From contig NZ_CP011390.1 in the NCBI RefSeq assembly GCF_001644645.1, positions 3,778,001 to 3,842,000 on the forward strand: a stretch of 64,000 nucleotides of DNA. Direction: 5' to 3'. Position 1 is the first letter of the stretch. Every line of letters begins with the position of its first letter. This DNA is from Flavisolibacter tropicus. GTDB taxonomy: Bacteria > Bacteroidota > Bacteroidia > Chitinophagales > Chitinophagaceae. A model generated the notes under the pieces. It was given only the letters and a program-made list of their open reading frames with translations. It made no database searches and was not told where the DNA came from. Positions 1-64,000 of this stretch are shown piece after piece. The translations under genes were made by a program, and so were the position numbers.

Positions 1-429
1 CAGCCCACAAAAGCGGTGGTGGTTAAAACACCAACAGCAACGACGCCATCTGTTAGTAATACAGCTGTACCAACTTCTATACCTTATGCACAACGTGCTG
101 AAAAGATATTACAAACACTATCTGTTGGTAGTGATAGTTTAACCCTTTCGTTTTATGATAATGGGGTAGTAGATGGCGATATGATCAGTGTATATGTAAA
201 TGGAGAAACCGTAATTGACAATACAAAGCTGACCGCTGTAGCTGTTAAAAAGACAATAGCTGTAAATGCAACTGCTGGTGAAATCAAACTAATACTCGTA
301 GCTGAAACATTGGGAACCTTACCACCAAACACTGGTTTATTAATCATTCAGGATGGTGACAACCGTTATAATGTACACTTCAGCGCGGATCTGCAAACCA
401 ATGCAGCCATTATATTAAGAAGAAAATAG
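1..429 (+). CDS. C-terminal part of an unknown protein (5' end outside window)
   Basis: The reading frame is open from the first base, so the true start lies upstream. The visible part begins with a Pro/Thr/Val-rich stretch (about residues 1-25), which looks like a flexible linker. It is followed by a roughly 100-residue beta-rich domain containing the motifs SLTLSFYDNGVVDGD and PPNTGLLIIQDGDNRY. I know this type of C-terminal domain from secreted or lipid-anchored Bacteroidota proteins of unknown function, but cannot name the full protein. Its stop codon is one base before the start of selD, so the two are probably co-transcribed. Confidence 0.7.
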   Translation, partial: QPTKAVVVKTPTATTPSVSNTAVPTSIPYAQRAEKILQTLSVGSDSLTLSFYDNGVVDGDMISVYVNGETVIDNTKLTAVAVKKTIAVNATAGEIKLILVAETLGTLPPNTGLLIIQDGDNRYNVHFSADLQTNAAIILRRK

Positions 430-430
430 T

Positions 431-1480
431 ATGACAGAACCGATAAAGCTTACACAATATTCTAAAGGTGGCGGGTGTGGTTGCAAAATTGCACCGGCTG
501 TTTTAGAACAAATAGTTAGAACAAATTCAACATCATTATTTCCTTCCTTATTAGTAGGAAATGAAACAGCTGATGATGCCGCGGTCTACCAGATCAATGA
601 TAGCGAAGCTATTATTTCTACTACTGATTTCTTTTTGCCAATAGTAGATGATGCTTTCGATTTTGGAAGAGTAGCTGCCGCCAATGCTATCAGTGATGTA
701 TATGCGATGGGAGGCACTCCGATGATAGCTATTGCTATATTAGGCTTTCCTGTAGATAAGTTACCAGTGGAAGTGGCACAACAAATATTGGAAGGTGGTC
801 GCAGCATTTGTAAAGAAGCAGGCATACCGTTAGCAGGTGGGCATACGATTGATTCTGCTGACCCTATATTTGGATTAGCAGTTACCGGACGCGCTACCCT
901 AAATCATCTCAAGCGCAATATTGGTGCAGAAGAGGGGGATGCACTTTATCTCACCAAACCCATTGGTACAGGCTTGTTATCTACTGCGCTAAAAAGAGGG
1001 GTGTTGCAGGAAGGACATTACGAAGTTTTGATAAAGCAACTTACTAGCATTAATAAGTTAGGAGAACAACTTGGCCAGATTAAAGGTGTAAAGTCTATGA
1101 CCGATGTAACAGGCTTTGGATTGTTAGGTCATGCCATTGAAATGGCTGAAGGTAGTGGTGTATCTATTAGTCTAAACTATACTGCCATTCCTAAAATGGA
1201 AGGAGTAGATGAGTATTTAAAACAACGTACTATTCCGGATGCTACGTACCGCAACTGGAACAGCTATAATAGTAAAACACAGTTTGGAAAAGGTGTGAAT
1301 GTAATGGAGGCCTTTACGGTATTGCCCGATCCACAAACCAATGGAGGGTTATTACTAGCTGTGGCACCAGAATCACGTGCCGAAGTAGAAGCTTTATTTA
1401 CGGCTAATGGTTTAGGTGATTTTCTTGAACCGATAGGAAGTTGTGTGGAGAGAGGAGAGAAGGTGATTTATGTAGGATAG
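431..1480 (+). CDS. selD: Selenide, water dikinase (selenophosphate synthetase)
   Basis: This enzyme makes selenophosphate, the selenium donor for selenocysteine or 2-selenouridine tRNA, from selenide and ATP. The 349 residues match the family length. The catalytic glycine-rich loop GGGCGCK holds Cys16 (the Cys/Sec position) and Lys19, equivalent to C17 and K20 of E. coli SelD. The PurM-like Asp motifs follow (DDAAVY, STTDFF, the AISDVYAMGG helix and the C-terminal DPQTNGG motif). Cysteine, not selenocysteine, is encoded. No selA, selB, selC or selU/mnmH gene is adjacent, so the downstream use of selenophosphate cannot be seen here. The upstream gene is one base away, and a hairpin terminator follows about 100 bases downstream. 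Confidence 0.95.
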   Translation: MTEPIKLTQYSKGGGCGCKIAPAVLEQIVRTNSTSLFPSLLVGNETADDAAVYQINDSEAIISTTDFFLPIVDDAFDFGRVAAANAISDVYAMGGTPMIAIAILGFPVDKLPVEVAQQILEGGRSICKEAGIPLAGGHTIDSADPIFGLAVTGRATLNHLKRNIGAEEGDALYLTKPIGTGLLSTALKRGVLQEGHYEVLIKQLTSINKLGEQLGQIKGVKSMTDVTGFGLLGHAIEMAEGSGVSISLNYTAIPKMEGVDEYLKQRTIPDATYRNWNSYNSKTQFGKGVNVMEAFTVLPDPQTNGGLLLAVAPESRAEVEALFTANGLGDFLEPIGSCVERGEKVIYVG

Positions 1481-1524
1481 AACTAGGATTAATTGGATTA
1501 AATAAGATTTAGAGGAGAAAGTTG

Positions 1525-1672
1525 ACACGTTGATAAGTTGACAAGTTAATTAGGAGAATTCAACCAACTATTAATAGTAAAAAGCTGGCAAGTAGAAACT
1601 GCCAGCTTTTTTATTTTATTAAGTTGAGTAGAATGAAGTCAATGCGCTTCCCTTGTCAACTTATCAACGTGT
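1525..1672. repeat. 21-bp inverted repeat around a terminator
   Basis: A 21-base sequence at 1525-1545 is repeated as its exact reverse complement at 1652-1672. The arms bracket the selD/alkC terminator symmetrically. The arms consist of runs like GTTGATAAGTTGACAAG, a word style that recurs in other intergenic spacers of this window (for example near 16340). Confidence 0.75.
1579..1612. terminator. Bidirectional terminator between selD and alkC
   Basis: A perfect 12-bp stem (AAAAAGCTGGCA / TGCCAGCTTTTT) with a 9-base loop is followed by T-rich sequence on the + strand and preceded by A-rich sequence. It can therefore stop transcription from selD (+) and from the convergent alkC (-). Confidence 0.85.
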
Positions 1673-1718
1673 TAACTTGTTAACCCTTTCCTCTCCATCC
1701 ATTCTACCCCTAAAAATC

Positions 1719-2822
1719 CTAGTTCTCTAATTCAAAAGTCTTGATCTCTTTTTCTTCTCCATTTATAATAATGGATAGCTGATGTTGGCCTGCATAGAAC
1801 TTACGGGTAGTGATGGGTTTGAAACTTTGGCGCCGTTGCACAATTGCTTTTTCATTGGACTGGTACTGTCTTTCACTGATCTTAAACACTTTCTTAGATA
1901 GTTGTCCATTTTGTCGTTTGTAATACACAGCATATTCCAACCGAATGACTTGAAATGTATTATTATTGTTCTCAATAAAAAAAGAAAATACCAGGCTTTG
2001 GCCAACTGCAACTTTTGGTGTGGCAATAGTGAACTCATTAAATGCAATGTTTTCACTTTGTAACCCGTAATGTTTGAGTATGGCGGCATGCCCTTGTTTT
2101 AGAAGTGTGCGACAACCGTGCTTGATAATGGCATCGGTTTCTTTACCGATACCTTTCCATTTCTTTGCAATGTCAATAACAATATCAGGATGATCCTTAG
2201 CGATGTCGTTTAGATTATTGGCGACACTACGTCTAACAAATTCAGAGGGGTCGTTCTTTAAGTTTTCTAATATCGGTAGTACTGGCGTTGGATCTTTTTT
2301 AAGTGCGGGGATTGCCATGGCCCACGGTAGTCTAGGTCGGGCGCCTTCACTAGCCAGCCGTCTTACTTTATCATTTTCATGTAAAGACCAAGCCAACATT
2401 TGTTGTAACATCCGATCGCCATATTTCAAGATAAACGGACGTACTGCAAACTCGCAACTGGTGAACTGTGTAACAAACTCCATTGCTTTTACTGCGCTAT
2501 CGAAATCATTCAATCCATATGTTTCTATATAGTCGGGCAGAAACATGTATTCAAGGCTTGATTCTTTGATATTGTTATTGCGTAACTGTATAATGAGTTG
2601 TTGAATAACCTTTGCTGCTTGTGCAAAGTTTTTCGGAAGGAATTGGTGCAGCACTTGTGCGGTATGCCGCATGCGATCTTTTAGCTCCTTATCACCAAAG
2701 GTTTCATCAAAGACGGTATTTATGAAAAGTTGTTTACTAAGGTCAGGAAGCACTTGTGCCAATACGTTAGTAAAGCTTTTATAGAAGGCTGGTGAATAAA
2801 GATCTTTCAGTAACGTACTCAT
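1719..2822 (-). CDS. alkC: AlkC-type 3-methyladenine DNA glycosylase with C-terminal Ig-like domain
   Basis: This is a base-excision repair enzyme that removes N-alkylated bases. Residues 1 to about 255 are all-helical, in the style of HEAT-like repeats of the AlkC/AlkD superfamily. They include the AlkC-type motif EFAVRPF (about 124-130) and SEGARPRLPW (about 158-167). Residues about 262-367 are a separate beta-sandwich, matching the Ig-like domain known in one AlkC subgroup. The 367-residue length fits that fused form. The gene is monocistronic and convergent with selD. It starts just after the palindromic word CCGCGG, a spacer sequence shared with the start at 42858. Confidence 0.88.
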   Translation of the reverse strand: MSTLLKDLYSPAFYKSFTNVLAQVLPDLSKQLFINTVFDETFGDKELKDRMRHTAQVLHQFLPKNFAQAAKVIQQLIIQLRNNNIKESSLEYMFLPDYIETYGLNDFDSAVKAMEFVTQFTSCEFAVRPFILKYGDRMLQQMLAWSLHENDKVRRLASEGARPRLPWAMAIPALKKDPTPVLPILENLKNDPSEFVRRSVANNLNDIAKDHPDIVIDIAKKWKGIGKETDAIIKHGCRTLLKQGHAAILKHYGLQSENIAFNEFTIATPKVAVGQSLVFSFFIENNNNTFQVIRLEYAVYYKRQNGQLSKKVFKISERQYQSNEKAIVQRRQSFKPITTRKFYAGQHQLSIIINGEEKEIKTFELEN

Positions 2823-2993
2823 GGACCGCGGATTTAATCGATTATTAGGATTTCTGATTTAAGGATCGCTGATGGGTGATTTGAAATTGGATGATTTTAA
2901 GATAAAGAGATTTCCTGTATAACGAGCGGGAACATAAATTATCCATATCCCTTCTTTCCTCTTTTACTCTTATCTAATCTTAAAATCCTAGTT

Positions 2994-3905
2994 CTACTCT
3001 TTCGGCTGTAAAAAGATCTCGGCCATCATACAACGTACACTACCACCATTAACCTTTTCAATAGTAGAAACATCAAAAGCCAATAGCTCACCAAAGCCTT
3101 GCAAGGTTTCTATCTGAAAAGGAGTTAGTACATTGTATGCTGTTTGACTCATGACGATAAAGGATTGCCCCTCTTGGTTTTTTACCTGTAACATATTGCC
3201 GGCGAAGGCATTCACTTGTTCTTGGGTTATTGGCAGTACGGCATGACCGGTAGTAGCCAAAAGTTGAATAACGGCAATACGTTCGGAATCATCTTCAATA
3301 GCTTGGTCACAAAGCACTGCAAAACGGTCGCCAATACACATCATCACATTGGTATGATAGATCAATTGGCCCTTATTATCTGTAGCGGTGAAGGTAATTG
3401 CCTGATACCCGTTAGCAGCAGCAAACTTTTGGACTAGCGATTCATGTGTTCTGAGTGAGAGACAGGCATACACCATTTTTGAAACATGATCCATAACCAT
3501 GCTACCAGTTCCTTCCAAATACATTGCCTCTGCTTCAAACTCCGTCCAATCTAATACGTTGTTTATCTGGTATACCTTGGCGAGTGCCTGTAAAATGTCG
3601 TCACGTTTTTCTGTGCGCCGGTTAGGCGCATACATTGGATAAACATTCACCACGCCTTCAGAACTAGTGCTAAACCAATTATTCGGAAAGATTGCATCCG
3701 GCTTTACTGGCTCAGTGGTATCATTTACAACTAATACTTTGATATCGTTGCGCAGTAGGCCTTCCACCATCGCATCAAATTCCTGAACAGCTTGCTCGTG
3801 AACTTCTTCTGTATGGGGACTTTGAAAAAAGTTATTGGCAGCGGTTTGCTCATTAAAGCGAAAGGCTGCCGGACGTATCATTAAAACGGTGTCTGTAATC
3901 TGCAT
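2994..3905 (-). CDS. ctlX: Citrulline hydrolase CtlX / amidinotransferase-fold enzyme
   Basis: This is a member of the arginine deiminase/dimethylarginine hydrolase fold (guanidine-modifying enzymes). The N-terminus MQITDTVLMIRPAAFRFN is the hallmark of the CtlX subgroup, thought to act in citrulline or arginine use. The active-site pieces are visible: an acidic EFEAE region (about 122-126), His184 in YHTNVMM, and the nucleophile Cys292 in GGSVRCMMAE. Length (303 aa) is normal. It starts at the base immediately before the stop codon of the upstream dehydratase gene, so the two are almost certainly one operon. Confidence 0.88.
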   Translation of the reverse strand: MQITDTVLMIRPAAFRFNEQTAANNFFQSPHTEEVHEQAVQEFDAMVEGLLRNDIKVLVVNDTTEPVKPDAIFPNNWFSTSSEGVVNVYPMYAPNRRTEKRDDILQALAKVYQINNVLDWTEFEAEAMYLEGTGSMVMDHVSKMVYACLSLRTHESLVQKFAAANGYQAITFTATDNKGQLIYHTNVMMCIGDRFAVLCDQAIEDDSERIAVIQLLATTGHAVLPITQEQVNAFAGNMLQVKNQEGQSFIVMSQTAYNVLTPFQIETLQGFGELLAFDVSTIEKVNGGSVRCMMAEIFLQPKE

Positions 3906-4139
3906 CTACAATAAAGCATCTATTCGTTGGGCTAACTTTCGGTCCTTGTCGGTTACAATATTACCGGCATCGTGTGTATTCAGCCAGATCTCTACAGTAT
4001 TCCAGACATTGGTCCACTTGGGATGGTGATCCATTTTTTCGGCAATCAAAGCCACTCGGGTCATAAAGGCAAAAGCTTCGTTGAAGTCTTTAAACTGCAG
4101 CTTTTTATATAAGCTGTTTTCTTTTTCTTCCCAATTCAT
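3906..4139 (-). CDS. Pterin-4a-carbinolamine dehydratase
   Basis: A small (77 aa) enzyme that recycles the pterin cofactor of aromatic amino acid hydroxylases by dehydrating 4a-hydroxytetrahydrobiopterin. The family signature is intact: EKMDHHPKW (His38, His39) followed by NTHDAG (His56). Full length for the bacterial PhhB/DCoH family, although the N-terminus is short. It is directly abutted by ctlX downstream. No phenylalanine hydroxylase gene is present in the window. Confidence 0.92.
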
Positions 4140-4170
4140 GTTGAAAGGTTAAGGGTTAATTGTAAACGTT

Positions 4171-4244
4171 AATGGTTATAAGTTAATCGTTATCGGTTAA
4201 TAGTCCATAATATTTTACCCTTTACCTGTTAACTTATAACCATT
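4171..4244. repeat. 16-bp perfect inverted repeat upstream of the pterin dehydratase
   Basis: AATGGTTATAAGTTAA at 4171-4186 is exactly repeated as the reverse complement at 4229-4244, separated by 42 bases of low-complexity TTAATGGTTA-like sequence. It lies between the 4256 gene end and the pterin dehydratase start. It is AT-rich, without a T-run, so probably not a terminator. Confidence 0.6.
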
Positions 4245-4255
4245 CACATCTTATA

Positions 4256-4690
4256 TCAGAATACAAGGTGTTCTTTGTTTTTAACCTTGTCGGTGGCCAG
4301 TTCAGTTACCAACTGTACACCTTTAATAGTACGAATGGACTCGATAATTTGTTGCAGCACTTGTTCACTTACAGCGTCTCCCTTTAACAGCCACAGGAAA
4401 TCCAGGTGTTTAAACTCAGGTAACAGGTACTCTCCATCAAATTGGTTGTTGTAGAGGTAGTGCACCAGTGATGTATGAGGCTCTGGGAATTCATATACTG
4501 CAAAGAAATAATTACGGTTCTTCTTTGTTAGCTGTATTTCAATTTCGTTGTTGATCCGGAAGTCGACACCCAGCAGTTGATTCAACTGCCAACAAAAGAG
4601 GTAGTCTTTCATTGGTGCCATAATGCCCAGCAGCCGCGTGTCTTCAAAAAAACCATCTGCCAGATCCTTTGAGTCTAATACCAATTTCAT
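4256..4690 (-). CDS. IPExxxVDY family protein
   Basis: A 144-residue cytoplasmic protein of a Bacteroidota-restricted family named for its motif. Here the motif reads FPEPHTSLVHY (about residues 68-78), a conservative variant. Function unknown. It has no signal peptide or membrane segment. The start ATG at 4690 is the natural family start (MKLVLD). It lies 32 bases downstream of the M28 peptidase gene on the same strand and may be co-transcribed with it. Confidence 0.85.
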   Translation of the reverse strand: MKLVLDSKDLADGFFEDTRLLGIMAPMKDYLFCWQLNQLLGVDFRINNEIEIQLTKKNRNYFFAVYEFPEPHTSLVHYLYNNQFDGEYLLPEFKHLDFLWLLKGDAVSEQVLQQIIESIRTIKGVQLVTELATDKVKNKEHLVF

Positions 4691-4722
4691 AAGATATCTT
4701 AAGCGTTAGTGTCGGTAAACCA

Positions 4723-6390
4723 TTAAAACTCTACATTAGCGGTTAAGCTTTCTTTCCCTCTTTGATAGGTTACATGTGTCTTATCGCCTTTCTTAAACTT
4801 ACTGAGTGCCTGCATGTAGGTTTCTATGGAATTAATCTGCTCATCGCCTAAAGAGATAATTACATCACCAGCTTTAATACCTGCTTTTGAAGCAGGACGA
4901 CCATCGCTAACGCCATCTACTCTCAATCCACTACCACCGAATGTATAATCAGGCATGATACCCAGCGTAACGCTAAACCGTGCATTGGTAGATGTTTGCG
5001 TATCGCGCGTTTTGGTAAAAGCCAGTTTGCCCGGTTGTTTATCCGTGGCTTCAATCACACTTAAAATATGTTTTACGACATACAATTCACCAGTATAGTT
5101 GAGCTTATCGAAATCATCGCTTGGGCGGTGATAATCACTGTGCAGGCCAGTAAAATAAAACAACACGGGGATGTCTTTTCTATAAAAAGAGGTATGATCA
5201 CTCGGGCCCATACCGCTGCTATCAAAACGGTAAAGCAAGTTGGTATTGTATAGCTTGCTTTTACCAGTAGTGTTATACAGCTGGCCCCATACCGGAGAAG
5301 TACCATATCCACCTACCGTTAATGCTTTGGAACTATCATTCAGTCGGCCCACCATATCCATATTGATCATATAACTAACAGACTTCAGATCAATGGTAGG
5401 GTTCTCTACGAAATACTTAGAGCCAAACAATCCTTGTTCTTCTCCAGAAAAAGCAATGAAAAGATAGTTGTTGTGCTTGCTCTTGGATGTTTTTAACGTA
5501 CGGGCCAGTTCCAGCAGAGCAGCCGTACCGCTTGCATTGTCATCTGCACCATTGTGGATTTGTTTCGTTGCGCCGGTATATAACGAATTACCATCGTCTC
5601 CCCAACCTAAGTGATCGTAGTGTGCACCAAGCACAACAGTAGTAGGCGCACCATTATCAATATAACCGATCACATTGTGACCTTGACGTATTTTAGGACC
5701 AACGTCTACTTTTAATTTCATATCCAAAGAGGCGGAGGCATCGCTCAGGTACTTTGTAGCAGCTTCTTTGGTTACATACACTACCGGAATTTTTACAGGA
5801 GGTGTTTTATCTTTTTCATTAAAGGCCAAACCGTCTTTGCCAGTACCGGTATTGTACAGGAACACAGCCGTAGCGCCTTTTTTAGCCATATCAGCTATGC
5901 GGCTTTGAATAGCCATATCTATATCAAAATGAGGGTTGGATTTATTTTCATCCAACAACTCCTTTACATCCCAAAACCAAGGCATTTGCGCTTCCTGCAA
6001 AGCTATAGAAGGCATAGCTTCTATAGCGCCATTGCCACTATACACTAAAGGAAAGAAGTCTTTATTCAATACCAAGGTATTGTCGTTGATCATCAAAAGA
6101 GTAGCTGAATTTACCTGTCGGCCTTCCTGCACATCAAATGGTTGTAAATAATCAGCCGTTCCTTTAGGCGTGACGCCAATTGTTTTAAATGTTTTGGCAA
6201 TATAGTCAGCAGCCTGTTTTTCGCCAGCGCTACCCGTGCGCCGCCCTTCCAGGGCATCGCTGGCCAGGAAGCTAACATGCTGTTGCAGGTTAGTTTGAAG
6301 CTGGCGGTCTTCTTTCTTTAATTTTTGGGCAGAAACACTGCCACTTGCTATAATCAGGAGTGAAAAAAAATACGTACGCAACACAACCAA
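4723..6390 (-). CDS. Secreted M28 family zinc aminopeptidase with PDZ domain
   Basis: A 555-residue exported peptidase. The N-terminal signal peptide (residues 1 to about 21) ends in SVSAQ. An inserted PA-like domain (about 110-240) precedes the M28 catalytic core with its zinc ligands: GAHYDHLG, GADDNASG, the FSGEEQG glutamates, the NMDMVG aspartate and a late His in GLHSDYHRPSDD. A PDZ domain occupies about residues 465-555 (SDGRPASKAGIKAGDVIISL), probably for substrate recognition. It is likely a periplasmic or outer-membrane-associated aminopeptidase used in protein or peptide degradation. Confidence 0.92.
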   Translation of the reverse strand: MVVLRTYFFSLLIIASGSVSAQKLKKEDRQLQTNLQQHVSFLASDALEGRRTGSAGEKQAADYIAKTFKTIGVTPKGTADYLQPFDVQEGRQVNSATLLMINDNTLVLNKDFFPLVYSGNGAIEAMPSIALQEAQMPWFWDVKELLDENKSNPHFDIDMAIQSRIADMAKKGATAVFLYNTGTGKDGLAFNEKDKTPPVKIPVVYVTKEAATKYLSDASASLDMKLKVDVGPKIRQGHNVIGYIDNGAPTTVVLGAHYDHLGWGDDGNSLYTGATKQIHNGADDNASGTAALLELARTLKTSKSKHNNYLFIAFSGEEQGLFGSKYFVENPTIDLKSVSYMINMDMVGRLNDSSKALTVGGYGTSPVWGQLYNTTGKSKLYNTNLLYRFDSSGMGPSDHTSFYRKDIPVLFYFTGLHSDYHRPSDDFDKLNYTGELYVVKHILSVIEATDKQPGKLAFTKTRDTQTSTNARFSVTLGIMPDYTFGGSGLRVDGVSDGRPASKAGIKAGDVIISLGDEQINSIETYMQALSKFKKGDKTHVTYQRGKESLTANVEF

Positions 6391-6531
6391 AGGTTTTAAA
6401 GGTGATTGAATGACAAAATTATTTTAATGCCTGCTCCTCTAAGACGTTTTCTTCATTTTTATTAGTCGAAAAATTTCCTTAAGCTTTCGATAAAACTTCC
6501 AATATCGTAAACCCACCCTTATAAGCTGTGC

Positions 6532-6539
6532 TACCTTTG
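6532..6539 (+). promoter_or_regulatory. Candidate -7 box of feoB
   Basis: TACCTTTG fits the Bacteroidota -7 consensus TAnnTTTG and sits 10 bases upstream of the GTG start of feoB. No clear TTTG -33 element is visible at the expected distance, so this is only a candidate. If it is used, the transcript would have almost no leader. Confidence 0.4.
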
Positions 6540-6549
6540 CGCGCGACAA

Positions 6550-8664
6550 GTGAAGCATAAAACAGTACATATAGCATTGGTGGGTAACCCTAATAGTGGG
6601 AAGAGTTCTCTTTTCAACTGCCTGACAGGGTTAAACCAGAAAGTAGGCAATTTCCCCGGCGTAACGGTAGATAAGAAAACAGGCTCCACCAGCCTGTCTG
6701 ATGGAATGGTAGGCAATATTATTGACCTGCCCGGTACTTATAGCCTGTATCCCAAGCGATTGGATGAATGGGTTAGCTACCGGGTATTGCTCAACCAAGA
6801 CAAGGATATTAAGGCCGATGTATATATTGTAGTAGTGGATGCCAGTAACTTGAAACGAAACCTGCTGTTTTGTACGCAGATCATTGATTTGAAAAAACCA
6901 GTGGTTTTGGCCTTGACCATGGTGGACCTGGCCAAAAAGAAAGGTATTCAAATAGACCTGTCTGAATTGGAAATAGAATTGGGTGTGCCGGTAATAGCTG
7001 TAAACCCACGTAAACAAAAAGGGGTTGCCCAGCTAAAAAAGGCAGTGGAACAAACTGCCTCCAATTTATATAAGGTCCCAGCCCGCGATTTTATTGACAA
7101 CAAAGCCCTGGCCGCTGGACCAATTGAGGATTTGAAAAAACTGGTTCCGGAAGCTAGTGACTATTCTGCAGTCCACTTTCTGATCAACCACGAGCATTTT
7201 GACCTGCCTGCAACTTTACAGGAAAAGATTGAAGCGGTGGAAGAAAAACACCAATTCAATCATACTAAGACCCAGGCTACCGAAATTTTGGAACGCTATA
7301 GTCGTATCAAACGCATTATGCAGGTAGCGGTTACTGAGCCGGATCCTTTGGAGCAAACTATATTTACCGACAAACTTGATAATATACTGCTGCACCGCAA
7401 ATGGGGTTATCTGATTTTACTGGGCGTATTATTCTTACTATTCCAAAGTGTGTTCTGGCTGGCACAGTATCCTATGGAGTGGATTGAAAGTGGTTTCTCC
7501 CTTTTAAGTGGCACACTAGCTAACGTTTTGCCAGAAGTTTGGTGGAGCGATCTATTGATTAATGGTGTGATTGCCGGCTTAGGTGGTATCGTTGTTTTTG
7601 TACCACAGATCATGATTCTCTTCGGCTTGATCACACTATTGGAAGATACAGGATATATGGCGCGCATTTCCTTTCTAACAGACAGGCTTATGCGCAGTGT
7701 AGGCTTAAACGGAAAAAGCGTAATGCCCCTGATCAGCGGTTTTGCTTGCGCAGTGCCTGCCATCATGAGTGCCCGCGCTATTGAGAACCGTAAAGAACGC
7801 TTACTTACTATACTGGTTACGCCACTGATTAGCTGCTCTGCACGTTTGCCTGTTTATGTGATCTTAATTGGCCTGGTGATTCCTAACACCTACGTTCTTG
7901 GTTTTATGAACCTGCAAGGCTTGGTGATGATGGCCTTATACTTACTAGGACTGGTAATGGCCTTAGTGGTTTCGTATGTAGCCAAGTGGTTTATTCATAT
8001 CAATGAAAAAAGCTTTTTCATTTTAGAACTTCCGATCTATCGTGCACCACGTTGGAACAACGTAATATCTACCATGATCAACAAGGCGAAGATCTTTGTT
8101 ACTGATGCCGGTAAGGTGATCATGGTAATTAGTTTGATACTTTGGGGACTTAGCTCTTTTGGACCAGGCAATCGAATGGAAGCTGTGGATCAACAATACC
8201 AGGCAGCTAAGGCTACAGGTATTAATATAGAACAGGTACAGAAAGATTACGCTTCGGCGAAGTTGGAGAATTCCTATGCTGGTATCTTGGGCAAAACCAT
8301 AGAGCCCGGTATTCAACCATTAGGATTTGATTGGCGCATTGGTATTTCACTGATTACGTCATTTGCTGCCCGTGAAGTGTTTGTAGGCACTATGGCTACT
8401 TTATATAGTGTAGGAGAGGACGATGAGGGACTGCTGCTACGTGATAAAATGAAAGCTGCCCGTAAACCCGATGGTACTCCTTTGTTTACCTTGGCCACGG
8501 GATTATCGCTAATGGTATTTTATGTATTTGCTATGCAATGTATGAGTACACTGGCGGTTACCAGACGAGAAACCAAAAGTTGGAAGTGGCCTATCATCCA
8601 GTTTACTTATATGACAGGCCTGGCTTATTTAATGAGCTTGCTGGTGTATCAGCTATTTAAATAA
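6550..8664 (+). CDS. feoB: Ferrous iron transporter FeoB
   Basis: The inner-membrane Fe(II) importer: an N-terminal G protein domain followed by helical membrane domains with Gate motifs. G1 GNPNSGKSS (12-20), G2 around GNFPGVTVDKKTG and G3 DLPG (59-62) are present. The G4 motif reads TMVD rather than the usual NxxD. Two Gate domains of several membrane helices each follow (about 280-700), with the typical CAVPAIMSAR and SCSARLPVY segments. Length 704 aa is normal. It starts with GTG. The partner feoA is not adjacent but 4.9 kb downstream at 13542-13760 on the other strand. Confidence 0.95.
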   Translation: MKHKTVHIALVGNPNSGKSSLFNCLTGLNQKVGNFPGVTVDKKTGSTSLSDGMVGNIIDLPGTYSLYPKRLDEWVSYRVLLNQDKDIKADVYIVVVDASNLKRNLLFCTQIIDLKKPVVLALTMVDLAKKKGIQIDLSELEIELGVPVIAVNPRKQKGVAQLKKAVEQTASNLYKVPARDFIDNKALAAGPIEDLKKLVPEASDYSAVHFLINHEHFDLPATLQEKIEAVEEKHQFNHTKTQATEILERYSRIKRIMQVAVTEPDPLEQTIFTDKLDNILLHRKWGYLILLGVLFLLFQSVFWLAQYPMEWIESGFSLLSGTLANVLPEVWWSDLLINGVIAGLGGIVVFVPQIMILFGLITLLEDTGYMARISFLTDRLMRSVGLNGKSVMPLISGFACAVPAIMSARAIENRKERLLTILVTPLISCSARLPVYVILIGLVIPNTYVLGFMNLQGLVMMALYLLGLVMALVVSYVAKWFIHINEKSFFILELPIYRAPRWNNVISTMINKAKIFVTDAGKVIMVISLILWGLSSFGPGNRMEAVDQQYQAAKATGINIEQVQKDYASAKLENSYAGILGKTIEPGIQPLGFDWRIGISLITSFAAREVFVGTMATLYSVGEDDEGLLLRDKMKAARKPDGTPLFTLATGLSLMVFYVFAMQCMSTLAVTRRETKSWKWPIIQFTYMTGLAYLMSLLVYQLFK

Positions 8665-8694
8665 TCGTGAAACGTCAAACGTGAGAGGAAGTTT

Positions 8695-8712
8695 ACAGAC
8701 GACAGTCCACAG
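8695..8712. repeat. Dispersed 18-base spacer word, copy 1
   Basis: ACAGACGACAGTCCACAG is identical to 24835-24852. Both copies lie 25-30 bases after the stop of a + strand gene (feoB, manC). It is possibly a remnant of a dispersed intergenic repeat family. Confidence 0.5.
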
Positions 8713-8738
8713 AAGTTCAAACGTTTTTAAAGATCATA

Positions 8739-8785
8739 AAAAGAGAAAGGTGCAGAAGTTTTTAATTTCTGCACCTTTCTCTTTT
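8739..8785. terminator. Bidirectional terminator after feoB
   Basis: A perfect 19-bp stem (8739-8757 with 8767-8785; core AGAGAAAGGTGCAGAA) has a 9-base T/A-rich loop. It serves feoB (+) and the convergent beta-lactamase-like gene (-). Confidence 0.9.
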
Positions 8786-8805
8786 ATAATTATTGCCAAA
8801 GTATA

Positions 8806-9714
8806 TTAATCAAACTTCGAAGCATCTACCGCAGGTGTCCATTTGCTTTTTGGCTCATAGTAGTTCCAAAGCAGCTGTGATATTTTGCGGGTGAGTACCC
8901 AAGCTTCATTTTCGTTATTCCAACTGGAGTCCTGGTTGTTTTTACTCATTATACAAAATACGTATTCTGCTTTATTACCTTTAACCAGCAAGGTTTCATT
9001 ACGCGTTTGATTCACCGCGCCATTCTTCGAATATACTAGAGCGTTAGGTGGCAATTGTGAAATAGCTACTTCGTCATAATAATTTCGATTTAATAAGCGA
9101 AGCATTTTATCAGATGCCGCATTTGAAATCACTTCACCTTTATAGATCTTTTCAAACAGCGAGGCCATTTCCTTAGGTGAGGATTGTCCCCAGCCGTATT
9201 GCGAGCGGTTGGCTTCACGGCCCGGTGTACGAGAATTGACACGTGTATTTACAAAGCCCATACTATCCAGGATTTCATTTATACGGGTACCCTTGCCGGC
9301 TAGGCTTTGTAACCACAAACTGGCCGTATTGTCGCTCGTGGTAAGCATCAACATCATCACTTTGCTTAATTGAATTTTTTCGTCTTGTTTGAAGGAGCCC
9401 AGAATGTCTTCGCCCTCATACAATAAGCTATCGCGGTAGGTGAGAGGCTGATGATACTGTAGCTCTCCACGGTTGATCTTATCCATTACACCTACCAGTA
9501 TAGGAACCTTTACCATACTGGCAGTAGGGAATACTGTATCGGCATTAATGTTTACCACTTTATTAGAGTGCAGGTCTTTTACATAAACACCTATATCACC
9601 CTTAAAATCTTTGACCAATACTTCCAGCTGTTGCTGTAATTTTTTATCAACTTTTTGTGCTGTAACAAATAGGTGGCTACTTACCAGCGCACATAGAACC
9701 AGGATACGTTTCAT
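8806..9714 (-). CDS. Exported class A beta-lactamase-like serine hydrolase
   Basis: A 302-residue protein with a signal peptide (1-19, cleavage near TAQ). It carries the serine penicillin-recognising fold motifs: SMVK (Ser66, Lys69), SDN (127-129) and KNG (230-232, in place of the usual KTG/KSG). The omega-loop region (about 160-182, RTPGREANRSQYG) has no recognisable ExxxN motif. The glutamate that deacylates beta-lactams in true class A enzymes may therefore be missing. It may be a peptidoglycan-interacting or other serine hydrolase rather than a resistance enzyme. The gene begins 6 bases after the stop of the M20 amidohydrolase, suggesting an operon. Confidence 0.85.
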   Translation of the reverse strand: MKRILVLCALVSSHLFVTAQKVDKKLQQQLEVLVKDFKGDIGVYVKDLHSNKVVNINADTVFPTASMVKVPILVGVMDKINRGELQYHQPLTYRDSLLYEGEDILGSFKQDEKIQLSKVMMLMLTTSDNTASLWLQSLAGKGTRINEILDSMGFVNTRVNSRTPGREANRSQYGWGQSSPKEMASLFEKIYKGEVISNAASDKMLRLLNRNYYDEVAISQLPPNALVYSKNGAVNQTRNETLLVKGNKAEYVFCIMSKNNQDSSWNNENEAWVLTRKISQLLWNYYEPKSKWTPAVDASKFD

Positions 9715-9720
9715 GATGGA

Positions 9721-11025
9721 TTAAATGCTTTTCTTGTAAACCTTTGAATAGTCGAGTACCAACTGCACCAATGTTTTTACTCCGGTTTTCATGCCGCTTT
9801 CATCTATTTGAAAATCGGGTGTGTGGTGCGCAGCCGTGGTTTTAGGATCTTTGTTAGCAGACATACCACCTACATATAAATAGAGTGATGGTATCTTTTC
9901 ACTAAAGAACGAAAAGTCCTCTGCACCCATGACAGCGTTCATTACTTGTGCATTACCATTGGTAGCTTTTTGTAATGAAGGCAACATAGCTTGCGTCAAT
10001 TTAGGATCGTTGTAGGTAACGCCTGTTTTAGCTTCTATGGTTACTTCTGCAGTGGCACCAGAAGCTTCTGCAATATTTTTTGCTGTTCGCTCAATACGCG
10101 CCCATACATCATCACGCATTCCTTTATCCAGGGTGCGAATGGTACCACTTAAGGTTGCTTCTTCTGGAATAATGTTTTCACGAACACCGCCTTTAAAAAC
10201 GGTTGTTGAAATGACCACAGGATTTTGTGTAAGGTCGGATTGGCGGCTTACAATAGTTTGCAGGCTGTTGATGATCTGCGCACCAATAGCCACTGGGTCA
10301 ATACCTAACCAAGGTTGCGCACCATGCGATTGGCGACCTTTTATTTTAATGCTAAACCAATCGGATTCTGCCATCATCCCTTTCTCGCGGTACTTGATCT
10401 GGCCTACGGGTGTTTGCGCATTTATGTGCAGACCAAACATGGCATCTACTTTTGGATTATCTAACACACCTTCTTTGATCATTAGTGCGGCACCGCCTTC
10501 TTCACCAGCAGGAGCACCTTCTTCTGCAGGTTGAAATACAAATTTCACAGTACCCGCCAGATCGTTTTTCATACCAGAGAGAATTTCCGCAGCTGTCATT
10601 AACATAGCTACGTGCGTATCATGACCACAGGCATGCATGACGCCCACCTCCTGTCCGTTATAAGTAGTTTTCTCTTTTGAAGCAAAAGGAAGATCCACAC
10701 GTTCTGTAACAGGCAATGCATCCATATCAGCCCGGAGACCAACTACAGGGCCAGGCTTACCACCTTTTAAAATACCAACCACTCCTGTTTTTCCTACACC
10801 TTCTTTTACTTCCAAGCCTAAAGAGCGCAGGTGCTGGGCCACAATCTTGGCTGTGCGAAATTCTCTGTTGCCCAATTCAGGATGCTGGTGAAAATCTCTG
10901 CGCCAGGCAATGGTTTTAGGTTCTAACTTTTTTACCAATGCATCAAGAGGATCGACACTAGCAGTCTGCGCTTCACTTCGTATAATCGTTGACGTTAGTA
11001 AGGTTGTAAGAATTATATTTCTCAT
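9721..11025 (-). CDS. Exported M20 family amidohydrolase
   Basis: A 434-residue dinuclear metal amidohydrolase related to hippurate hydrolase, IAA-amino acid hydrolase and N-acyl amino acid deacylases. It has a signal peptide (1 to about 20). Metal-binding motifs include HACGHDTH (131-138) and the PAEEG glutamates (about 167-170). A dimerisation insert lies in the middle and a late AEDFSFFSEKIP motif carries more ligand residues. It likely releases amino acids from N-acyl or peptide conjugates in the periplasm. It is first in a probable two-gene unit with the beta-lactamase-like gene. Confidence 0.9.
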   Translation of the reverse strand: MRNIILTTLLTSTIIRSEAQTASVDPLDALVKKLEPKTIAWRRDFHQHPELGNREFRTAKIVAQHLRSLGLEVKEGVGKTGVVGILKGGKPGPVVGLRADMDALPVTERVDLPFASKEKTTYNGQEVGVMHACGHDTHVAMLMTAAEILSGMKNDLAGTVKFVFQPAEEGAPAGEEGGAALMIKEGVLDNPKVDAMFGLHINAQTPVGQIKYREKGMMAESDWFSIKIKGRQSHGAQPWLGIDPVAIGAQIINSLQTIVSRQSDLTQNPVVISTTVFKGGVRENIIPEEATLSGTIRTLDKGMRDDVWARIERTAKNIAEASGATAEVTIEAKTGVTYNDPKLTQAMLPSLQKATNGNAQVMNAVMGAEDFSFFSEKIPSLYLYVGGMSANKDPKTTAAHHTPDFQIDESGMKTGVKTLVQLVLDYSKVYKKSI

Positions 11026-11710
11026 GTGTTATATGTTCTTTCTTAAATATAGCATACATTAATTGACCGTGAGCAGAAAGAGGTCGGAATAGAGAGTAGC
11101 TTTTTACATCAAACACATTGTTGCGTTTCATCATATCATTAATATTCCACCTTCCGTCCAGCCATTCTTTTTAAACAAATCAAACAAAGTATCGCATTGT
11201 TTCAACTACAGCATCACGTTCTGCATGGAACCTAGCTATGGCTATACTTAATATTTGATCACGTTTGACCAACTCCGTAACATTACGGAGTTGGTCAAAC
11301 GTAGGGTTAGATATATATAAACGTTACTGAAGTTTTGGGTAAGAGAATCACTGCGGTTGACTTTTCCTGGAATACAAAAGGTGGCAAGTGTGCGACTCGC
11401 TTAATAGAATTGAATTAAGAAAAAGACGAGGAATCTGTTTTTGTTTCTGAAAACAAAATGTAAAGCCCATTCACAGAGCAATACAAATTCTCTTGAAGAC
11501 ACTCCATGCCTTTGTATACCATAAATAATTTGAAAGGAAAAGGAAAGACTTATAGACTATTGATGGAACAATGAATGTGTTCAATTGAATGAATTTATTA
11601 GCAAGACCCTATTTCTTTCTTCCATTAAGAATTGCATTGTTCATGTTGTAGGACCTTCTAACCAGTCTCTAATTAGTGCCTTTATTCTTTTTGAGTAAAT
11701 TTAAGCCGCT
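11026..11710. other. 685-bp gene-free spacer
   Basis: No convincing gene. On the minus strand, reading from about 11323 down to 11210, there is a 47-codon open stretch that runs through the palindrome at 11261-11302 and ends with a TGA. A second open stretch runs from about 11190 into the start of the M20 gene in another frame. Neither has a recognisable product. They could be the residue of a decayed gene or chance. The part from 11310 to 11710 shows nothing I can name. Confidence 0.5.
11261..11302. repeat. Perfect 42-bp palindrome
   Basis: Twenty bases (11261-11280, ending AACTCCGTAA) are followed by CA and then the exact reverse complement (11283-11302). It is not followed by a T-run in either direction, so it does not look like a normal terminator. 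It could be a dyad operator, a cruciform or a fused inverted repeat. Confidence 0.8.
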
Positions 11711-12948
11711 ATGATGCTGCGTCACATTCCATTCCTCAAAAACGTATTTCTGTACAGCATTACAGCATTTGGTGGTCCGCAGGCACACATGGCTATGATG
11801 CTTAAAAACTTTGTGCATCAAACGCCTTATGTAACAGAAGAAGAATTACTGGAATACAATGCGTTTTGCAATTTATTGCCAGGCGCTTCCTCCACACAGA
11901 CCGTTACATTAATTGGTTATAAAAGGGGTGGTATTTGGTTGGCCATCTTTACTTTATTGGTTTGGATCTTACCAGGGTGCTTTTTAATGGGCGCCTTTTC
12001 TTTTTACTTTCTTATATAGATCAGAAGACCCTGCATACTGACATCTTTAAATTCATTCCGTCACTGGCGGTAGGCTTTTTGGCGTATGCATCGGTGGCGG
12101 CCTTTCGTATCTCTATTAAGAATACAATCACCTGGTGTATCATGGCGTTTTGTGTGTTTGCTACTTATGCTGCCTTCCGATCGCCATGGATCTTTCCCTC
12201 TTTGATTGTATTAGGCGGTGCCATCACCAACCTAAGTAAGAAGCGCATCCCGCAAAAAGAGGTAGTATCAAAAAAGATAAAGTGGGGTAATATCTGGCTC
12301 TTTGCTGCTTTATTCTTAATAGCCGGGGTAACCAGTGAGGTAGCCCGTAAAAATGACTGGCCCAACCGAAAGCCCATTAACCTGTTTGAAAACATGTACC
12401 GGATGGGTAGCCTGGTATTTGGCGGTGGCCACGTATTGATGCCCATGATGTATGAACAGTTTTCAGTACGTCCGGAGGTAGTTAAACAAAAGAACCCGAA
12501 TGTGGTTTCAATAAATAAAGAGGATATGACCACAGGGATGGGTATTGTTCGAGCTATGCCTGGGCCGGTATTTTCCATTGCTTCCTTTACAGGAGGCATG
12601 GCTTTAAAGAATCAAGGGCCAACTATGCAGGTCATAGGTTGTATCATTGGCACTATTGCCATCTTTTTACCCAGCGCATTATTGGTACTTTTTTTCTTTC
12701 CTATTTGGCATAACCTGAAACGCTATGCAGTGATCTACCGCTCATTGGAAGGGATTAATGCAGCAGTGGTAGGGATTGTGATTGCCTCTACCTTATATAT
12801 CATGAAGGATATTACGCTGATTGACGGGAGCATTAACAGCTTGATTAATGTAGCAGTAATCCTGGCTACTTTCGGATTGCTACAGTTTACCCGCATTGCT
12901 TCACCCATTATAGTTGCTGTTTGCCTGCTTTTAGGCTACTTACTTTGA
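11711..12948 (+). pseudogene. chrA: Chromate transporter (CHR family), interrupted by a frameshift
   Basis: Two overlapping + strand frames together encode one two-domain CHR-family transporter. The first (from ATG 11711) gives the N-terminal part ([25 protein letters not shown]) and stops at 12017-12019. The second continues from about 12003 ([19 protein letters not shown]) to the stop at 12946-12948, with the second CHR domain (FGGGHVLMPMM, MPGPVFSIASFTGG). Restoring one T in the TTTTT run near 12000-12005 yields 413 codons without interruption (412 aa, normal for the family). So it is either a recent pseudogene or a one-base sequencing/assembly error. Function would be chromate or sulfate-like anion transport. 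The 3' end overlaps the convergent nadD by 13 bases. Confidence 0.85.
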
Positions 12949-13520
12949 AGCTTTTTAAAGAAGCGATTAGTTACAATCTCACTTTCTACACTTTCTGGAA
13001 CCAGGTACTTAATAGACTTGCCCTGCTGTATAGCTTCACGGATATGAGTAGCAGATATCTCCAACAAGGGAGCATTCATTACTTGTACAGATGCCCCCAA
13101 GGTATTTTCTACAGGAAAACCAGGGCGTTCATATACCAAGATAGGGTAGTGATTAATAACAGCTTCGGCATTCTTCCACTTTCCAAGGTTCTGAAAACTA
13201 TCGCTTCCCATGATAATACTAAACTCATAAGCCGGATGCTTTTCTTTCAAATAAGCCAAGGTATGGGAAGTATAAGAAGGTTTAGGGAGAGAAAACTCGA
13301 TATCAGAAGCCTTTAAACGATCATCTCCCTCTACTGCTTTTTGCACCAAATGAAGACGATCGAACTCGTTTAACAGGGTAGCCGAATGCTTAAAAGGGTT
13401 CTGGGGAGAAAGCACAAACCAAACTTTTTGAAGGTTGGTTTCATTAAGAATGTGGTTTGCAATGATCAGGTGCCCAATATGGATAGGGTTAAACGAACCA
13501 AAATAAAGACCCACCTTCAT
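12936..13520 (-). CDS. nadD: Nicotinate-nucleotide adenylyltransferase
   Basis: Converts nicotinate mononucleotide to deamido-NAD in NAD synthesis. The nucleotidyltransferase signature GSFNPIHIGHL is at the N-terminus, and the ISATHIREAI (ISxTxxR) motif is near residue 155. 194 aa, typical of the family. The other NAD gene of the window, nadA, is 15 kb away. feoA lies 21 bases upstream on the same strand, so they may be co-transcribed. Confidence 0.93.
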   Translation of the reverse strand: MKVGLYFGSFNPIHIGHLIIANHILNETNLQKVWFVLSPQNPFKHSATLLNEFDRLHLVQKAVEGDDRLKASDIEFSLPKPSYTSHTLAYLKEKHPAYEFSIIMGSDSFQNLGKWKNAEAVINHYPILVYERPGFPVENTLGASVQVMNAPLLEISATHIREAIQQGKSIKYLVPESVESEIVTNRFFKKLQSK

Positions 13521-13541
13521 AGATTACTGCGTATTCTTGTT

Positions 13542-13760
13542 TTATTTCTCAATAATAATTTCACCAGCCTCGCTCTTCCTTAGGCTTAATGAATAACCAG
13601 CCACCCGTACAGAGATTGGATCTCCTAAAGGAGCTACCTGCTCTACTACAATCTCTTCACCAGGAATACAACCCATCTCCATCAACTTTAACTGCAAATC
13701 TGGACTCTGAAAGGCCTTAATCTTTGCTCTATCACCCTGTCTTAACTCAGATAACTTCAT
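13542..13760 (-). CDS. feoA: FeoA family protein
   Basis: A small SH3-like cytosolic partner of FeoB. I take the start at ATG 13760 (MKLSELRQGD, 72 aa). A longer frame upstream would add 31 non-conserved residues and overlap the divergent ybeY. Motifs KLMEMGCIPGEEI and LRKSEAGEI are typical. It is separated from feoB by 4.9 kb, so in this genome the Feo system is split over two loci. Confidence 0.88.
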   Translation of the reverse strand: MKLSELRQGDRAKIKAFQSPDLQLKLMEMGCIPGEEIVVEQVAPLGDPISVRVAGYSLSLRKSEAGEIIIEK

Positions 13761-13820
13761 TTTAAAAGAATATTTACCAAAGCTATGGCAAGTAAGCGTA
13801 CCCTTTCCGAATTTTGACCC

Positions 13821-14273
13821 ATGCGTAAAGAAATTAACAACATTCACTTCCACTACCTAACCTCACGCTTTCATTTCACTAATCGCACCCAGCTTAAAGC
13901 CTACCTTAACAGGGTAGCTAAAAGAGAAAAACACACAATAGATACCATTAACTACATCTTTTGTGATGACGCTTACCTCTTAGAGATAAATAAACAATAC
14001 CTTAAACACGACACCTATACTGACATTGTAACCTTTCAGCTCAACCTGAAAGGAGAGGCTCTGCTTTCCGACGTTTACATAAGTGTGGAAAGAGTGAAGG
14101 AAAACGCCCTACAACACAACACTACCTTTACCCATGAGCTTCACCGTGTGATCTTTCATGGACTATTACACCTCTGCGGGTACAAAGACAAGAGTAAAGC
14201 TGATAAAGATGAGATGCGCAGACAAGAAGACAAGTGCTTAAACAACTACTTTGTTCCACGTGGAACCAATTAA
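13821..14273 (+). CDS. ybeY: Endoribonuclease YbeY (16S rRNA maturation)
   Basis: Zinc-dependent RNase acting in 16S rRNA 3'-end maturation and ribosome quality control. The metal motif H-x3-H-x5-H is visible in HRVIFHGLLHLCGY (about residues 122-135). 150 aa, normal length. The last codons (FVPRGTN) are encoded by a parS-like palindrome, so the gene end and a putative ParB site are superimposed. It is divergent from feoA, with only 60 bases between. Confidence 0.93.
   Translation: MRKEINNIHFHYLTSRFHFTNRTQLKAYLNRVAKREKHTIDTINYIFCDDAYLLEINKQYLKHDTYTDIVTFQLNLKGEALLSDVYISVERVKENALQHNTTFTHELHRVIFHGLLHLCGYKDKSKADKDEMRRQEDKCLNNYFVPRGTN
14252..14267. promoter_or_regulatory. parS-like ParB binding site 1
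   Basis: TGTTCCACGTGGAACC contains the perfect 14-bp palindrome GTTCCACGTGGAAC. It matches the bacterial parS consensus TGTTNCACGTGNAACA in all but the last base. It lies within the last codons of ybeY. Confidence 0.75.
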
Positions 14274-14311
14274 TTCCACAGCTCAGGTATTCCACGACCC
14301 AACAACAACAG

Positions 14312-14327
14312 TGTTCCACGTGGAACT
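14312..14327. promoter_or_regulatory. parS-like ParB binding site 2
   Basis: TGTTCCACGTGGAACT, the same 14-bp palindrome, lies exactly 60 bases after site 1 in the ybeY-mnmG spacer. Two perfect copies so close together argue against chance. Confidence 0.78.
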
Positions 14328-14368
14328 AGAAAGGGAAGCTTTAACAAGTTTCCCTTTCTTCATTATGA

Positions 14369-14376
14369 TAACTTTG
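14369..14376 (+). promoter_or_regulatory. Candidate -7 box of mnmG
   Basis: TAACTTTG matches TAnnTTTG and lies 7 bases before the mnmG ATG. A -33 element is not obvious, and the site is 40 bases from the second parS palindrome. Confidence 0.35.
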
Positions 14377-14383
14377 TAACCTT

Positions 14384-16246
14384 ATGTTTCAAGCTTATGA
14401 TATAATAGTGGTAGGTGCCGGTCATGCCGGTTGTGAAGCCGCCGCAGCTGCTGCCAATATGGGCTCAAAAGTGTTACTGGTAACCATGAACATGCAAACC
14501 ATAGCACAGATGAGTTGTAACCCTGCCATGGGAGGAATAGCAAAAGGACAAATAGTTAGAGAAATAGATGCCTTAGGAGGTTACTCAGGTATAGTATCCG
14601 ATGCCTCTATGATTCAGTTTCGTATGCTGAACCGTTCAAAGGGACCCGCTATGTGGAGTCCTAGAACACAGAACGATCGTATGCTCTTTGCACAGAAGTG
14701 GAGAGAGATGTTAGAGAATACGCCCAATGTAGACTTCTACCAAGATATGGTAAGAGAACTGGTTGTAGAGAATAACAAAGTAACAGGGGTTGTAACAGGG
14801 CTAGGTCATACTATAAAGGCCAAAGCTGTAGTATTAACCAATGGAACTTTTTTAAATGGGGTTATCCATATAGGGGAGAAGCGATTAGGTGGAGGCCGTG
14901 TAGCAGAAAGAGCTGCACAAGGATTAACAGAGCAATTAGTTAGTCTAGGCTTTGAAAGCGACCGTTTAAAAACAGGTACACCTCCAAGAGTAGATGGACG
15001 TTCTTTGGACTATTCTAAAATGGAAGAGCAAAAAGGGGATGAGGAGATAGGTAGCTTTTCTTACTTAGATGTAGAGCGTCCAAAAGAACAGCGAAGCTGC
15101 TGGATCACTTATACTAATCAAGAAGTACATGATTTATTAAAGACCGGCTTTGATCGCAGCCCTATGTTTACGGGAAGAATAGAAGGCGTGGGTCCTCGCT
15201 ATTGTCCTAGTATAGAAGATAAGATCAACCGCTTTGCTGAAAGAGACCGTCATCAGCTATTTGTAGAACCAGAAGGTTGGAATACGGTGGAGATCTATGT
15301 AAATGGTTTCTCTACATCCCTTCCAGAAGAAGTACAATATGAAGCGCTGCGTAAAGTGCAAGGCTTTGAGAATGTACGGTTCTTCCGTCCGGGTTATGCT
15401 ATTGAATACGACTTCTTTCCACCTACACAGTTGAGCTATACCCTAGAAACCAAGGCTATTGAAAACTTATTCTTTGCAGGCCAGATAAATGGCACAACAG
15501 GATATGAAGAAGCTGCATGTCAAGGATTGATGGCAGGTATCAATGCACATCAAAAAGTGATCAATGATGCTCCCTTAATCTTAAAGCGCAGTGAAGCATA
15601 TATCGGTGTATTAATTGATGACCTGATTTCAAAAGGTACGCAAGAGCCTTACCGCATGTTTACCTCACGAGCAGAATTCAGAACTCTTTTACGCCAGGAC
15701 AATGCAGACTTGCGCTTAACTGAGACGAGCTATCGTATGGGCTTGGCAACAGAGGGCCGAATGCAAAAGATGCTGAAAAAGAGGAGAGAAGTGGAAGAAG
15801 TAAAAACCATATTGAGCACTACGGCGATGGAACCAGCAGAAATAAATCCCTTCTTTGAAAGCATTGAAAGCGCGTCTATCAATGAAAAACAAAAGCTGGA
15901 GAAAATCATATTGCGCCCCAACGTACAGCTGCATGATATCATGAAGCAGGTGCCTAAAGTAGAAGAAGCCTTGAAAGGATATGAAGAAGAAGCTGTAGAG
16001 CAAGCTGAGATCCAGGTGAAGTACCAGGTATATATAGATAAAGAAAAAGAACTGGTGAACAGGATGAGTCAGATGGAGAACCTGGCCATACCTGAACATT
16101 TTGACTACAAACGCATTATAGCCTTGGGCGCAGAAGCGAGAGAAAAACTAACAAAGGCTAAACCAAGAACACTTGGTCAGGCCAGCCGGATCTCTGGAAT
16201 TAATCCAAGTGATGTACAGATACTGATGATTTATATGGGGAGGTAG
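14384..16246 (+). CDS. mnmG: tRNA uridine-5-carboxymethylaminomethyl modification enzyme
   Basis: FAD-binding partner of MnmE that modifies U34 of several tRNAs. N-terminal FAD motif GAGHAGCEAAAAAA, then SCNPAMGGIAKGQIVREIDALGG, the ATG-family motif LKTGTPPR and GTTGYEEAACQG. A C-terminal helical domain binds MnmE and tRNA (about 540-620). Full length (620 aa). In many bacteria gidA/mnmG lies near the replication origin and parAB, consistent with the two parS-like sites just upstream. Confidence 0.96.
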   Translation: MFQAYDIIVVGAGHAGCEAAAAAANMGSKVLLVTMNMQTIAQMSCNPAMGGIAKGQIVREIDALGGYSGIVSDASMIQFRMLNRSKGPAMWSPRTQNDRMLFAQKWREMLENTPNVDFYQDMVRELVVENNKVTGVVTGLGHTIKAKAVVLTNGTFLNGVIHIGEKRLGGGRVAERAAQGLTEQLVSLGFESDRLKTGTPPRVDGRSLDYSKMEEQKGDEEIGSFSYLDVERPKEQRSCWITYTNQEVHDLLKTGFDRSPMFTGRIEGVGPRYCPSIEDKINRFAERDRHQLFVEPEGWNTVEIYVNGFSTSLPEEVQYEALRKVQGFENVRFFRPGYAIEYDFFPPTQLSYTLETKAIENLFFAGQINGTTGYEEAACQGLMAGINAHQKVINDAPLILKRSEAYIGVLIDDLISKGTQEPYRMFTSRAEFRTLLRQDNADLRLTETSYRMGLATEGRMQKMLKKRREVEEVKTILSTTAMEPAEINPFFESIESASINEKQKLEKIILRPNVQLHDIMKQVPKVEEALKGYEEEAVEQAEIQVKYQVYIDKEKELVNRMSQMENLAIPEHFDYKRIIALGAEAREKLTKAKPRTLGQASRISGINPSDVQILMIYMGR

Positions 16247-16258
16247 AACTGGGAGAAT

Positions 16259-16278
16259 AGCTGCAAGCTACACGCTGT
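16259..16278. repeat. Dispersed 20-base spacer word
   Basis: AGCTGCAAGCTACACGCTGT occurs here and as its exact reverse complement at 39071-39090. This spacer (16247-16604, 358 bp) otherwise holds low-complexity GTTGAAAAGTTGATAAG-like words and the terminator at 16526-16556. No gene was seen in it. Confidence 0.5.
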
Positions 16279-16525
16279 AAGCTGCAAGCCAAACAGCCGT
16301 GAGGGGAAGGGGTTTAGTAATGGAACAGGTTGAAAGGTTGGCTAGTTGAAAAGTTGATAAGGAAGAGAAGAAGAACACTTAGCTGTTGGAAGAAAGAAGA
16401 ATGAACAGGGAAGAAGAACATGAATAATGAGTCTGAGGATTAGCAGGTGTTGAATTAATTAGTCCATTCTACTCTTCTATTTAAAGAGAACATTTGCAGG
16501 ATATAAAATCATTTAAAAGAAAAAT

Positions 16526-16556
16526 AAACCCCACAACAGTTATTGTTGTGGGGTTT
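16526..16556. terminator. Bidirectional terminator between mnmG and the helicase gene
   Basis: A 13-bp perfect stem (AAACCCCACAACA / TGTTGTGGGGTTT) with a 5-base loop and flanking A/T tracts lies between two convergent genes. Confidence 0.88.
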
Positions 16557-16604
16557 TGCTTTATTTATATCATATAATATTGATTATCAATAATTTATGT
16601 CATA

Positions 16605-18836
16605 TTATGCTGTTTCTTTAGCATTTTCCTGCTGTAATTTCCAAGTATGGTGGCCTAGGACAAGTTTAATATCAGAGAAGCTGAATTCATCACCCAGTTT
16701 GCTTTTGATAGCATTCATACTTTCGGCGCCTACTTCAGCAATAACAGATAAGATAGGCTGCACTTTATCTTTTTCAATTAAAGCTTCAACATCTAACTCT
16801 CCCTTAGCCACATAAGTAGACAAGTGACCAATGATAGTACTTTGAGCTAAGTTGCGTAGCGTTGCAATTTCTTCAACCGACTTACCATCTTTGAACAACT
16901 TAAAAGATTCTTCATTGGTGCTTCCTTTAACAGGTTTAGGTTTGACTTCTTTTATCTTTTTGGTAGGCTCTCCTGGTTGATACTTGTTATAATAATCTGC
17001 GTTTGTACTAAACCGTAAGTCGCCATATTTTGAAGACTGCAAACGTTGTAACTGTTGCCACAACAATCCTTCTATAGTTACTACCTCTTCTTTGTACTTC
17101 TTGATCTTAGTAGCATGTTGCAATGATTGAATATGTTGCTGGATCGGCTCCAGTAAATGAGTAGCCAATTCTTGTGAAAAGTATTCAACCGCCTTGGACA
17201 TGCGCTCTTGCAATGATTTAGTTTCGCCTGAGGTATGTGCCTGTTCAACTAGTTTATCTAATTGCATTTTAAATTTTCTACCCACATCATTCAGTTCAAT
17301 AGCTTTTTGTTTTGCGGCATCAGCCATCAACAAAGCAGCTTGCAAATAGGGAATCTTTTTACTTTCCAGTGTAATGACCCAATGATGTAGTAGTTGAACA
17401 GCTTTTGTAAAATCAAACAGCTTTTGTAAAGCCAATGACCAAGTGTGATACTTTTCTTTTTCGAGTACTTGTTCCAAAACAACTAGCTCTGTTTCCTGAC
17501 GAGCATACTCCAACACTCGTTTATCGGTAGCAATACTATACGGCACAATCCGTGACTTCAAAACTATACCATCCATAGAAGTACAACGGCTTAATGCAAC
17601 ATACACCTGTCCAGGCGCAAAGGAAGAACCGGCATCAATAATTGCTTTGTCGAACGTAAGGCCCTGGCTTTTGTGAACTGTAATAGCCCATGCTAAACGA
17701 ATAGGATATTGCGTGAAAGAACCTAATTCTTCTTCATCAATTTCATCGTTCTCTTTATTATAGATGTAGCGGATGTTTTTCCAGGTTTCCTTTTCCAGAA
17801 CAAAGTTTTCATTGCTATCTGGAAAACGAATCGTTATCTCGTCTTTAAAAATGTTTTGAACAAAAGCAATCTTACCATTGTAATACCGCTTCTCTGAACT
17901 GGTATCATTTTTAATAAACATTACCTGGGCGCCAACCTTTAACTGAAGCGCTAGATCTGTGGGCAACGCTTTTTCAGAAAAGTCATCTTTGATGACAGCA
18001 TTGAAGGTGTGAACGGGTCCTGACAAACGTTGCAGTTCCGTAGCGTTTATTGCATCTGCTGTTCTGTTGTGTGTAGTAATTGTAATATAAGTATCGTCCG
18101 GAACGAATGCAGGATTATAAAGTGCATTAAGATTATCAAAGTCTTCTTTATAAACTTGGTTATTACGAATACGATTTAAGATGTCAATGAAGTTTTGCTC
18201 ACTTTGACGGTAAATCTTTTTCAGTTCAATATAAAGAGGCTTGGCATCGGCAATTGCTTTAGCACTAAAGAAAAAAGGACTCTCGTAATAGTCTTTTAAA
18301 ATATTCCATTCCTGTTCCGGCACTACTGGCGGCAATTGAAACAGATCGCCAATATAGACTACCTGCACACCACCGAAAGGTGTATCAGGTTGTTTGCGGA
18401 AATGCCTTAGGATAGTATCAATAGCATCTAACATATCGCAGCGCATCATACTTACTTCATCTATAATAAGCAATTCGGCTTCTTGTAATAGCTGCCGCTT
18501 GTTGGAAGTAAAATGAATGTTTTTGAATAAGCTATGTTTATCATTGATCTCAACATAACCAATGACACCATCTCTTTGGATGTGACCAGGAATAAATGTA
18601 CCGCGTGGTAATTGAAAAAAAGAATGCATGGTAACACCACCGGCATTAATAGCTGCCACACCTGTAGGTGCAACAATTACTGCATTCTTTTGCGTATGTT
18701 CCTTAATGTAACGAAGGAATGTGGTTTTACCGGTACCAGCTTTTCCAGTAAGAAAAATATGGCGTGAAGTGTCATTTACAAGATTAACTGCCAGCTGGAA
18801 AAGGGTATTTGTTTCGTCGCTTTTTTGCATACTCAT
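16605..18836 (-). CDS. Pif1-like DNA helicase with C-terminal helix-turn-helix domain
   Basis: A 743-residue superfamily 1B helicase. Walker A GKAGTGKTTF (about 32-41), Walker B LLIIDEVSMM, the Pif1-type HSFFQLPRGTF segment, and motif VI AVALSRC-like VYVALSRCTS are all present, as is the UvrD_C2-type WAITVHKSQGLTFDKA. After about residue 430 comes a long helical region and a helix-turn-helix (SVEEIATLRNLAQSTIIGHL) like that following RecQ-type helicases. Probably acts on replication or recombination intermediates. Monocistronic. Confidence 0.9.
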   Translation of the reverse strand: MSMQKSDETNTLFQLAVNLVNDTSRHIFLTGKAGTGKTTFLRYIKEHTQKNAVIVAPTGVAAINAGGVTMHSFFQLPRGTFIPGHIQRDGVIGYVEINDKHSLFKNIHFTSNKRQLLQEAELLIIDEVSMMRCDMLDAIDTILRHFRKQPDTPFGGVQVVYIGDLFQLPPVVPEQEWNILKDYYESPFFFSAKAIADAKPLYIELKKIYRQSEQNFIDILNRIRNNQVYKEDFDNLNALYNPAFVPDDTYITITTHNRTADAINATELQRLSGPVHTFNAVIKDDFSEKALPTDLALQLKVGAQVMFIKNDTSSEKRYYNGKIAFVQNIFKDEITIRFPDSNENFVLEKETWKNIRYIYNKENDEIDEEELGSFTQYPIRLAWAITVHKSQGLTFDKAIIDAGSSFAPGQVYVALSRCTSMDGIVLKSRIVPYSIATDKRVLEYARQETELVVLEQVLEKEKYHTWSLALQKLFDFTKAVQLLHHWVITLESKKIPYLQAALLMADAAKQKAIELNDVGRKFKMQLDKLVEQAHTSGETKSLQERMSKAVEYFSQELATHLLEPIQQHIQSLQHATKIKKYKEEVVTIEGLLWQQLQRLQSSKYGDLRFSTNADYYNKYQPGEPTKKIKEVKPKPVKGSTNEESFKLFKDGKSVEEIATLRNLAQSTIIGHLSTYVAKGELDVEALIEKDKVQPILSVIAEVGAESMNAIKSKLGDEFSFSDIKLVLGHHTWKLQQENAKETA

Positions 18837-18921
18837 CTCCTATAAATTTACTACAACCCTAGCAGAAAAGCTGTTGATAAATACCTAATTAAGAAGAGTT
18901 TAAAATGTGTCTGCATATCAT

Positions 18922-18952
18922 AAAAAAAGCCACTTCGTAATGTGAAGTGGCT
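18922..18952 (-). terminator. Terminator of the OmpA lipoprotein gene
   Basis: The stem AGCCACTTC / GAAGTGGCT (18928-18936 with 18944-18952) is followed on the minus strand by a T-run, right after the stop codon at 18977. Confidence 0.85.
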
Positions 18953-18976
18953 CAATAATTATTAAGAAAAATATGA

Positions 18977-19846
18977 TTAGCTCTGTGGCTTTTCTAACAA
19001 TTTAAAGAACTGATCCAGTTGTGGTAAGATCACTATTCTAGTACGACGGTTAGCTGCTTTACCAGCGGCTGTATCATTACTTTGAACAGGTAAATATTCA
19101 CTACGACCACCCGCTGTCATACGCCTAGGTTCGATCTTATATTGGTTTTGTAATACGCGTACAATTGAAGTAGCTCTTTTTGTACTAAGATCCCAGTTGT
19201 CCTCAATACCTACAGATTTCATAGGTACATTATCTGTATGACCTTCAACTAAAAACTCAATATCTGGCTTGCTGTTCAGTACTTGAGCCACTTTACCTAA
19301 CACACGTTGTGCATCTGCGGAAAGGGCATAGCTACCGCTTTTGAACAACAACTTATCAGAGATAGAAATATATACAGCGCTCTTCTCTACTTTGATTTCG
19401 ATATCGCTGTCATTAACATCGTTCAAAGCACCTTTTAGGTTCATTACTAACGCCATGTTCAATGAATCCTTTTGCGCCAAAGCTTTTTGTAGATCCTGGA
19501 TGTAAAGATCTTTTGAACCTATATTTTCCAGTGATTTCTTAATGCTTTCTGCTTGTGTAGAAGAAATAACTGAAAGATCCTTCAACTGGTTTATAACTAC
19601 GTTGTTGTTTTCTTTTAAGAAGGCCACTTGCTTATTCAAGTCTTCAATATCCTTTTCTAACTGTGCCTTCTTACGTGCTGCAGCTTCCTCCTCTTCTCTA
19701 CACTTTTGCAAGTCGGTTTGAACCTGCTTATAAAAAGTGTTTAACTCTGCATACTTTGATTGCTCGGCTTGCAACTTCTTTTTACTAACACAAGAGCCCA
19801 TTGAAACAACCAGGGCTGCAGCAATTGTTAAGTGTGCTACTTTCAT
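18977..19846 (-). CDS. OmpA family lipoprotein
   Basis: A 289-residue outer-membrane lipoprotein that anchors to peptidoglycan. The signal peptide ends in a lipobox (SMGSC, Cys19). Residues about 25-130 form a charged coiled coil. The C-terminal OmpA domain (about 165-280) includes LLFKSGSYALS, LVEGHTDNVPM and NWDLSTKRATSIV with the peptidoglycan-binding Asp/Arg pattern. Monocistronic, with its own terminator. Confidence 0.92.
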   Translation of the reverse strand: MKVAHLTIAAALVVSMGSCVSKKKLQAEQSKYAELNTFYKQVQTDLQKCREEEEAAARKKAQLEKDIEDLNKQVAFLKENNNVVINQLKDLSVISSTQAESIKKSLENIGSKDLYIQDLQKALAQKDSLNMALVMNLKGALNDVNDSDIEIKVEKSAVYISISDKLLFKSGSYALSADAQRVLGKVAQVLNSKPDIEFLVEGHTDNVPMKSVGIEDNWDLSTKRATSIVRVLQNQYKIEPRRMTAGGRSEYLPVQSNDTAAGKAANRRTRIVILPQLDQFFKLLEKPQS

Positions 19847-20019
19847 CTAATTTGATTTAGGTTTAGAAATAGTGGTCTTGCCATATTTAATGGGCCTCAA
19901 AGATAGGCGGTCATTACAGCTGAGCTCACTTTAAATGAGGTTCTAATGAAGTATTAATGCTTTTTTAAGGAATTGTTTGCAAGCATAACACAAGGAAAGG
20001 CCTTAAATGGATAGACAAT

Positions 20020-20049
20020 AAAAAAGCCCCAGATAATTCTGAGGCTTTT
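20020..20049 (-). terminator. Terminator after tRNA-Phe
   Basis: Reading the minus strand downstream of the tRNA, AAGCCTCAG...CTGGGGCTTTTTT forms a stem with one bulge followed by a T-run. It begins directly after the tRNA 3' end. Confidence 0.75.
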
Positions 20050-20050
20050 G

Positions 20051-20123
20051 TGGTGTGGGGCGGGATCGAACCGCCGACACAAGGATTTTCAGTCCTTTGC
20101 TCTACCGACTGAGCTACCGCACC
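20051..20123 (-). tRNA. tRNA-Phe (GAA)
   Basis: A 73-nt cloverleaf on the minus strand. The acceptor is GGTGCGG, the D arm GCTC...GAGC, and the anticodon stem AAGGA/TCCTT holds the loop CTGAAAA (anticodon GAA). The T arm is GGCGG/CCGCC with loop TTCGATC, followed by the 3' acceptor CCACACC and discriminator A. CCA is not encoded. The acceptor stem has a C5-A68 mismatch, which is unusual. Confidence 0.95.
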
Positions 20124-20176
20124 ATCTTTTCGCTATTGCGGGTTGCAAAAATAAGGAAACGATTGATATAAAAGGA

Positions 20177-20220
20177 AAAAGAGAAAAAGAGTTTTAATTT
20201 TTTTTCTCTTTTTCTCTTTT
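20177..20220 (-). terminator. Likely terminator of recQ
   Basis: A 15-bp purine/pyrimidine stem (AAAAGAGAAAAAGAG / CTCTTTTTCTCTTTT) lies 10 bases after the recQ stop. It is followed on the minus strand by T-rich sequence. Low GC content makes it weaker than the other terminators here. Confidence 0.6.
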
Positions 20221-20229
20221 CAACTATGC

Positions 20230-22506
20230 TTAGTTACCATAAACACTTAAAAACTTGATGCGCATTATCTTTAATTGCTCCCAATTGTAGTTGCCATCGG
20301 CTAATTCCTCCTGGGCTACTTGTAAAGAAGATGTTTCACAACCTTTAAAGTATTCAATGATTTCTTCTTGTTCGTATTCATCTAACATATCGGAGATAGC
20401 GTAATCCAAATTCAGCTTGGTACCACTTGCAGCAATGGTTTCCATTTCTTCCAATAAAGCATCTAAACGCAGATCTTTATTTTTAGCAATGATCTCTAAA
20501 GGAATCTTTTTATCGACCTGCTGAATAATGTGTACTTTATTACTACTCTTATTCACAACGCTCTTCATAACGAAGTCGTCTGGACGCTCGATATTGTTTT
20601 CCTCTACATATTTTACAATAACATCTAAAAACGGCTTACCGTAACGAATAGCCTTACCCTTGCTTACACCCTGACATTTTTCAAGCTCTGCTGTGTTAGT
20701 AGGGAACATGGTAGCCATATCTTGTAGGGATGACTCAAGAAATATTACAAAAGGAGGTAAGTTCTTTTTCTTTGCTTCCTTTTGACGTATTTCTTTCAAC
20801 ATATTGAAAAGCTTATCGTCAGTAACACCAGCATTTCCAGCAGCTTCAGCAGCTTCATCATCATCTGCATTAGCTTCTTCAAACAAGTTGTTCAATACGA
20901 TTGGGAAAGCTTTTGGTTTTTTAAGGAAGTCTTCTCCCTTCTTCGTGATCTTCAATACACCGTATTCTTCAATATCCTTCTGAAGTATACTTTCCAGCAA
21001 CATTTGACGGATCAGTGAATTCCAGAAATGGGCTGGTTTTTCTTTACCTATACCAAAATCAGCCAATCCTTCATGGCGATACATCTTTATTTGTGGTGTT
21101 AGATGACCAGTAATGATCTGCACTACATATTCTGTAGCAAAGCGTTCATCTAAAGCCTGGATTGTTTGCAACAGCTGAACTACTTCACCTTTTGCTTCAA
21201 TCTTCTCTTTTGGATGTTTACAGTTATCGCAGTTCTTACAACTTTTATCGCCGTAATCTTCACCAAAATAACTCATCAATACTTTACGACGACAAACACC
21301 ACTTTCAGCATAACCAACGGTTTCATTGATCAGCTGTGCACCTACTTCACGCTCACTTAATGGCTTGTCGCGCATTAAATGTTCCAACTTACTTACGTCT
21401 TTATGAGAATAATAAAGGATACATTTTCCTTCTAATCCATCACGGCCAGCACGTCCTGTTTCCTGATAATAATTCTCTATTGACTTTGGAATATTATAGT
21501 GTATAACAAAGCGGATATCTGGCTTATCGATACCCATACCAAAAGCAATTGTAGCTACAATAACCTGAACATCTTCATTCAGGAATTGATCTTGCCGCTC
21601 AGCTCTGATCTTAGCATCAATACCTGCGTGATAAGCTACTGCTTTAATATTGTTTTGGGTCAAAAGAGCAGCTAACTCTTCTGTAGTCTTTCTATTGGTA
21701 GTATAAATAATACCGCTCTTGCCTTTATTCTGAACAATAAACTTTACAATGCTTTTCAGCGTATCGTCCTTTTTTATCTTAGGCTGAATCTCGTAGTAAA
21801 GATTTGGACGGTTGAAAGAAGAAAGAAAGACTTTAGGTGTGCGTAGGCCCAAGTTCTTGACAATATCACTCTGTACTTTAGGCGTAGCAGTAGCTGTTAA
21901 AGCAATTACCGGTACATTAGGATTGATCTGATCCATCATATCGCGCAGACGGCGGTATTCAGGACGAAAATCATGCCCCCATTCAGAAATACAGTGTGCC
22001 TCATCAACAGCAAAGAAAGATATCTGAAGATTAGAGAAAAAGTCCAGATTGTCTTGCTTGGTCAATGTTTCAGGAGCTACATACAACATTTTAGTACGGC
22101 CAGATTGCAGGTCGTCCTGAACGACTTTAATTTCTTTTTTTGTCAGTGTAGAATTTAAGAAGTGAGCTACATCATCTTTACTGCTATAGCTTCTTACCAA
22201 GTCTACCTGATTTTTCATCAAGGCAATCAACGGACTGACAATGATAGCCACCCCTGGTAGCATAGAGGCTGGCAATTGGTAACAAAGACTTTTACCGCCA
22301 CCAGTAGGCATGATAACAAATGTATCAATTCCAGCTAAAACAGATTGAATGATAGATTCTTGCTCACCTTTGAATTTATCAAAGCCAAAATGCTCATTTA
22401 GAGCTTTATGTAATTGTTCAGAAGAATACGCGGCAGGCACTTCAGACTCAATTTTCACAGCGGATTTTTTGGTTGTGGTTTTTTTTACGGTTCCCATAGA
22501 CGTCAT
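20230..22506 (-). CDS. recQ: ATP-dependent DNA helicase RecQ (long form)
   Basis: A 3'-5' helicase for recombination and fork repair. SF2 motifs: Walker [20 protein letters not shown]-type [30 protein letters not shown] and [11 protein letters not shown] zinc-binding region follows ([12 protein letters not shown]...CKNCDNC). Winged-helix RQC and HRDC-like segments and a C-terminal extension bring the length to 758 aa, longer than E. coli RecQ (about 610) but usual for Bacteroidota. The start could also be the ATG nine bases further in (MGTVKKTT). Confidence 0.95.
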
Positions 22507-22604
22507 TTAACAGCTTTTGATAAAGCATTTAACTAATTACACAGGTACCATTCGGTAGAATTATACTCGAAATTTACTTAGGTAGGGAGACGGGTTAGTA
22601 CCGG

Positions 22605-23699
22605 ATGGATACTGTGATTAAAATATCAAGCGAATTTAATACAAGCTATGTGTTTTCTATAATCAAAAAGGTTAAAATAGTCCTTACTAAGTATATATGT
22701 GGATTAACTGAAAGAACTAATTTTGACCGCTTGAAAAACGAATCTTCCATAATAAAAGCGGCGCGGCGTACCATTGAAATGGAGGCTGCAGCCTTGTCCA
22801 ACCTGTCATCTCTATTGGATGCACAGTTTGAAGAATGTATCAACACATTGGCCGTCTGTACGGGCCGTATAGTAATCAGCGGTATAGGTAAGAGCGCCAT
22901 TATAGCTCAAAAGATAGTTGCCACCTTAAACTCCACCGGAACTCCATCCATCTTTTTACATGCAGCAGATGCCATACATGGTGACCTGGGAATGGTGCAA
23001 AGTGATGATGTAGTGATCATTATCAGCAAAAGCGGTGAAAGTCCTGAAATAAAAGTGTTGTTGCCTTTGATCAAGAACTTTGGAAACAAAGTGATTGGTA
23101 TGGTAGGTAATATGTCATCGTTCTTAGCGCTGAAAGCTGATTATATATTAAATACTACCGTGGAGCAAGAGGCTTGTCCTAATAACCTGGCCCCAACAAC
23201 CAGCACTACGGCGCAACTAGCCATGGGTGATGCCGTAGCGGTGTGCCTGATGGAAAGGAAAGGCTTTGCTGTAGAAGACTTTGCTAAACTGCATCCGGGC
23301 GGTGCCTTGGGCAAAAAGTTGTACCTGCGTGTATCTGACCTGTGTGGTGAAAATGAGAAGCCGGCTGTACAAGCTGAACAAACGCTGAAAGAAGTGATCA
23401 TGGAAATGACACGCAAACGACTAGGTGTAACAGCTGTACTAAGCACAGAAGGTAACCTGCTGGGTGTAATTACCGATGGTGATTTACGGCGGATGCTTGA
23501 AAAAACCGATAATATTGAGGAAATTAAAGCAAAAGATATCATGACCACACATCCTAAAATCATTGCCTCCAGCGAAATGGCGGTAAATGCATTGGATGTG
23601 ATGCGCCAAAATTCTATTACCCAATTAATTGTAGCCGACGACAATACTTATAAAGGAGTAATCCATTTACATGATCTTGTTAAAGAAGGCCTGATATAA
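22605..23699 (+). CDS. kdsD: KpsF/GutQ (KdsD) arabinose-5-phosphate isomerase
   Basis: Interconverts ribulose-5-phosphate and arabinose-5-phosphate, the first step to Kdo for lipopolysaccharide. A SIS sugar isomerase domain (GIGKSAIIAQKIVATLNSTG, HGDLGMV, SKSGES; about 75-210) is followed by two CBS domains (about 245-364). The ATG at 22605 gives about 40 N-terminal residues not expected for the family (usually about 320 aa). An in-frame TTG at 22731, six bases after a TAATTTTG (-7-like) box, gives 322 aa and may be the true start. It precedes manC by 8 bases. KdsB of the same pathway is at 36389. Confidence 0.93.
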   Translation: MDTVIKISSEFNTSYVFSIIKKVKIVLTKYICGLTERTNFDRLKNESSIIKAARRTIEMEAAALSNLSSLLDAQFEECINTLAVCTGRIVISGIGKSAIIAQKIVATLNSTGTPSIFLHAADAIHGDLGMVQSDDVVIIISKSGESPEIKVLLPLIKNFGNKVIGMVGNMSSFLALKADYILNTTVEQEACPNNLAPTTSTTAQLAMGDAVAVCLMERKGFAVEDFAKLHPGGALGKKLYLRVSDLCGENEKPAVQAEQTLKEVIMEMTRKRLGVTAVLSTEGNLLGVITDGDLRRMLEKTDNIEEIKAKDIMTTHPKIIASSEMAVNALDVMRQNSITQLIVADDNTYKGVIHLHDLVKEGLI

Positions 23700-23707
23700 A
23701 ACTAAAT

Positions 23708-24811
23708 ATGACTGAACAATTGACCAAGCACAATCAACATACCTATGTAGCTATTATGGCCGGAGGTATTGGCTCTCGCTTTTGGCCCGTAAGCCGTATG
23801 AATTATCCAAAACAGTTTTTAGATATTCTGGGAACAGGCCGTACGTTAATTCAACAAACCTTTTTACGGTTTGCGAAGTTTGTACCGAAAGAAAACATAT
23901 TCGTTGTTACCTCTAATGAATATGTAGACCTGGTAAAAGAACAACTGAGTGAGATTCCCACTGAAAATATCATTGGCGAACCTTTTAGAAAAAATACAGC
24001 TCCTTGCGTAGCCTATATTTCCACCAAGTTGTTACAAAAAGATCCTGAGGCCTCGTTAATAGTAGCGCCATCTGATCACCTGATCTTAGAAGAACAAACC
24101 TTTTTAGATGTATGTGCAAAAGCGCTTGACTTTGTAAATCATTTCAACGCTTTAGTAACAATTGGAGTTCAACCAACTTATCCCAACACAGGTTATGGCT
24201 ATATACAACATGAACCATTAGAAGCCGCACCTGAAGTATATAAAGTAAAAACGTTTACAGAGAAACCGAATAAGGAACTGGCGCAAACCTTTATAGACAG
24301 CGGTGACTTTTTATGGAATGCCGGCATATTTGTGTGGCAGGTAAAACGGATCATGGATGCCTTTCATCATCACCTACCTGAAATGTATGAGCTTTTTGCA
24401 GCGGAAGCACATAAGTTCAACACCGAAGAAGAAAACGAATTGATCAATACCATTTATCCACAATGTACCAGCATATCCATTGATTTTGGTATAATGGAAA
24501 AGGCACGCAATGTATTTGTGATCCCTGCATCGTTTGGCTGGAGTGACTTAGGTACATGGAATAGTGCCTGGGAAAATATGGAAAAAGATTATTTAGGTAA
24601 TGCTGTAGCCGGTAAAAGAGTAATGGTTATTGATGCCACTCGCTGCGTAGTACATACATCTGACGAAAAGCTGGTGATCTTACAAGGACTTGATGACTTC
24701 ATAATAGTAGATACAAAAGATGCGCTATTGATCTGCCAGAAAGAAAAAGAACAAGACATTAAAGAATATGTGGCGGATGTAAAGCGAAATATTGGGGATC
24801 AGTATTTGTGA
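23708..24811 (+). CDS. manC: Mannose-1-phosphate guanylyltransferase
   Basis: Makes GDP-mannose from mannose-1-phosphate and GTP for surface polysaccharides and glycoproteins. The nucleotidyltransferase signature MAGGIGSRFWPVSR...PKQF is at the N-terminus, with TEKP (FTEKPNKELA), LWNAGIFVW and FGWSDLGTW typical of the family. 367 aa, the short form without a C-terminal isomerase domain. Probably in one transcript with kdsD. Confidence 0.93.
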   Translation: MTEQLTKHNQHTYVAIMAGGIGSRFWPVSRMNYPKQFLDILGTGRTLIQQTFLRFAKFVPKENIFVVTSNEYVDLVKEQLSEIPTENIIGEPFRKNTAPCVAYISTKLLQKDPEASLIVAPSDHLILEEQTFLDVCAKALDFVNHFNALVTIGVQPTYPNTGYGYIQHEPLEAAPEVYKVKTFTEKPNKELAQTFIDSGDFLWNAGIFVWQVKRIMDAFHHHLPEMYELFAAEAHKFNTEEENELINTIYPQCTSISIDFGIMEKARNVFVIPASFGWSDLGTWNSAWENMEKDYLGNAVAGKRVMVIDATRCVVHTSDEKLVILQGLDDFIIVDTKDALLICQKEKEQDIKEYVADVKRNIGDQYL

Positions 24812-24834
24812 GGTGAAAGAAAGGTTCACAATCG

Positions 24835-24852
24835 ACAGACGACAGTCCACAG
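24835..24852. repeat. Dispersed 18-base spacer word, copy 2
   Basis: Identical to 8695-8712, again shortly after the stop of a + strand gene. Confidence 0.5.
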
Positions 24853-25034
24853 GAAGAAAGTCATTAGTCAGTAAGTCATTGGGAAATTAGAGAAGATGAA
24901 TAATGAGTGAAGAATAATGAATAACCGTGAGGCGACAAGCATGAGCGCGTTTTACGAGATATGAGGGCATATAATTAATTTAGATGTAAAGAGGATGTTT
25001 GATACATCCTCTTTACAAATCAACATCCTGGCTT

Positions 25035-25763
25035 ATGAACTTTAATAACATCTTATTCCTAGATATTGAAACGGTTTCGCAATACGAAACGTACAATCAC
25101 TTACCTGAAGACTGGCGTGAATTGTGGGATTTGAAAGCGGGTTTATTACTAAGAAATAAAGAAGCTGATACCCCGGAAACCATTTATGACCGCGCTGGCA
25201 TCTATGCCGAATTTGGTAAGATCATTTGTATTTCCTGTGGCTATATTCAAGGTACTAAAGAAGACCGCAAACTGGTATTGAAATCTTTTTGTGGAGATGA
25301 TGAATACCGTATACTCACAGACTTTGCTGATATGCTACAGAAGTGGTCGGGCGATACTGATAAATTTTTATGTGCCCATAACGGGAAAGAATTTGATTAT
25401 CCCTATATCTGTCGCCGTATGATCATTAACGGCATAGCTATACCAGAAGCTTTAAAAATAACCGGTAAAAAACCTTGGGAAGTGCGTCACCTGGACACCT
25501 TAGAGCTATGGAAATTTGGTGATTATAAAAGCTTTACATCGCTGAAATTATTAGCTAAGACATTGGGCATTCCATCGCCTAAAGATGATATAGATGGCAG
25601 CATGGTAAACTCGGTATACTGGAATGAAAAAGACATTGACCGCATTGCTATCTATTGTCAAAAAGATGTGATTACACTAGCACAGGTATTGTTACGTTTT
25701 CATTGTGAGTCCTTCATCAAACAAGAAAACATTTCTATAAAATATGTCCAGCAACAGAACTAA
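25035..25763 (+). CDS. Predicted 3'-5' exonuclease (PolB-exonuclease-like)
   Basis: A DEDD-fold nuclease of 242 residues. ExoI motif LFLDIETV (Asp/Glu near 9-11), ExoII region CAHNGKEFDYPYICRR, and a C-terminal ExoIII-like YCQKDVITLAQVL. The start at ATG 25035 (MNFNNILFLDIET) is preferred because the upstream in-frame extension is not conserved. Substrate unknown. The last 20 bases overlap the RidA gene start, indicating translational coupling. Confidence 0.85.
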   Translation: MNFNNILFLDIETVSQYETYNHLPEDWRELWDLKAGLLLRNKEADTPETIYDRAGIYAEFGKIICISCGYIQGTKEDRKLVLKSFCGDDEYRILTDFADMLQKWSGDTDKFLCAHNGKEFDYPYICRRMIINGIAIPEALKITGKKPWEVRHLDTLELWKFGDYKSFTSLKLLAKTLGIPSPKDDIDGSMVNSVYWNEKDIDRIAIYCQKDVITLAQVLLRFHCESFIKQENISIKYVQQQN

Positions 25764-26142
25764 TTATTCGTCTGGTGCTAAATGGGAGGATATAGTAGGC
25801 TATAGCCGTGCTGTGAAGATCGGCAATGTGATAGAAGTTACCGGTACGGTGGCTGTAGATGAACATAACCAACTCATTGGCGAAGGCGATGCTTACCTGC
25901 AAACTAAGTTTATTCTGCAAAAAATAGAGTCCGTATTGCTACAAGCAGGTGCTTCATTGAAAGATGTAGTGCGCACACGCATGTTTGTAACCGATATAGC
26001 GCAATGGGAAGCGTATGGTAAGGCCCATGGAGAAGTGTTTAAAGACATAAAGCCCTGTACGACCATGGTGGAAGTAAGCAGATTGATAGCTCCGGAATAC
26101 TTAATTGAAATTGAGGCCACCGCTGTACTTTCTAATTCTTAA
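25744..26142 (+). CDS. RidA family protein
   Basis: A 132-residue member of the YjgF/YER057c/UK114 family. Family members hydrolyse reactive imine/enamine intermediates formed by PLP enzymes. Motifs include GNVIEVTGTVAVDE, VVRTRMFVTD and the C-terminal LIEIEATAVL. The Arg of VVRTRMF corresponds to the imine-binding arginine. It sits 12 bases before a PLP aminotransferase gene, which makes metabolic sense. Confidence 0.92.
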   Translation: MSSNRTNYSSGAKWEDIVGYSRAVKIGNVIEVTGTVAVDEHNQLIGEGDAYLQTKFILQKIESVLLQAGASLKDVVRTRMFVTDIAQWEAYGKAHGEVFKDIKPCTTMVEVSRLIAPEYLIEIEATAVLSNS

Positions 26143-26154
26143 TTATTTTTCATT

Positions 26155-27305
26155 TTGTCGACAATACAAATACAATCGAAACTACCGACAGTAGGCACAA
26201 CGATATTTACCCTAATGAGTTCACTAGCGGTAAAGCACAATGCTATTAACCTGGGTCAAGGCTTTCCGGACTTTGCCATGAGTGAAGAATTAATAGCACT
26301 GGTTAATGAAGCCATGATTAGCGGTGCTAACCAATATGCTCACATGAATGGTTATTTACCACTCAGAGAAACGCTGGCAGAAAAAGTACAATCGCTGTAT
26401 CATACCATCATTAATCCGGATACACAAATTACAGTAACGCCTGGAGGAACCTATGCCTTATACACCGCAATGACCACTGTATTGCAACCAGGGGATGAAG
26501 TGATTGTTTTTGAACCAGCGTATGATAGCTATATACCTGCTATTGAGCTGAATGGTGCAAAAGCTGTTACGATTGAACTAAATTTTCCGGATTATTCGAT
26601 AGATTGGAATGTAGTGCGAAGTAAACTTACTGATCGCACACGCATGATTGTCATTAACTCTCCACACAATCCCACAGGTGCTGTTTTAAGTAAGCAGGAT
26701 ATTGATGAATTGCAAGCTATTACAAAAGATACTAACATACTTATCCTTAGTGATGAAGTGTATGAACACTTAATCTTTGATGGATTGACGCATGAAAGTA
26801 TTTTGAAGTATCCAGCCTTGTTGGAAAGAAGCTTTGTATGCTTTTCGTTTGGAAAAGTATATCACTGTACAGGCTGGAAAATGGGATACTGTATTTCTGC
26901 GCCTCTGTTAATGCAGGAATTTAGAAAAGTACATCAGTTTAATTGTTTTAGCTGCGATACGCCTAAACAAGTAGCATTGGCCCATTTTCTAAAAAGAAAG
27001 AGAATTATTTGGAACTAGGTGCCTTGCTACAACAAAAACGTGACTACTTCCAAGATTTAATGCATCAAACCAAGTTGAAACCTTTACCCAGTCATGGTAG
27101 TTATTTTCAAACGTACTCCTATGCAGATGTGAGTAATGAAACAGAAAAGGTGTTTGCCATTCGTTTAACCGAACAATTTGGCGTAGCTACTATTCCTGTA
27201 TCGGCTTTTTATCAACAGGAAGTAAACAACCAGGTGTTGCGCTTTTGCTTTGCTAAAAAAGAAGCCACATTAGAAGCAGCCGTTGAACGACTGGTAAAAC
27301 TCTAA
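26155..27305 (+). pseudogene. Methionine aminotransferase-like PLP enzyme, interrupted by a frameshift
   Basis: Class I/II aminotransferase related to methionine (keto-methylthiobutyrate) aminotransferases: NLGQGFPDF, the NSPHNPTGAV motif, SDEVYEHL, and the PLP lysine in SFGKVYHCTGWKMGYC. The first frame (TTG start at 26155) stops after VALAHFLKRKR. The second, from about 26990, continues with ENYLELGALLQQKRDYF to a stop at 27303-27305. Adding one A to the AAAAA run at 26991-26995 gives an uninterrupted 384 codons. The break may be a real mutation or a sequencing error. Confidence 0.85.
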
Positions 27306-27330
27306 TTATAAAGATTCCAAATACTTTTTA

Positions 27331-27364
27331 CAAGAAAGCGCCTTATTAACAGGGCGCTTTCTTG
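27331..27364. terminator. Terminator after the aminotransferase
   Basis: A 12-bp perfect stem CAAGAAAGCGCC / GGCGCTTTCTTG lies 26 bases after the stop. Confidence 0.85.
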
Positions 27365-27552
27365 TATTTCTAATCTCCTTTATTCATCAAAAAAAGCATA
27401 ACCCAGTAGTTTATTTGGAAAACTTGAACCTAACTGGAAACCAATAAGACAACTGTACTCTGAAAATTGTATAAAATAAAAAGAAGCAAACTTCAACCCA
27501 TCAAAATAACCAGTTTTACCAGGTTTGACTGTACACTCATTTAAATTTGGTT

Positions 27553-27642
27553 TTGTTCGGGACTTCTTCGGGACTTGTTCGAGACTTGTTCGAAACTTGT
27601 TCGAAACTTTCCGAAGAAGTCCCGAACAAGTCTCGAAGAAAT
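27553..27642. repeat. 11-bp-periodic inverted element, copy 1
   Basis: Five consecutive units of the type TTGTTCGGGAC/TTGTTCGAAAC in one direction are followed by three units in reverse complement (GTCCCGAACAA, GTCTCGAAGAA). The whole can fold into a long hairpin. The last 80 bases align without gaps to 38940-39019 (62 of 80 identical by my count). The rest of the 504-bp spacer between 27306 and 27809 contains two terminators and no gene that I can support. Confidence 0.8.
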
Positions 27643-27739
27643 ACAAAAGATCAAATAACGGAGGGATCGAAGGCTTCGATATAAAATCAATAAAACTTTC
27701 TTATAAAGGATTTACATCTCCCGGGCTTCAGACATAAAA

Positions 27740-27768
27740 AAAGAACCTGCTATAAAAACAGGCTCTTT
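27740..27768 (-). terminator. Terminator of nadA
   Basis: AAAGAACCTG / CAGGCTCTTT stem with a 9-base loop and a T-run on the minus strand, 42 bases after the nadA stop. Confidence 0.8.
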
Positions 27769-27809
27769 ACTTTCTTCAGACTAATATGTGAATAACTCAG
27801 GTTAGGTCT

Positions 27810-28823
27810 TTAAATCAAACCAGCTTTTTCACTGATCTCCAACATGCGATCCAATGATTTTTTGGCTTGTATCCGCAAACTTTCCTCCATCAATACTTCA
27901 GGTTGCTCGTATTTCATGCATAAATACACCTTCTCGAGCGTATTTCTCTTCATGTGGGGACAATCATTACATGCACAGCTATTGTCCGGTGGAGCGGGTA
28001 TAAATGTCTTTCCGGGGGCCTGCTTCACCATCTGGTGGATTATGCCCGCTTCGGTGGCCACAATGAACTCTTTTTCTTCACTTTTCTTCACATAGGCCAA
28101 CAACTGAGTGGTAGACCCGATAAAATCAGCAATACGCAGTACCGGTTCTTCACATTCTGGGTGAGCGATCAACTTAGCCTGTGGATGGCGAACCTTTAAG
28201 CGTGTGATCTTTTCCAGGCTAAAGATCTCGTGTACCATACAGGCACCATTCCAAAGTAGCATATCTCTACCTGTGGTACGGTTTATCCAGCCGCCCAGGT
28301 TTTTATCCGGTGCAAAGATGATCTTTTGATCCTTGGGGAAGCTATCCACAATAGCCTTTGCATTGCTGGATGTACAAATGACATCAGTAAGAGCCTTTAT
28401 ACCAGCTGAACAATTGATATAAGAGATTACTATATGATCGGGGTGCTGTTCGCGGAACTTTTTAAACAGCGGCGGTGGACAACTCTCACTTAAAGAGCAA
28501 CCCGCTTTCAGATCGGGGATCACCACTTTCTTGGAGGGGTTGAGGATCTTGGCGGTCTCAGCCATAAAATGCACACCAGCAAACACTATCATGTCGGCAT
28601 CTGTTTGTGCCGCCTTTTGCGCCAGCCCCAGGCTATCCCCAATATAATCGGCTATATCCTGAATATCTGGCTCCTGGTACAGGTGCGCCAGGATAATGGC
28701 GTTTTTTTCTTTTTTCAATTTTTCGATTTCTGCAAAAAGATCCAGCGTGGGGTCTATGTCCACATCCAAAAATCCTTTCTCTTGAACATCGTTAAATGCA
28801 GCTGTTAACATTTCCGTATCCAT
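27810..28823 (-). CDS. nadA: Quinolinate synthase A
   Basis: [4Fe-4S] enzyme condensing iminoaspartate with dihydroxyacetone phosphate to quinolinate in NAD synthesis. The [41 protein letters not shown] and [12 protein letters not shown] segments carry the substrate and cluster ligands. 337 aa, normal. nadB and nadC are not nearby. Its promoter region coincides with the putative oriC. Confidence 0.95.
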
Positions 28824-29388
28824 ATAATAACTAATAATATTCTATAATTTTTAAATAAACCCTATTATTATTAGGGCTGTGGATTAGTGGATAACCTCGA
28901 TTTTAATTTTTAGTACTTGCAAAATTGATGCAGTTATTCACACTTGTTCCCCAGTTGTTCACAGCAAAGGTATTAATCCATAGGGCATTAGGCGTGGTTT
29001 TTCACACAGATGTGAATTTGAGGGAAAGAATAAGTTTTTGAAATTTTGGTTTTTGCAAACATGTGAATTGAGGTCTAATAAATTGAGAGAAACACACAAC
29101 CGGGAGGGGTTGATCGGTTGGTCGAAAATTTCTTTTCTAAGAATTCACGTTTCACTACCCGTTCCACAGGCAGTTATTCACATTTTAAGTGGGAAATCCA
29201 CAGGGAAAGGTGAATTTTGAGAGTAGGACAGGAGCTCAAAACTTTAAAACGCTCTTAAAACTGTTATCCACGGTCTTGAATTCCCACTAAACCCTTGATT
29301 AATATGGTTTAGAGGGGTTTTCCACAATTTGTGGATATAGTCAATTCCCCTATTTTTGCCCACTACTATAAAATTAGAAACTCCACCT
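28824..29388. other. Putative chromosomal replication origin (oriC)
   Basis: A 565-bp non-coding region between divergent nadA and ppiD. Two exact TTATNCACA boxes: TTATTCACA at 28934-28942 and 29174-29182, embedded in an identical 13-mer 240 bases apart. Boxes with one mismatch: 28878-28886, 28886-28894 (both reversed), 28955-28963 (TTGTTCACA), 28998-29006 (TTTTTCACA), 29264-29272 (TTATCCACG), 29318-29326 (TTTTCCACA) and 29330-29338 (reversed). A very AT-rich stretch (28824-28875) flanks the boxes, like an unwinding element. dnaN lies about 11 kb to the right and parS-like sites about 14.6 kb to the left. Confidence 0.7.
29328..29358 (+). promoter_or_regulatory. Promoter of ppiD overlapping a DnaA-box pair
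   Basis: TTTG (29328-29331), 19 bases, then TATTTTTG (29351-29358): an exact fit to the Bacteroidota -33/-7 pattern, 30 bases before the ppiD ATG. The -33 element lies inside the inverted DnaA-like boxes at 29318-29338. Confidence 0.7.
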
Positions 29389-31518
29389 ATGTCAGTCATT
29401 CAGCAAATTAGAGACAAGTATGCGCGTTGGGCAGTGGTTGCTATTGCCGTTTCGCTATTGGGTTTTATCATGATGGATGCCTTCTCGGGCCGCTCCGGAT
29501 TTGGCCGTAATTCTACTACTATTGGTAAGATCAATGGAAAAAAGATCGACTTCCTTGATTTTGACCGTAAAGTAAAGAGCCAGGAAGAAATGTATAAACA
29601 ACAAGGGTACGATATGGGTGAAGCCGGTCGTCAGCAGGTGTTGGAAAGTGTTTGGGAAGGTGAAATTTCTCAGCAGTTGATGCAAGACCAATTTGATGAG
29701 CTGGGTATGACCATTGGTAAAAAAGAGTTGACCGACATGTTGTTTGGTAATAACCCACCCCAAGATCTGAAACAACGTTTTACAGATCCAAATACTGGTG
29801 TGTATAATGCTGCAGCCGCACAACAAGCTATTAATGAATTAAGAAAGAGTGCAAAGCCAGAAGACAAAGCCCAATTCAATGAATACCTGGGTAGTTTGGA
29901 ATTTGGCCGTATGGTGGAGAAGTATACCTCTTTATTAACTAATAGTACCTACTTCCCTAAATGGTTTGTAGAAAAGCAAAATGTAGATAATAGTTTATTA
30001 GGTAGCGCTTCTTTTGTTACTGTTCCTTATGCTTCAATTGTTGATAGCGCTGTGAAAGTGAGTGATGATGATATTAAAAAATACATCAACGAGCATAAAA
30101 AGGATTTTGAACAAAAAGATGAAACTCGTTCTATTAATTATGTAGTGTTCAGTGCAGCACCTACTGCTGCTGATACAGCTGCTACATTAGCTCAAGTAGA
30201 AGCGTTGAAAGCACAATTTGCTTCAGCTACTGACCCTGGTTCATTTGTAACACAGCAAGGATCTACTATTCCTTATTATGATGCTTATGTTGGTAAGTCA
30301 AAAATTCAGGTACCTAATAAAGATACCATCGTTGCCCTGCCTAAAGGTGCTGTGTATGGGCCTTACCAGGATGCTTCCAGCTTTGTAGTGGCAAGAATGG
30401 TTGATGAAAAAGTAATGCCGGATTCAGCGAAAGTGCGTCACATTCTAGTTCAAACGCACAACCCTCAAACTGGCCAGGTAATGTTAGATGATAGCACAGC
30501 GAAAAAGCGTATTGACTCAATATTCCTAGCTCTTAAAGGTGGTGCCAATTTCGACACTTTGGTTGCACGTTTCTCAGATGACGCTGGCAGCAAAGAAAAC
30601 GGTGGTCTTTACGATTACTTCCCACAGGGAAAAATGGTAAAAGCATTTAACGATTTTGCTTTTGAAAAGCCAGTAGGTTCTCGTGAAATAGTAAAAACAG
30701 AATTTGGTTATCACCTGATTGAAGTATTAGGGCAAAAAGGTCAGGAACCTCATTATAAAATTGCTTACCTGTCTAAAGCAATTGTTCCAAGTTCTGAAAC
30801 AGATGCAGCTGCTGCCAATGCTGCTAACCAGTTTGCTGGTGAAAGCACAAACTTGAAAGCATTCAATGCTAATTATGATAAAAACCTGAAAGCAAAAGGT
30901 ATCAATAAACTGGTAGCTCAGGATATCCGTCCAATGGATTATCAAATTACAGGTGTAGGTGCAAGCCGCCAAATGGTGAAGGCTATTTTTGAAGCTGACA
31001 AAGGTGATGTGATCCAGCCAGAGCGTATAGGTGATAATTATGTAGTAGCTGTAGTAACAGACGTAAACGAAGCAGGTGTACAAAGCGTAAACCATGCACG
31101 TGCCACTGTAGAACCTATTTTGCGCAATCAAAAGAAAGCAGCCCAGATCAAACAGCGCTTAGGCAATGTTACTACGCTGGAAACTGCTTCTACGGTATTG
31201 GGTCAACCAATCCAAAATGTTGATAGCTTACATTTTGCAGGACCAAACAGTGCACTGGGCTTTGAAAGCAAAGTAATTGGTGCCGTATTCAATGCAGCTA
31301 ACAAGGGTAAAGTAGTAGCTGATGCTATTGAAGGTCAGTCAGGTGTGTTTATAGTACGTGTAAACAACACAGCTACTGCGCCAATTGGTAATGCTAACGT
31401 AGATGAGCAGCGCCGTATGATGGTGATGCAAGCACGTCAGGCAATGATGTACCGCTCGCCAATTGAAGCCTTGAAGCAAAATGCTGATATTAAAGACAAC
31501 CGCGCTAAGTTTTATTAA
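29389..31518 (+). CDS. PpiD/SurA-like membrane-anchored peptidyl-prolyl isomerase
   Basis: A periplasmic folding factor for exported proteins, anchored in the inner membrane. Start at ATG 29389 (MSVIQQIRDKYARWAV), supported by the promoter upstream. A single membrane segment (about 14-33) is followed by a SurA_N-like domain, a parvulin PPIase domain (about 335-440; VRHILVQTH, GANFDTLVARFSDD, FGYHLIEV) and a second, degenerate parvulin-like region. About 709 aa, typical of the Bacteroidota family. Confidence 0.93.
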   Translation: MSVIQQIRDKYARWAVVAIAVSLLGFIMMDAFSGRSGFGRNSTTIGKINGKKIDFLDFDRKVKSQEEMYKQQGYDMGEAGRQQVLESVWEGEISQQLMQDQFDELGMTIGKKELTDMLFGNNPPQDLKQRFTDPNTGVYNAAAAQQAINELRKSAKPEDKAQFNEYLGSLEFGRMVEKYTSLLTNSTYFPKWFVEKQNVDNSLLGSASFVTVPYASIVDSAVKVSDDDIKKYINEHKKDFEQKDETRSINYVVFSAAPTAADTAATLAQVEALKAQFASATDPGSFVTQQGSTIPYYDAYVGKSKIQVPNKDTIVALPKGAVYGPYQDASSFVVARMVDEKVMPDSAKVRHILVQTHNPQTGQVMLDDSTAKKRIDSIFLALKGGANFDTLVARFSDDAGSKENGGLYDYFPQGKMVKAFNDFAFEKPVGSREIVKTEFGYHLIEVLGQKGQEPHYKIAYLSKAIVPSSETDAAAANAANQFAGESTNLKAFNANYDKNLKAKGINKLVAQDIRPMDYQITGVGASRQMVKAIFEADKGDVIQPERIGDNYVVAVVTDVNEAGVQSVNHARATVEPILRNQKKAAQIKQRLGNVTTLETASTVLGQPIQNVDSLHFAGPNSALGFESKVIGAVFNAANKGKVVADAIEGQSGVFIVRVNNTATAPIGNANVDEQRRMMVMQARQAMMYRSPIEALKQNADIKDNRAKFY

Positions 31519-31540
31519 GAACTGGCAGTAAGATTAATAG

Positions 31541-31570
31541 AAAAAGCACCCCACATGGGGTGCTTTTTTA
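31541..31570. terminator. Terminator after ppiD
   Basis: AAAAAGCACCCC / GGGGTGCTTTTT with a 4-base loop and a T-run, 22 bases after the stop. Confidence 0.92.
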
Positions 31571-31737
31571 TTTGGGTAAATAAACTGATAGCTGAGCTTT
31601 GGTTATTAAAAGCCCATTAGATTATGGTTATTGCAGAATTATAGGTATGCATAACAGCTATGTTTGTAAAGAAGCAGGCTGAGTTTCTTCACAAATCGTT
31701 GGTGCCCGGCTACAAATGGTTCTATTACCTTTGTAGT

Positions 31738-32244
31738 ATGAGTGACCTGATTGTGAATAAAGTAGCTAATAGTGGTCTGATTACACTAGACCTGGAAACC
31801 TATTTTCCCAAGGAAGCTATTATTCCTTTTGATTTGAAGGCTCACCTTTTTATGGGGTTGATCCTAAAAGAGAAGGAGTTTAGGGAAGCATTGAAAGCTA
31901 CGGACTGGCAACAATATGCCGATAAATACGTGACTGTTATGTGTAGTGCAGATGCCATTATTCCCATGTGGGCTTATATGTTGGTAAGTTCTTATCTGCA
32001 ACCAGTGGCTAAAGACGTCTACGTAGGAACAGTAGCCGAAATGCAGAAGCATTTGTTTTTAAAAAACCTCAATGCCATTGCGGTACAGGAGTTTCAAGAC
32101 CAACGGGTAGTAGTGAAAGGCTGTGGTGATGTAGCTATTGACAGCTATGCATATGGAGAAATCACCAAACTATTAGTACCGGTGGTTAAAAGTATAATGT
32201 ATGGCGAGCCCTGCAGTACTGTACCTGTTTATAAAAAGAAGTAA
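31738..32244 (+). CDS. DUF2480 family protein
   Basis: A 168-residue cytoplasmic protein of a Bacteroidota family of unknown function. The start at ATG 31738 (MSDLIVNKVANSGLITLDLE) is the family-like start. Upstream in-frame codons look non-coding, and a TACCTTTG box lies 4 bases before this ATG. The next gene starts at the base after its stop codon, so they are coupled. Confidence 0.87.
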   Translation: MSDLIVNKVANSGLITLDLETYFPKEAIIPFDLKAHLFMGLILKEKEFREALKATDWQQYADKYVTVMCSADAIIPMWAYMLVSSYLQPVAKDVYVGTVAEMQKHLFLKNLNAIAVQEFQDQRVVVKGCGDVAIDSYAYGEITKLLVPVVKSIMYGEPCSTVPVYKKK

Positions 32245-32919
32245 ATGAAAAAACTTATTCTGCCAATTGGTTTGTTATGGCTTGTAGCCTGCAGCAATAA
32301 TGCTGATCAAAAAGCTACGCCAACAGAAAGTAGTAAGGGTACTACTGTTGTAACAGATGAATTGCCAGATAAAGACGAACTGGCGCCGGTTACTCAAGTA
32401 TTTACTAATCTGGATTCTAATTTTAATACCGGTAGTTTTTACCCATCGGGTATTGATTCTGTACAGTATGCCCAATTAGTAAAAATTGACTCTGGCAGTA
32501 TGAAAGAGTTCATCCCTTATTTGATTTATAATGCAGATAGTTCTTTAGCTGCCGATCCTTATTCTTATAATTACATTATTCACCAACAAAAAGGCAAAAC
32601 CAAGGTGAGCGAGGCTGGTCCAGATGTGGAAATCGGGTTAGTAGATCTAAAGCAGAATTCCCGCCGCCGTTTGTGGTTTAGCGGTCCTTCTTCCTTAATT
32701 CTGGATGCCAAGTGGAAAAGTAAAAATGAATTATTGCTGGGCGGTGTGGAACAAATAGATACTTCTGGCTATCAGCCCTTTGTTTTAGTTATCAATGTTA
32801 CCAATAATCATATTGACCGTTGGCAGTCGGATGAAATGATAACAGGCCAGCTGAATGATGTATTGAAGCAAAAATTAGAAGCGCAACTCAACGCCACTAA
32901 AACCACCCGCGCTTTTTAA
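32245..32919 (+). CDS. Lipoprotein of unknown function
   Basis: A 224-residue lipoprotein. The signal ends in LVACSNN (Cys16), and a Ser/Thr-rich linker (about 20-45) precedes a soluble domain. I do not recognise the family. It is directly coupled to the DUF2480 gene. The 3' end overlaps convergent corA by 23 bases. Confidence 0.8.
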   Translation: MKKLILPIGLLWLVACSNNADQKATPTESSKGTTVVTDELPDKDELAPVTQVFTNLDSNFNTGSFYPSGIDSVQYAQLVKIDSGSMKEFIPYLIYNADSSLAADPYSYNYIIHQQKGKTKVSEAGPDVEIGLVDLKQNSRRRLWFSGPSSLILDAKWKSKNELLLGGVEQIDTSGYQPFVLVINVTNNHIDRWQSDEMITGQLNDVLKQKLEAQLNATKTTRAF

Positions 32920-34003
32920 ACATAATTAACATGATTACAGGAATGACAAGCATGGCTGCAACCGCTGAATAAAACCCCCATTGGTTATGTAGCGTGGGGA
33001 TAACATCGAAGTTCATTCCGAAAATACCGCCAATAACAGTAGCCGGAGCCAACAGGCAGGTTACAATGGCCATTACCTTCATTACCTCGTTCATACGCAG
33101 GTTGACGTTGTTTATATAAAGGTCTTGCATGCTCACCATTACATCGCGGTAGTTTTCACTCAGGTCGTGTGCTTGAATGATATGATCGTGCACATCTTTA
33201 AAATATTTAAGAGTGCCTTCTTCTAATAATTCGTTTTCACTGCGCATAATAGAACCAATCAGATCTCGCACAGGCACCAGGTTGCGTTTTAAAACAATCA
33301 GCTCTTTACGCAGGTGAGTGATTTTGGCTAACGTTAATTTATCGCTGCAGCGAATGACTTCTTCTTCTAAGAGTTCAATACGTTCTCCTAGTTTCTCCAT
33401 CACTATAAAATAGTTGTCTACTATTATATCCAACATGGAGTAACAGAGATAATCGGCACCACGTTGGCGCAACCTGCTATTGGCCATGCGTAATTTTTCA
33501 CGGATGGGATCAAAAACGTCGCGGCTGGCATCTTCTTGAAACGTAATGACAGTATCTTTTCCTAAAACAATACTTATTTGCTCATATTCAACGGCTCCCT
33601 CCTTGGGATTAAAATAGAGCATGTTGAGCAGGCAATACAGTATGCCTTCAACTTCATCCATTTTGGGCCGCTGGTTCATGGAAGCGATGTCTTCCATGAG
33701 TAGTGGGTGGATGCCATAATAGGTTCCAATCTTATTCACAATATTGCGATTGATACCATCTACATTGATCCAGGTGATGCGGTCATTATCCTTGAAGCGA
33801 AAACATTCTTCGGTTACCTGTACTTCATGTTCTTCTAGGGTGGCAGCGTCGTAATCGTAAATAGTAATAAATACTTTTTCTGCGTCTTTACGCACAGCCG
33901 ATACGGCTGTACTGCCTTTAACAATTTGCCGGGTTCGTTGGGTGCCAAATAATGCTTCCGGAACAAGATAGCGTAACAGTTTAGCAGAGGTGCGACGTAC
34001 CAT
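32897..34003 (-). CDS. corA: Magnesium/cobalt transporter CorA
   Basis: A pentameric divalent-cation channel. A long cytoplasmic N-terminal domain precedes two C-terminal membrane helices with the selectivity motif GMN in GGIFGMNFD and a short positively charged tail (KKRGWF). 368 aa. Monocistronic. Confidence 0.94.
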   Translation of the reverse strand: MVRRTSAKLLRYLVPEALFGTQRTRQIVKGSTAVSAVRKDAEKVFITIYDYDAATLEEHEVQVTEECFRFKDNDRITWINVDGINRNIVNKIGTYYGIHPLLMEDIASMNQRPKMDEVEGILYCLLNMLYFNPKEGAVEYEQISIVLGKDTVITFQEDASRDVFDPIREKLRMANSRLRQRGADYLCYSMLDIIVDNYFIVMEKLGERIELLEEEVIRCSDKLTLAKITHLRKELIVLKRNLVPVRDLIGSIMRSENELLEEGTLKYFKDVHDHIIQAHDLSENYRDVMVSMQDLYINNVNLRMNEVMKVMAIVTCLLAPATVIGGIFGMNFDVIPTLHNQWGFYSAVAAMLVIPVIMLIMFKKRGWF

Positions 34004-34100
34004 ATACGCAAAGTACCACCAAATGTTTAAATAAATTATTGCGCAGCTAATCGAAATAATTGCAGATAAATTGAATATTTTTCCTACTCAATCACGGCTT

Positions 34101-35531
34101 ATGGAAAGCCTGTCACAAGATACCCCTATTCTTATTTCTACATCTGCTGATGAACAATTGATCATTGCCTATGGGGCTATGAAACGCTTAGGTTGGGAGC
34201 CTCAATACGCTGGTCCCTACCGGTTAATAGGCTTTACACCTAAAAAAAAGCTGCTCGCTAATGAAGAAATAATGGTAGAAGTAACTGAAGACAAAATTGC
34301 CTTCAGCAGTAAGCTAAATTTTGATAAAGCCAATTGGAACGCTGCCCGTAAGGATAAAAAGAATGTCAAAGCTTTGCAGGAAGCTTATGAACAAACACAA
34401 AAGGAGGCAACGCTAGAACAACAAGAGGAATGGCTAAAAGCAGTAGAGCAACTTCGGGAGCAGACGAATGCGATTCTTACAGAACAAAAGAAGGAGGATG
34501 AAGAACTGGAGCAGGTAATGCACATTTCAAATGGCAGTCGCTATGTAACTATGAGTTTGTTGGCGATTAACATTCTATACTTTGTGATTATGGCCATTGC
34601 CGGTGTGGGCATCTTTGAACCCAGCAGTGATGGCTTGATTAATTGGGGAGCCAACTTCTCACCCTATACACTAAGTGGTGAATGGTGGCGGTTGTTTACT
34701 TCTATGTTTATGCATATTGGTGTTATCCATCTTTTGCTTAATATGTATGGACTGTTTATGGTTGGTGCTTATTTGGAGCCTATGCTAGGTGCACGTACAT
34801 TTTCTATAGCCTATATCTGCACCGGTATTGCGGCTACATTGGTAAGTATTGAATGGCACGATAGCAATATGGTAGGTGCCGGCGCATCGGGAGCCATTTT
34901 TGGAATGTTTGGTGTGTTTTTAGCCTTATTGTTGACTAACCTTATTCCGGCAAAGCCTAGAAAGGAAATGCTTACCAGCATAAGCATATTAGTAGGTTAT
35001 AATCTAATTAATGGTTTAAAAGATGGTGTGGATAACGCTGCGCACGTGGGTGGATTAATAAGTGGCTTAGTAGCTGGCTTTGTGATATACTTAAGCATTA
35101 AAAAGCCTTCATTAAAAACAGCTGTTATATTACTTCTATTGGTAACTACTGGATTGGGTAGTGTTTCTTTTCTAAAGATCCACCGCAATGATACGCTGAC
35201 ATTTGAAACTACATTAAAGCACTTTTACGCCTTACAGGCTCAGGCACTGGCACCATACGATCTGGAAGAAGGAAAGCGATTAGCAGCTATAAAGACAGTT
35301 TCTTTAGATGCCTGGCAAAATGCCAAGAAAGAAATGGATACTGCCAAATCCTATAAATTGGATAAACGACAACAAGCACTTTCTACACTGCTGAATGAGT
35401 ATGCTGTATTGCGTATACAGGAAACCAGACTGATCATACAAGTAGCAGAAGGTGACAGTACTAAAGAACAGGAGTTAGAAAATGTAAAAGCAGCTACCAA
35501 CGCAAAGGTGGACGCGATTAATAAGTTCTAA
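34101..35531 (+). CDS. Rhomboid family intramembrane serine protease with N-terminal extension
   Basis: A six- or seven-helix membrane protease. I choose ATG 34101 (MESLSQDTPI). An upstream TTG would add ten non-conserved residues. Residues 1 to about 140 are cytoplasmic with a charged coiled-coil part (85-140). The membrane core includes HIGVIHLLLNMYG (His205, His210, Asn214), the catalytic Ser263 in GAGASGAIFG, and His315 in NAAHVGG. A helical tail of about 110 residues follows, on the far side. Substrate unknown. Confidence 0.9.
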   Translation: MESLSQDTPILISTSADEQLIIAYGAMKRLGWEPQYAGPYRLIGFTPKKKLLANEEIMVEVTEDKIAFSSKLNFDKANWNAARKDKKNVKALQEAYEQTQKEATLEQQEEWLKAVEQLREQTNAILTEQKKEDEELEQVMHISNGSRYVTMSLLAINILYFVIMAIAGVGIFEPSSDGLINWGANFSPYTLSGEWWRLFTSMFMHIGVIHLLLNMYGLFMVGAYLEPMLGARTFSIAYICTGIAATLVSIEWHDSNMVGAGASGAIFGMFGVFLALLLTNLIPAKPRKEMLTSISILVGYNLINGLKDGVDNAAHVGGLISGLVAGFVIYLSIKKPSLKTAVILLLLVTTGLGSVSFLKIHRNDTLTFETTLKHFYALQAQALAPYDLEEGKRLAAIKTVSLDAWQNAKKEMDTAKSYKLDKRQQALSTLLNEYAVLRIQETRLIIQVAEGDSTKEQELENVKAATNAKVDAINKF

Positions 35532-35609
35532 AAATAGTAGTAAGCTTTTACTGTTATTGAAAGCTTTTCAAATTGAAAAAAGAACGCTTGCTAAAGATCA
35601 ATCAGTAAG

Positions 35610-36311
35610 CTATTTTACCAATAAGGAATTGTAGTAAGTAACTGTTTCTATTAACCTGTTTTCAAGCGATTGCTTTTTGTTCTGTGCTTTCATGAATGTT
35701 TCTATCGCCTCTTTTTGATCTATAAGAATAGAAGGCAGTTCCTTGTCGCTTTTTAGGTAAAACGGTTGTTTATTATAAATAAGAATGTACTTCTCTTTTG
35801 TTAGAATGCTTTGCTCGGAAACAGCCGAACCGTAGGGTTTATTTTCACTAAGTGTTTTATCAAATGTTTTAAACAAAGAAACTTTTCCTTCTACCAGGGG
35901 TACATACCAGCCACCCTTCAACATTGGCAAACTAAAGGAGCTAATGAAACGATAGTTCTTGTTTTTTAAAGAGTCTTTTAAAGTAACTTCTTTGATTGAC
36001 GTAGTAGCAATAAACTCCATTCCCTTTGGATCTAAGTAATGAAGTTGTCCATCCATAAGATCCAGCTTTACGGGTATATTACTATATACCCTGCCCATGG
36101 GCGTTATGATGGTGCTTTTTAACCATTGGTCTAAAAAGAAAGGCGTTCCATCTACCAATCGTACAAACTTTGCTTTTACAACGGGTTCTCCACCCACGTT
36201 TAAAAATAAGTTTGCAGCATTGTATTCGTCTTTGTCAACATTAACCACTTGCTGTGATAAAGCAATAATAGTAATGAAAGAGAAGCAGCAAATACAGAAG
36301 AACGACTTCAT
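35610..36311 (-). CDS. Exported protein of unknown function
   Basis: About 233 residues with a clear signal peptide (MKSFFCICCFSFITIIALSQ). The mature part has beta-rich features and a helical Lys/Glu-rich C-terminus (about 205-233). I do not recognise the family. The start could also be the ATG six bases upstream. Monocistronic. Confidence 0.75.
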   Translation of the reverse strand: MKSFFCICCFSFITIIALSQQVVNVDKDEYNAANLFLNVGGEPVVKAKFVRLVDGTPFFLDQWLKSTIITPMGRVYSNIPVKLDLMDGQLHYLDPKGMEFIATTSIKEVTLKDSLKNKNYRFISSFSLPMLKGGWYVPLVEGKVSLFKTFDKTLSENKPYGSAVSEQSILTKEKYILIYNKQPFYLKSDKELPSILIDQKEAIETFMKAQNKKQSLENRLIETVTYYNSLLVK

Positions 36312-36388
36312 ATGCATTGGTTTGGCTCATTAAGTTACTACTTTAAACAGATTTTAAAAGTAGTAGCCATTCTTTGATGAACTAGAGC

Positions 36389-37105
36389 TTATAAAAGATG
36401 TCGTGCTTTTGCTAGATCCTCCGGTGTGTTGATATCTACACCCATAGGCGAGGTTAAAGCCATACGTAGAGAAATGCCATGTTCTAAAAAGCGCAGGCAT
36501 TCTATTTTTTCAGCATCTTCTAAAGGTGTAATAGGCCATTGGGTAAACTGCAGTATAGCTGCTTTACGAAAACCATACACTCCAATGTGGCGGTAGTGAG
36601 AAATAGCAATAGCTGTATTGCGTGGATAAGGAATAACGCTCCGACTGAAAAACAAAGAATTCATTTGTTTATCCACACACACTTTCACTACGTTAGGATC
36701 TTGCAACGCTTCTGCATCGCTGATCACATCCATGAGCGAGGCTACTTGTACAGATGGATCATCAAATAAAGCCAGCAGCTTTTGTAAAGCCGGTCCGTTA
36801 ACAAAAGGCGTATCGCCCTGCACATTCACAATAACTTCTACATCCAGGTTGGCAACGGCTTCGGCTATACGATCCGTACCGCTTTCATGATCGCTACGGG
36901 TCATCACTACTTTTCCACCCTGTTGCTGAATTTCATCACGAATAATCTCGCTGTCGGTGGCTATCACTACATCGTCAAAAAGCCCGGTGGCAACCGTAGC
37001 CAGGTAGGTACGTGTAATAACGGTTTTATCACCCAACAATTCCATCAACTTACCGGGAAAACGCGTAGCGTCGTAGCGAGCCGGTATAACAGCGATCTTT
37101 TTCAT
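36389..37105 (-). CDS. kdsB: CMP-Kdo synthetase (3-deoxy-manno-octulosonate cytidylyltransferase)
   Basis: Activates Kdo for lipopolysaccharide synthesis. Motifs IPARYDATRFPGKLM, VNVQGDTPF and SHYRHIGVYGFRKA are typical. 238 aa. It works in the same pathway as kdsD at 22605. The SH3 protein gene lies 20 bases upstream on the same strand. Confidence 0.95.
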   Translation of the reverse strand: MKKIAVIPARYDATRFPGKLMELLGDKTVITRTYLATVATGLFDDVVIATDSEIIRDEIQQQGGKVVMTRSDHESGTDRIAEAVANLDVEVIVNVQGDTPFVNGPALQKLLALFDDPSVQVASLMDVISDAEALQDPNVVKVCVDKQMNSLFFSRSVIPYPRNTAIAISHYRHIGVYGFRKAAILQFTQWPITPLEDAEKIECLRFLEHGISLRMALTSPMGVDINTPEDLAKARHLL

Positions 37106-37125
37106 ACCGCAATGTTAGGTTATAA

Positions 37126-37881
37126 TTAAACACCGCCACTGACAGAAACCACCACCTGATTACCCAGTTCAAATACTTCAATGTCGTAAAGGGCGCCTTC
37201 TTCATAAGAGAGCTTTAAGCGCACTACTCTTTTATTACCATCGCCATAATCTTCTGTTTCTACTTTTACAGTTATTTCTGTTTCCCCACGCTTGATAGTG
37301 GTATTAGTAGAGGGTAGCACATCATTAGCGCCCAATGCTGTTTTATATTCTGATAAAAAGCGCAAGAGTACAAAAGCCTGTTGCAGATTATAATCGGGTA
37401 GAAAGAAGGTGTACGTATGTGCTTCATACCCATTCTGCAAATGGTACTCAGCACCGTTTTTAAAAAGTTGTTTTTTCACACTAATACTTCCACCTTCCAG
37501 TTCAGCAATAGAACGCTTGATTTCTAACGGCGCGCCTGTGGTGGGACTTAGTTGCTCTAAGTACTGTTTTAAATCATTTACACCAGCTTTTGGCGGTGGT
37601 GTGGGCAATAAATAGTTATCAACAATATAACCGGTTTGACCATTATAAGTAACCGATACCCACATGCCATCCAATCCTTCAGCGTTGTATTTATAAACAT
37701 TGTCGGTAATGTACTTGATAGTTACCTGCTGACCATAGGGTATTTTGGTAATTGACTTAGAGGAAGCGTTGGGTTGCTCACGCAGACTCAGGCCATTTCG
37801 GGCAGCAATATAAAACACGCCATCCTGTGCCCATAGTTGTATAGTACTTAATAGTAGTAAAATGAAGAACCCTTTTTTCAT
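37126..37881 (-). CDS. Exported SH3 domain protein
   Basis: A 251-residue exported protein: signal peptide 1-18 (LWAQ), a bacterial SH3 domain (about 22-90; LSLREQPNASSKSITKIPYG), and an unknown C-terminal domain. SH3b domains of this kind often bind cell wall peptides. Precedes kdsB on the same strand. Confidence 0.85.
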   Translation of the reverse strand: MKKGFFILLLLSTIQLWAQDGVFYIAARNGLSLREQPNASSKSITKIPYGQQVTIKYITDNVYKYNAEGLDGMWVSVTYNGQTGYIVDNYLLPTPPPKAGVNDLKQYLEQLSPTTGAPLEIKRSIAELEGGSISVKKQLFKNGAEYHLQNGYEAHTYTFFLPDYNLQQAFVLLRFLSEYKTALGANDVLPSTNTTIKRGETEITVKVETEDYGDGNKRVVRLKLSYEEGALYDIEVFELGNQVVVSVSGGV

Positions 37882-37946
37882 AAGACCTATTTTGATAAAA
37901 CAAACCTATACGAAAAAAGGGCGTACAATAAACACATTCGGTTGAA

Positions 37947-38771
37947 TTACTCCATTTTGCCGAAGGGCTTCTTTAACAGCAGCATGAAGTTCTCATCCTG
38001 CTCGTTTGGATAGTAGCGATCCAATCCATAACGGATCTTGGAAGGCTCCAACTGGCGATAAGTTCCAAACAAGCGATCCCATACAGAAAGTACAGCACCG
38101 TAGTTACTATCCGTGTACGGTTGTTGCCAGTGGTGATGTACTTTGTGCATATTGGGTGAAATAAAAACAAAACTTAAGAGGTAATCAACTTGTTTAGGCA
38201 AACGAATATTGGCATGTGTAAATGCGGTGAAGAGTACAGTAATAGTTTGAAAGATCATCACGGCGTACATAGGTGCTCCTGAAATAAAAATGGCAATAAA
38301 AAAGAACAGTCCACGTAACACACTTTCTATAGGATGGTGACGAAGCCCGGTAGTAACATCTACATTATTATCAGCGTGATGCACCACATGAAAACGCCAA
38401 AGGAATGACAGCTTGTGTTCTGTAAAATGCGCCAGCCAGCTACCAATAAAATCTAATAGTAAAAACGAAATAAGAACAGTAGCTAGAATTCCTGCGTTGG
38501 TCCAATACACCAGGCCAAAGCCAGCCATTTTGCACCAGTCGGACAGTAATACAATGAGAATGGCCAAAAAAGTGTGGATAACCAGGTGCATTACCGTAAA
38601 GGAAAAATTCACGACCGCATGACGCAGCTTGTTTTTCTTGTATGCCGGCTGAATCAGGGGTATGGCACCTTCTATGATCCAGAAAACTAATAAGCCTCCC
38701 ACTAAAAAGGCCATGCGTTCCAAGGGGCGCTGTTCCAGGGTTTGGAAATATTGGATGAGTTGGTTCCACAT
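37947..38771 (-). CDS. Sterol desaturase/fatty acid hydroxylase superfamily membrane enzyme
   Basis: A 274-residue di-iron membrane oxidase with four or so membrane helices and the histidine clusters HFTEHKLSFLWRFHVVHHAD (HxxxH, HxxHH), LRHHPIE and HKVHHHW. The substrate (lipid, carotenoid or other) cannot be told. Confidence 0.88.
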   Translation of the reverse strand: MWNQLIQYFQTLEQRPLERMAFLVGGLLVFWIIEGAIPLIQPAYKKNKLRHAVVNFSFTVMHLVIHTFLAILIVLLSDWCKMAGFGLVYWTNAGILATVLISFLLLDFIGSWLAHFTEHKLSFLWRFHVVHHADNNVDVTTGLRHHPIESVLRGLFFFIAIFISGAPMYAVMIFQTITVLFTAFTHANIRLPKQVDYLLSFVFISPNMHKVHHHWQQPYTDSNYGAVLSVWDRLFGTYRQLEPSKIRYGLDRYYPNEQDENFMLLLKKPFGKME

Positions 38772-38939
38772 GTTTTAAAGTTAATGAATTAACCAACCTG
38801 AAGGCTTCTGTTAGGTATACAGGCCATACTTGATCGAGGATTTGAAAACTTCAGGATTTCAAGGTTTCAGATTGCCTGTTTTAGGTTGCATTCTCTTTCC
38901 TTCAAGCTGTTTTACCCTTTGTCTGTGGTTCAGCAGCCC

Positions 38940-39019
38940 CTTCTTCGAAGTTTGTTCGAGGCTTCTTCGGAACTGCTTCGGGCCGCTTCGAAGAAGTCCC
39001 GAAGCAGTCCCGAAGAAAT
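38940..39019. repeat. 11-bp-periodic inverted element, copy 2
   Basis: Aligns ungapped with 27563-27642. The arm ACTGCTTCG (38972-38980) is the exact reverse complement of CGAAGCAGT (39000-39008). In copy 1 the same aligned positions read ACTTGTTCG (27595-27603) and CGAACAAGT (27623-27631), also exactly complementary. The paired changes support selection for a stem or gene conversion between arms. It fills most of the 38772-39101 spacer, which holds no gene. Confidence 0.8.
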
Positions 39020-39101
39020 CCCAACGGTGAGGACAGCCAAGGGTAGAAAAACACTGAATGCATACAGTATACAGCGTGTAGCTTGCAGCTATCTTCTAAC
39101 C

Positions 39102-39509
39102 TTACTTCTGCTGGGGTAATTCTTTAAAATCGTAACCACAAGCGGTACATTTATACAGCTTGGTAATTTCAACAGAGTGCCCGTTTACTAACATGCTGGC
39201 CAAGGCAGCCAGTTTACATTTATGTTCTTTGGTAACACTTATTGTTACTAATGCATGAGCTTTACAAATGGGGCAGGGAATGTGTTTTAAGTAGGTTTCT
39301 TCTGCTTCTTCCAGCAGATCCCAGGCTTTTTCCACATGTGCGGGGTGTACCATTAGCTTCATACCGCCAATAGCTGGGCTAAGAAGGGGGTCAATTGTTA
39401 CCGTATTCTCATCCTTTAAATGACAATTGACCTCAAAGGATTGAAGCATTTTCAACACAATGTTAGCTTCTATATAATTGTCAAACGACCGTAATTCAAC
39501 AAAGTACAT
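39102..39509 (-). CDS. DUF2007-type putative signal transducing protein with zinc-ribbon tail
   Basis: A 135-residue protein: an N-terminal ferredoxin-like DUF2007 domain (LRSFDNYIEANIVLKMLQSF, GGMKLMV), then a C-terminal part with CPIC and CTAC pairs that could bind zinc. It lies next to a broken paralogue at 39617. Function unknown. Confidence 0.85.
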   Translation of the reverse strand: MYFVELRSFDNYIEANIVLKMLQSFEVNCHLKDENTVTIDPLLSPAIGGMKLMVHPAHVEKAWDLLEEAEETYLKHIPCPICKAHALVTISVTKEHKCKLAALASMLVNGHSVEITKLYKCTACGYDFKELPQQK

Positions 39510-39563
39510 AGGCTATAAATTTCACAATTCACAATACTCAGCCTTAGGTGGCAGCTAAAAAAA

Positions 39564-39585
39564 TGCCGAATCCTGGGATTCGGCA
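39564..39585 (-). terminator. Terminator of the DUF2007 pseudogene
   Basis: TGCCGAATCC / GGATTCGGCA stem, with a T-run on the minus strand after it. Confidence 0.8.
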
Positions 39586-39616
39586 CGGAATAATTCTATA
39601 TGTTCAATAGTTTAAC

Positions 39617-40031
39617 CTAATTCAGCTCTGTGCTGTTAACAATTGCATCAGCACTTTCATGCCCGCAATCAAAACAATGATACACTTTATCCGGAGCAAT
39701 GGCATAGTCTCCAAAGAAAAACGAAGCTATCGCACTGAACCAATTACTAGCTTTACGCGGGGTACTTACATACTCTATATTATTACTGCCGCAGTTGGTA
39801 CAAGCCCTGCTGTTTTTACGCGCTGCATCAAACTCCTGCAAAAGAGAAACGGCTTCATTTTGTTGTTCTTCTGATACCATTAGTTTGATACCGCCTACCG
39901 CATTGGTCCAAATAGGTAGTAACCGTATGCTCATCCTTTAGCCAGCAATCAATACCAGCCTCTTCCAATCGGCCTTTAATGATATGTGCATCAACATAAT
40001 TCTGGTACACTTGAACAGGGACGAACTTCAT
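39617..40031 (-). pseudogene. Broken DUF2007-type protein gene
   Basis: The start MKFVPVQVYQNYVDAH...KDEHTVT (from ATG 40031) is in one frame. The rest (PIWTNAVGGIKLMVSEEQ... CTNCGSNN...CFDCGHES) is in another, to the stop at 39617. Alignment with the intact paralogue at 39102 (KDENTVTIDPLLSPAIGG) shows that two residues are missing at the break near 39920. This fits a 5-base deletion rather than a single-base error. The zinc-ribbon cysteines are retained. Confidence 0.8.
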
Positions 40032-40062
40032 AATGCAAAGAACCTCTATTTCTTGCATAAAT

Positions 40063-40092
40063 AAAAGAGGCTGCATTAATGCAGCCTCTTTT
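40063..40092 (-). terminator. Terminator of dnaN
   Basis: A perfect 13-bp stem AAAAGAGGCTGCA / TGCAGCCTCTTTT with a 4-base loop, 38 bases after the dnaN stop. Confidence 0.9.
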
Positions 40093-40129
40093 CCTATTAA
40101 TTTAATAAAACCTTATCGATCCTGGTTCT

Positions 40130-41245
40130 CTATTGGTTTAACATCAATGGCATTACCAGCATTAGCAGGTCTTCATTTTCTTCAGCTTCAATCGGACGTA
40201 AAATACCAGCCTTAGTAGGGGTAGATAATTCAATACGCACCTCATCACCTACAGAAGCGCTTAGCATTTCAATCAGGAAACGGGCATTAAAAGCAATGGT
40301 CAGGTCTTCACCGTCGTACTGGCACTTCATGCGCTCATTACCTTCAAAAGAAAAATCCACATCCTGTGCAGCCAAGCCTAACTCGCTACCGCTGATGTTC
40401 AGGGCAACTTGGTTGGTGCTTTTGTTACTAAATACGCTTACACGGCGCAGTGCGCTTTGAAACTGTGATTTGTTAACGATCAGCTTATATGGATTATCAG
40501 CAGGTATTACCACTTTATAATCAGGGAAACGGGCATCAATCAATCGACAGCTCATCTGCGTAGTACCGTGTTTTACAAACAGGTGATTGCTGTTGTAGTT
40601 GATGATGATCTCATCTTCGTTATCAGGTAATGCCGACTTTAAAAGATTCAAAGGCTTACGAGGTACAATGAAAGAATCCTGGCGTGGGCAGGCTACATCG
40701 GTTCTTTTATAACGTACCAGGCGATGCGCATCGGTAGCTACAAACTGAATGGCGTCTTTGTTGAGTTCAAAGAAAACACCGGTCATAGCTGGGCGTAAGT
40801 CATCATTACTAACAGCAAACAAAGTTTTATTGATAGCCGTTACCAGCGCCGATGAGGGCATGGTAAAAGAAGTGGTATCGTCAGCAGCAGGCTCTTTCGG
40901 GAAGTTGTCTGGGTTTTCGCCCATTACTTTATACTTACCATTATCAGAGGTGATCTCAATACCAAAGTTCTTGTCAATACTGAAAGTCAATGGCTGATCA
41001 GGAATATTCTTTAACGAATCCATGAGGATCTTGGCCGGAATACACACTTTACCGCTTTCACGGGCTTCAATATCTAGTTGGATACGCATTACCGTTTCCA
41101 GGTCGGTAGCCACTACAGTTAGCTTACCTCCTTCTACTTCAAACAGGAAATCTTCTAAGATCGGTAATACCGTATTGGCGTTGATAACGCCAGATATTTG
41201 TTGCAATTGCTTCAGCAATTGGGAGGAGGAAACAATAAATTTCAT
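40130..41245 (-). CDS. dnaN: DNA polymerase III beta clamp
   Basis: The sliding clamp that tethers the replicative polymerase. 371 residues in three repeated beta-clamp domains. N-terminus MKFIVSSSQLLKQLQQISGV, central QFVATDAHRL, and the C-terminal VMPLMLNQ (equivalent to E. coli PMRL). Monocistronic, with its own terminator. A single TGTGGAAAA (DnaA-box-like) lies upstream at 41314-41322. dnaA and recF are not adjacent, as is common in this phylum. Confidence 0.96.
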   Translation of the reverse strand: MKFIVSSSQLLKQLQQISGVINANTVLPILEDFLFEVEGGKLTVVATDLETVMRIQLDIEARESGKVCIPAKILMDSLKNIPDQPLTFSIDKNFGIEITSDNGKYKVMGENPDNFPKEPAADDTTSFTMPSSALVTAINKTLFAVSNDDLRPAMTGVFFELNKDAIQFVATDAHRLVRYKRTDVACPRQDSFIVPRKPLNLLKSALPDNEDEIIINYNSNHLFVKHGTTQMSCRLIDARFPDYKVVIPADNPYKLIVNKSQFQSALRRVSVFSNKSTNQVALNISGSELGLAAQDVDFSFEGNERMKCQYDGEDLTIAFNARFLIEMLSASVGDEVRIELSTPTKAGILRPIEAEENEDLLMLVMPLMLNQ

Positions 41246-41469
41246 CTGAATTACTTTATTGAACTGCGGCGAAACTAAGCAATTTTAAAACACGGCTTTC
41301 GTTACGGCCGGGCTGTGGAAAAGTATTGATGCGCAAAAGATTATGCCAAGCAGTCTTTGAAACGGCCTATATTTTGAAGAAATTTACTACCAGCGAAGCA
41401 GGTTGTGCAGCTAAATAAGAAGAACACTACGTTTTGTATCGGAAATTTGTTAATTAAAGAAAGGGATTT

Positions 41470-42795
41470 ATGTTGTCAACACTTTTTAATTGGACAAAAA
41501 AGAAAGATGGAGAAGTACTAATAGAGCCGGATATACAATTCGGGCGCTACTCCGACAACAACAAGCCGGTGGAGAAGGTAGACAAGTGGAATGAAGCCGA
41601 CACGTTATTTAAAGACAAAAAATACTATGAAAGTATTTCGGCCTTCTTTGATTACCTCTGTGACGAAGCGGCTAATAATGTAGTGCATAAGCCAGAAGGC
41701 CAAAAAGGAACCTTTCTTTTTTACCAGGGGTCCAAAATTATTAAGGGCTTTTATAATGAAGAGCGCTTAGAGGCTGAAGTAAGCCTGGCTAGTATGCCCA
41801 CTCCCAGTGTGCCTGTCATGCGCCGATTGCTGGAAATGAATTTTACCCTCTATTACTCACGCTACGCACTGAGTGAGGACAGACTAGCCATGATGTTTGA
41901 TAGTGATATTGAAACGGCAAACCCCAGCAAACTCTACTATGGCTTAAAAGAACTAGCTACCAAGGCAGATAAACAAGACGATCTTTTGGTGCAGGACTTT
42001 ACAACACTTAAACCAGTAGAGACAGATCATATTCTTGAAATACCTGTAGCGGAAAAAGAAATAAAGTACCGCTACATGCAAAACTGGATCAAAGAAACAC
42101 TCGACCTAATAGAAACGGTAGATGCTGATAAATACTCTGGTGGTATAGCCTATTTACTACTGGCGCTGGCTTACCGTATCGATTACCTGTTGGTTCCAGA
42201 GGGACGGTTGCTATTAAACCTGGAAAAGATTGTGGATATCTATTTCCGGAAAGACGACCGGCCGGTGAGTGAAAAGAACGCCGAAATGATCGATGAATTT
42301 CACAAGCTGCAGGCAAAAACAAAAGAAGAAGTTTACCCTCACCTCTTCCGATCCCGGTACACCTTTTCTATTGTTACACCACAAAATCATAAAACAATTG
42401 CGGATGCTATCTACAATGCCAATCAAAATATAGGTTGGTACAAAGACAACAAGCACCCGGATATAGCCGCCAAGATCAGTGAGTATGGAATTGCTTACTG
42501 TCAATACTCATATAGCTTACCACGACCCTTGACTGAATTGTTTCAATTATTTATGATGGTCAACTATCCGGACTATTTTAAAGAACTGGGTTTTAAAACT
42601 TCATATTACAATTCTGAAACAAAAGAATTTAATAAAGAAGCCATTACAAAGTCTATTGAGAGCATACAGGAGCATTGGAAACCCAAATACCCTGATTTGA
42701 AGTTTCCCGTTGACAAACTGAAGTTTGACGACATGGTGTCATTCAACCAAACCTTTACATCGGAAGTAGAATTCTTAAACTTAGAAACCAAATAA
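41470..42795 (+). CDS. YbjN-like domain protein paired with a cytoplasmic protease
   Basis: A 441-residue cytoplasmic protein, probably not named. The middle part (about 85-170; GTFLFYQGSKIIKGFYNE, SLASMPTPSVPVMRRLLEM, NFTLYYSRYALSEDRLAMM) resembles YbjN / type III secretion chaperone-like folds. The rest is mostly helical. No signal peptide. It precedes a trypsin-like protease with a C-terminal region of the same type by 62 bases, on the same strand, so they probably act together. Function unknown. Confidence 0.75.
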   Translation: MLSTLFNWTKKKDGEVLIEPDIQFGRYSDNNKPVEKVDKWNEADTLFKDKKYYESISAFFDYLCDEAANNVVHKPEGQKGTFLFYQGSKIIKGFYNEERLEAEVSLASMPTPSVPVMRRLLEMNFTLYYSRYALSEDRLAMMFDSDIETANPSKLYYGLKELATKADKQDDLLVQDFTTLKPVETDHILEIPVAEKEIKYRYMQNWIKETLDLIETVDADKYSGGIAYLLLALAYRIDYLLVPEGRLLLNLEKIVDIYFRKDDRPVSEKNAEMIDEFHKLQAKTKEEVYPHLFRSRYTFSIVTPQNHKTIADAIYNANQNIGWYKDNKHPDIAAKISEYGIAYCQYSYSLPRPLTELFQLFMMVNYPDYFKELGFKTSYYNSETKEFNKEAITKSIESIQEHWKPKYPDLKFPVDKLKFDDMVSFNQTFTSEVEFLNLETK

Positions 42796-42857
42796 AGCTG
42801 ATGAACACAAAGAATCAAAATCCTGTTAATCCAACAAATCCTTAAAAATCCGCGGTC

Positions 42858-43958
42858 ATGGGAACACAACAGATAATAGAATTATATAGACCCGCTATTA
42901 TTCAAATAGCTACACAAACCAGTACCGGTACGGGCTTTTATGTAAAAGAGTTTGACCTGATTGTTACCAACGAACATGTAGTGGGTAAAAACACGGAGGT
43001 AACGATAGCCGGCCGGTTATTTGAACGCCGTATTACGCGGGTATGGTACCTTGACAAAAAGCACGACCTGGCATTTTTGCAACCACCAGAAGGAGTGCAG
43101 CTACCAGAAGTGCAGTTGGGCGATTATACACAGATGAACGATGGTGATGTAGTAGTAGCTATTGGTCACCCCTACGGATTAAACTATACAGCTACGCAAG
43201 GTGTGATCTCCAAAGTAGATCGCATTCGCGAAGGCATTAAATATATTCAGATCGACGCAGCTATTAACCCGGGTAATAGTGGTGGGCCCTTGGTAAACAA
43301 AGGCGGTGAAATTATTGGTGTCAACTCTTTTATTATTCGTGGTGGCGATAACCTGGGTTTTGCACTGCCCTCTTCTTACTTGCGCGAGGCGTTGACCATG
43401 TACGCGCCGCACCGTGGCGAGCCTTCTACCCGCTGCCATAGCTGCGAAAATCTGGTAACACCCGGTAATATTGAAGCTGAAAAATATTGTCCGTTCTGTG
43501 GCACCGAAGTAAAGCTGCCACAGCTGCCCGAAAAAGAAGCCAAGCCGGTGGGCGTAGCAAAAACAGTAGAAGAAATTTTACGTGAGTTGGGTAAAGACGT
43601 AAAGCTGGCTCGTGATGGCACTAACAATTGGACAGTAAAAGAAGGTGCTGCTAAAATCAAGATCAACTATAATCCCGATAACTTCTTTGTAGCCGGCGAC
43701 GCCTATCTCTGCCTGCTACCTGGTGATACTACCCAGATCAGGCCCTTATACCAGTTTCTATTGCAGGAGAATTACAAGATGGACAGCCTGGTGTTAAGTT
43801 GTGTAAAACAAAGCATTGTGCTTTCCTGTATCATGTATGATCTGGACATGACTAAAGAAACCGGTGTAGATATGTTTCGCATGTTGTTTCAAAAAGCCGA
43901 CTTCTATGATCAATTGTTAGAGAAGGAGTTTGGGTGTAGAGAGTTGTTGGAGGAATAA
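42858..43958 (+). CDS. Cytoplasmic trypsin-like serine protease with zinc ribbon and YbjN-like domain
   Basis: A 366-residue protein with an unusual three-part layout: S1C-type (HtrA-like) protease without signal peptide (residues 1 to about 185) with the complete triad His40 (NEHVV), Asp70 (KHDLAF), Ser141 (GNSGGP); a four-cysteine zinc ribbon (Cys193, Cys196, Cys211, Cys214); and a YbjN/chaperone-like domain (about 235-366). No PDZ domain follows. Probably works in the cytoplasm with the upstream gene product. Its start is preceded by an AATCC-rich repeat ending in CCGCGGTC. Confidence 0.85.
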   Translation: MGTQQIIELYRPAIIQIATQTSTGTGFYVKEFDLIVTNEHVVGKNTEVTIAGRLFERRITRVWYLDKKHDLAFLQPPEGVQLPEVQLGDYTQMNDGDVVVAIGHPYGLNYTATQGVISKVDRIREGIKYIQIDAAINPGNSGGPLVNKGGEIIGVNSFIIRGGDNLGFALPSSYLREALTMYAPHRGEPSTRCHSCENLVTPGNIEAEKYCPFCGTEVKLPQLPEKEAKPVGVAKTVEEILRELGKDVKLARDGTNNWTVKEGAAKIKINYNPDNFFVAGDAYLCLLPGDTTQIRPLYQFLLQENYKMDSLVLSCVKQSIVLSCIMYDLDMTKETGVDMFRMLFQKADFYDQLLEKEFGCRELLEE

Positions 43959-44113
43959 TAGCCCTGCATCCTAAAGGGGGAACTTAGCTCTGTACAGCTT
44001 TTTGTATTGTAACTTTACTTATTGAAAAGCAGATAAGGCAGCAACAACAGCAATACTATTAAATAGTAAAATAATCATCACCGCTATCTGCGTCATCTGC
44101 GGGAACAACAGCC

Positions 44114-44608
44114 ATGCAAAAGAAATTTCACACCAAAGAAGCAGCCTTACAAAAGCTGCGGCATTATTGCGGTTACCAAGAGCGCAGCCACAGCGAGGTG
44201 CAGCAAAAGCTGTGGGAATTAGGTGTACGCCGGGCAGAACACGATGAGATCATTACCTCTCTGATTGAAGACGATTACTTAAACGAAGAACGCTTTGCCC
44301 AACAGTTTGCCGGTGGTAAGTTTCGAATGAATGACTGGGGGCGTAAGAAAATTTATTACGCGCTCAAAGAAAAAAAGGTAAGCGAGTACAATATCAAAAA
44401 AGCCTTGAAGGAAATAGATGAAGAGGATTACCAAAAAACACTAAATAGCCTGGCTGAAAAAAAATATGAATCCCTGAAAGACGAGCAATACCTCGTACGC
44501 AAAAAGAAAACAATTGACTTCCTCATGCAGAAAGGCTTTGAACCAGAACTAATCACCAAAGTTGTAAAAAAACTCGCAGACCCTAAATCTTCTGAAGAGG
44601 AAGGGTAG
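44114..44608 (+). CDS. recX: RecX family regulatory protein
   Basis: A helical-repeat regulator of RecA filaments. 164 aa, with three-helix repeats such as ALQKLRHYCGYQERSHSEVQ, IEDDYLNEERFAQQFAGGKF and MQKGFEPELITKVVKKL. recA is not in the window. An upstream spacer word CTGCGTCATCTGCGGG lies just before the start. Confidence 0.9.
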   Translation: MQKKFHTKEAALQKLRHYCGYQERSHSEVQQKLWELGVRRAEHDEIITSLIEDDYLNEERFAQQFAGGKFRMNDWGRKKIYYALKEKKVSEYNIKKALKEIDEEDYQKTLNSLAEKKYESLKDEQYLVRKKKTIDFLMQKGFEPELITKVVKKLADPKSSEEEG

Positions 44609-44739
44609 AAAGAAATTGTGCGGAGTAAGAATTCACGTTGCTGGTTTCTAGTTTCATTCTTCTGTTCTCCACCAACCTGCTATCTGTAAAACTTTTTATA
44701 GCAATAGGGTATGTATATTAGATCGCTACATGTAATTAA

Positions 44740-45297
44740 ATGCAAAGAGCATTAGGTAAAATACTGCTAAGCGTTGGGTTATTTATTTTTGTATTCTTCC
44801 TTTATTATAGGGGTGATGCTATTCCTATTAAAGAACTTTGGTTTGCTCTAAGTTTCTTTGTTATGGCCACAGGTGCTTACCTTATTATTAAGCACAAACT
44901 TTATCAAACAACATCACAAAGCAGTCATTCTGACAATAAAGTTGATGAGATCAAGCATCTTATTCTTAACGGAGAAAAAGTAAACGTGACTTTAGATAAC
45001 AGCGAAGTCAAGTCCCGGAGTTATCAACAGGAACTAATTAAAGATGGGATACCAAGTAAAATTGAAATGTTAAACGCTGTTATAAACAACGAACGTAACT
45101 ACAGCCAAGAGGTTATCGTGCAGACTTATATTGTATTTCTCAAGGAGTATAATGACCAGACATATAAGTTTGTCAGTCCGGTAACATCATGGAATGAAGT
45201 GGCTGTAAAGATGTATATGGATAGAAAGGGTGGCCTTGACTTGTATGTTGATAAGAACAATCCAGCCAACTATTACTTCGATTTTCCTTTTTTATAA
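44740..45297 (+). CDS. Membrane protein of unknown function
   Basis: 185 residues: two N-terminal membrane helices (about 8-23 and 33-50), then a soluble domain (about 60-185) probably on the cytoplasmic side. I do not recognise the family. No close neighbour on the same strand. Confidence 0.7.
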   Translation: MQRALGKILLSVGLFIFVFFLYYRGDAIPIKELWFALSFFVMATGAYLIIKHKLYQTTSQSSHSDNKVDEIKHLILNGEKVNVTLDNSEVKSRSYQQELIKDGIPSKIEMLNAVINNERNYSQEVIVQTYIVFLKEYNDQTYKFVSPVTSWNEVAVKMYMDRKGGLDLYVDKNNPANYYFDFPFL

Positions 45298-45462
45298 GAG
45301 CATGATAGTTAAGACTTCTCAGCTGAAATGGTGCGGCTATACTTACACGCTACAAATTTCTATTGAACACTATATCTTTAACTCAAATAATGGATGTGCG
45401 GACCGCCACTAAGCGTGTAATACAAGTTCGCATTATACAACCCTTAATCCAAAACTAACACT

Positions 45463-45852
45463 ATGCAATTCAACTTTGAGAAGACAATGAAGGACGCTGC
45501 TGATGCAGAACTGATTCGCATTGTCATTACTAACCGAGATGAATATCAGGAAGCAGCTATAGCGGCAGCCGAGGCGGAACTGTCGCGTAGAAACCTTTCA
45601 GAAGATAAGTTGGCCAAACTCAAAAACAGGCAGCAGTGGCAAAATGACGAAAAGGCTTACAAAGCAGGTATTCCACTTGAACTACATTGGAAAATAATCG
45701 CTTTTCTGATTCCTGGATTTTTCCAGCTCATTATAGCTGGATCTTTTAAATCCGGCGGATATGATCGGAAAGCCAATGAGGTTGGTAAATGGACGATATA
45801 TGGCATTAGCTTTTATCTGGTTATACTGATCTATAATTTAATGGAAGAATGA
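45463..45852 (+). CDS. Small membrane protein of unknown function
   Basis: 129 residues. The N-terminal half is helical and Ala/Glu-rich (FEKTMKDAADAELIRIVI, AAIAAAEAELSRR), resembling a motif seen at the N-termini of many uncharacterised Bacteroidota membrane proteins. Two membrane helices (about 73-90 and 107-125) follow. Confidence 0.72.
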   Translation: MQFNFEKTMKDAADAELIRIVITNRDEYQEAAIAAAEAELSRRNLSEDKLAKLKNRQQWQNDEKAYKAGIPLELHWKIIAFLIPGFFQLIIAGSFKSGGYDRKANEVGKWTIYGISFYLVILIYNLMEE

Positions 45853-46082
45853 TTTTGCTTCAAAACGTTGGTTATGTCCAACGTTTCTTTTTGGCTTTTA
45901 TAAAAGAGGAAGAGAATTATTAAGAATGCATATCCTTTTGCTAAAGGCCAGCTAATCCTACCAATCTCACTAATCTCATAATCCGAGGTCACCGCTCACA
46001 TAATCAACAACCCTTTCATCGCATTTCCCTACAACTGCGCATAGTCATGTGCTCTAGTTTTACGCCAAACGAACACCTTACG

Positions 46083-46871
46083 ATGAAAACAAGAACACTC
46101 GCTATAGCAGCCATGGTGCTGCTGTTAGGCATTAGCATGCGTGGCTTTTCTCAAAACACAGACACCGTAACCATTGATGCTTCTAAAGTAAATACCCGAG
46201 TATTAAAGCCCGGTACCCACCGCTACCTGGTCTATTTTAAAAATGGTAAAGACAGCTCTCGAAAAAACTACCAGGTATGGTCACGCACCATCGACCTAAT
46301 TAATTACAAAGACAAACCTGCTATCAGCATTACCCAGGAGTGGGAAAACAATGACACTGTGGTGCATAAAGTATATTCTGTTAGTGACCGCAAAAGCTTT
46401 GCACCCCTGTTCCATGAATCATGGTGGCGAGGCAGAGGCAGCAGCAAGTTTGATTTTACTACCAAAGAAGGATATTTCCAGGATGCATTGTTAACAGCTG
46501 CCGATACTGCCCGCATAAAGAAAACAATGTATGAAGCTTTTGTAAAAGCACAGGATCAGTATGTACTCAATTGGCATCTGGATCTGGAAACCTTCCCCAT
46601 TCTGCCATATAAAGATGGCGTTACCTTTAAAATCAACTTCTATGATCCGGGCTTTTCTGCACCACAGTACGTAGCCTATACAGTTACTGGCAGTGCACAA
46701 CTAATTGGTTACAATGACCAAAAGATCGACTGCTGGCTGTTAAAGCATACATCTGGCACTAATACTGAAACCTTCTGGATCAGCAAGGCTACCAAGGAAG
46801 TGTTGAAGCTGGAACAGGAATACGCGCCCGGCCGTTTCCGCTATAAGATCAAAATGGGTTATAGCGTGTAA
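46083..46871 (+). CDS. Exported protein, DUF3108-like
   Basis: 262 residues from ATG 46083 (MKTRTLAIAAMVLLLG): signal peptide to about residue 24 (GFSQ), then a beta-rich domain. The pattern of the C-terminal half (VTGSAQLIGYNDQKIDCWLL, TETFWISKATKEVLKLEQ) suggests a DUF3108-like barrel, common in exported proteins. Upstream in-frame sequence is ignored as non-signal-like. Confidence 0.75.
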   Translation: MKTRTLAIAAMVLLLGISMRGFSQNTDTVTIDASKVNTRVLKPGTHRYLVYFKNGKDSSRKNYQVWSRTIDLINYKDKPAISITQEWENNDTVVHKVYSVSDRKSFAPLFHESWWRGRGSSKFDFTTKEGYFQDALLTAADTARIKKTMYEAFVKAQDQYVLNWHLDLETFPILPYKDGVTFKINFYDPGFSAPQYVAYTVTGSAQLIGYNDQKIDCWLLKHTSGTNTETFWISKATKEVLKLEQEYAPGRFRYKIKMGYSV

Positions 46872-46882
46872 GCCCATCAGTT

Positions 46883-47033
46883 GCTTTTACAAGAACAAAA
46901 CCAGTGTGTAACCGCCGCTAGCCTACAGCAGTCTAATAAAACGGATCAACAAATGAACCGTTCTTATTAACAGTTGAAAACGCATTAGCTATAATAAGCA
47001 ACGGGTATATATAAATTTTGTTCTTGTAAAAGC
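46883..47033. repeat. 18-bp perfect inverted repeat bracketing an S41 peptidase promoter region
   Basis: GCTTTTACAAGAACAAAA (46883-46900) and its exact reverse complement TTTTGTTCTTGTAAAAGC (47016-47033) are separated by 115 bases. The right arm ends three bases before the peptidase ATG at 47037. The layout is that of a small invertible segment or a miniature repeat element. Confidence 0.75.
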
Positions 47034-47036
47034 TAA

Positions 47037-48356
47037 ATGATGAAAAACAGAATCTGGCTGCCTTTGTTAGCCTTTCAGTTATTAAGCCTGGCATCTTTTG
47101 CCCAGCTAACCAAAGTACAAAGAGACCAAACCATAGATAGCGTACTGAAAGTAGTAACCGAGCGCTATGTGTTTCCCGACATGGCCAAAAAAATGGAAGC
47201 CTATGTGCGCAAGCAACAAGCCGCCAAAGCTTACGATGCTATCACTGATGGTCAACAATTTGCCGCCCGCCTCACCCAAGACCTGCGCACCATCAACAAC
47301 GATAAGCATATCAATATAGAATACTCTCCTGAAGCTATTCCGCCAGAAGAAGAGCGTGAGCTCATGACCATTCCCCCCGCTGAAAAAGAAGGTTATGCCC
47401 AAATGATGAAGCATTTGAATTACGGCATACGGAAAGTGGATGTATTAAAGGGAAACATCGGCTACCTGGATTTTGAATTTATGTGCTCTCCGGAGTTTGC
47501 TGGCGATACCTATGCTGCAGCTATGAACTACCTGGCGCATACCGGTGCATTGATCATTGACCTGCGTAACTGTGGAGGCAGCATGTCGCCCGACGCCATT
47601 CCTTTTTTATGCAGTTACTTCTTTGAGAATCCTGTACATCTGGTAGATTGGTACTGGCGTAAAAACAATGCTGTTAAGCAGGCCTGGACCTATTCCTATG
47701 TATCTGGAAAGAAATATCTGGACAAGCCTATTTATATTCTTACCAGCAATAAAACTTTTTCAGGTGCTGAGGAAATGGCCTACGATCTGCAAAACCTAAA
47801 AAGGGCTACTATTATTGGGCAACCATCAGGTGGCGGCGCTAACCCTGGCGGGTTTCTAAGAGTTACAGATCATTTCCGCATGTTTGTACCTATTGGTCAA
47901 GCCATTAGCCCTATTACCAAAACCAACTGGGAAGGCGTGGGTGTAAAACCCGATACATTGATCAATACCAAACTGGCCTTAACAAAGGCGCATATGATGG
48001 GTATTACGCATACTATGAACACCACCGATATCCAACCATGGAAGGAGGCGTTGCAAAACTGGTTAAAAGAACTGGAAAACACCAAGCTGGTGTTAAAACC
48101 AATAACCTTTGAACTAAAGGATTTCCCCAACGCCAAAGAGGTGTATGTAGCAGGCTCGTTCAACGAATGGAATGCTGGCTCTCACAAAATGCAACGTAAA
48201 GGCAACAGCTGGGTGCTTACTACGGAAGCAGAACCCGGCAAGGTGGTGTACAAGTTTATTGTGGATGGCAAATGGATCACCGATCCGGACAACACAGCTA
48301 CCGAAACCAACGGCCCCAATACAGACTCAGTAAAATTTATATCAAAAGATTTTTAA
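47037..48356 (+). CDS. Exported S41 family peptidase with C-terminal glycogen-binding-like (E-set) domain
   Basis: 439 residues: a signal peptide (1 to about 22), an IRBP-type S41 domain (about 25-340) with the catalytic Ser242 in SNKTFSGAEEM, and a C-terminal domain (about 353-439) of the CBM48/AMPK-beta E-set kind (FPNAKEVYVAGSFNEWN, KVVYKFIVDGKW). Such domains usually bind alpha-glucans. The fusion to a C-terminal processing-like peptidase is unusual. The start could be the next Met codon. Confidence 0.9.
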   Translation: MMKNRIWLPLLAFQLLSLASFAQLTKVQRDQTIDSVLKVVTERYVFPDMAKKMEAYVRKQQAAKAYDAITDGQQFAARLTQDLRTINNDKHINIEYSPEAIPPEEERELMTIPPAEKEGYAQMMKHLNYGIRKVDVLKGNIGYLDFEFMCSPEFAGDTYAAAMNYLAHTGALIIDLRNCGGSMSPDAIPFLCSYFFENPVHLVDWYWRKNNAVKQAWTYSYVSGKKYLDKPIYILTSNKTFSGAEEMAYDLQNLKRATIIGQPSGGGANPGGFLRVTDHFRMFVPIGQAISPITKTNWEGVGVKPDTLINTKLALTKAHMMGITHTMNTTDIQPWKEALQNWLKELENTKLVLKPITFELKDFPNAKEVYVAGSFNEWNAGSHKMQRKGNSWVLTTEAEPGKVVYKFIVDGKWITDPDNTATETNGPNTDSVKFISKDF

Positions 48357-48376
48357 ACGGCAAATAACTGTTTACT

Positions 48377-48411
48377 AACAACAAAAGCCGGTATTACCGG
48401 CTTTTGTTGTT
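48377..48411. terminator. Bidirectional terminator
   Basis: A 15-bp perfect stem AACAACAAAAGCCGG / CCGGCTTTTGTTGTT with a 5-base loop between convergent genes. Confidence 0.92.
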
Positions 48412-48427
48412 ATGTAGAAGAAAGTGT

Positions 48428-49507
48428 TTAATTAGAGCCAACGTACTTGGCAGTCCACTTCAATTTATAAGTATCGTATTCTCCTCCGGCAAACGCACAT
48501 CGGTAAGAACCTTCGGCCGATGTTGCTGTGGTAAAGCGTCCAATAAACTCCCACCACATCCGCGACTTTTCTACCCGCTGCACCGCAGAAAAATTGCCCT
48601 TGCTAACACCAAAGGGATTAGGCGGATCCAGGTTTATCAACACCTCGGTGCGCGAGCTACGGGAGCGCCAGTTACCAATAAACTCCACATTCTCCACACG
48701 CTTGCCATCGGCCGATACAGTAAAGGTCAGCTTATCGCCCTTATAGCCATTAGAAACAACAGCTAACCACTTGCCAGCTTTAGGCGTAGCACCGGGTAAG
48801 ACGCTTGCAGCTTCTACTTCCTTTTTGTCGTTGTTGGTAGTATTAGTATTGGTTGATGTATTCTTATTATCCGTTTTTGCTGGGCGATCAGTAGTGCCTT
48901 TTGTTGGATTGTTTTTAACGGGTACTGTTGTTTGTTCTTCAACCTGAGGTGCGGTTAATGTAGACAGGTCGGCCCACTGGCTCAATGGTGGTACCGCTTG
49001 GCCAGCCTTTACTTGCTGCATGGCTTCTTTAGCTGGCTTAAAATCTACCGGCTTGCTGTCTTTTAAATTAACCAGCGCATCATTTAAATAATTAATGGCA
49101 TCGTTTGTATTACCCAGCTTCCACCACGATAATGCTTTCAGATAATCGGCAATAGGCTCCCATTTGGAGTTCCCATAACACTTGCGCCAGGCCGCCATCG
49201 CTTCATAAGGCTTCTTATTGCCTTCTAGTGCCAGCCCCAACCAAAGATTGGTAAGAGCATCATTGGGATTTGCTGCAACGGCTTTTTGTAGTTGTTCCAG
49301 AGCATCCTCATACTTGCCTTCTTTATAAAGGGTAATACCCCGGCTTAGTGGGGTGTCTTCTATTGGTAGTACAAATAAGCGTGCTGTATATCCTTCAGGC
49401 TTTTCACCGGCGGCTAATGCTGTATTAGAAAGAGCAGTAGAAACGGCCAGGCACAACGCCATGCCGTACGTACATAAACGGTAGTTGGTTAAGCGCATCA
49501 TTTTCAT
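48428..49507 (-). CDS. Exported tetratricopeptide repeat protein
   Basis: 359 residues: signal peptide (to about 33, NTALAA), two or three TPR units (about 55-155; GITLYKEGKYEDALEQLQKA, NAINYLNDALV-like), a low-complexity Thr/Asn/Lys linker (about 200-225) and a beta-rich C-terminal domain (about 235-359) that I do not recognise. Likely a periplasmic scaffold or adaptor. Confidence 0.8.
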   Translation of the reverse strand: MKMMRLTNYRLCTYGMALCLAVSTALSNTALAAGEKPEGYTARLFVLPIEDTPLSRGITLYKEGKYEDALEQLQKAVAANPNDALTNLWLGLALEGNKKPYEAMAAWRKCYGNSKWEPIADYLKALSWWKLGNTNDAINYLNDALVNLKDSKPVDFKPAKEAMQQVKAGQAVPPLSQWADLSTLTAPQVEEQTTVPVKNNPTKGTTDRPAKTDNKNTSTNTNTTNNDKKEVEAASVLPGATPKAGKWLAVVSNGYKGDKLTFTVSADGKRVENVEFIGNWRSRSSRTEVLINLDPPNPFGVSKGNFSAVQRVEKSRMWWEFIGRFTTATSAEGSYRCAFAGGEYDTYKLKWTAKYVGSN

Positions 49508-50026
49508 TGTGTAGTATAATATAGCTTAAGTGTGTAGTGTAATATAGATTATATACAATAATAATATTATTGAGCCAAAGGACAATGTAAGCCTAATCAA
49601 AGTATTAGGGTGTTACTGTGCGCGGGTACTCCCCTTTAGGGGCTGGGGGCGTGCGATGGCCCTGCTACTTCACTGCCACGCCTCTGTCCCTTCATGGCCA
49701 CGCCTCTGTCCCTTCATGGCCACGCCTCTGTCCCTTCATGGCCACGCCTCTGTCCCTTCATGGCCACGCCTCTGTCCCTTCATGGTTACTCCGTATGGAA
49801 GACTAGGTTACTCCGTATGGAAGCCTACTTAACTCCGTATCTCAACCGTACCTTGACCCGTACTAAGCTATGCGGCCACCGTTGCAAAACTCCATAAATA
49901 AGAAGGAAAAGAATAATATAAATGCTTGGGAACCAAGCTAAAGAGAAGAATGCTAAAGATACAAAAACGCAATGTCTTTACGGTTTAAGTTGTAAACTTT
50001 GCAAACGAAAAAGTCAAAGTTGAATT
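49508..50026. other. 519-bp gene-free spacer with minisatellite
   Basis: AT-rich promoter side for the TPR gene (49508-49600), a GC-rich block (49610-49680) that shares an 18-mer with 58822-58839, the 22-bp tandem repeat (49676-49785), two to three copies of a GGTTACTCCGTATGGAAG-like unit (about 49785-49840), and the bestrophin leader. Open frames across the repeats are not taken as genes. Confidence 0.75.
49676..49785. repeat. 22-bp tandem repeat, five perfect copies
   Basis: The unit starts CCACGCCTCTGTCCCTTCAT and repeats exactly five times (110 bp) with no variation. Much higher GC than the surroundings. No spacers, so not CRISPR. Confidence 0.95.
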
Positions 50027-50947
50027 ATGATCGTAAGGGAGAAAGAAGGCTGGTTCCGTATGCTGTTTGTTTGGCGGGGTTCTGTATTGGTAAACATTTT
50101 TCCCCGATTGCTGGCACTATTACTGATATCTGTGGCAGTCGTTTATTTTCACGGTACTTTCTTTTCGTATAAGATCCCGCTGAATCCAGCCCCATTCACC
50201 TTGTTGGGTGTTGCGTTAGCTATCTTTCTGGGGTTTTATAATACTACAAGTTATGAGCGTTATTGGGAAGGACGAAAGCTGTGGGGCGCCATGCTCAACG
50301 ACACTCGTTCCTTAGCCCGCCAGGCCCTGACCATGAGCGGCCCCCAGCAAAACTCTGACGACCAACGCTACTTTGTTCGTTTGCTCATTGCCTTTACCCA
50401 TTCCCTAAAACACCAATTACGCAATACGGATGTGCAGCCAGATTTAGAAAGACTACTCCCCTTAGAGCAGGCCCAAGAACTGGAGCCGGCCCGGTATAAA
50501 CCAATCATGATTTTAATGATGATGGGAAATTGGGTGAAAAAAAGGGTAGAAGCTGGTAATATAGACACCATCACTCAATCGGCCTTTGACCGGAACCTTA
50601 ATAAACTCTCTGATATTGTAGGCGGGTGTGAGCGCATTGCCTCTAACCCCGTTCCCTTTACTTATAGCGTACTCCTGCACCGAACCGTTTATTTATATTG
50701 TTTCCTTTTGCCCTTTGGACTAGTGGATAGCATTGGTTGGATGACGCCGGTAATGGTAGTGTTTACTGGCTATACGTTTATGGCGTTGGATGCTATAGCC
50801 AACGAGATTGAAGAACCTTTTGGCAATCAGCCAAACGACCTTGCTCTCAATGCAATGAGCCATATGATCGAAACTACACTTTTAGAAATGGCGCAGGAAC
50901 CTCTTCCCGATAGCTTGCCGCCTGCAGATAATTATGTAGTGGATTGA
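50027..50947 (+). CDS. Bestrophin-like anion channel protein
   Basis: 306 residues. N-terminal membrane helix pairs and the family core NTTSYERYWEGRKLWGAMLNDTRS (YERWWEGR-type motif split over 20 residues). A second pair of membrane helices lies at about 215-255, then a conserved IEEPFG motif. Family proteins are chloride-type channels. Confidence 0.9.
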   Translation: MIVREKEGWFRMLFVWRGSVLVNIFPRLLALLLISVAVVYFHGTFFSYKIPLNPAPFTLLGVALAIFLGFYNTTSYERYWEGRKLWGAMLNDTRSLARQALTMSGPQQNSDDQRYFVRLLIAFTHSLKHQLRNTDVQPDLERLLPLEQAQELEPARYKPIMILMMMGNWVKKRVEAGNIDTITQSAFDRNLNKLSDIVGGCERIASNPVPFTYSVLLHRTVYLYCFLLPFGLVDSIGWMTPVMVVFTGYTFMALDAIANEIEEPFGNQPNDLALNAMSHMIETTLLEMAQEPLPDSLPPADNYVVD

Positions 50948-50973
50948 AAAAAGCTGGTATTATAACATGTGCT

Positions 50974-51363
50974 TTATTCAAGCTCCCATTCATTTAATTG
51001 GTCTACTGGATTGGGTAGTCTGCCTTCCAGCCATTGCATTAAGGATGTTGGACTAAAGTCTTTATCCTTTGTTTCAATAACCCATGATAAATATTTGTCA
51101 GGGCCTCCGTTTAAATAGGGAGCAGGAGAAACTGGGTAGAATATAGTAGGAAGGCGTTCATCTACGGACAGATAGTTAACAACACAGCCAAGCTCTTGTA
51201 CTACATTCCAGGAAAGAGGATTACTTATGTCAATTCGAAACTTTACCCACCAAAGTCCATCATCATCAATTCCTGTCCCAAAAGAGGGTAGAATTGCAGG
51301 TACTTTAGTCAAATAATCAGTTAATGGTTGAAACAAAGAATCTTTCATAGAATGTAATATCAC
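50974..51363 (-). CDS. Small cytoplasmic protein of unknown function
   Basis: 129 residues, or 124 if ATG 51348 (MKDSLFQPL) is used. Tryptophan-rich with motifs GLWWVKFRIDISNPLSWNVV and PVSPAPYLNGGP. I have seen similar small proteins in Bacteroidota but know no name. The compact acidic form recalls immunity-type proteins, which is only a guess. Confidence 0.7.
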   Translation of the reverse strand: MILHSMKDSLFQPLTDYLTKVPAILPSFGTGIDDDGLWWVKFRIDISNPLSWNVVQELGCVVNYLSVDERLPTIFYPVSPAPYLNGGPDKYLSWVIETKDKDFSPTSLMQWLEGRLPNPVDQLNEWELE

Positions 51364-51381
51364 TCAATGGGGTAAGCACTA

Positions 51382-51888
51382 TTAAACTCTTTTGCTTTTA
51401 CCTTCAATATAGGTTATAAACTTTTCTCCGTCTCGTGACATTTCAAATTTTGTATTGATGAAATTATTGTCAAGTAGTGTATAGGTTAAGCGGAATACCG
51501 GAGTGTTGGAGGTTTTGTCGCTTACTAAGATAATTGTGTTGTCTGCGTAGTTAATGCTGTAATTAATAGTATGCCCTTCGTTGTCAAAGTAAATGGCTTT
51601 TGAAGGATTGCCTGCTACATCTAAATAAACAATCATGAGATCATCATGAATGACTTTTGGTTTATTGGCAGTTGCGGGATACTCTGAATGACTTTTTCTT
51701 ACAATAACTTTTTTATCAAGGTCAAAAGAGAATGCAAACGTTCCGCCACCTTGCCCGGGCTGTCCACTTCCTTCTCCTTTCCATTGTCCTAGCAACCAAT
51801 TCCATTTGTCCCAATTTGTAGGCTGTTGTGCAAAGCTGGAAGCCGTTAAAGCAAGGCAGGTTATAGTGATCAGCAAATGTTTTTTCAT
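51382..51888 (-). CDS. Exported DUF1579-like protein
   Basis: 168 residues with a signal peptide (1-20, SSFAQ). The start of the mature part (WNWLLGQWKGEGSG) resembles lipocalin-like DUF1579/nitrobindin-type barrels. The ligand is not known. 18 bases upstream of the preceding gene on the same strand. Confidence 0.7.
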   Translation of the reverse strand: MKKHLLITITCLALTASSFAQQPTNWDKWNWLLGQWKGEGSGQPGQGGGTFAFSFDLDKKVIVRKSHSEYPATANKPKVIHDDLMIVYLDVAGNPSKAIYFDNEGHTINYSINYADNTIILVSDKTSNTPVFRLTYTLLDNNFINTKFEMSRDGEKFITYIEGKSKRV

Positions 51889-52034
51889 AAAGAAACCGTT
51901 TTACATTGTTGCGCAAAACTATGGTTTGGTCTGTCAACAAAAGTGGGTAAACAATGTATAGTAAAAATACCTCTCTTCCCAGCCGAGTGTAGGATACCTA
52001 TTTAGATGGTCAGAAGAATTAAGTGCATAGCATA

Positions 52035-52074
52035 GAAACAAACTTGCCTCTTATTTAAGAGGCAAGTTTGTTTC
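52035..52074. terminator. Strong hairpin in a gene-poor spacer
   Basis: A 19-bp stem (52035-52053 / 52056-52074) based on AAACAAACTTGCCTCTT. Placed downstream of the minus-strand gene ending at 52189, 115 bases away. Confidence 0.7.
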
Positions 52075-52188
52075 TACAATCCACTGGTCTTATTCCTGTA
52101 GGTGTATGGAATTTGTGATTTGGAATTTGATTTTTAATCCTACCATTCGAATTTCGATATTTTACTTTTCGGTTTTTCCAATGCGGTC

Positions 52189-53010
52189 TTATTGCTTCCA
52201 AATGGCAGCAAACATTTCGGCAGTCCCGTGCGCTTTGGCCATATGTCCTTCAGTCAGGGAACCACCCCAAGCCTTTTTCAGTTCATCCCAAGTCATCCGG
52301 TTGTTAGGGAAATTGGTAACATATACATACTTGGAGTCATAGCCATAGGCTACTACCCAATGCCCTGTCAACCATTTATAGCCATACTGTGGAAGGGTGC
52401 CCGTATCAAGCATGATCAGGCAAACCACATTCTTTCTTAACTCATTCTTTAAGGCATCTATTCCTTTCTGCCAGTTGTACCGGATTCCTTGGCCTTTATA
52501 ACCATCCAAACCATAATTAAGCTGGCGCCAGTCAGAACCTAAAGAGCCTTTTATTTCTACCAAACCGGCAACGGTGATTTTTGGCGGAGCATAGTTGTAA
52601 AAGCTCCTGGCTAATTTTTTAGGATCGTCTGTGGCTTTAAGACCTGCCTGCCACATGGCCGTTACCACAGCGGCTTGCCCACAGGTGTTGCCTGAAGAAG
52701 GAAAATCAGAATTGATAAACTCTCTAATGGCGCACAAACCATAATAACCACTAGTGCCACACTTGCCCGCGGCTTGGTTATCAGCAACCACCAAATTGTT
52801 GTTATTATTAAAGGCTATAATGTAGCTTTTCAATTGGTCATAGCTATTCCATGAGCCATTGTTGTAGTTAGAAATACTGCATTCATAAGCGTTAGGTATC
52901 CTGCCATATAATTCGCTGTAAATTTTCACTATCCAGGGGTCGCAGTTTTGAGCATTACTGCTAAAGGCCCAGCATAAGGCAACGAAAAGAAAAAGGGATT
53001 TTGTTTTCAT
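52189..53010 (-). CDS. Exported C39-like papain-fold peptidase
   Basis: 273 residues from ATG 53010 (signal peptide MKTKSLFLFVALCWAFSSNA). Candidate catalytic Cys110 in GNTCGQAAVVTAMW, His217 in LTGHWVVAYGYD, and a following Asn/Asp region (YVTNFPNN). Additional cysteines (23, 44, 84, 93) could form disulfides. No transporter or bacteriocin gene is near, so its target is unknown. It may act outside the cell. Confidence 0.78.
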   Translation of the reverse strand: MKTKSLFLFVALCWAFSSNAQNCDPWIVKIYSELYGRIPNAYECSISNYNNGSWNSYDQLKSYIIAFNNNNNLVVADNQAAGKCGTSGYYGLCAIREFINSDFPSSGNTCGQAAVVTAMWQAGLKATDDPKKLARSFYNYAPPKITVAGLVEIKGSLGSDWRQLNYGLDGYKGQGIRYNWQKGIDALKNELRKNVVCLIMLDTGTLPQYGYKWLTGHWVVAYGYDSKYVYVTNFPNNRMTWDELKKAWGGSLTEGHMAKAHGTAEMFAAIWKQ

Positions 53011-53265
53011 ATCAAGTGTTTGGTTTTTTGGCAACGGAATGCGACCAACGTAGTAATCTTACTACTTATTATATCAAGAAGCTGTTACTAGCTTGTCACA
53101 GAAAAGATTACAAAAGAATAGAATGTAATGGAAGATTGCAATACTTCTATGTGTAATTATTTGTAGTAATTGATCTAGATATTTCCAAATCAAAACTCAA
53201 ATTGACTGCGTAGGATTTGCGCACAGCAACTTGTCAAAATTGAGGTCTTCTCGGCGCGCTCAAAT

Positions 53266-53793
53266 CTATAGACCAATTTCAAGTTTTAAAATTGAATTGA
53301 AATTGTTGCCATAAGAAGAATTTCTTTTGTATGTTATTCGAACAGCCTGTCCATTGTAAATGACATTATTGTTTGTTTTTGTAAATGAATTAAACCTACC
53401 CAATAGCGCATCTCCATATGCGAATTGAACGCTGTCTACGGTAAAACTCTCAATTATTTCGCGACCATTCCGATATGTCCGATGAAAATTGGAAATCACG
53501 CCTTCAACCATTGCTACCGACGGTGAGTTGAGCATTTTTAGAGTTTCGGCGTCAGAATTGTCTTTGTAGATAAATGTTAATAGGAAAAATAGTAGCAGTC
53601 CTAAAAAAGCAAACGCTCCTGTACCCCATAATAAAATAGCCTTATCACCATTGTCTTTATCCCTTTTCATTTTTTTTACTAATACCCAAAGAAGCCCGGC
53701 ACTTAGAAAAATAATTAGGGCAATGAAGTTTGATTTAATGGTGTGTGATGGGGAGTCAAGAATAGACCAATAGGTTGCATACTTCATTTGCAA
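53266..53793 (-). CDS. Membrane protein of unknown function
   Basis: 175 residues (173 if the second Met is used): two membrane helices (about 22-40 and 52-73) followed by a beta-rich soluble domain (SVAMVEGVISNFHRTYRNGR). The architecture resembles DUF3592-type proteins, but I am not sure. Confidence 0.68.
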   Translation of the reverse strand: MQMKYATYWSILDSPSHTIKSNFIALIIFLSAGLLWVLVKKMKRDKDNGDKAILLWGTGAFAFLGLLLFFLLTFIYKDNSDAETLKMLNSPSVAMVEGVISNFHRTYRNGREIIESFTVDSVQFAYGDALLGRFNSFTKTNNNVIYNGQAVRITYKRNSSYGNNFNSILKLEIGL

Positions 53794-53868
53794 TTAGCGT
53801 TTTTTCATAACAATTAAATATACACAAGAGTACTTCCTAAACTAGTTGCAAACTCTAAATAGCAAGGT

Positions 53869-54681
53869 TTACGCTTTATGCGCTACCGCCATTATATGCG
53901 GACTCATAGCCACCAGATCCTCCTGCTCTTCCACAACCCGTATGCTGTTCAACAGCTTTTCCATATATGCCGGGTCATTTTGCTTTTCCTGGAAATTGGG
54001 AACAATCCAGCCAAAGCTTTCAATGGCTATCAGTTTTTCTAATGCCAACCCGCTTTCTGCTATCTCTTCCTTGATGGCTGTAGGTGTATGAAAATAGGCC
54101 GTGGTAAAATAGTCGAGGTTATCTGTTTCATTAACGTGTACGCCTGATGCTAGGTCGTCTTTTAAGATGCTGTAAAACGGCGCATCCAATACTAGGTCTC
54201 TTTGAAAACCATCAAACAAAGAAGCGTAACGAGAGATGACAGCACTTAACAACAACCCGCCAGGTTTGAGAACACGCCTGGCTTCGGTTAGTGCACGCAT
54301 CCGATTCTCTCGCTCTATTAAATGATAAAGCGGACCAAACATCAGTACCACATCAAACTGCGCGTCTGAAAAATCAAGCTGCCTGGCATCGCCTTCAGAA
54401 ATTTGATGTAAGGTAATGCCGCTGCTGGCTGCGCGTTTTTGCGCCAGCTCTATATTGGTTGGCGATAGATCTACCAATGTTACCTGGTGCCCTTGCTCTT
54501 GTAACCAAAAGGCATAATAGCCGGCGCCACCACCTATATCTAGCACTTTAAGGCTAGGAACTGAAAGATAGCGGCCTAGTAATTCTTTAGTGCGTATACC
54601 TTCCAATTTGAAAACAGGAGTTTCTAAGCGATAAGCTTCTATTTCATGAGCATAATAAGCTTTGATTGTTTGATTTTCCAT
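53869..54681 (-). CDS. SAM-dependent methyltransferase (class I)
   Basis: 270 residues. SAM motif I VLDIGGGAGYYAFWL (about 47-61), motif II VTLVDLSP, and motif DVVLMFGPLYHL. Substrate unknown. Monocistronic. Confidence 0.88.
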   Translation of the reverse strand: MENQTIKAYYAHEIEAYRLETPVFKLEGIRTKELLGRYLSVPSLKVLDIGGGAGYYAFWLQEQGHQVTLVDLSPTNIELAQKRAASSGITLHQISEGDARQLDFSDAQFDVVLMFGPLYHLIERENRMRALTEARRVLKPGGLLLSAVISRYASLFDGFQRDLVLDAPFYSILKDDLASGVHVNETDNLDYFTTAYFHTPTAIKEEIAESGLALEKLIAIESFGWIVPNFQEKQNDPAYMEKLLNSIRVVEEQEDLVAMSPHIMAVAHKA

Positions 54682-54837
54682 ACTACATGAAAGTGGTTAA
54701 GGCTTGTGCATAAATATACTAAATAGCCAAAGCACCGTTGCCGGTTATAGGTGAGCTTGTAGTAAAATCAAGACATTTTGAAACATTAACCTGACAAAAA
54801 TGGGTCAGTCTTTTTAAAGCCAATAGATTTATAGCTG

Positions 54838-55272
54838 ATGGAGAAACTGAATAAAGTGTTGCACATATTACATGCAGATGATGATGCGGAAGACCGTTGG
54901 ATCTTTCAAGATGGGTTAACAGAATATGATGCAACTATAGGGTTGACACAGTTTGAAGATGGCTGCCACCTACTTACTTATATTGAAACATTACAGCCAG
55001 ACGCGCATACTCAGTATACGATTGTTTGCGATATGCAAATGCCTAACATGAGCTGTCTTGATGTATTGAGCCGGATTAAACAACTACACGTTTGGAAAGA
55101 GGTTCCGTTTATTATTTTCAGTACCTCTTCTCTGATCGAGGATATTCAGAAATGTATGGGTAGCGGCGCATTAGCCTTTTACTCCAAACCCAACACGTTT
55201 GCAGAGAACCTGCGTGTTATTAGTGAAATGATATTGCGTTGCAGGCAGAATAATTATTCTACTACTTCTTAA
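54838..55272 (+). CDS. Single-domain response regulator
   Basis: 144 residues, CheY-like with acidic pocket HADDDAED, phospho-acceptor Asp in IVCDMQMPNMS, and the switch Lys in YSKP. No output domain. Convergent with the histidine kinase gene, 16 bases away. Confidence 0.88.
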   Translation: MEKLNKVLHILHADDDAEDRWIFQDGLTEYDATIGLTQFEDGCHLLTYIETLQPDAHTQYTIVCDMQMPNMSCLDVLSRIKQLHVWKEVPFIIFSTSSLIEDIQKCMGSGALAFYSKPNTFAENLRVISEMILRCRQNNYSTTS

Positions 55273-55288
55273 TTATAAATAAAAGCAA

Positions 55289-56356
55289 TCAGCTTACAGG
55301 TAAAAAAACCTGTATCACACAGCCATCACCAGGATAGGAGGTGATGAGTACCCGGCCATCCATAATGGCTGCACGGCTTTTTATGTTTTGAAAGCCCTGG
55401 CCTGATTTATTTGTTTTCATGTCAAACCCTTTGCCATCGTCCTTGATAGTAAGCTCCAGGTTGCCATCTTTGAAGTTCACCCCAATGTATACGTTTTTGG
55501 CTTCGGCATGCTTTACTACATTGGTAAGCTGCTCCTGTAAAATACGGATGATGGTAGTTTTTACTTTCGATTCAATCAACGATTCATCGGGTAGCTCTAT
55601 GCTTTTGGAAATGTTAAGCTGATTCAATTCACCTATTTGTCCCAATATTTCTTCCAATACATCTGTTAATTGTCTTTCTTCTTTTGAAAATTGACGCAAG
55701 GATTGAGATAGGTCTTTTACCTCATCAATAGCTTTTTCTACCAAGGCGTGCCCGTATTTTACAAACTCCTGTTGGGAAGTAGAAGTAAGTGTAGCCTTTT
55801 CCAGGTAAAGGCGTGCGGTATGCAAAATCTGGTTCACATTATCATGCAGCTCTTGGCTGATTTCCATGCGCTCCATTTCCTGGGTGGTTAAAATAGCATC
55901 CCTGATATGATGTTGGTTCAGGCTATCCTGTTGTTTCATACCTTTTCTTAGAAGCATAACGTTTGTAACTTCTTCAACCGAGTGTATGATACATTCAACA
56001 GTTCCATCGTTGGCTAACACCGGAATATTTACCGGTTTCCAGTAACGAATAGTGAAGTTGTTCTGGCCGGGGCGCCGCGTGTCGTAGCGCTGAATGGCCA
56101 TTTCATGCGGCTTTCTGGTTTTTAGCACCTGTTCTAGCGAAGCTGTTAAGTTTTTTACTCCAGAAGCTTCTGGGTCATCAGGATTATCTGGAAAAACTTC
56201 AAATAACGGTTTGCCAATAATATCTCTGGTAGAATGGCTAACAGCTAAATAGGCATTATTAACATCTAAGATGATAAACTCAGGCGCTTTTGGTGATAAG
56301 ATCAGATAGCAACCTGGCAAAAAGTCAAAAATGCGGTGGCTGACTTTCATTAGCAA
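55289..56356 (-). CDS. PAS-containing soluble histidine kinase (HisKA_3 type)
   Basis: 355 residues: N-terminal PAS domain (about 10-125), then a HisKA_3 dimerisation helix with the phospho-acceptor His in ISQELHDNVNQILHTARLYL, and a HATPase domain (LTNVVKHAEAKNV, IKDDGKGFDMK). No membrane helix. Probably signals to the divergent NarL-type regulator at 56620 and/or the response regulator at 54838. Confidence 0.9.
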   Translation of the reverse strand: MLMKVSHRIFDFLPGCYLILSPKAPEFIILDVNNAYLAVSHSTRDIIGKPLFEVFPDNPDDPEASGVKNLTASLEQVLKTRKPHEMAIQRYDTRRPGQNNFTIRYWKPVNIPVLANDGTVECIIHSVEEVTNVMLLRKGMKQQDSLNQHHIRDAILTTQEMERMEISQELHDNVNQILHTARLYLEKATLTSTSQQEFVKYGHALVEKAIDEVKDLSQSLRQFSKEERQLTDVLEEILGQIGELNQLNISKSIELPDESLIESKVKTTIIRILQEQLTNVVKHAEAKNVYIGVNFKDGNLELTIKDDGKGFDMKTNKSGQGFQNIKSRAAIMDGRVLITSYPGDGCVIQVFLPVS

Positions 56357-56619
56357 AGCTTGAAAGGTGTCTTAATAAGGAGAAGGATTAGGATAGATAT
56401 GGTTGCATGAGGCTCTATAACTAGTAGTATTTGATTCATTAAAAGTAATGCCAGTATTGGCTTTGAGATGAAAACTAAGTTTCAGAACTTTGTTTTTACC
56501 CGTGATACCCGAATTTTTGCCAAAGGTTAAATAACAAGAGATTGGAGTTTGTAGATAGAAAACGACATTTCATTCGAACAATATAGACAGATGTATTGGT
56601 CGATTTTAAATTGATTCGC

Positions 56620-57273
56620 ATGGAGATGAAAAATGTGCTTATAGCCGACGACCATGCAGTTGTACGTACGGGTTTAAAATTGCTGCTACAAGATTTTTAC
56701 CAGGGTTTAAAGATCTATGAGGCCGGAAATGGTGACGAAGTGTTGCGGCAGTTCAAACAACACAAGATCGACCTGCTGGTTATGGATATCCATATGACCG
56801 AAACGGACAGTATCGGCCTGGTAGAGTTAATTTCCATTAAGTATCCTAAAACTTATACTCTGGTCTTTTCAATGCTGCCTGAAAAGATCTATGGCAAACG
56901 CATGCTAAAAGCAGGTGCCAGAGGATATTTACCGAAAGAGTCTTCACTGGATGAGCTCAAAAAAGCCTTTGACCTGGTGCTTCAACATAAAACCTACCTG
57001 AGTCAAGACTTTATTGAGATATTGGCGGGTCACGTATCCACCGATAATACCCTCAATCCCTTTGAAACTCTGTCTCACCGGGAGTTTGAAATTGTAAACC
57101 TCTTATTGTCGGGCTTAAGCATTAATGCAATTGCGCAGACGTTGAATCTAAAACCCTCTACAGTAGGTACTTATAAAACCCGGGTGTTTGAAAAGCTAAA
57201 AATCAAGTCGGTGTTTGAGTTAAAAGACCTGGCTATGCTTTTCAACTTCAATCATCATTCTATTGATTATTAG
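56620..57273 (+). CDS. NarL/FixJ-type response regulator
   Basis: 217 residues from ATG 56620 (MEMKNVLIADDHAVVRTG). Receiver with Asp in LLVMDIHM, then a LuxR-type helix-turn-helix (LSHREFEIVNLLLSGLSINAIAQ). Divergent from the histidine kinase at 55289 with 263 bases between, the usual layout of HisKA_3/NarL pairs. Confidence 0.9.
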   Translation: MEMKNVLIADDHAVVRTGLKLLLQDFYQGLKIYEAGNGDEVLRQFKQHKIDLLVMDIHMTETDSIGLVELISIKYPKTYTLVFSMLPEKIYGKRMLKAGARGYLPKESSLDELKKAFDLVLQHKTYLSQDFIEILAGHVSTDNTLNPFETLSHREFEIVNLLLSGLSINAIAQTLNLKPSTVGTYKTRVFEKLKIKSVFELKDLAMLFNFNHHSIDY

Positions 57274-57331
57274 CCCAGGCGTTAGTACACAAGAGCAACA
57301 TGCTACTTATCTATAGAAAGATAAGCCAGCC

Positions 57332-57802
57332 CTACTTTGTATTAGACGTAGCTTTTATATTGATAAAGCGTTCGCTGCTATTAGCATCTTCTGCGTTCTG
57401 CCAGTATCGGTCGGTAGTTATTTCAACCGTCTGAATTTCGCTGGCTTCAGCAACAATCAGCTCTGGCTGGCGCACCAGTGTTTTATTGATGCATACGCGG
57501 AGTTTTCGGTCAGCCTCTGGTATGTTATATTTATCTAAGATCTGATTCAATTGCAGTAGCGTAGTGCCTGGTTTTGTGGTGATGATCACGGCGCCATGCT
57601 CAGCTTTGTCGCCCAATTTTTTAACGGCATTGGTTCCCTTCAAAACAGAAACCTCTTTGATATGTTTGGGACCAATCACCAGGTGTTTAATATCGGTAGT
57701 AAAATTATCAATTACTACATAAGGTGTTGGCTGTGTTTGGTTTTGTGCATGTACAGTAAGAACAAGAGCCCAACCAAACAAGGCTAGAAGAAAACGCTTC
57801 AT
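57332..57802 (-). CDS. Exported TonB-plug-like mini-protein
   Basis: 156 residues from ATG 57802 (MKRFLLALFGWALVLTVHAQ, signal peptide). The mature part includes VSVLKGTNAVKKLGDKAEHG and AVIITTKPG, the end of the plug domain of TonB-dependent receptors (usually ending GVIIITTK), but no barrel follows. Role unknown. Confidence 0.7.
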   Translation of the reverse strand: MKRFLLALFGWALVLTVHAQNQTQPTPYVVIDNFTTDIKHLVIGPKHIKEVSVLKGTNAVKKLGDKAEHGAVIITTKPGTTLLQLNQILDKYNIPEADRKLRVCINKTLVRQPELIVAEASEIQTVEITTDRYWQNAEDANSSERFINIKATSNTK

Positions 57803-57959
57803 AAAAGGAAATAAAAAGGTGTCATACATGTGTGCTTTTAAAGCACCCGTGTATCATTAAAACTAAGCCCTTATTGCCATTTGGCCAATTCTGAGCACCA
57901 GTATTGATTCTATATAAGTGTTAAATACTTTCCTGAAGTAAGATGCGCACTAAAAGTCT

Positions 57960-58448
57960 TTACCTGATGTCAAGTCGCATTTTGTGTATAGGGTGGGTTT
58001 TGTTGCCCACCACCAACAGGATGTTAGCATCCGGCAGTCTATAAAAGCCTACTTTTTCATAACACCGCTGTGCGGGTATATTGTCAGATAATACGTAGAG
58101 TTCCACTTGATGGCAATGAAACAGCCGCTTGCATTCATCTACCATCAACTGCACGAACATAGTACCAAGGCCTTTGCTGCGATTCTTAGTATCACCTACT
58201 AGTAATCGACCTAGGCGGGGTGTATTGTTCGCTTGCGGAATGATCTCTCCAAAGGCAAAAGGTTCATTATCAAACAGGCAGGCAATAAAGAAAAGGCAGT
58301 CAGGATGAGTTGTTTGGTATTGCCCTATTTGTTCTGGAGTAAGAGGAAAGGAAAAGTCGGTACCAGCAAACTGAAATAAAACTGAGGGGCTAGTAACCCA
58401 TTGCGCTAATAAAGCAAAATCAGCTGCCTTGAATCTTCTTAAATGCAT
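57960..58448 (-). CDS. GNAT family N-acetyltransferase
   Basis: 162 residues. The acetyl-CoA loop GRLLVGDTKNRSKGLGTMFV (R/Q-x-x-G-x-G/A type) and LSDNIPAQRCYEKVGFYRL are typical. Substrate unknown. Confidence 0.87.
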   Translation of the reverse strand: MHLRRFKAADFALLAQWVTSPSVLFQFAGTDFSFPLTPEQIGQYQTTHPDCLFFIACLFDNEPFAFGEIIPQANNTPRLGRLLVGDTKNRSKGLGTMFVQLMVDECKRLFHCHQVELYVLSDNIPAQRCYEKVGFYRLPDANILLVVGNKTHPIHKMRLDIR

Positions 58449-59173
58449 CTGCTTTTCTTAAAAGATCACAAACAATATACAACCACTTTAATAAAAGTGC
58501 CCCTTATCTCAAGTGTTCGAATGTTTCAATTGTTACTTAGAGCTGCATTATAACAGCACTTTGCCTCACACCCGCACCATAATGCAAAGCCCTCAACCCC
58601 AAGCTACTAACACCTAAACAAATATGGTAGGGTGGTCCAGCGCCTTATATTACGCCCTGCGCTTACCGCCTCACCGTACTATCAGAGTCGGGCGGAATAT
58701 ACAGCGCCTGCCGTTTCTCCGGATAGTAGCTCTATCTACTGTCTTTGTTCACCGCACCCACCGTTGGGAAAAATACACACTAAGCGACCAGCCTATCCTA
58801 AACAATGCTCAAAACAGCAGAGTGTTGCTGTGCGCGGGTCGGCCCGGCAGCCGGAGGCGCATTGGCGGTCCCGCACGTGCGGGATTGATTTTTTTGCTCC
58901 ACCCTGAGCATGTCGAAGGGTTTCATCAAGGAAAAAATTGAAAAGACAAATAGTAAAGGAAAATGATGCAATAAAGACAAATCACATCTTACCCAAGCGG
59001 GTCGCCACGTAATAGCCCATATCATGCAAGCCTCGCTTAAACAATGATAACCCTCTCTGCGTTTATCTGCGTAATCTTTGGGAGACACCCATGGGCAGAC
59101 GTTCTGGGGCATGCTGGGACCTTAAGATGTAAAACCCGAAACAACATGATTGTTCTTATACTAACTTGCAAAC
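58449..59173. other. 725-bp gene-free spacer with GC-rich block
   Basis: No supported gene. Holds a GC-rich island (about 58790-58900) with an 18-mer shared with 49610-49627, a 16-base palindrome TCCCGCACGTGCGGGA (58869-58884) followed by a T-run that could be a terminator, and a CCCTGAGCATGTCGAAGGG word (58901-58919) of a kind found dispersed in many bacterial genomes. The remaining sequence contains the CTGCGT...ATCTGCGT spacer words. Confidence 0.6.
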
Positions 59174-59965
59174 ATGTCATCACTTTCCGTCACGCTGATT
59201 CAAACCGCCCTTCACTGGGAAGACAAAGCCTCTAACCTGCAAATGCTGGAACAGAAGATCAACAGTATTACTGAAAAAACACACATTGTTGTTCTTCCTG
59301 AAATGTTTAGCACCGGCTTTAGCATGCGCCCGGAAGCATTGGCAGAAACCATGCAGGGCGAAACAGTGGCCTGGATGAAACGGATAGCAACAGAAAAGCG
59401 GATAATCCTTACTGGTAGTGCGATCATTGAAGAAGAAGGCCAATACTACAACCGGCTGATCTGGATGCTGCCGAACGGGCAATATGGCTATTACAACAAA
59501 CGCCACCTCTTTGCTTTTGCTGGTGAAGACCAGCACTATAGTGGCGGCGATCAGCGGTTTATTGCTTCTGTCAACGGCTGGAAAATCAACCTGTTGGTTT
59601 GTTACGATCTGCGCTTTCCGGTATGGGCGCGCCAGCAGTATACAGCAGAAGGATTTGAATACGATGTACTTATTTATGTGGCCAACTGGCCCGAGCGCCG
59701 CAACACTGCCTGGAAAACGCTGTTACAGGCACGTGCCATCGAAAACCAGTGTTATGTAGTGGGTGTGAATAGAGTAGGAAAGGATGGCAATGATATCTAC
59801 CACAGCGGCGATAGTATGGTGGTAACGGCACTTGGAGAGGTGCTGTATCATAAAGAGCATGATGAAGATGTGGTAACCATTCAATTAGAGAAGGAAGCCC
59901 TTCAAGCCGTGCGTGAAAAACTTCCTTTCTGGAAAGATGCCGATCAATTCGATCTCTTTATTTGA
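59174..59965 (+). CDS. Omega-amidase (nitrilase superfamily)
   Basis: 263 residues. The Glu-Lys-Cys triad is visible: LPEMFSTGF, NKRHLF and LLVCYDLRFP. Members of this YafV/NIT2-type branch hydrolyse alpha-ketoglutaramate and ketosuccinamate left by glutamine/asparagine transaminases, and so may act after the methionine aminotransferase of this genome (26155, here broken). Confidence 0.9.
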   Translation: MSSLSVTLIQTALHWEDKASNLQMLEQKINSITEKTHIVVLPEMFSTGFSMRPEALAETMQGETVAWMKRIATEKRIILTGSAIIEEEGQYYNRLIWMLPNGQYGYYNKRHLFAFAGEDQHYSGGDQRFIASVNGWKINLLVCYDLRFPVWARQQYTAEGFEYDVLIYVANWPERRNTAWKTLLQARAIENQCYVVGVNRVGKDGNDIYHSGDSMVVTALGEVLYHKEHDEDVVTIQLEKEALQAVREKLPFWKDADQFDLFI

Positions 59966-60286
59966 TCACTTCTTTTTAATAGAAGTAATAGCATATTTAT
60001 AACGAACAACATCTACCGGGCAAAAACACATCACCCGTTCAGTTGTTTTATAGACACAAGCATTAACTGGTAACCCCGATTCTTGAAAACTATTGGGTAG
60101 GTCTACTAAAACAAAAACCCTAGCTGTTTGACTCTCATTGTCTTCAACCAATACCCAGCCGGTCCTGTCAGCCGCAGGATCGCCTGTCCACTCAATGTGT
60201 CCGTTTACACAAATGGAATCTTGCTTTTCCTTTTTACAACTGACAATTAGTACAAACAGGGCCAGTAAACAAACTAGTTTCTTCAT
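59966..60286 (-). CDS. Small lipoprotein of unknown function
   Basis: 106 residues with lipobox LIVSCKK (Cys17). The mature part has paired cysteines (about 27, 77, 86, 88) and no recognised domain. Convergent with the omega-amidase gene, with no gap between their stop codons. Confidence 0.7.
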   Translation of the reverse strand: MKKLVCLLALFVLIVSCKKEKQDSICVNGHIEWTGDPAADRTGWVLVEDNESQTARVFVLVDLPNSFQESGLPVNACVYKTTERVMCFCPVDVVRYKYAITSIKKK

Positions 60287-60352
60287 AAGTCAAGATGTAT
60301 TAGCTTGACCGCAGATCAGGTAAAGACGTTGCACTACTATATAAAAGAGTAG

Positions 60353-61858
60353 CTAATAGCTCTTCTTGTTGTTTTTGATCAATTCAATCACTGTATCCAT
60401 CTTAAAGTCGGCTAGGCGACGGATAGCTGGCGACGTGGGCAAGGAGTAGATTTCAGGTTGAACACCATAGCCTTTGTGCTCATTTTTATCAATGACCAGC
60501 CGGAAGAGTGGCAGGCGAAAGCGAACGCCTGTATGTGGCAAGGTAACTTCGGGGATCAGCCAGGCATTATTGCCATAGGCGCCACCGCCGCTTTCTTCAC
60601 CTACAATGGTCACATTTGTTTGGGGACGCAGACTTTGCATAACCAGCGTAGCGGCCGAAAAAGTATTACCGCCACTAAGTATATAAACCTGGCCATCAAA
60701 ATGGAACTTCTTCTTGGGCTTAAAATATTTGCCTTCAAAATAGCGGAAATGGTAATAGCCATCCTTCTTTTTTCGCGTCATCAGGTTGAGGAACAACCAG
60801 TTCGTAAACCGGGTTTCCTGGTAACGTCCATACGGGCTATGACGACTAACCGCAAAAAGGGTATCGGCTATTTTGAACTTTTGTTGAGCAATGTATTTTG
60901 TCAGCAGGTTTGAGTTGGTCACACTGCCCCCTCCATTGGCACGAAGGTCTATCACCAGGTTTTGAATATTGTTTTTATCCAGTTGCTTAAAAGCCTTTTT
61001 GAAGAAATTATGCAGTTTGGCATCTCTGGTAAACGTATTCAAATCCATAAAGCCTGTGGAAAGGGCAGTGTCAATTCGTAAACTGCGGGCCGCATAAATA
61101 TTTAGCTGTTTTCGCTCTTTATGGGTTAGGCGACCCGGTGGTGGGGGAAACTCGCCTATACGCATAGAGGTATCCTTAATAGGTTTGTATATGGGCAAAA
61201 CAGCATGGCGCTGGTTACCTAACGTATCTATAAAATCAACGGCAAAGGAGGGTTTATAACCAAACCGCGACAGGTATAAACTACTGAATACACCCCGGTT
61301 GCTAAGGGTTTGGTATTTATGGGTAAGGTTATAGCCGTCGGCAGAAAGGAACTCAAACAAAGAGTCGACAATCTGTTGAATGGGCAAACCATCAATAGCT
61401 GTTATAAAGGCACCTCGCTGAATGTTGGAGTCACGACGATTAAGATTGGCCGTAACCATCGCTGTATCGGGCCACAGCTTTAAGTTAAGAGGAAACTGGT
61501 GGGTACGCAGACTATCCCGCCCATTGAAATAATCCCTTGAAGCTCGAACCGTAGTATGGCCGCAGCGGATTTTAGCGGTGATATAACTCAGCAGGTAGCG
61601 AAACTGCACCTCCGTCATGGAGTCTTTGATCTGGGCCCTGCCTGCTTTGAAATAATACTCTACACTGTCGGCGGGGGCATACCAATAGAGGCCCGGGTGC
61701 TCGGTTTTAAGCACCCCTTCAAAAATAGTGTAGTCTTTTTCAAGCTCGGATGCTGCGTATTTTTTATACACAGTATTTGTTTTAGAAGCACTGAACGGGC
61801 GGTTGACCGCGCAGCTGCTTACTAAGACCATTATTCCGAAAAAGACCAATAGCCGCAT
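60353..61858 (-). CDS. S41 family peptidase lipoprotein
   Basis: 501 residues. Lipobox LVSSCAV (Cys16). An N-terminal helical domain is followed by a PDZ-like region (about 130-200) and a tail-specific protease core (LVIDLRANGGGSVTNSN; candidate catalytic Ser in GGNTFSAATLVMQS; GEESGGGAYGN). Likely a periplasmic or outer-membrane-associated protease. Confidence 0.9.
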   Translation of the reverse strand: MRLLVFFGIMVLVSSCAVNRPFSASKTNTVYKKYAASELEKDYTIFEGVLKTEHPGLYWYAPADSVEYYFKAGRAQIKDSMTEVQFRYLLSYITAKIRCGHTTVRASRDYFNGRDSLRTHQFPLNLKLWPDTAMVTANLNRRDSNIQRGAFITAIDGLPIQQIVDSLFEFLSADGYNLTHKYQTLSNRGVFSSLYLSRFGYKPSFAVDFIDTLGNQRHAVLPIYKPIKDTSMRIGEFPPPPGRLTHKERKQLNIYAARSLRIDTALSTGFMDLNTFTRDAKLHNFFKKAFKQLDKNNIQNLVIDLRANGGGSVTNSNLLTKYIAQQKFKIADTLFAVSRHSPYGRYQETRFTNWLFLNLMTRKKKDGYYHFRYFEGKYFKPKKKFHFDGQVYILSGGNTFSAATLVMQSLRPQTNVTIVGEESGGGAYGNNAWLIPEVTLPHTGVRFRLPLFRLVIDKNEHKGYGVQPEIYSLPTSPAIRRLADFKMDTVIELIKNNKKSY

Positions 61859-61861
61859 AGC

Positions 61862-62896
61862 TTATTGCTTATTGAATGCATTCCATCCTTGTGCAGTAAT
61901 GGGAAACTTGTTGCCACCTTTGGTATAAATATGAGAGCCAGCTTCTGCTTCAGCCATGTAACCAATAACGCTAATATCGGTATTCGCTGCAATCTTATCG
62001 TAATCGTCTTGTTTGACGGTAAACAGCAGCTCATAGTCCTCGCCGCCGCTTAAGGCACAAGCAGTAGGATCAAGGTTGAATTTGAAGGCAGCCTGTCTTG
62101 CATCTTCGGCAATTGGTATCTTTTCTTCATAAAGAACACAGCCCAATTCGCTGTCCTTACAGAGGTGAAGGATCTCGGAACTCAGCCCATCGCTAACATC
62201 AATCATAGAGGTGGGCTGAATACCGTTTTCTGCAAAAAACTGGATAATGTCTTTGCGGGCTTCTGGTTTGAGAATGCGGCCTACAATGTATTTCTCGCCT
62301 TCCAGGTCTGGCTGTACGCCGGGACTTTCCAGGAAAATGCGTTTTTCTCTTTCCAATAAAGTTAAACCCAGGTAGGCGGCGCCTAAGTCGCCACTTACAC
62401 ACAATAAGTCGCCTTTCTGCGCGGTGCTTCTTTTTACATAGGTATCAGGAGTAACTTCTCCAATAGCCGTACAGGAAATGATAAATCCTTTTTGAGAAGA
62501 GGAGGTGTCGCCACCAATTAGATCTACACCATAGTGGTCGCATGCCGCATGTACACCCTCGTAAAATTCATCGAGCGCCTCCAGGCTAAAGCGGTTGCTG
62601 AATCCCAGTCCCAGGATGATTTGCGTAGGTGTGGCATTCATAGCGTAGATATCGCTAACATTGACCACTACAGTTTTATAGCCCAGGTGTTTGAGCGGGG
62701 TATACATTAAGTCAAAGTGTACACCCTCAATTAAAAGGTCGTTGGTAATAACGGTTTGCTTGCCAAAGTGGTCAATCACGGCCGCATCATCACCCACACC
62801 TAAAACACTAGACACATTTTGTATTTCAAAATTCTTAGTTAGGTGGTCAATAAGACCGAACTCACCTAATTCAGCTATTTCAGTTCTTTCAGACAT
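61862..62896 (-). CDS. thiL: Thiamine-monophosphate kinase
   Basis: 344 residues. Phosphorylates thiamine monophosphate to the active cofactor. PurM-like motifs: GVGDDAAVID (N-terminal), VVVNVSDIYAM, GGDTSSS, SGDLGAAYLG, DVSDGLSSEIL and SGGEDYELLF. Four bases after it the S41 lipoprotein gene begins on the same strand. Confidence 0.95.
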   Translation of the reverse strand: MSERTEIAELGEFGLIDHLTKNFEIQNVSSVLGVGDDAAVIDHFGKQTVITNDLLIEGVHFDLMYTPLKHLGYKTVVVNVSDIYAMNATPTQIILGLGFSNRFSLEALDEFYEGVHAACDHYGVDLIGGDTSSSQKGFIISCTAIGEVTPDTYVKRSTAQKGDLLCVSGDLGAAYLGLTLLEREKRIFLESPGVQPDLEGEKYIVGRILKPEARKDIIQFFAENGIQPTSMIDVSDGLSSEILHLCKDSELGCVLYEEKIPIAEDARQAAFKFNLDPTACALSGGEDYELLFTVKQDDYDKIAANTDISVIGYMAEAEAGSHIYTKGGNKFPITAQGWNAFNKQ

Positions 62897-62912
62897 TCGA
62901 TTGCGGATTTTA

Positions 62913-63316
62913 GATTGGCGATTGCAGATTAATGAAGAGACTTTAAAGCTGTATTGATTGAACTTACTGTAACAGAAAGTAACTCATTTGCCTCTTTATA
63001 TAAAATAACAATTTCATCTCTTTTATCTGGATGAAATTCGCAAATGAATTCTAAAAAGTACATCGTTTCATCAGCCTCCTCTTCTACAATACGCATCTTG
63101 TTTATAAAATCGGGTTTGGATTTAGCCCTGCAGCGGCTCTATAATTAGCGCCCACTGAAGCAGAGCTCCTTATAATTTGATCTTCGTAATGTTTAACTAC
63201 ATCAAAGGGCAACGACTTGCATAGCTTTGCAACATTTATGGCTAATGCTTTCGTCCGATTTTAAACTCCGTTTTATCCATGAGCTAATTTAAATCGGCAT
63301 TCTGCAATCGCCAATC
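62913..63316. repeat. 16-bp inverted repeat bounding a four-helix-bundle cassette
   Basis: GATTGGCGATTGCAGA at 62913-62928 and its exact reverse complement at 63301-63316 lie directly outside the four-helix-bundle pseudogene at 62929-63280, between thiL and suhB. Confidence 0.8.
62929..63280 (-). pseudogene. Four-helix-bundle protein (23S rRNA intervening-sequence type), two frameshifts
   Basis: Spread over three frames: MDKTEFKI, then TKALAINVAKLCKSLPFDVV and ...RSSASVGANYRA, then CRAKSKPDFINKMRIVEEE and EANELLSVTVSSINTALKSLH. Restoring one base near 63255 and one near 63125 yields exactly 118 codons without stops, including the stop codon. The losses are both in two-base runs. The family is widespread in Bacteroidota and related to proteins encoded in rRNA intervening sequences and to Avd. 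It is too decayed, as given, for a functional product. Confidence 0.85.
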
Positions 63317-63326
63317 GGCAATGGCT

Positions 63327-64000
63327 TTATATCGCCGGCACATTGCCTTTTATCCACTCTAAGAGCTCATCGTGGATAAAGCCATTGCTGGCCACAATAC
63401 CGGGTTGGTAAGGAGAATAGGGGTCGCCTTTTAGGTTGGTGACTTTTCCTCCGGCTTCTTCAATAATAATAAAACCCGCAGCGCTATCCCAAGCTTGTAG
63501 CTTGTGTTCATAAAAGCCATCAAAGCGGCCACTAGCCACCCAGCACAGGTCAATAGCTGCTGAACCCAGGCGACGTACAGGAATACCGCGGCGAATAAAT
63601 CGTTCAAACACCTGCAGCGGACCGTTAGGCTCATCTAAATAGGTATAAGGAAAACCGGTAACCAGGCAAGAAGTAGCAACCTTTTCTTTTTTGCTTACGA
63701 AGATGGGCTTGTTGTTTAACGTAGCCCCCTGACCGCGCTCGGCAAAGAAAAACTCGTTCATGAAAGGGTTATACACGGCCCCCATGATCATCTGGCCATT
63801 ATGTTCAAGACCAATAGATACACAACAAAGAGGAATACGGTTGGCAAAGTTGACTGTGCCGTCTATAGGGTCAATGATCCACTTGTATTCAGAGTCCTGC
63901 ACAATCTCCCCGGCCTCTTCACTTAAAATATAATGATCGGGAAAATGCTCCTTAATCACTTCTATAATCGCTTTTTCCGAAGCATGATCCGCTTCTGTTA
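63327..64000 (-). CDS. suhB: Inositol monophosphatase family protein (SuhB-like), 5' end outside window
   Basis: The frame is open to the window end (TEADHASEKAIIEVI precedes HFPDHYILSEE), so the start lies beyond 64000. The metal-binding motifs SEEAG, WIIDPIDGTVNFANR and LQAWDSAAGFIIIEEAGG are intact. Acts on myo-inositol-1-phosphate and similar substrates, or as a ribosome-associated factor like SuhB. Confidence 0.9.
   Translation of the reverse strand, partial: TEADHASEKAIIEVIKEHFPDHYILSEEAGEIVQDSEYKWIIDPIDGTVNFANRIPLCCVSIGLEHNGQMIMGAVYNPFMNEFFFAERGQGATLNNKPIFVSKKEKVATSCLVTGFPYTYLDEPNGPLQVFERFIRRGIPVRRLGSAAIDLCWVASGRFDGFYEHKLQAWDSAAGFIIIEEAGGKVTNLKGDPYSPYQPGIVASNGFIHDELLEWIKGNVPAI

Follow-up and report, generated by a model that had tools for sequence, protein, structure and literature searches.

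The spacer between nadA and ppiD is, on our reading, the chromosomal replication origin (oriC) of Flavisolibacter tropicus, distant from dnaA; we place the probability of this at roughly 0.93, with initiation itself as a prediction. The spacer and its relatives display (i) a dense cluster of DnaA boxes, (ii) a module with an ordered anatomy beside them, (iii) a single copy of that module in the genome, (iv) conservation, (v) persistence of the module beside other genes, and (vi) a nearby switch in GC skew. A preliminary description of this DNA had proposed a putative oriC at the same place, a proposal that is supported at the sequence level by the box density, the boxes kept in relatives, the module, and the skew switch. 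The address and anatomy of the putative origin are well supported, and the location between nadA and ppiD is apparently new as an address in the literature we searched.

The nadA–ppiD spacer and its DnaA boxes

The genome is a single contig of 5,940,863 bp, of which the window (the whole 64,000-nucleotide stretch that was analysed) covers bases 3,778,001–3,842,000. Feature positions below are those of the window unless they are given as chromosomal. The spacer separates two divergent genes, both transcribed outward from it; these genes are listed here together with elements to the right of the module described further on.

27810–28823, minus: nadA, quinolinate synthase, left neighbour (NCBIfam TIGR00550)
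28824–29388: nadA–ppiD spacer, 565 bp, 64.6% AT
28930–28942, plus: 13-mer GCAGTTATTCACA, copy 1, with an exact box at 28934–28942, 72 bp to the right of the module start
28955–28963, plus: DnaA box TTGTTCACA, one base off
28998–29006, plus: DnaA box TTTTTCACA, one base off
29170–29182, plus: 13-mer GCAGTTATTCACA, copy 2, with an exact box at 29174–29182, 240 bp from copy 1
29264–29272, plus: DnaA box TTATCCACG, one base off
29389–31518, plus: ppiD-like peptidyl-prolyl isomerase gene, right neighbour (ATG at 29389)

The ppiD product matches NCBIfam peptidyl-prolyl isomerase (PPIase) families below cut-off, and its relatives bear the name peptidyl-prolyl cis-trans isomerase D. Nine DnaA boxes occur in the spacer. 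Two are exact copies of TTATNCACA on the plus strand (starts 28934 and 29174) and seven are one base off, starting at 28878 (minus), 28886 (minus), 28955, 28998, 29264, 29318, and 29330 (minus). Coordinates and sequence thus agree with the earlier account of a 565-bp spacer carrying two exact boxes in a 13-mer repeated 240 bp apart, and the “at least seven” one-off boxes mentioned there come to exactly seven. No phage record matched the spacer sequence. Among 80 loci with the module, the best ppiD match is that of L241, titled Flaviaesturariibacter, a genus of the Chitinophagaceae according to NCBI (81% over the part covered, with 87% for nadA at the same locus), and nadA reaches up to 88%, in L230, titled Flavisolibacter.

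Beyond nadA, two overlapping plus-strand frames (26155–27018 and 27009–27305) match successive parts of a single methionine aminotransferase family profile and look like a frameshift, real or sequencing-derived.

Density of DnaA boxes and motif controls

The comparison of box density covered 61 stretches, the window among them, which add up to 1,220,000 bases or 20.5% of the genome. In this sample the mean is 0.63 boxes (at most one mismatch) per 550 bp; the spacer holds 9, and the best 550-bp cluster outside it holds 5. Between 3.62 and 3.96 Mb on the chromosome, a span of 340 kb, the next best after the spacer holds 4. The dense cluster between genes that is expected of an oriC is therefore present, and the unusually high density originally reported for this spacer holds across the fifth of the genome sampled.

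Could such a cluster be a chance pile-up of boxes in AT-rich DNA? One-mismatch boxes are common, with 102 in the whole 64-kb window versus 84.9 ± 9.2 expected; as this window-wide enrichment is only mild, the signal is the local cluster. Control motifs also form clusters in the same sample, the best per 550 bp being 5 for the reversed motif and 7, 6, 6, 5, and 19 for five permuted motifs. One of six control motifs thus built a bigger cluster than the DnaA boxes, at another place, because of which cluster size by itself is no proof. Against a chance origin stand the 9 boxes here versus 5 at the next best place in 1.22 Mb, and the conservation of the position across relatives from many genera, detailed below; we give chance a negligible share of the probability. 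The permuted motif in question, ACATNTTAC, occurs 19 times in 550 bp near chromosomal position 2867548 of this genome (L020), perhaps as a tandem repeat.

A candidate unwinding module at the nadA end

The left end of the spacer, directly beside nadA, carries a compact arrangement that was absent from the preliminary description.

28824–28861: AT-rich stretch (89% AT), proposed duplex-unwinding element, from the nadA start codon to the DnaA-trios
28862–28894, plus: whole 33-bp unwinding module
28863–28874, plus: four DnaA-trio-like triplets, 5'-TAT TAT TAT TAG-3', read as 3'-GAT TAT TAT TAT-5' away from the boxes
28874–28877: GC-rich clamp GGGC, leading from the trios to the boxes, its first base being the last base of the final trio
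28878–28886, minus: DnaA box TAATCCACA, the trio-proximal member of a tandem pair
28886–28894, minus: DnaA box TTATCCACT, the second member of the tandem pair, 11 bp from the trios

The unwinding element of Bacillus subtilis likewise includes a GC-rich clamp, and its likeness to the module here extends letter by letter. No 40-mer in the 64-kb window is less stable than that starting at 28821, which bears out the earlier remark on a very AT-rich stretch beside the boxes and provides the adjoining, easily melted DNA expected of an oriC. According to excerpts of PMC8287927, basal unwinding systems were sought as at least three triplets 3'-NAN-5' within 16 bp of a DnaA box; 3'-GAT-5' is the commonest trio, above all beside the box, and tandem boxes occur in 57% of the predicted systems, with a spacing peak at 10–13 bp. 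In the present spacer, four trios are separated from the nearer box by 3 bp and from the other by 11 bp, the trio nearest the box is 3'-GAT-5', and the two boxes (28878–28886 and 28886–28894) stand in tandem on the minus strand. The module at the nadA end is therefore, as judged from its letters, a candidate unwinding system built like that of B. subtilis. A possible second module at the ppiD end (ACTACTAT near 29363) was rejected; by eye it is not kept among 29 loci.

On the model of the B. subtilis unwinding system, DnaA would bind the spacer by filling the tandem boxes at 28878–28894 as well as others farther right. Starting at the tandem pair, DnaA would form a filament that crosses the GC-rich clamp, reaches the trio strand at 28863–28874, and opens the AT-rich stretch at 28824–28861 toward the nadA start. 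Helicase would then be loaded at the opened stretch, allowing two forks to be initiated and to depart, each co-directional with its neighbouring gene, i.e., nadA on the left and ppiD on the right.

Conservation among relatives

Conservation was followed from the flanking genes and from the module. The ppiD search covered 78 genomes, 77 of which matched at E <= 0.001, some in the isomerase domain only. It included 47 genomes of the family (own genome included), of which 43 were compared; G001 (L083), G008, G042, and G045 were left out, having no match or none reaching the ppiD start. In a first family set of 29 genomes (own included), nadA lies divergently beside ppiD in 24, with 4–14 boxes in the spacer, while the remaining five have no nadA within 1.5 kb of ppiD and 0–2 boxes in 800 bp. 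Fourteen further family genomes comprise eight with nadA and 5–9 boxes and six without nadA beside ppiD. Overall, the nadA–ppiD arrangement is found in 32 of 43 family genomes (own included), with 4–14 boxes, and is missing from 11; the retention of boxes in related genomes, which had been suggested as a check, is thereby confirmed. The arrangement is missing from all six genomes compared from other families in the order (out of 31 at the order level), where 0–3 boxes in 1.2 kb were counted.

For the module, the pattern CTAYTAYTAYTANNGNTGTGRATNNGNGGATAA, allowing up to two mismatches, was searched in 147 family genomes, own included. It matches in 68, once in each, and does not match in 79; the reversed control matches in none. 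In the present genome, the genome-wide search returns a single copy. One copy per chromosome and retention in relatives are expected of an oriC, and are seen here with 79 of 147 family genomes having no match to the pattern. The exact form CTAYTAYTAYTANNNNTGTGRATNNNKGGATAA occurs in 86 stretches of public species genomes, compared to approximately 0.02 expected in random sequence of 58% AT. These 86 stretches are not 86 genomes, as one assembly is counted twice, and most matches resemble the F. tropicus family partly by construction, since the pattern was derived from the Chitinophagaceae.

The surroundings of these 86 stretches agree with those of the spacer. A divergent nadA lies within 300 bp of the module in 84, and ppiD lies within 1.3 kb in 60; in 14 others, less than 1.3 kb of DNA is covered, and in the remaining 12 ppiD was not found, although one of these (L262), which contains masked letters, does have a ppiD-like frame. 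The 700 bp from the module hold a median of 8 boxes (range 4–14, n = 74), versus a median of 1 and a maximum of 8 in controls (n = 59). The 36 bp to the left of the module have a median of 92% AT and a minimum of 81% across the 86 relatives, compared to a median of 58% for the loci, and each of the two middle positions of the GC clamp is G in 75 of 86. In 68 of 79 loci there is also a plus-strand box (at most one mismatch) at 70–75 bp from the module start, compared to 0 and 1 at two control offsets; this box is not demanded by the search pattern.

In two records, L245 (titled Beijerinckiaceae) and L189 (titled Flavobacterium), the nadA and ppiD genes that accompany the module resemble those of the Chitinophagaceae; these records may be mislabelled or misbinned.

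The promoter-like site of ppiD and the module beside other genes

Two of the boxes face each other at the right end of the spacer, where they overlap a promoter-like site.

29318–29338: facing DnaA box pair TTTTCCACA-N3-TGTGGATAT, upstream of ppiD, overlapping the promoter-like site
29329–29358, plus: promoter-like site of ppiD, TTG-N19-TATTTTTG

This site we take to be a match to the Bacteroidota -33/-7 consensus; a looser promoter pattern, run without a control, finds a site in 29 of 29 ppiD loci. A TTTTCCACA-like box lies at -110 to -40 of ppiD in 24 of 32 nadA–ppiD spacers versus 2 of 32 at a control offset, and also occurs at ppiD in 5 of 11 genomes without adjacent nadA. DnaA may thus regulate ppiD via the facing pair at 29318–29338, though this is a weaker proposal and, coming from motif positions, a guess.

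These box positions, along with the divergent genes on either side, are also what one would expect if the spacer were a DnaA-regulated divergent promoter region or a datA-like titration cluster, with replication starting elsewhere. We regard this as improbable. Trios and an unstable stretch next to tandem boxes are not expected of a promoter or of a DnaA store, the skew switch lies close to the spacer, and the module is found in the company of other genes in a number of relatives. Of the 11 family genomes without nadA beside ppiD, four (G031, G015, G024, and G018) have no module and seven keep it, namely G034, G033, G017, G039, G030, G029, and, by a relaxed pattern only, G043. Module and boxes persist without ppiD in G030, G034, and G033: in G030, nadA adjoins a module with 15 boxes in 800 bp, a gene for NADH dehydrogenase chain 3 stands on the right, and ppiD is approximately 105 kb away; the right neighbour in G034 and G033 is a Dpp7-like/peptidase S46 gene. 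They persist without nadA in G158, where the left neighbour is another gene, and in L243, one of the two exact stretches that lack nadA, where ppiD is kept. Neither gene adjoins the module of G043 (L142), which has two mismatches, is accompanied by 11 boxes in 800 bp, and is flanked by genes for an ABC transporter and a hydrolase; this is perhaps an origin that swapped both of its neighbours. L194, the other exact stretch without nadA, has dnaN and dnaA on either side of its module and 4 boxes in 700 bp, and G424, from the same phylum and not the same class, has a two-mismatch module that is likewise set between dnaN and dnaA, with 7 boxes in 800 bp. The dnaN–dnaA spacer is the classical place of oriC in textbook knowledge as well as in an excerpt of PMC6669920. 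As it is kept without one or both genes in some relatives, the module is no part of nadA or ppiD.

A relaxed, phylum-wide pattern (two mismatches) matched 17 of 296 genomes, 10 in the family and 7 outside it, with 2 matches for the reversed control. The matches in G377 and G465, with 0 and 2 boxes in 800 bp, look like chance and were set aside. The dnaN–dnaA module of G424 is another of the 7. Four others from outside the family, G234 (L152), G367 (L153), G226 (L154), and G329 (L158), have 5, 6, 5, and 9 boxes per 800 bp, respectively, beside other neighbours, and their modules are candidate origins of other Bacteroidota on this evidence.

We tentatively raise a further possibility, to which we give somewhat less than even odds: the 33-bp module may be an autonomous initiator cassette that stems from a dnaA–dnaN origin and, in the lineage leading to this family, parted intact from dnaA, with nadA and ppiD as exchangeable neighbours. 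If so, oriC could be recognised across much of the family by one short signature, metagenome fragments included, and the facing box pair would place ppiD under DnaA control.

Chromosomal position and GC skew

The spacer lies at 3.807 Mb on the chromosome and dnaA at 1.936 Mb, i.e., 1.87 Mb apart, so that the spacer does not adjoin dnaA as a dnaA–dnaN-type origin does. The other genes and sites named in the preliminary description are nearer, all within 15 kb, as stated there.

14252–14267: parS-like site 1, TGTTCCACGTGGAAC
14312–14327: parS-like site 2, TGTTCCACGTGGAAC
14384–16246: mnmG
40130–41245: dnaN

The genome has only two exact TGTTNCACGTGNAAC sites, which we take to be parS, and each lies 14.5 kb from the spacer. 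When one mismatch is allowed, there are 8 matches versus 9 for the reversed control, so that the pattern is then no commoner than the control.

GC skew was evaluated with a two-break fit to the samples (20.5% of the genome), as distinct from a full cumulative curve. It is mostly negative from approximately 0.9 to 3.7 Mb, near zero or weakly positive from 3.70 to 3.95 Mb, and mostly positive from approximately 3.98 Mb round to 0.8 Mb. The fit places the origin at 3.74 Mb and the terminus at 0.86 Mb; measured from the origin break, the spacer is 66 kb to the right and dnaA is 1.8 Mb away, and by arithmetic the spacer lies approximately 24 kb from the point opposite the fitted terminus. The 5% residual range of the origin break, 3.70–3.76 Mb, leaves the spacer outside. 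Of 200 bootstraps, 174 place the break no more than 150 kb from the spacer and 0 place it that close to dnaA. On the suggestion that a skew minimum should coincide with the spacer, the samples show a switch close by, with the best fit 66 kb off and a 5% range that excludes the spacer.

A rival reading is that oriC lies elsewhere near the skew switch (3.70–3.76 Mb), in line with the best-fit break at 3.74 Mb, or else beside dnaA, with the spacer cluster serving as a secondary site. Just upstream of the dnaA ATG (chromosomal position 1936821), four boxes with at most one mismatch, one of them exact, do occur within 342 bp (1936870–1937211; L056), a grouping that is expected if DnaA controls its own gene. 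We nevertheless consider an origin at either place very unlikely. Elsewhere in the 3.62–3.96 Mb region, clusters do not exceed 4 boxes per 550 bp. The module pattern has a single genomic match and none in the region upstream of dnaA (1936870–1937211), and dnaA is 1.8 Mb from the skew break.

Skew was also fitted in relatives. The 5% range in G034 (520–660 kb) includes its module at 640 kb, with the best fit 1.3 Mb from dnaA, and that in G030 (2.24–2.44 Mb) includes its module at 2.376 Mb, with the best fit 2.1 Mb from dnaA; of 200 bootstraps each, 105 and 129, respectively, put the break no more than 150 kb from the module, which does not separate the module from ppiD. In the same-genus genome G002 (20 stretches), the skew is too weak to place the origin, and the best fit is 729 kb from the module.

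Significance and comparison with known systems

An origin rule of “beside dnaA” would miss by 1.87 Mb in this genome. A signature found once per matching genome, combined with its usual neighbours, should allow the origin to be named in many members of the family, whether their genomes are complete or draft, and a named origin would aid in estimating growth rates from read depth, in analysing replication strands, and in designing oriC plasmids. The module is also a candidate unwinding system in a Bacteroidota origin and is open to direct test.

In the excerpts of PMC4755523, which draw on DoriC, the oriC of Bacteroidetes is commonly far from dnaA. The statement in the preliminary description that oriC in this phylum is often not beside dnaA is therefore already in print, and the distance reported here is not new. 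In the literature we searched, no paper was found to place oriC between nadA and ppiD, and the excerpts of PMC10225481, PMC6323995, PMC13342612, and PMC2768785 hold nothing on this address. DoriC may contain predictions there; its annotations are not always right (PMC13342612, in excerpt). The main text of PMC8287927 has no words beginning with Bacteroid, Chitinophag, Flavobacter, Sphingobacter, or Cytophaga.

DnaA-titration loci such as E. coli datA resemble the nadA–ppiD spacer in holding several DnaA boxes in one spacer; they are not known to have the trio and unstable-stretch arrangement, and are not expected at a skew switch.

The predicted oriC of Prevotella intermedia chromosome 1 (PMC4755523) shares with the present spacer a box cluster that is distant from dnaA, and lies at a skew switch, of which the present genome has one nearby; the trio module and the conserved neighbours described here are not named in the excerpts of that paper. 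Melioribacter roseus, from the Bacteroidetes/Chlorobi group, has a dnaA–dnaN origin (PMC3534657, in excerpt), which likewise consists of a box cluster in a short spacer and differs in adjoining dnaA and dnaN. A close parallel in layout is with the incC region of the B. subtilis oriC and its basal unwinding system (excerpts of PMC6669920 and PMC8287927), which share with the module tandem boxes followed by trios, and further boxes on the other side. The nearest trio is 3'-GAT-5' in both, and the 11-bp spacing here falls within the 10–13 bp peak (PMC8287927, in excerpt). Unlike the B. subtilis origin, the spacer lies between nadA and ppiD and not between dnaA and dnaN, 1.87 Mb from dnaA, and none of its nine boxes is an exact TTATCCACA. 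The dnaN–dnaA spacers of L194 and G424, finally, contain the same type of module as the nadA–ppiD spacer, set between other neighbours.
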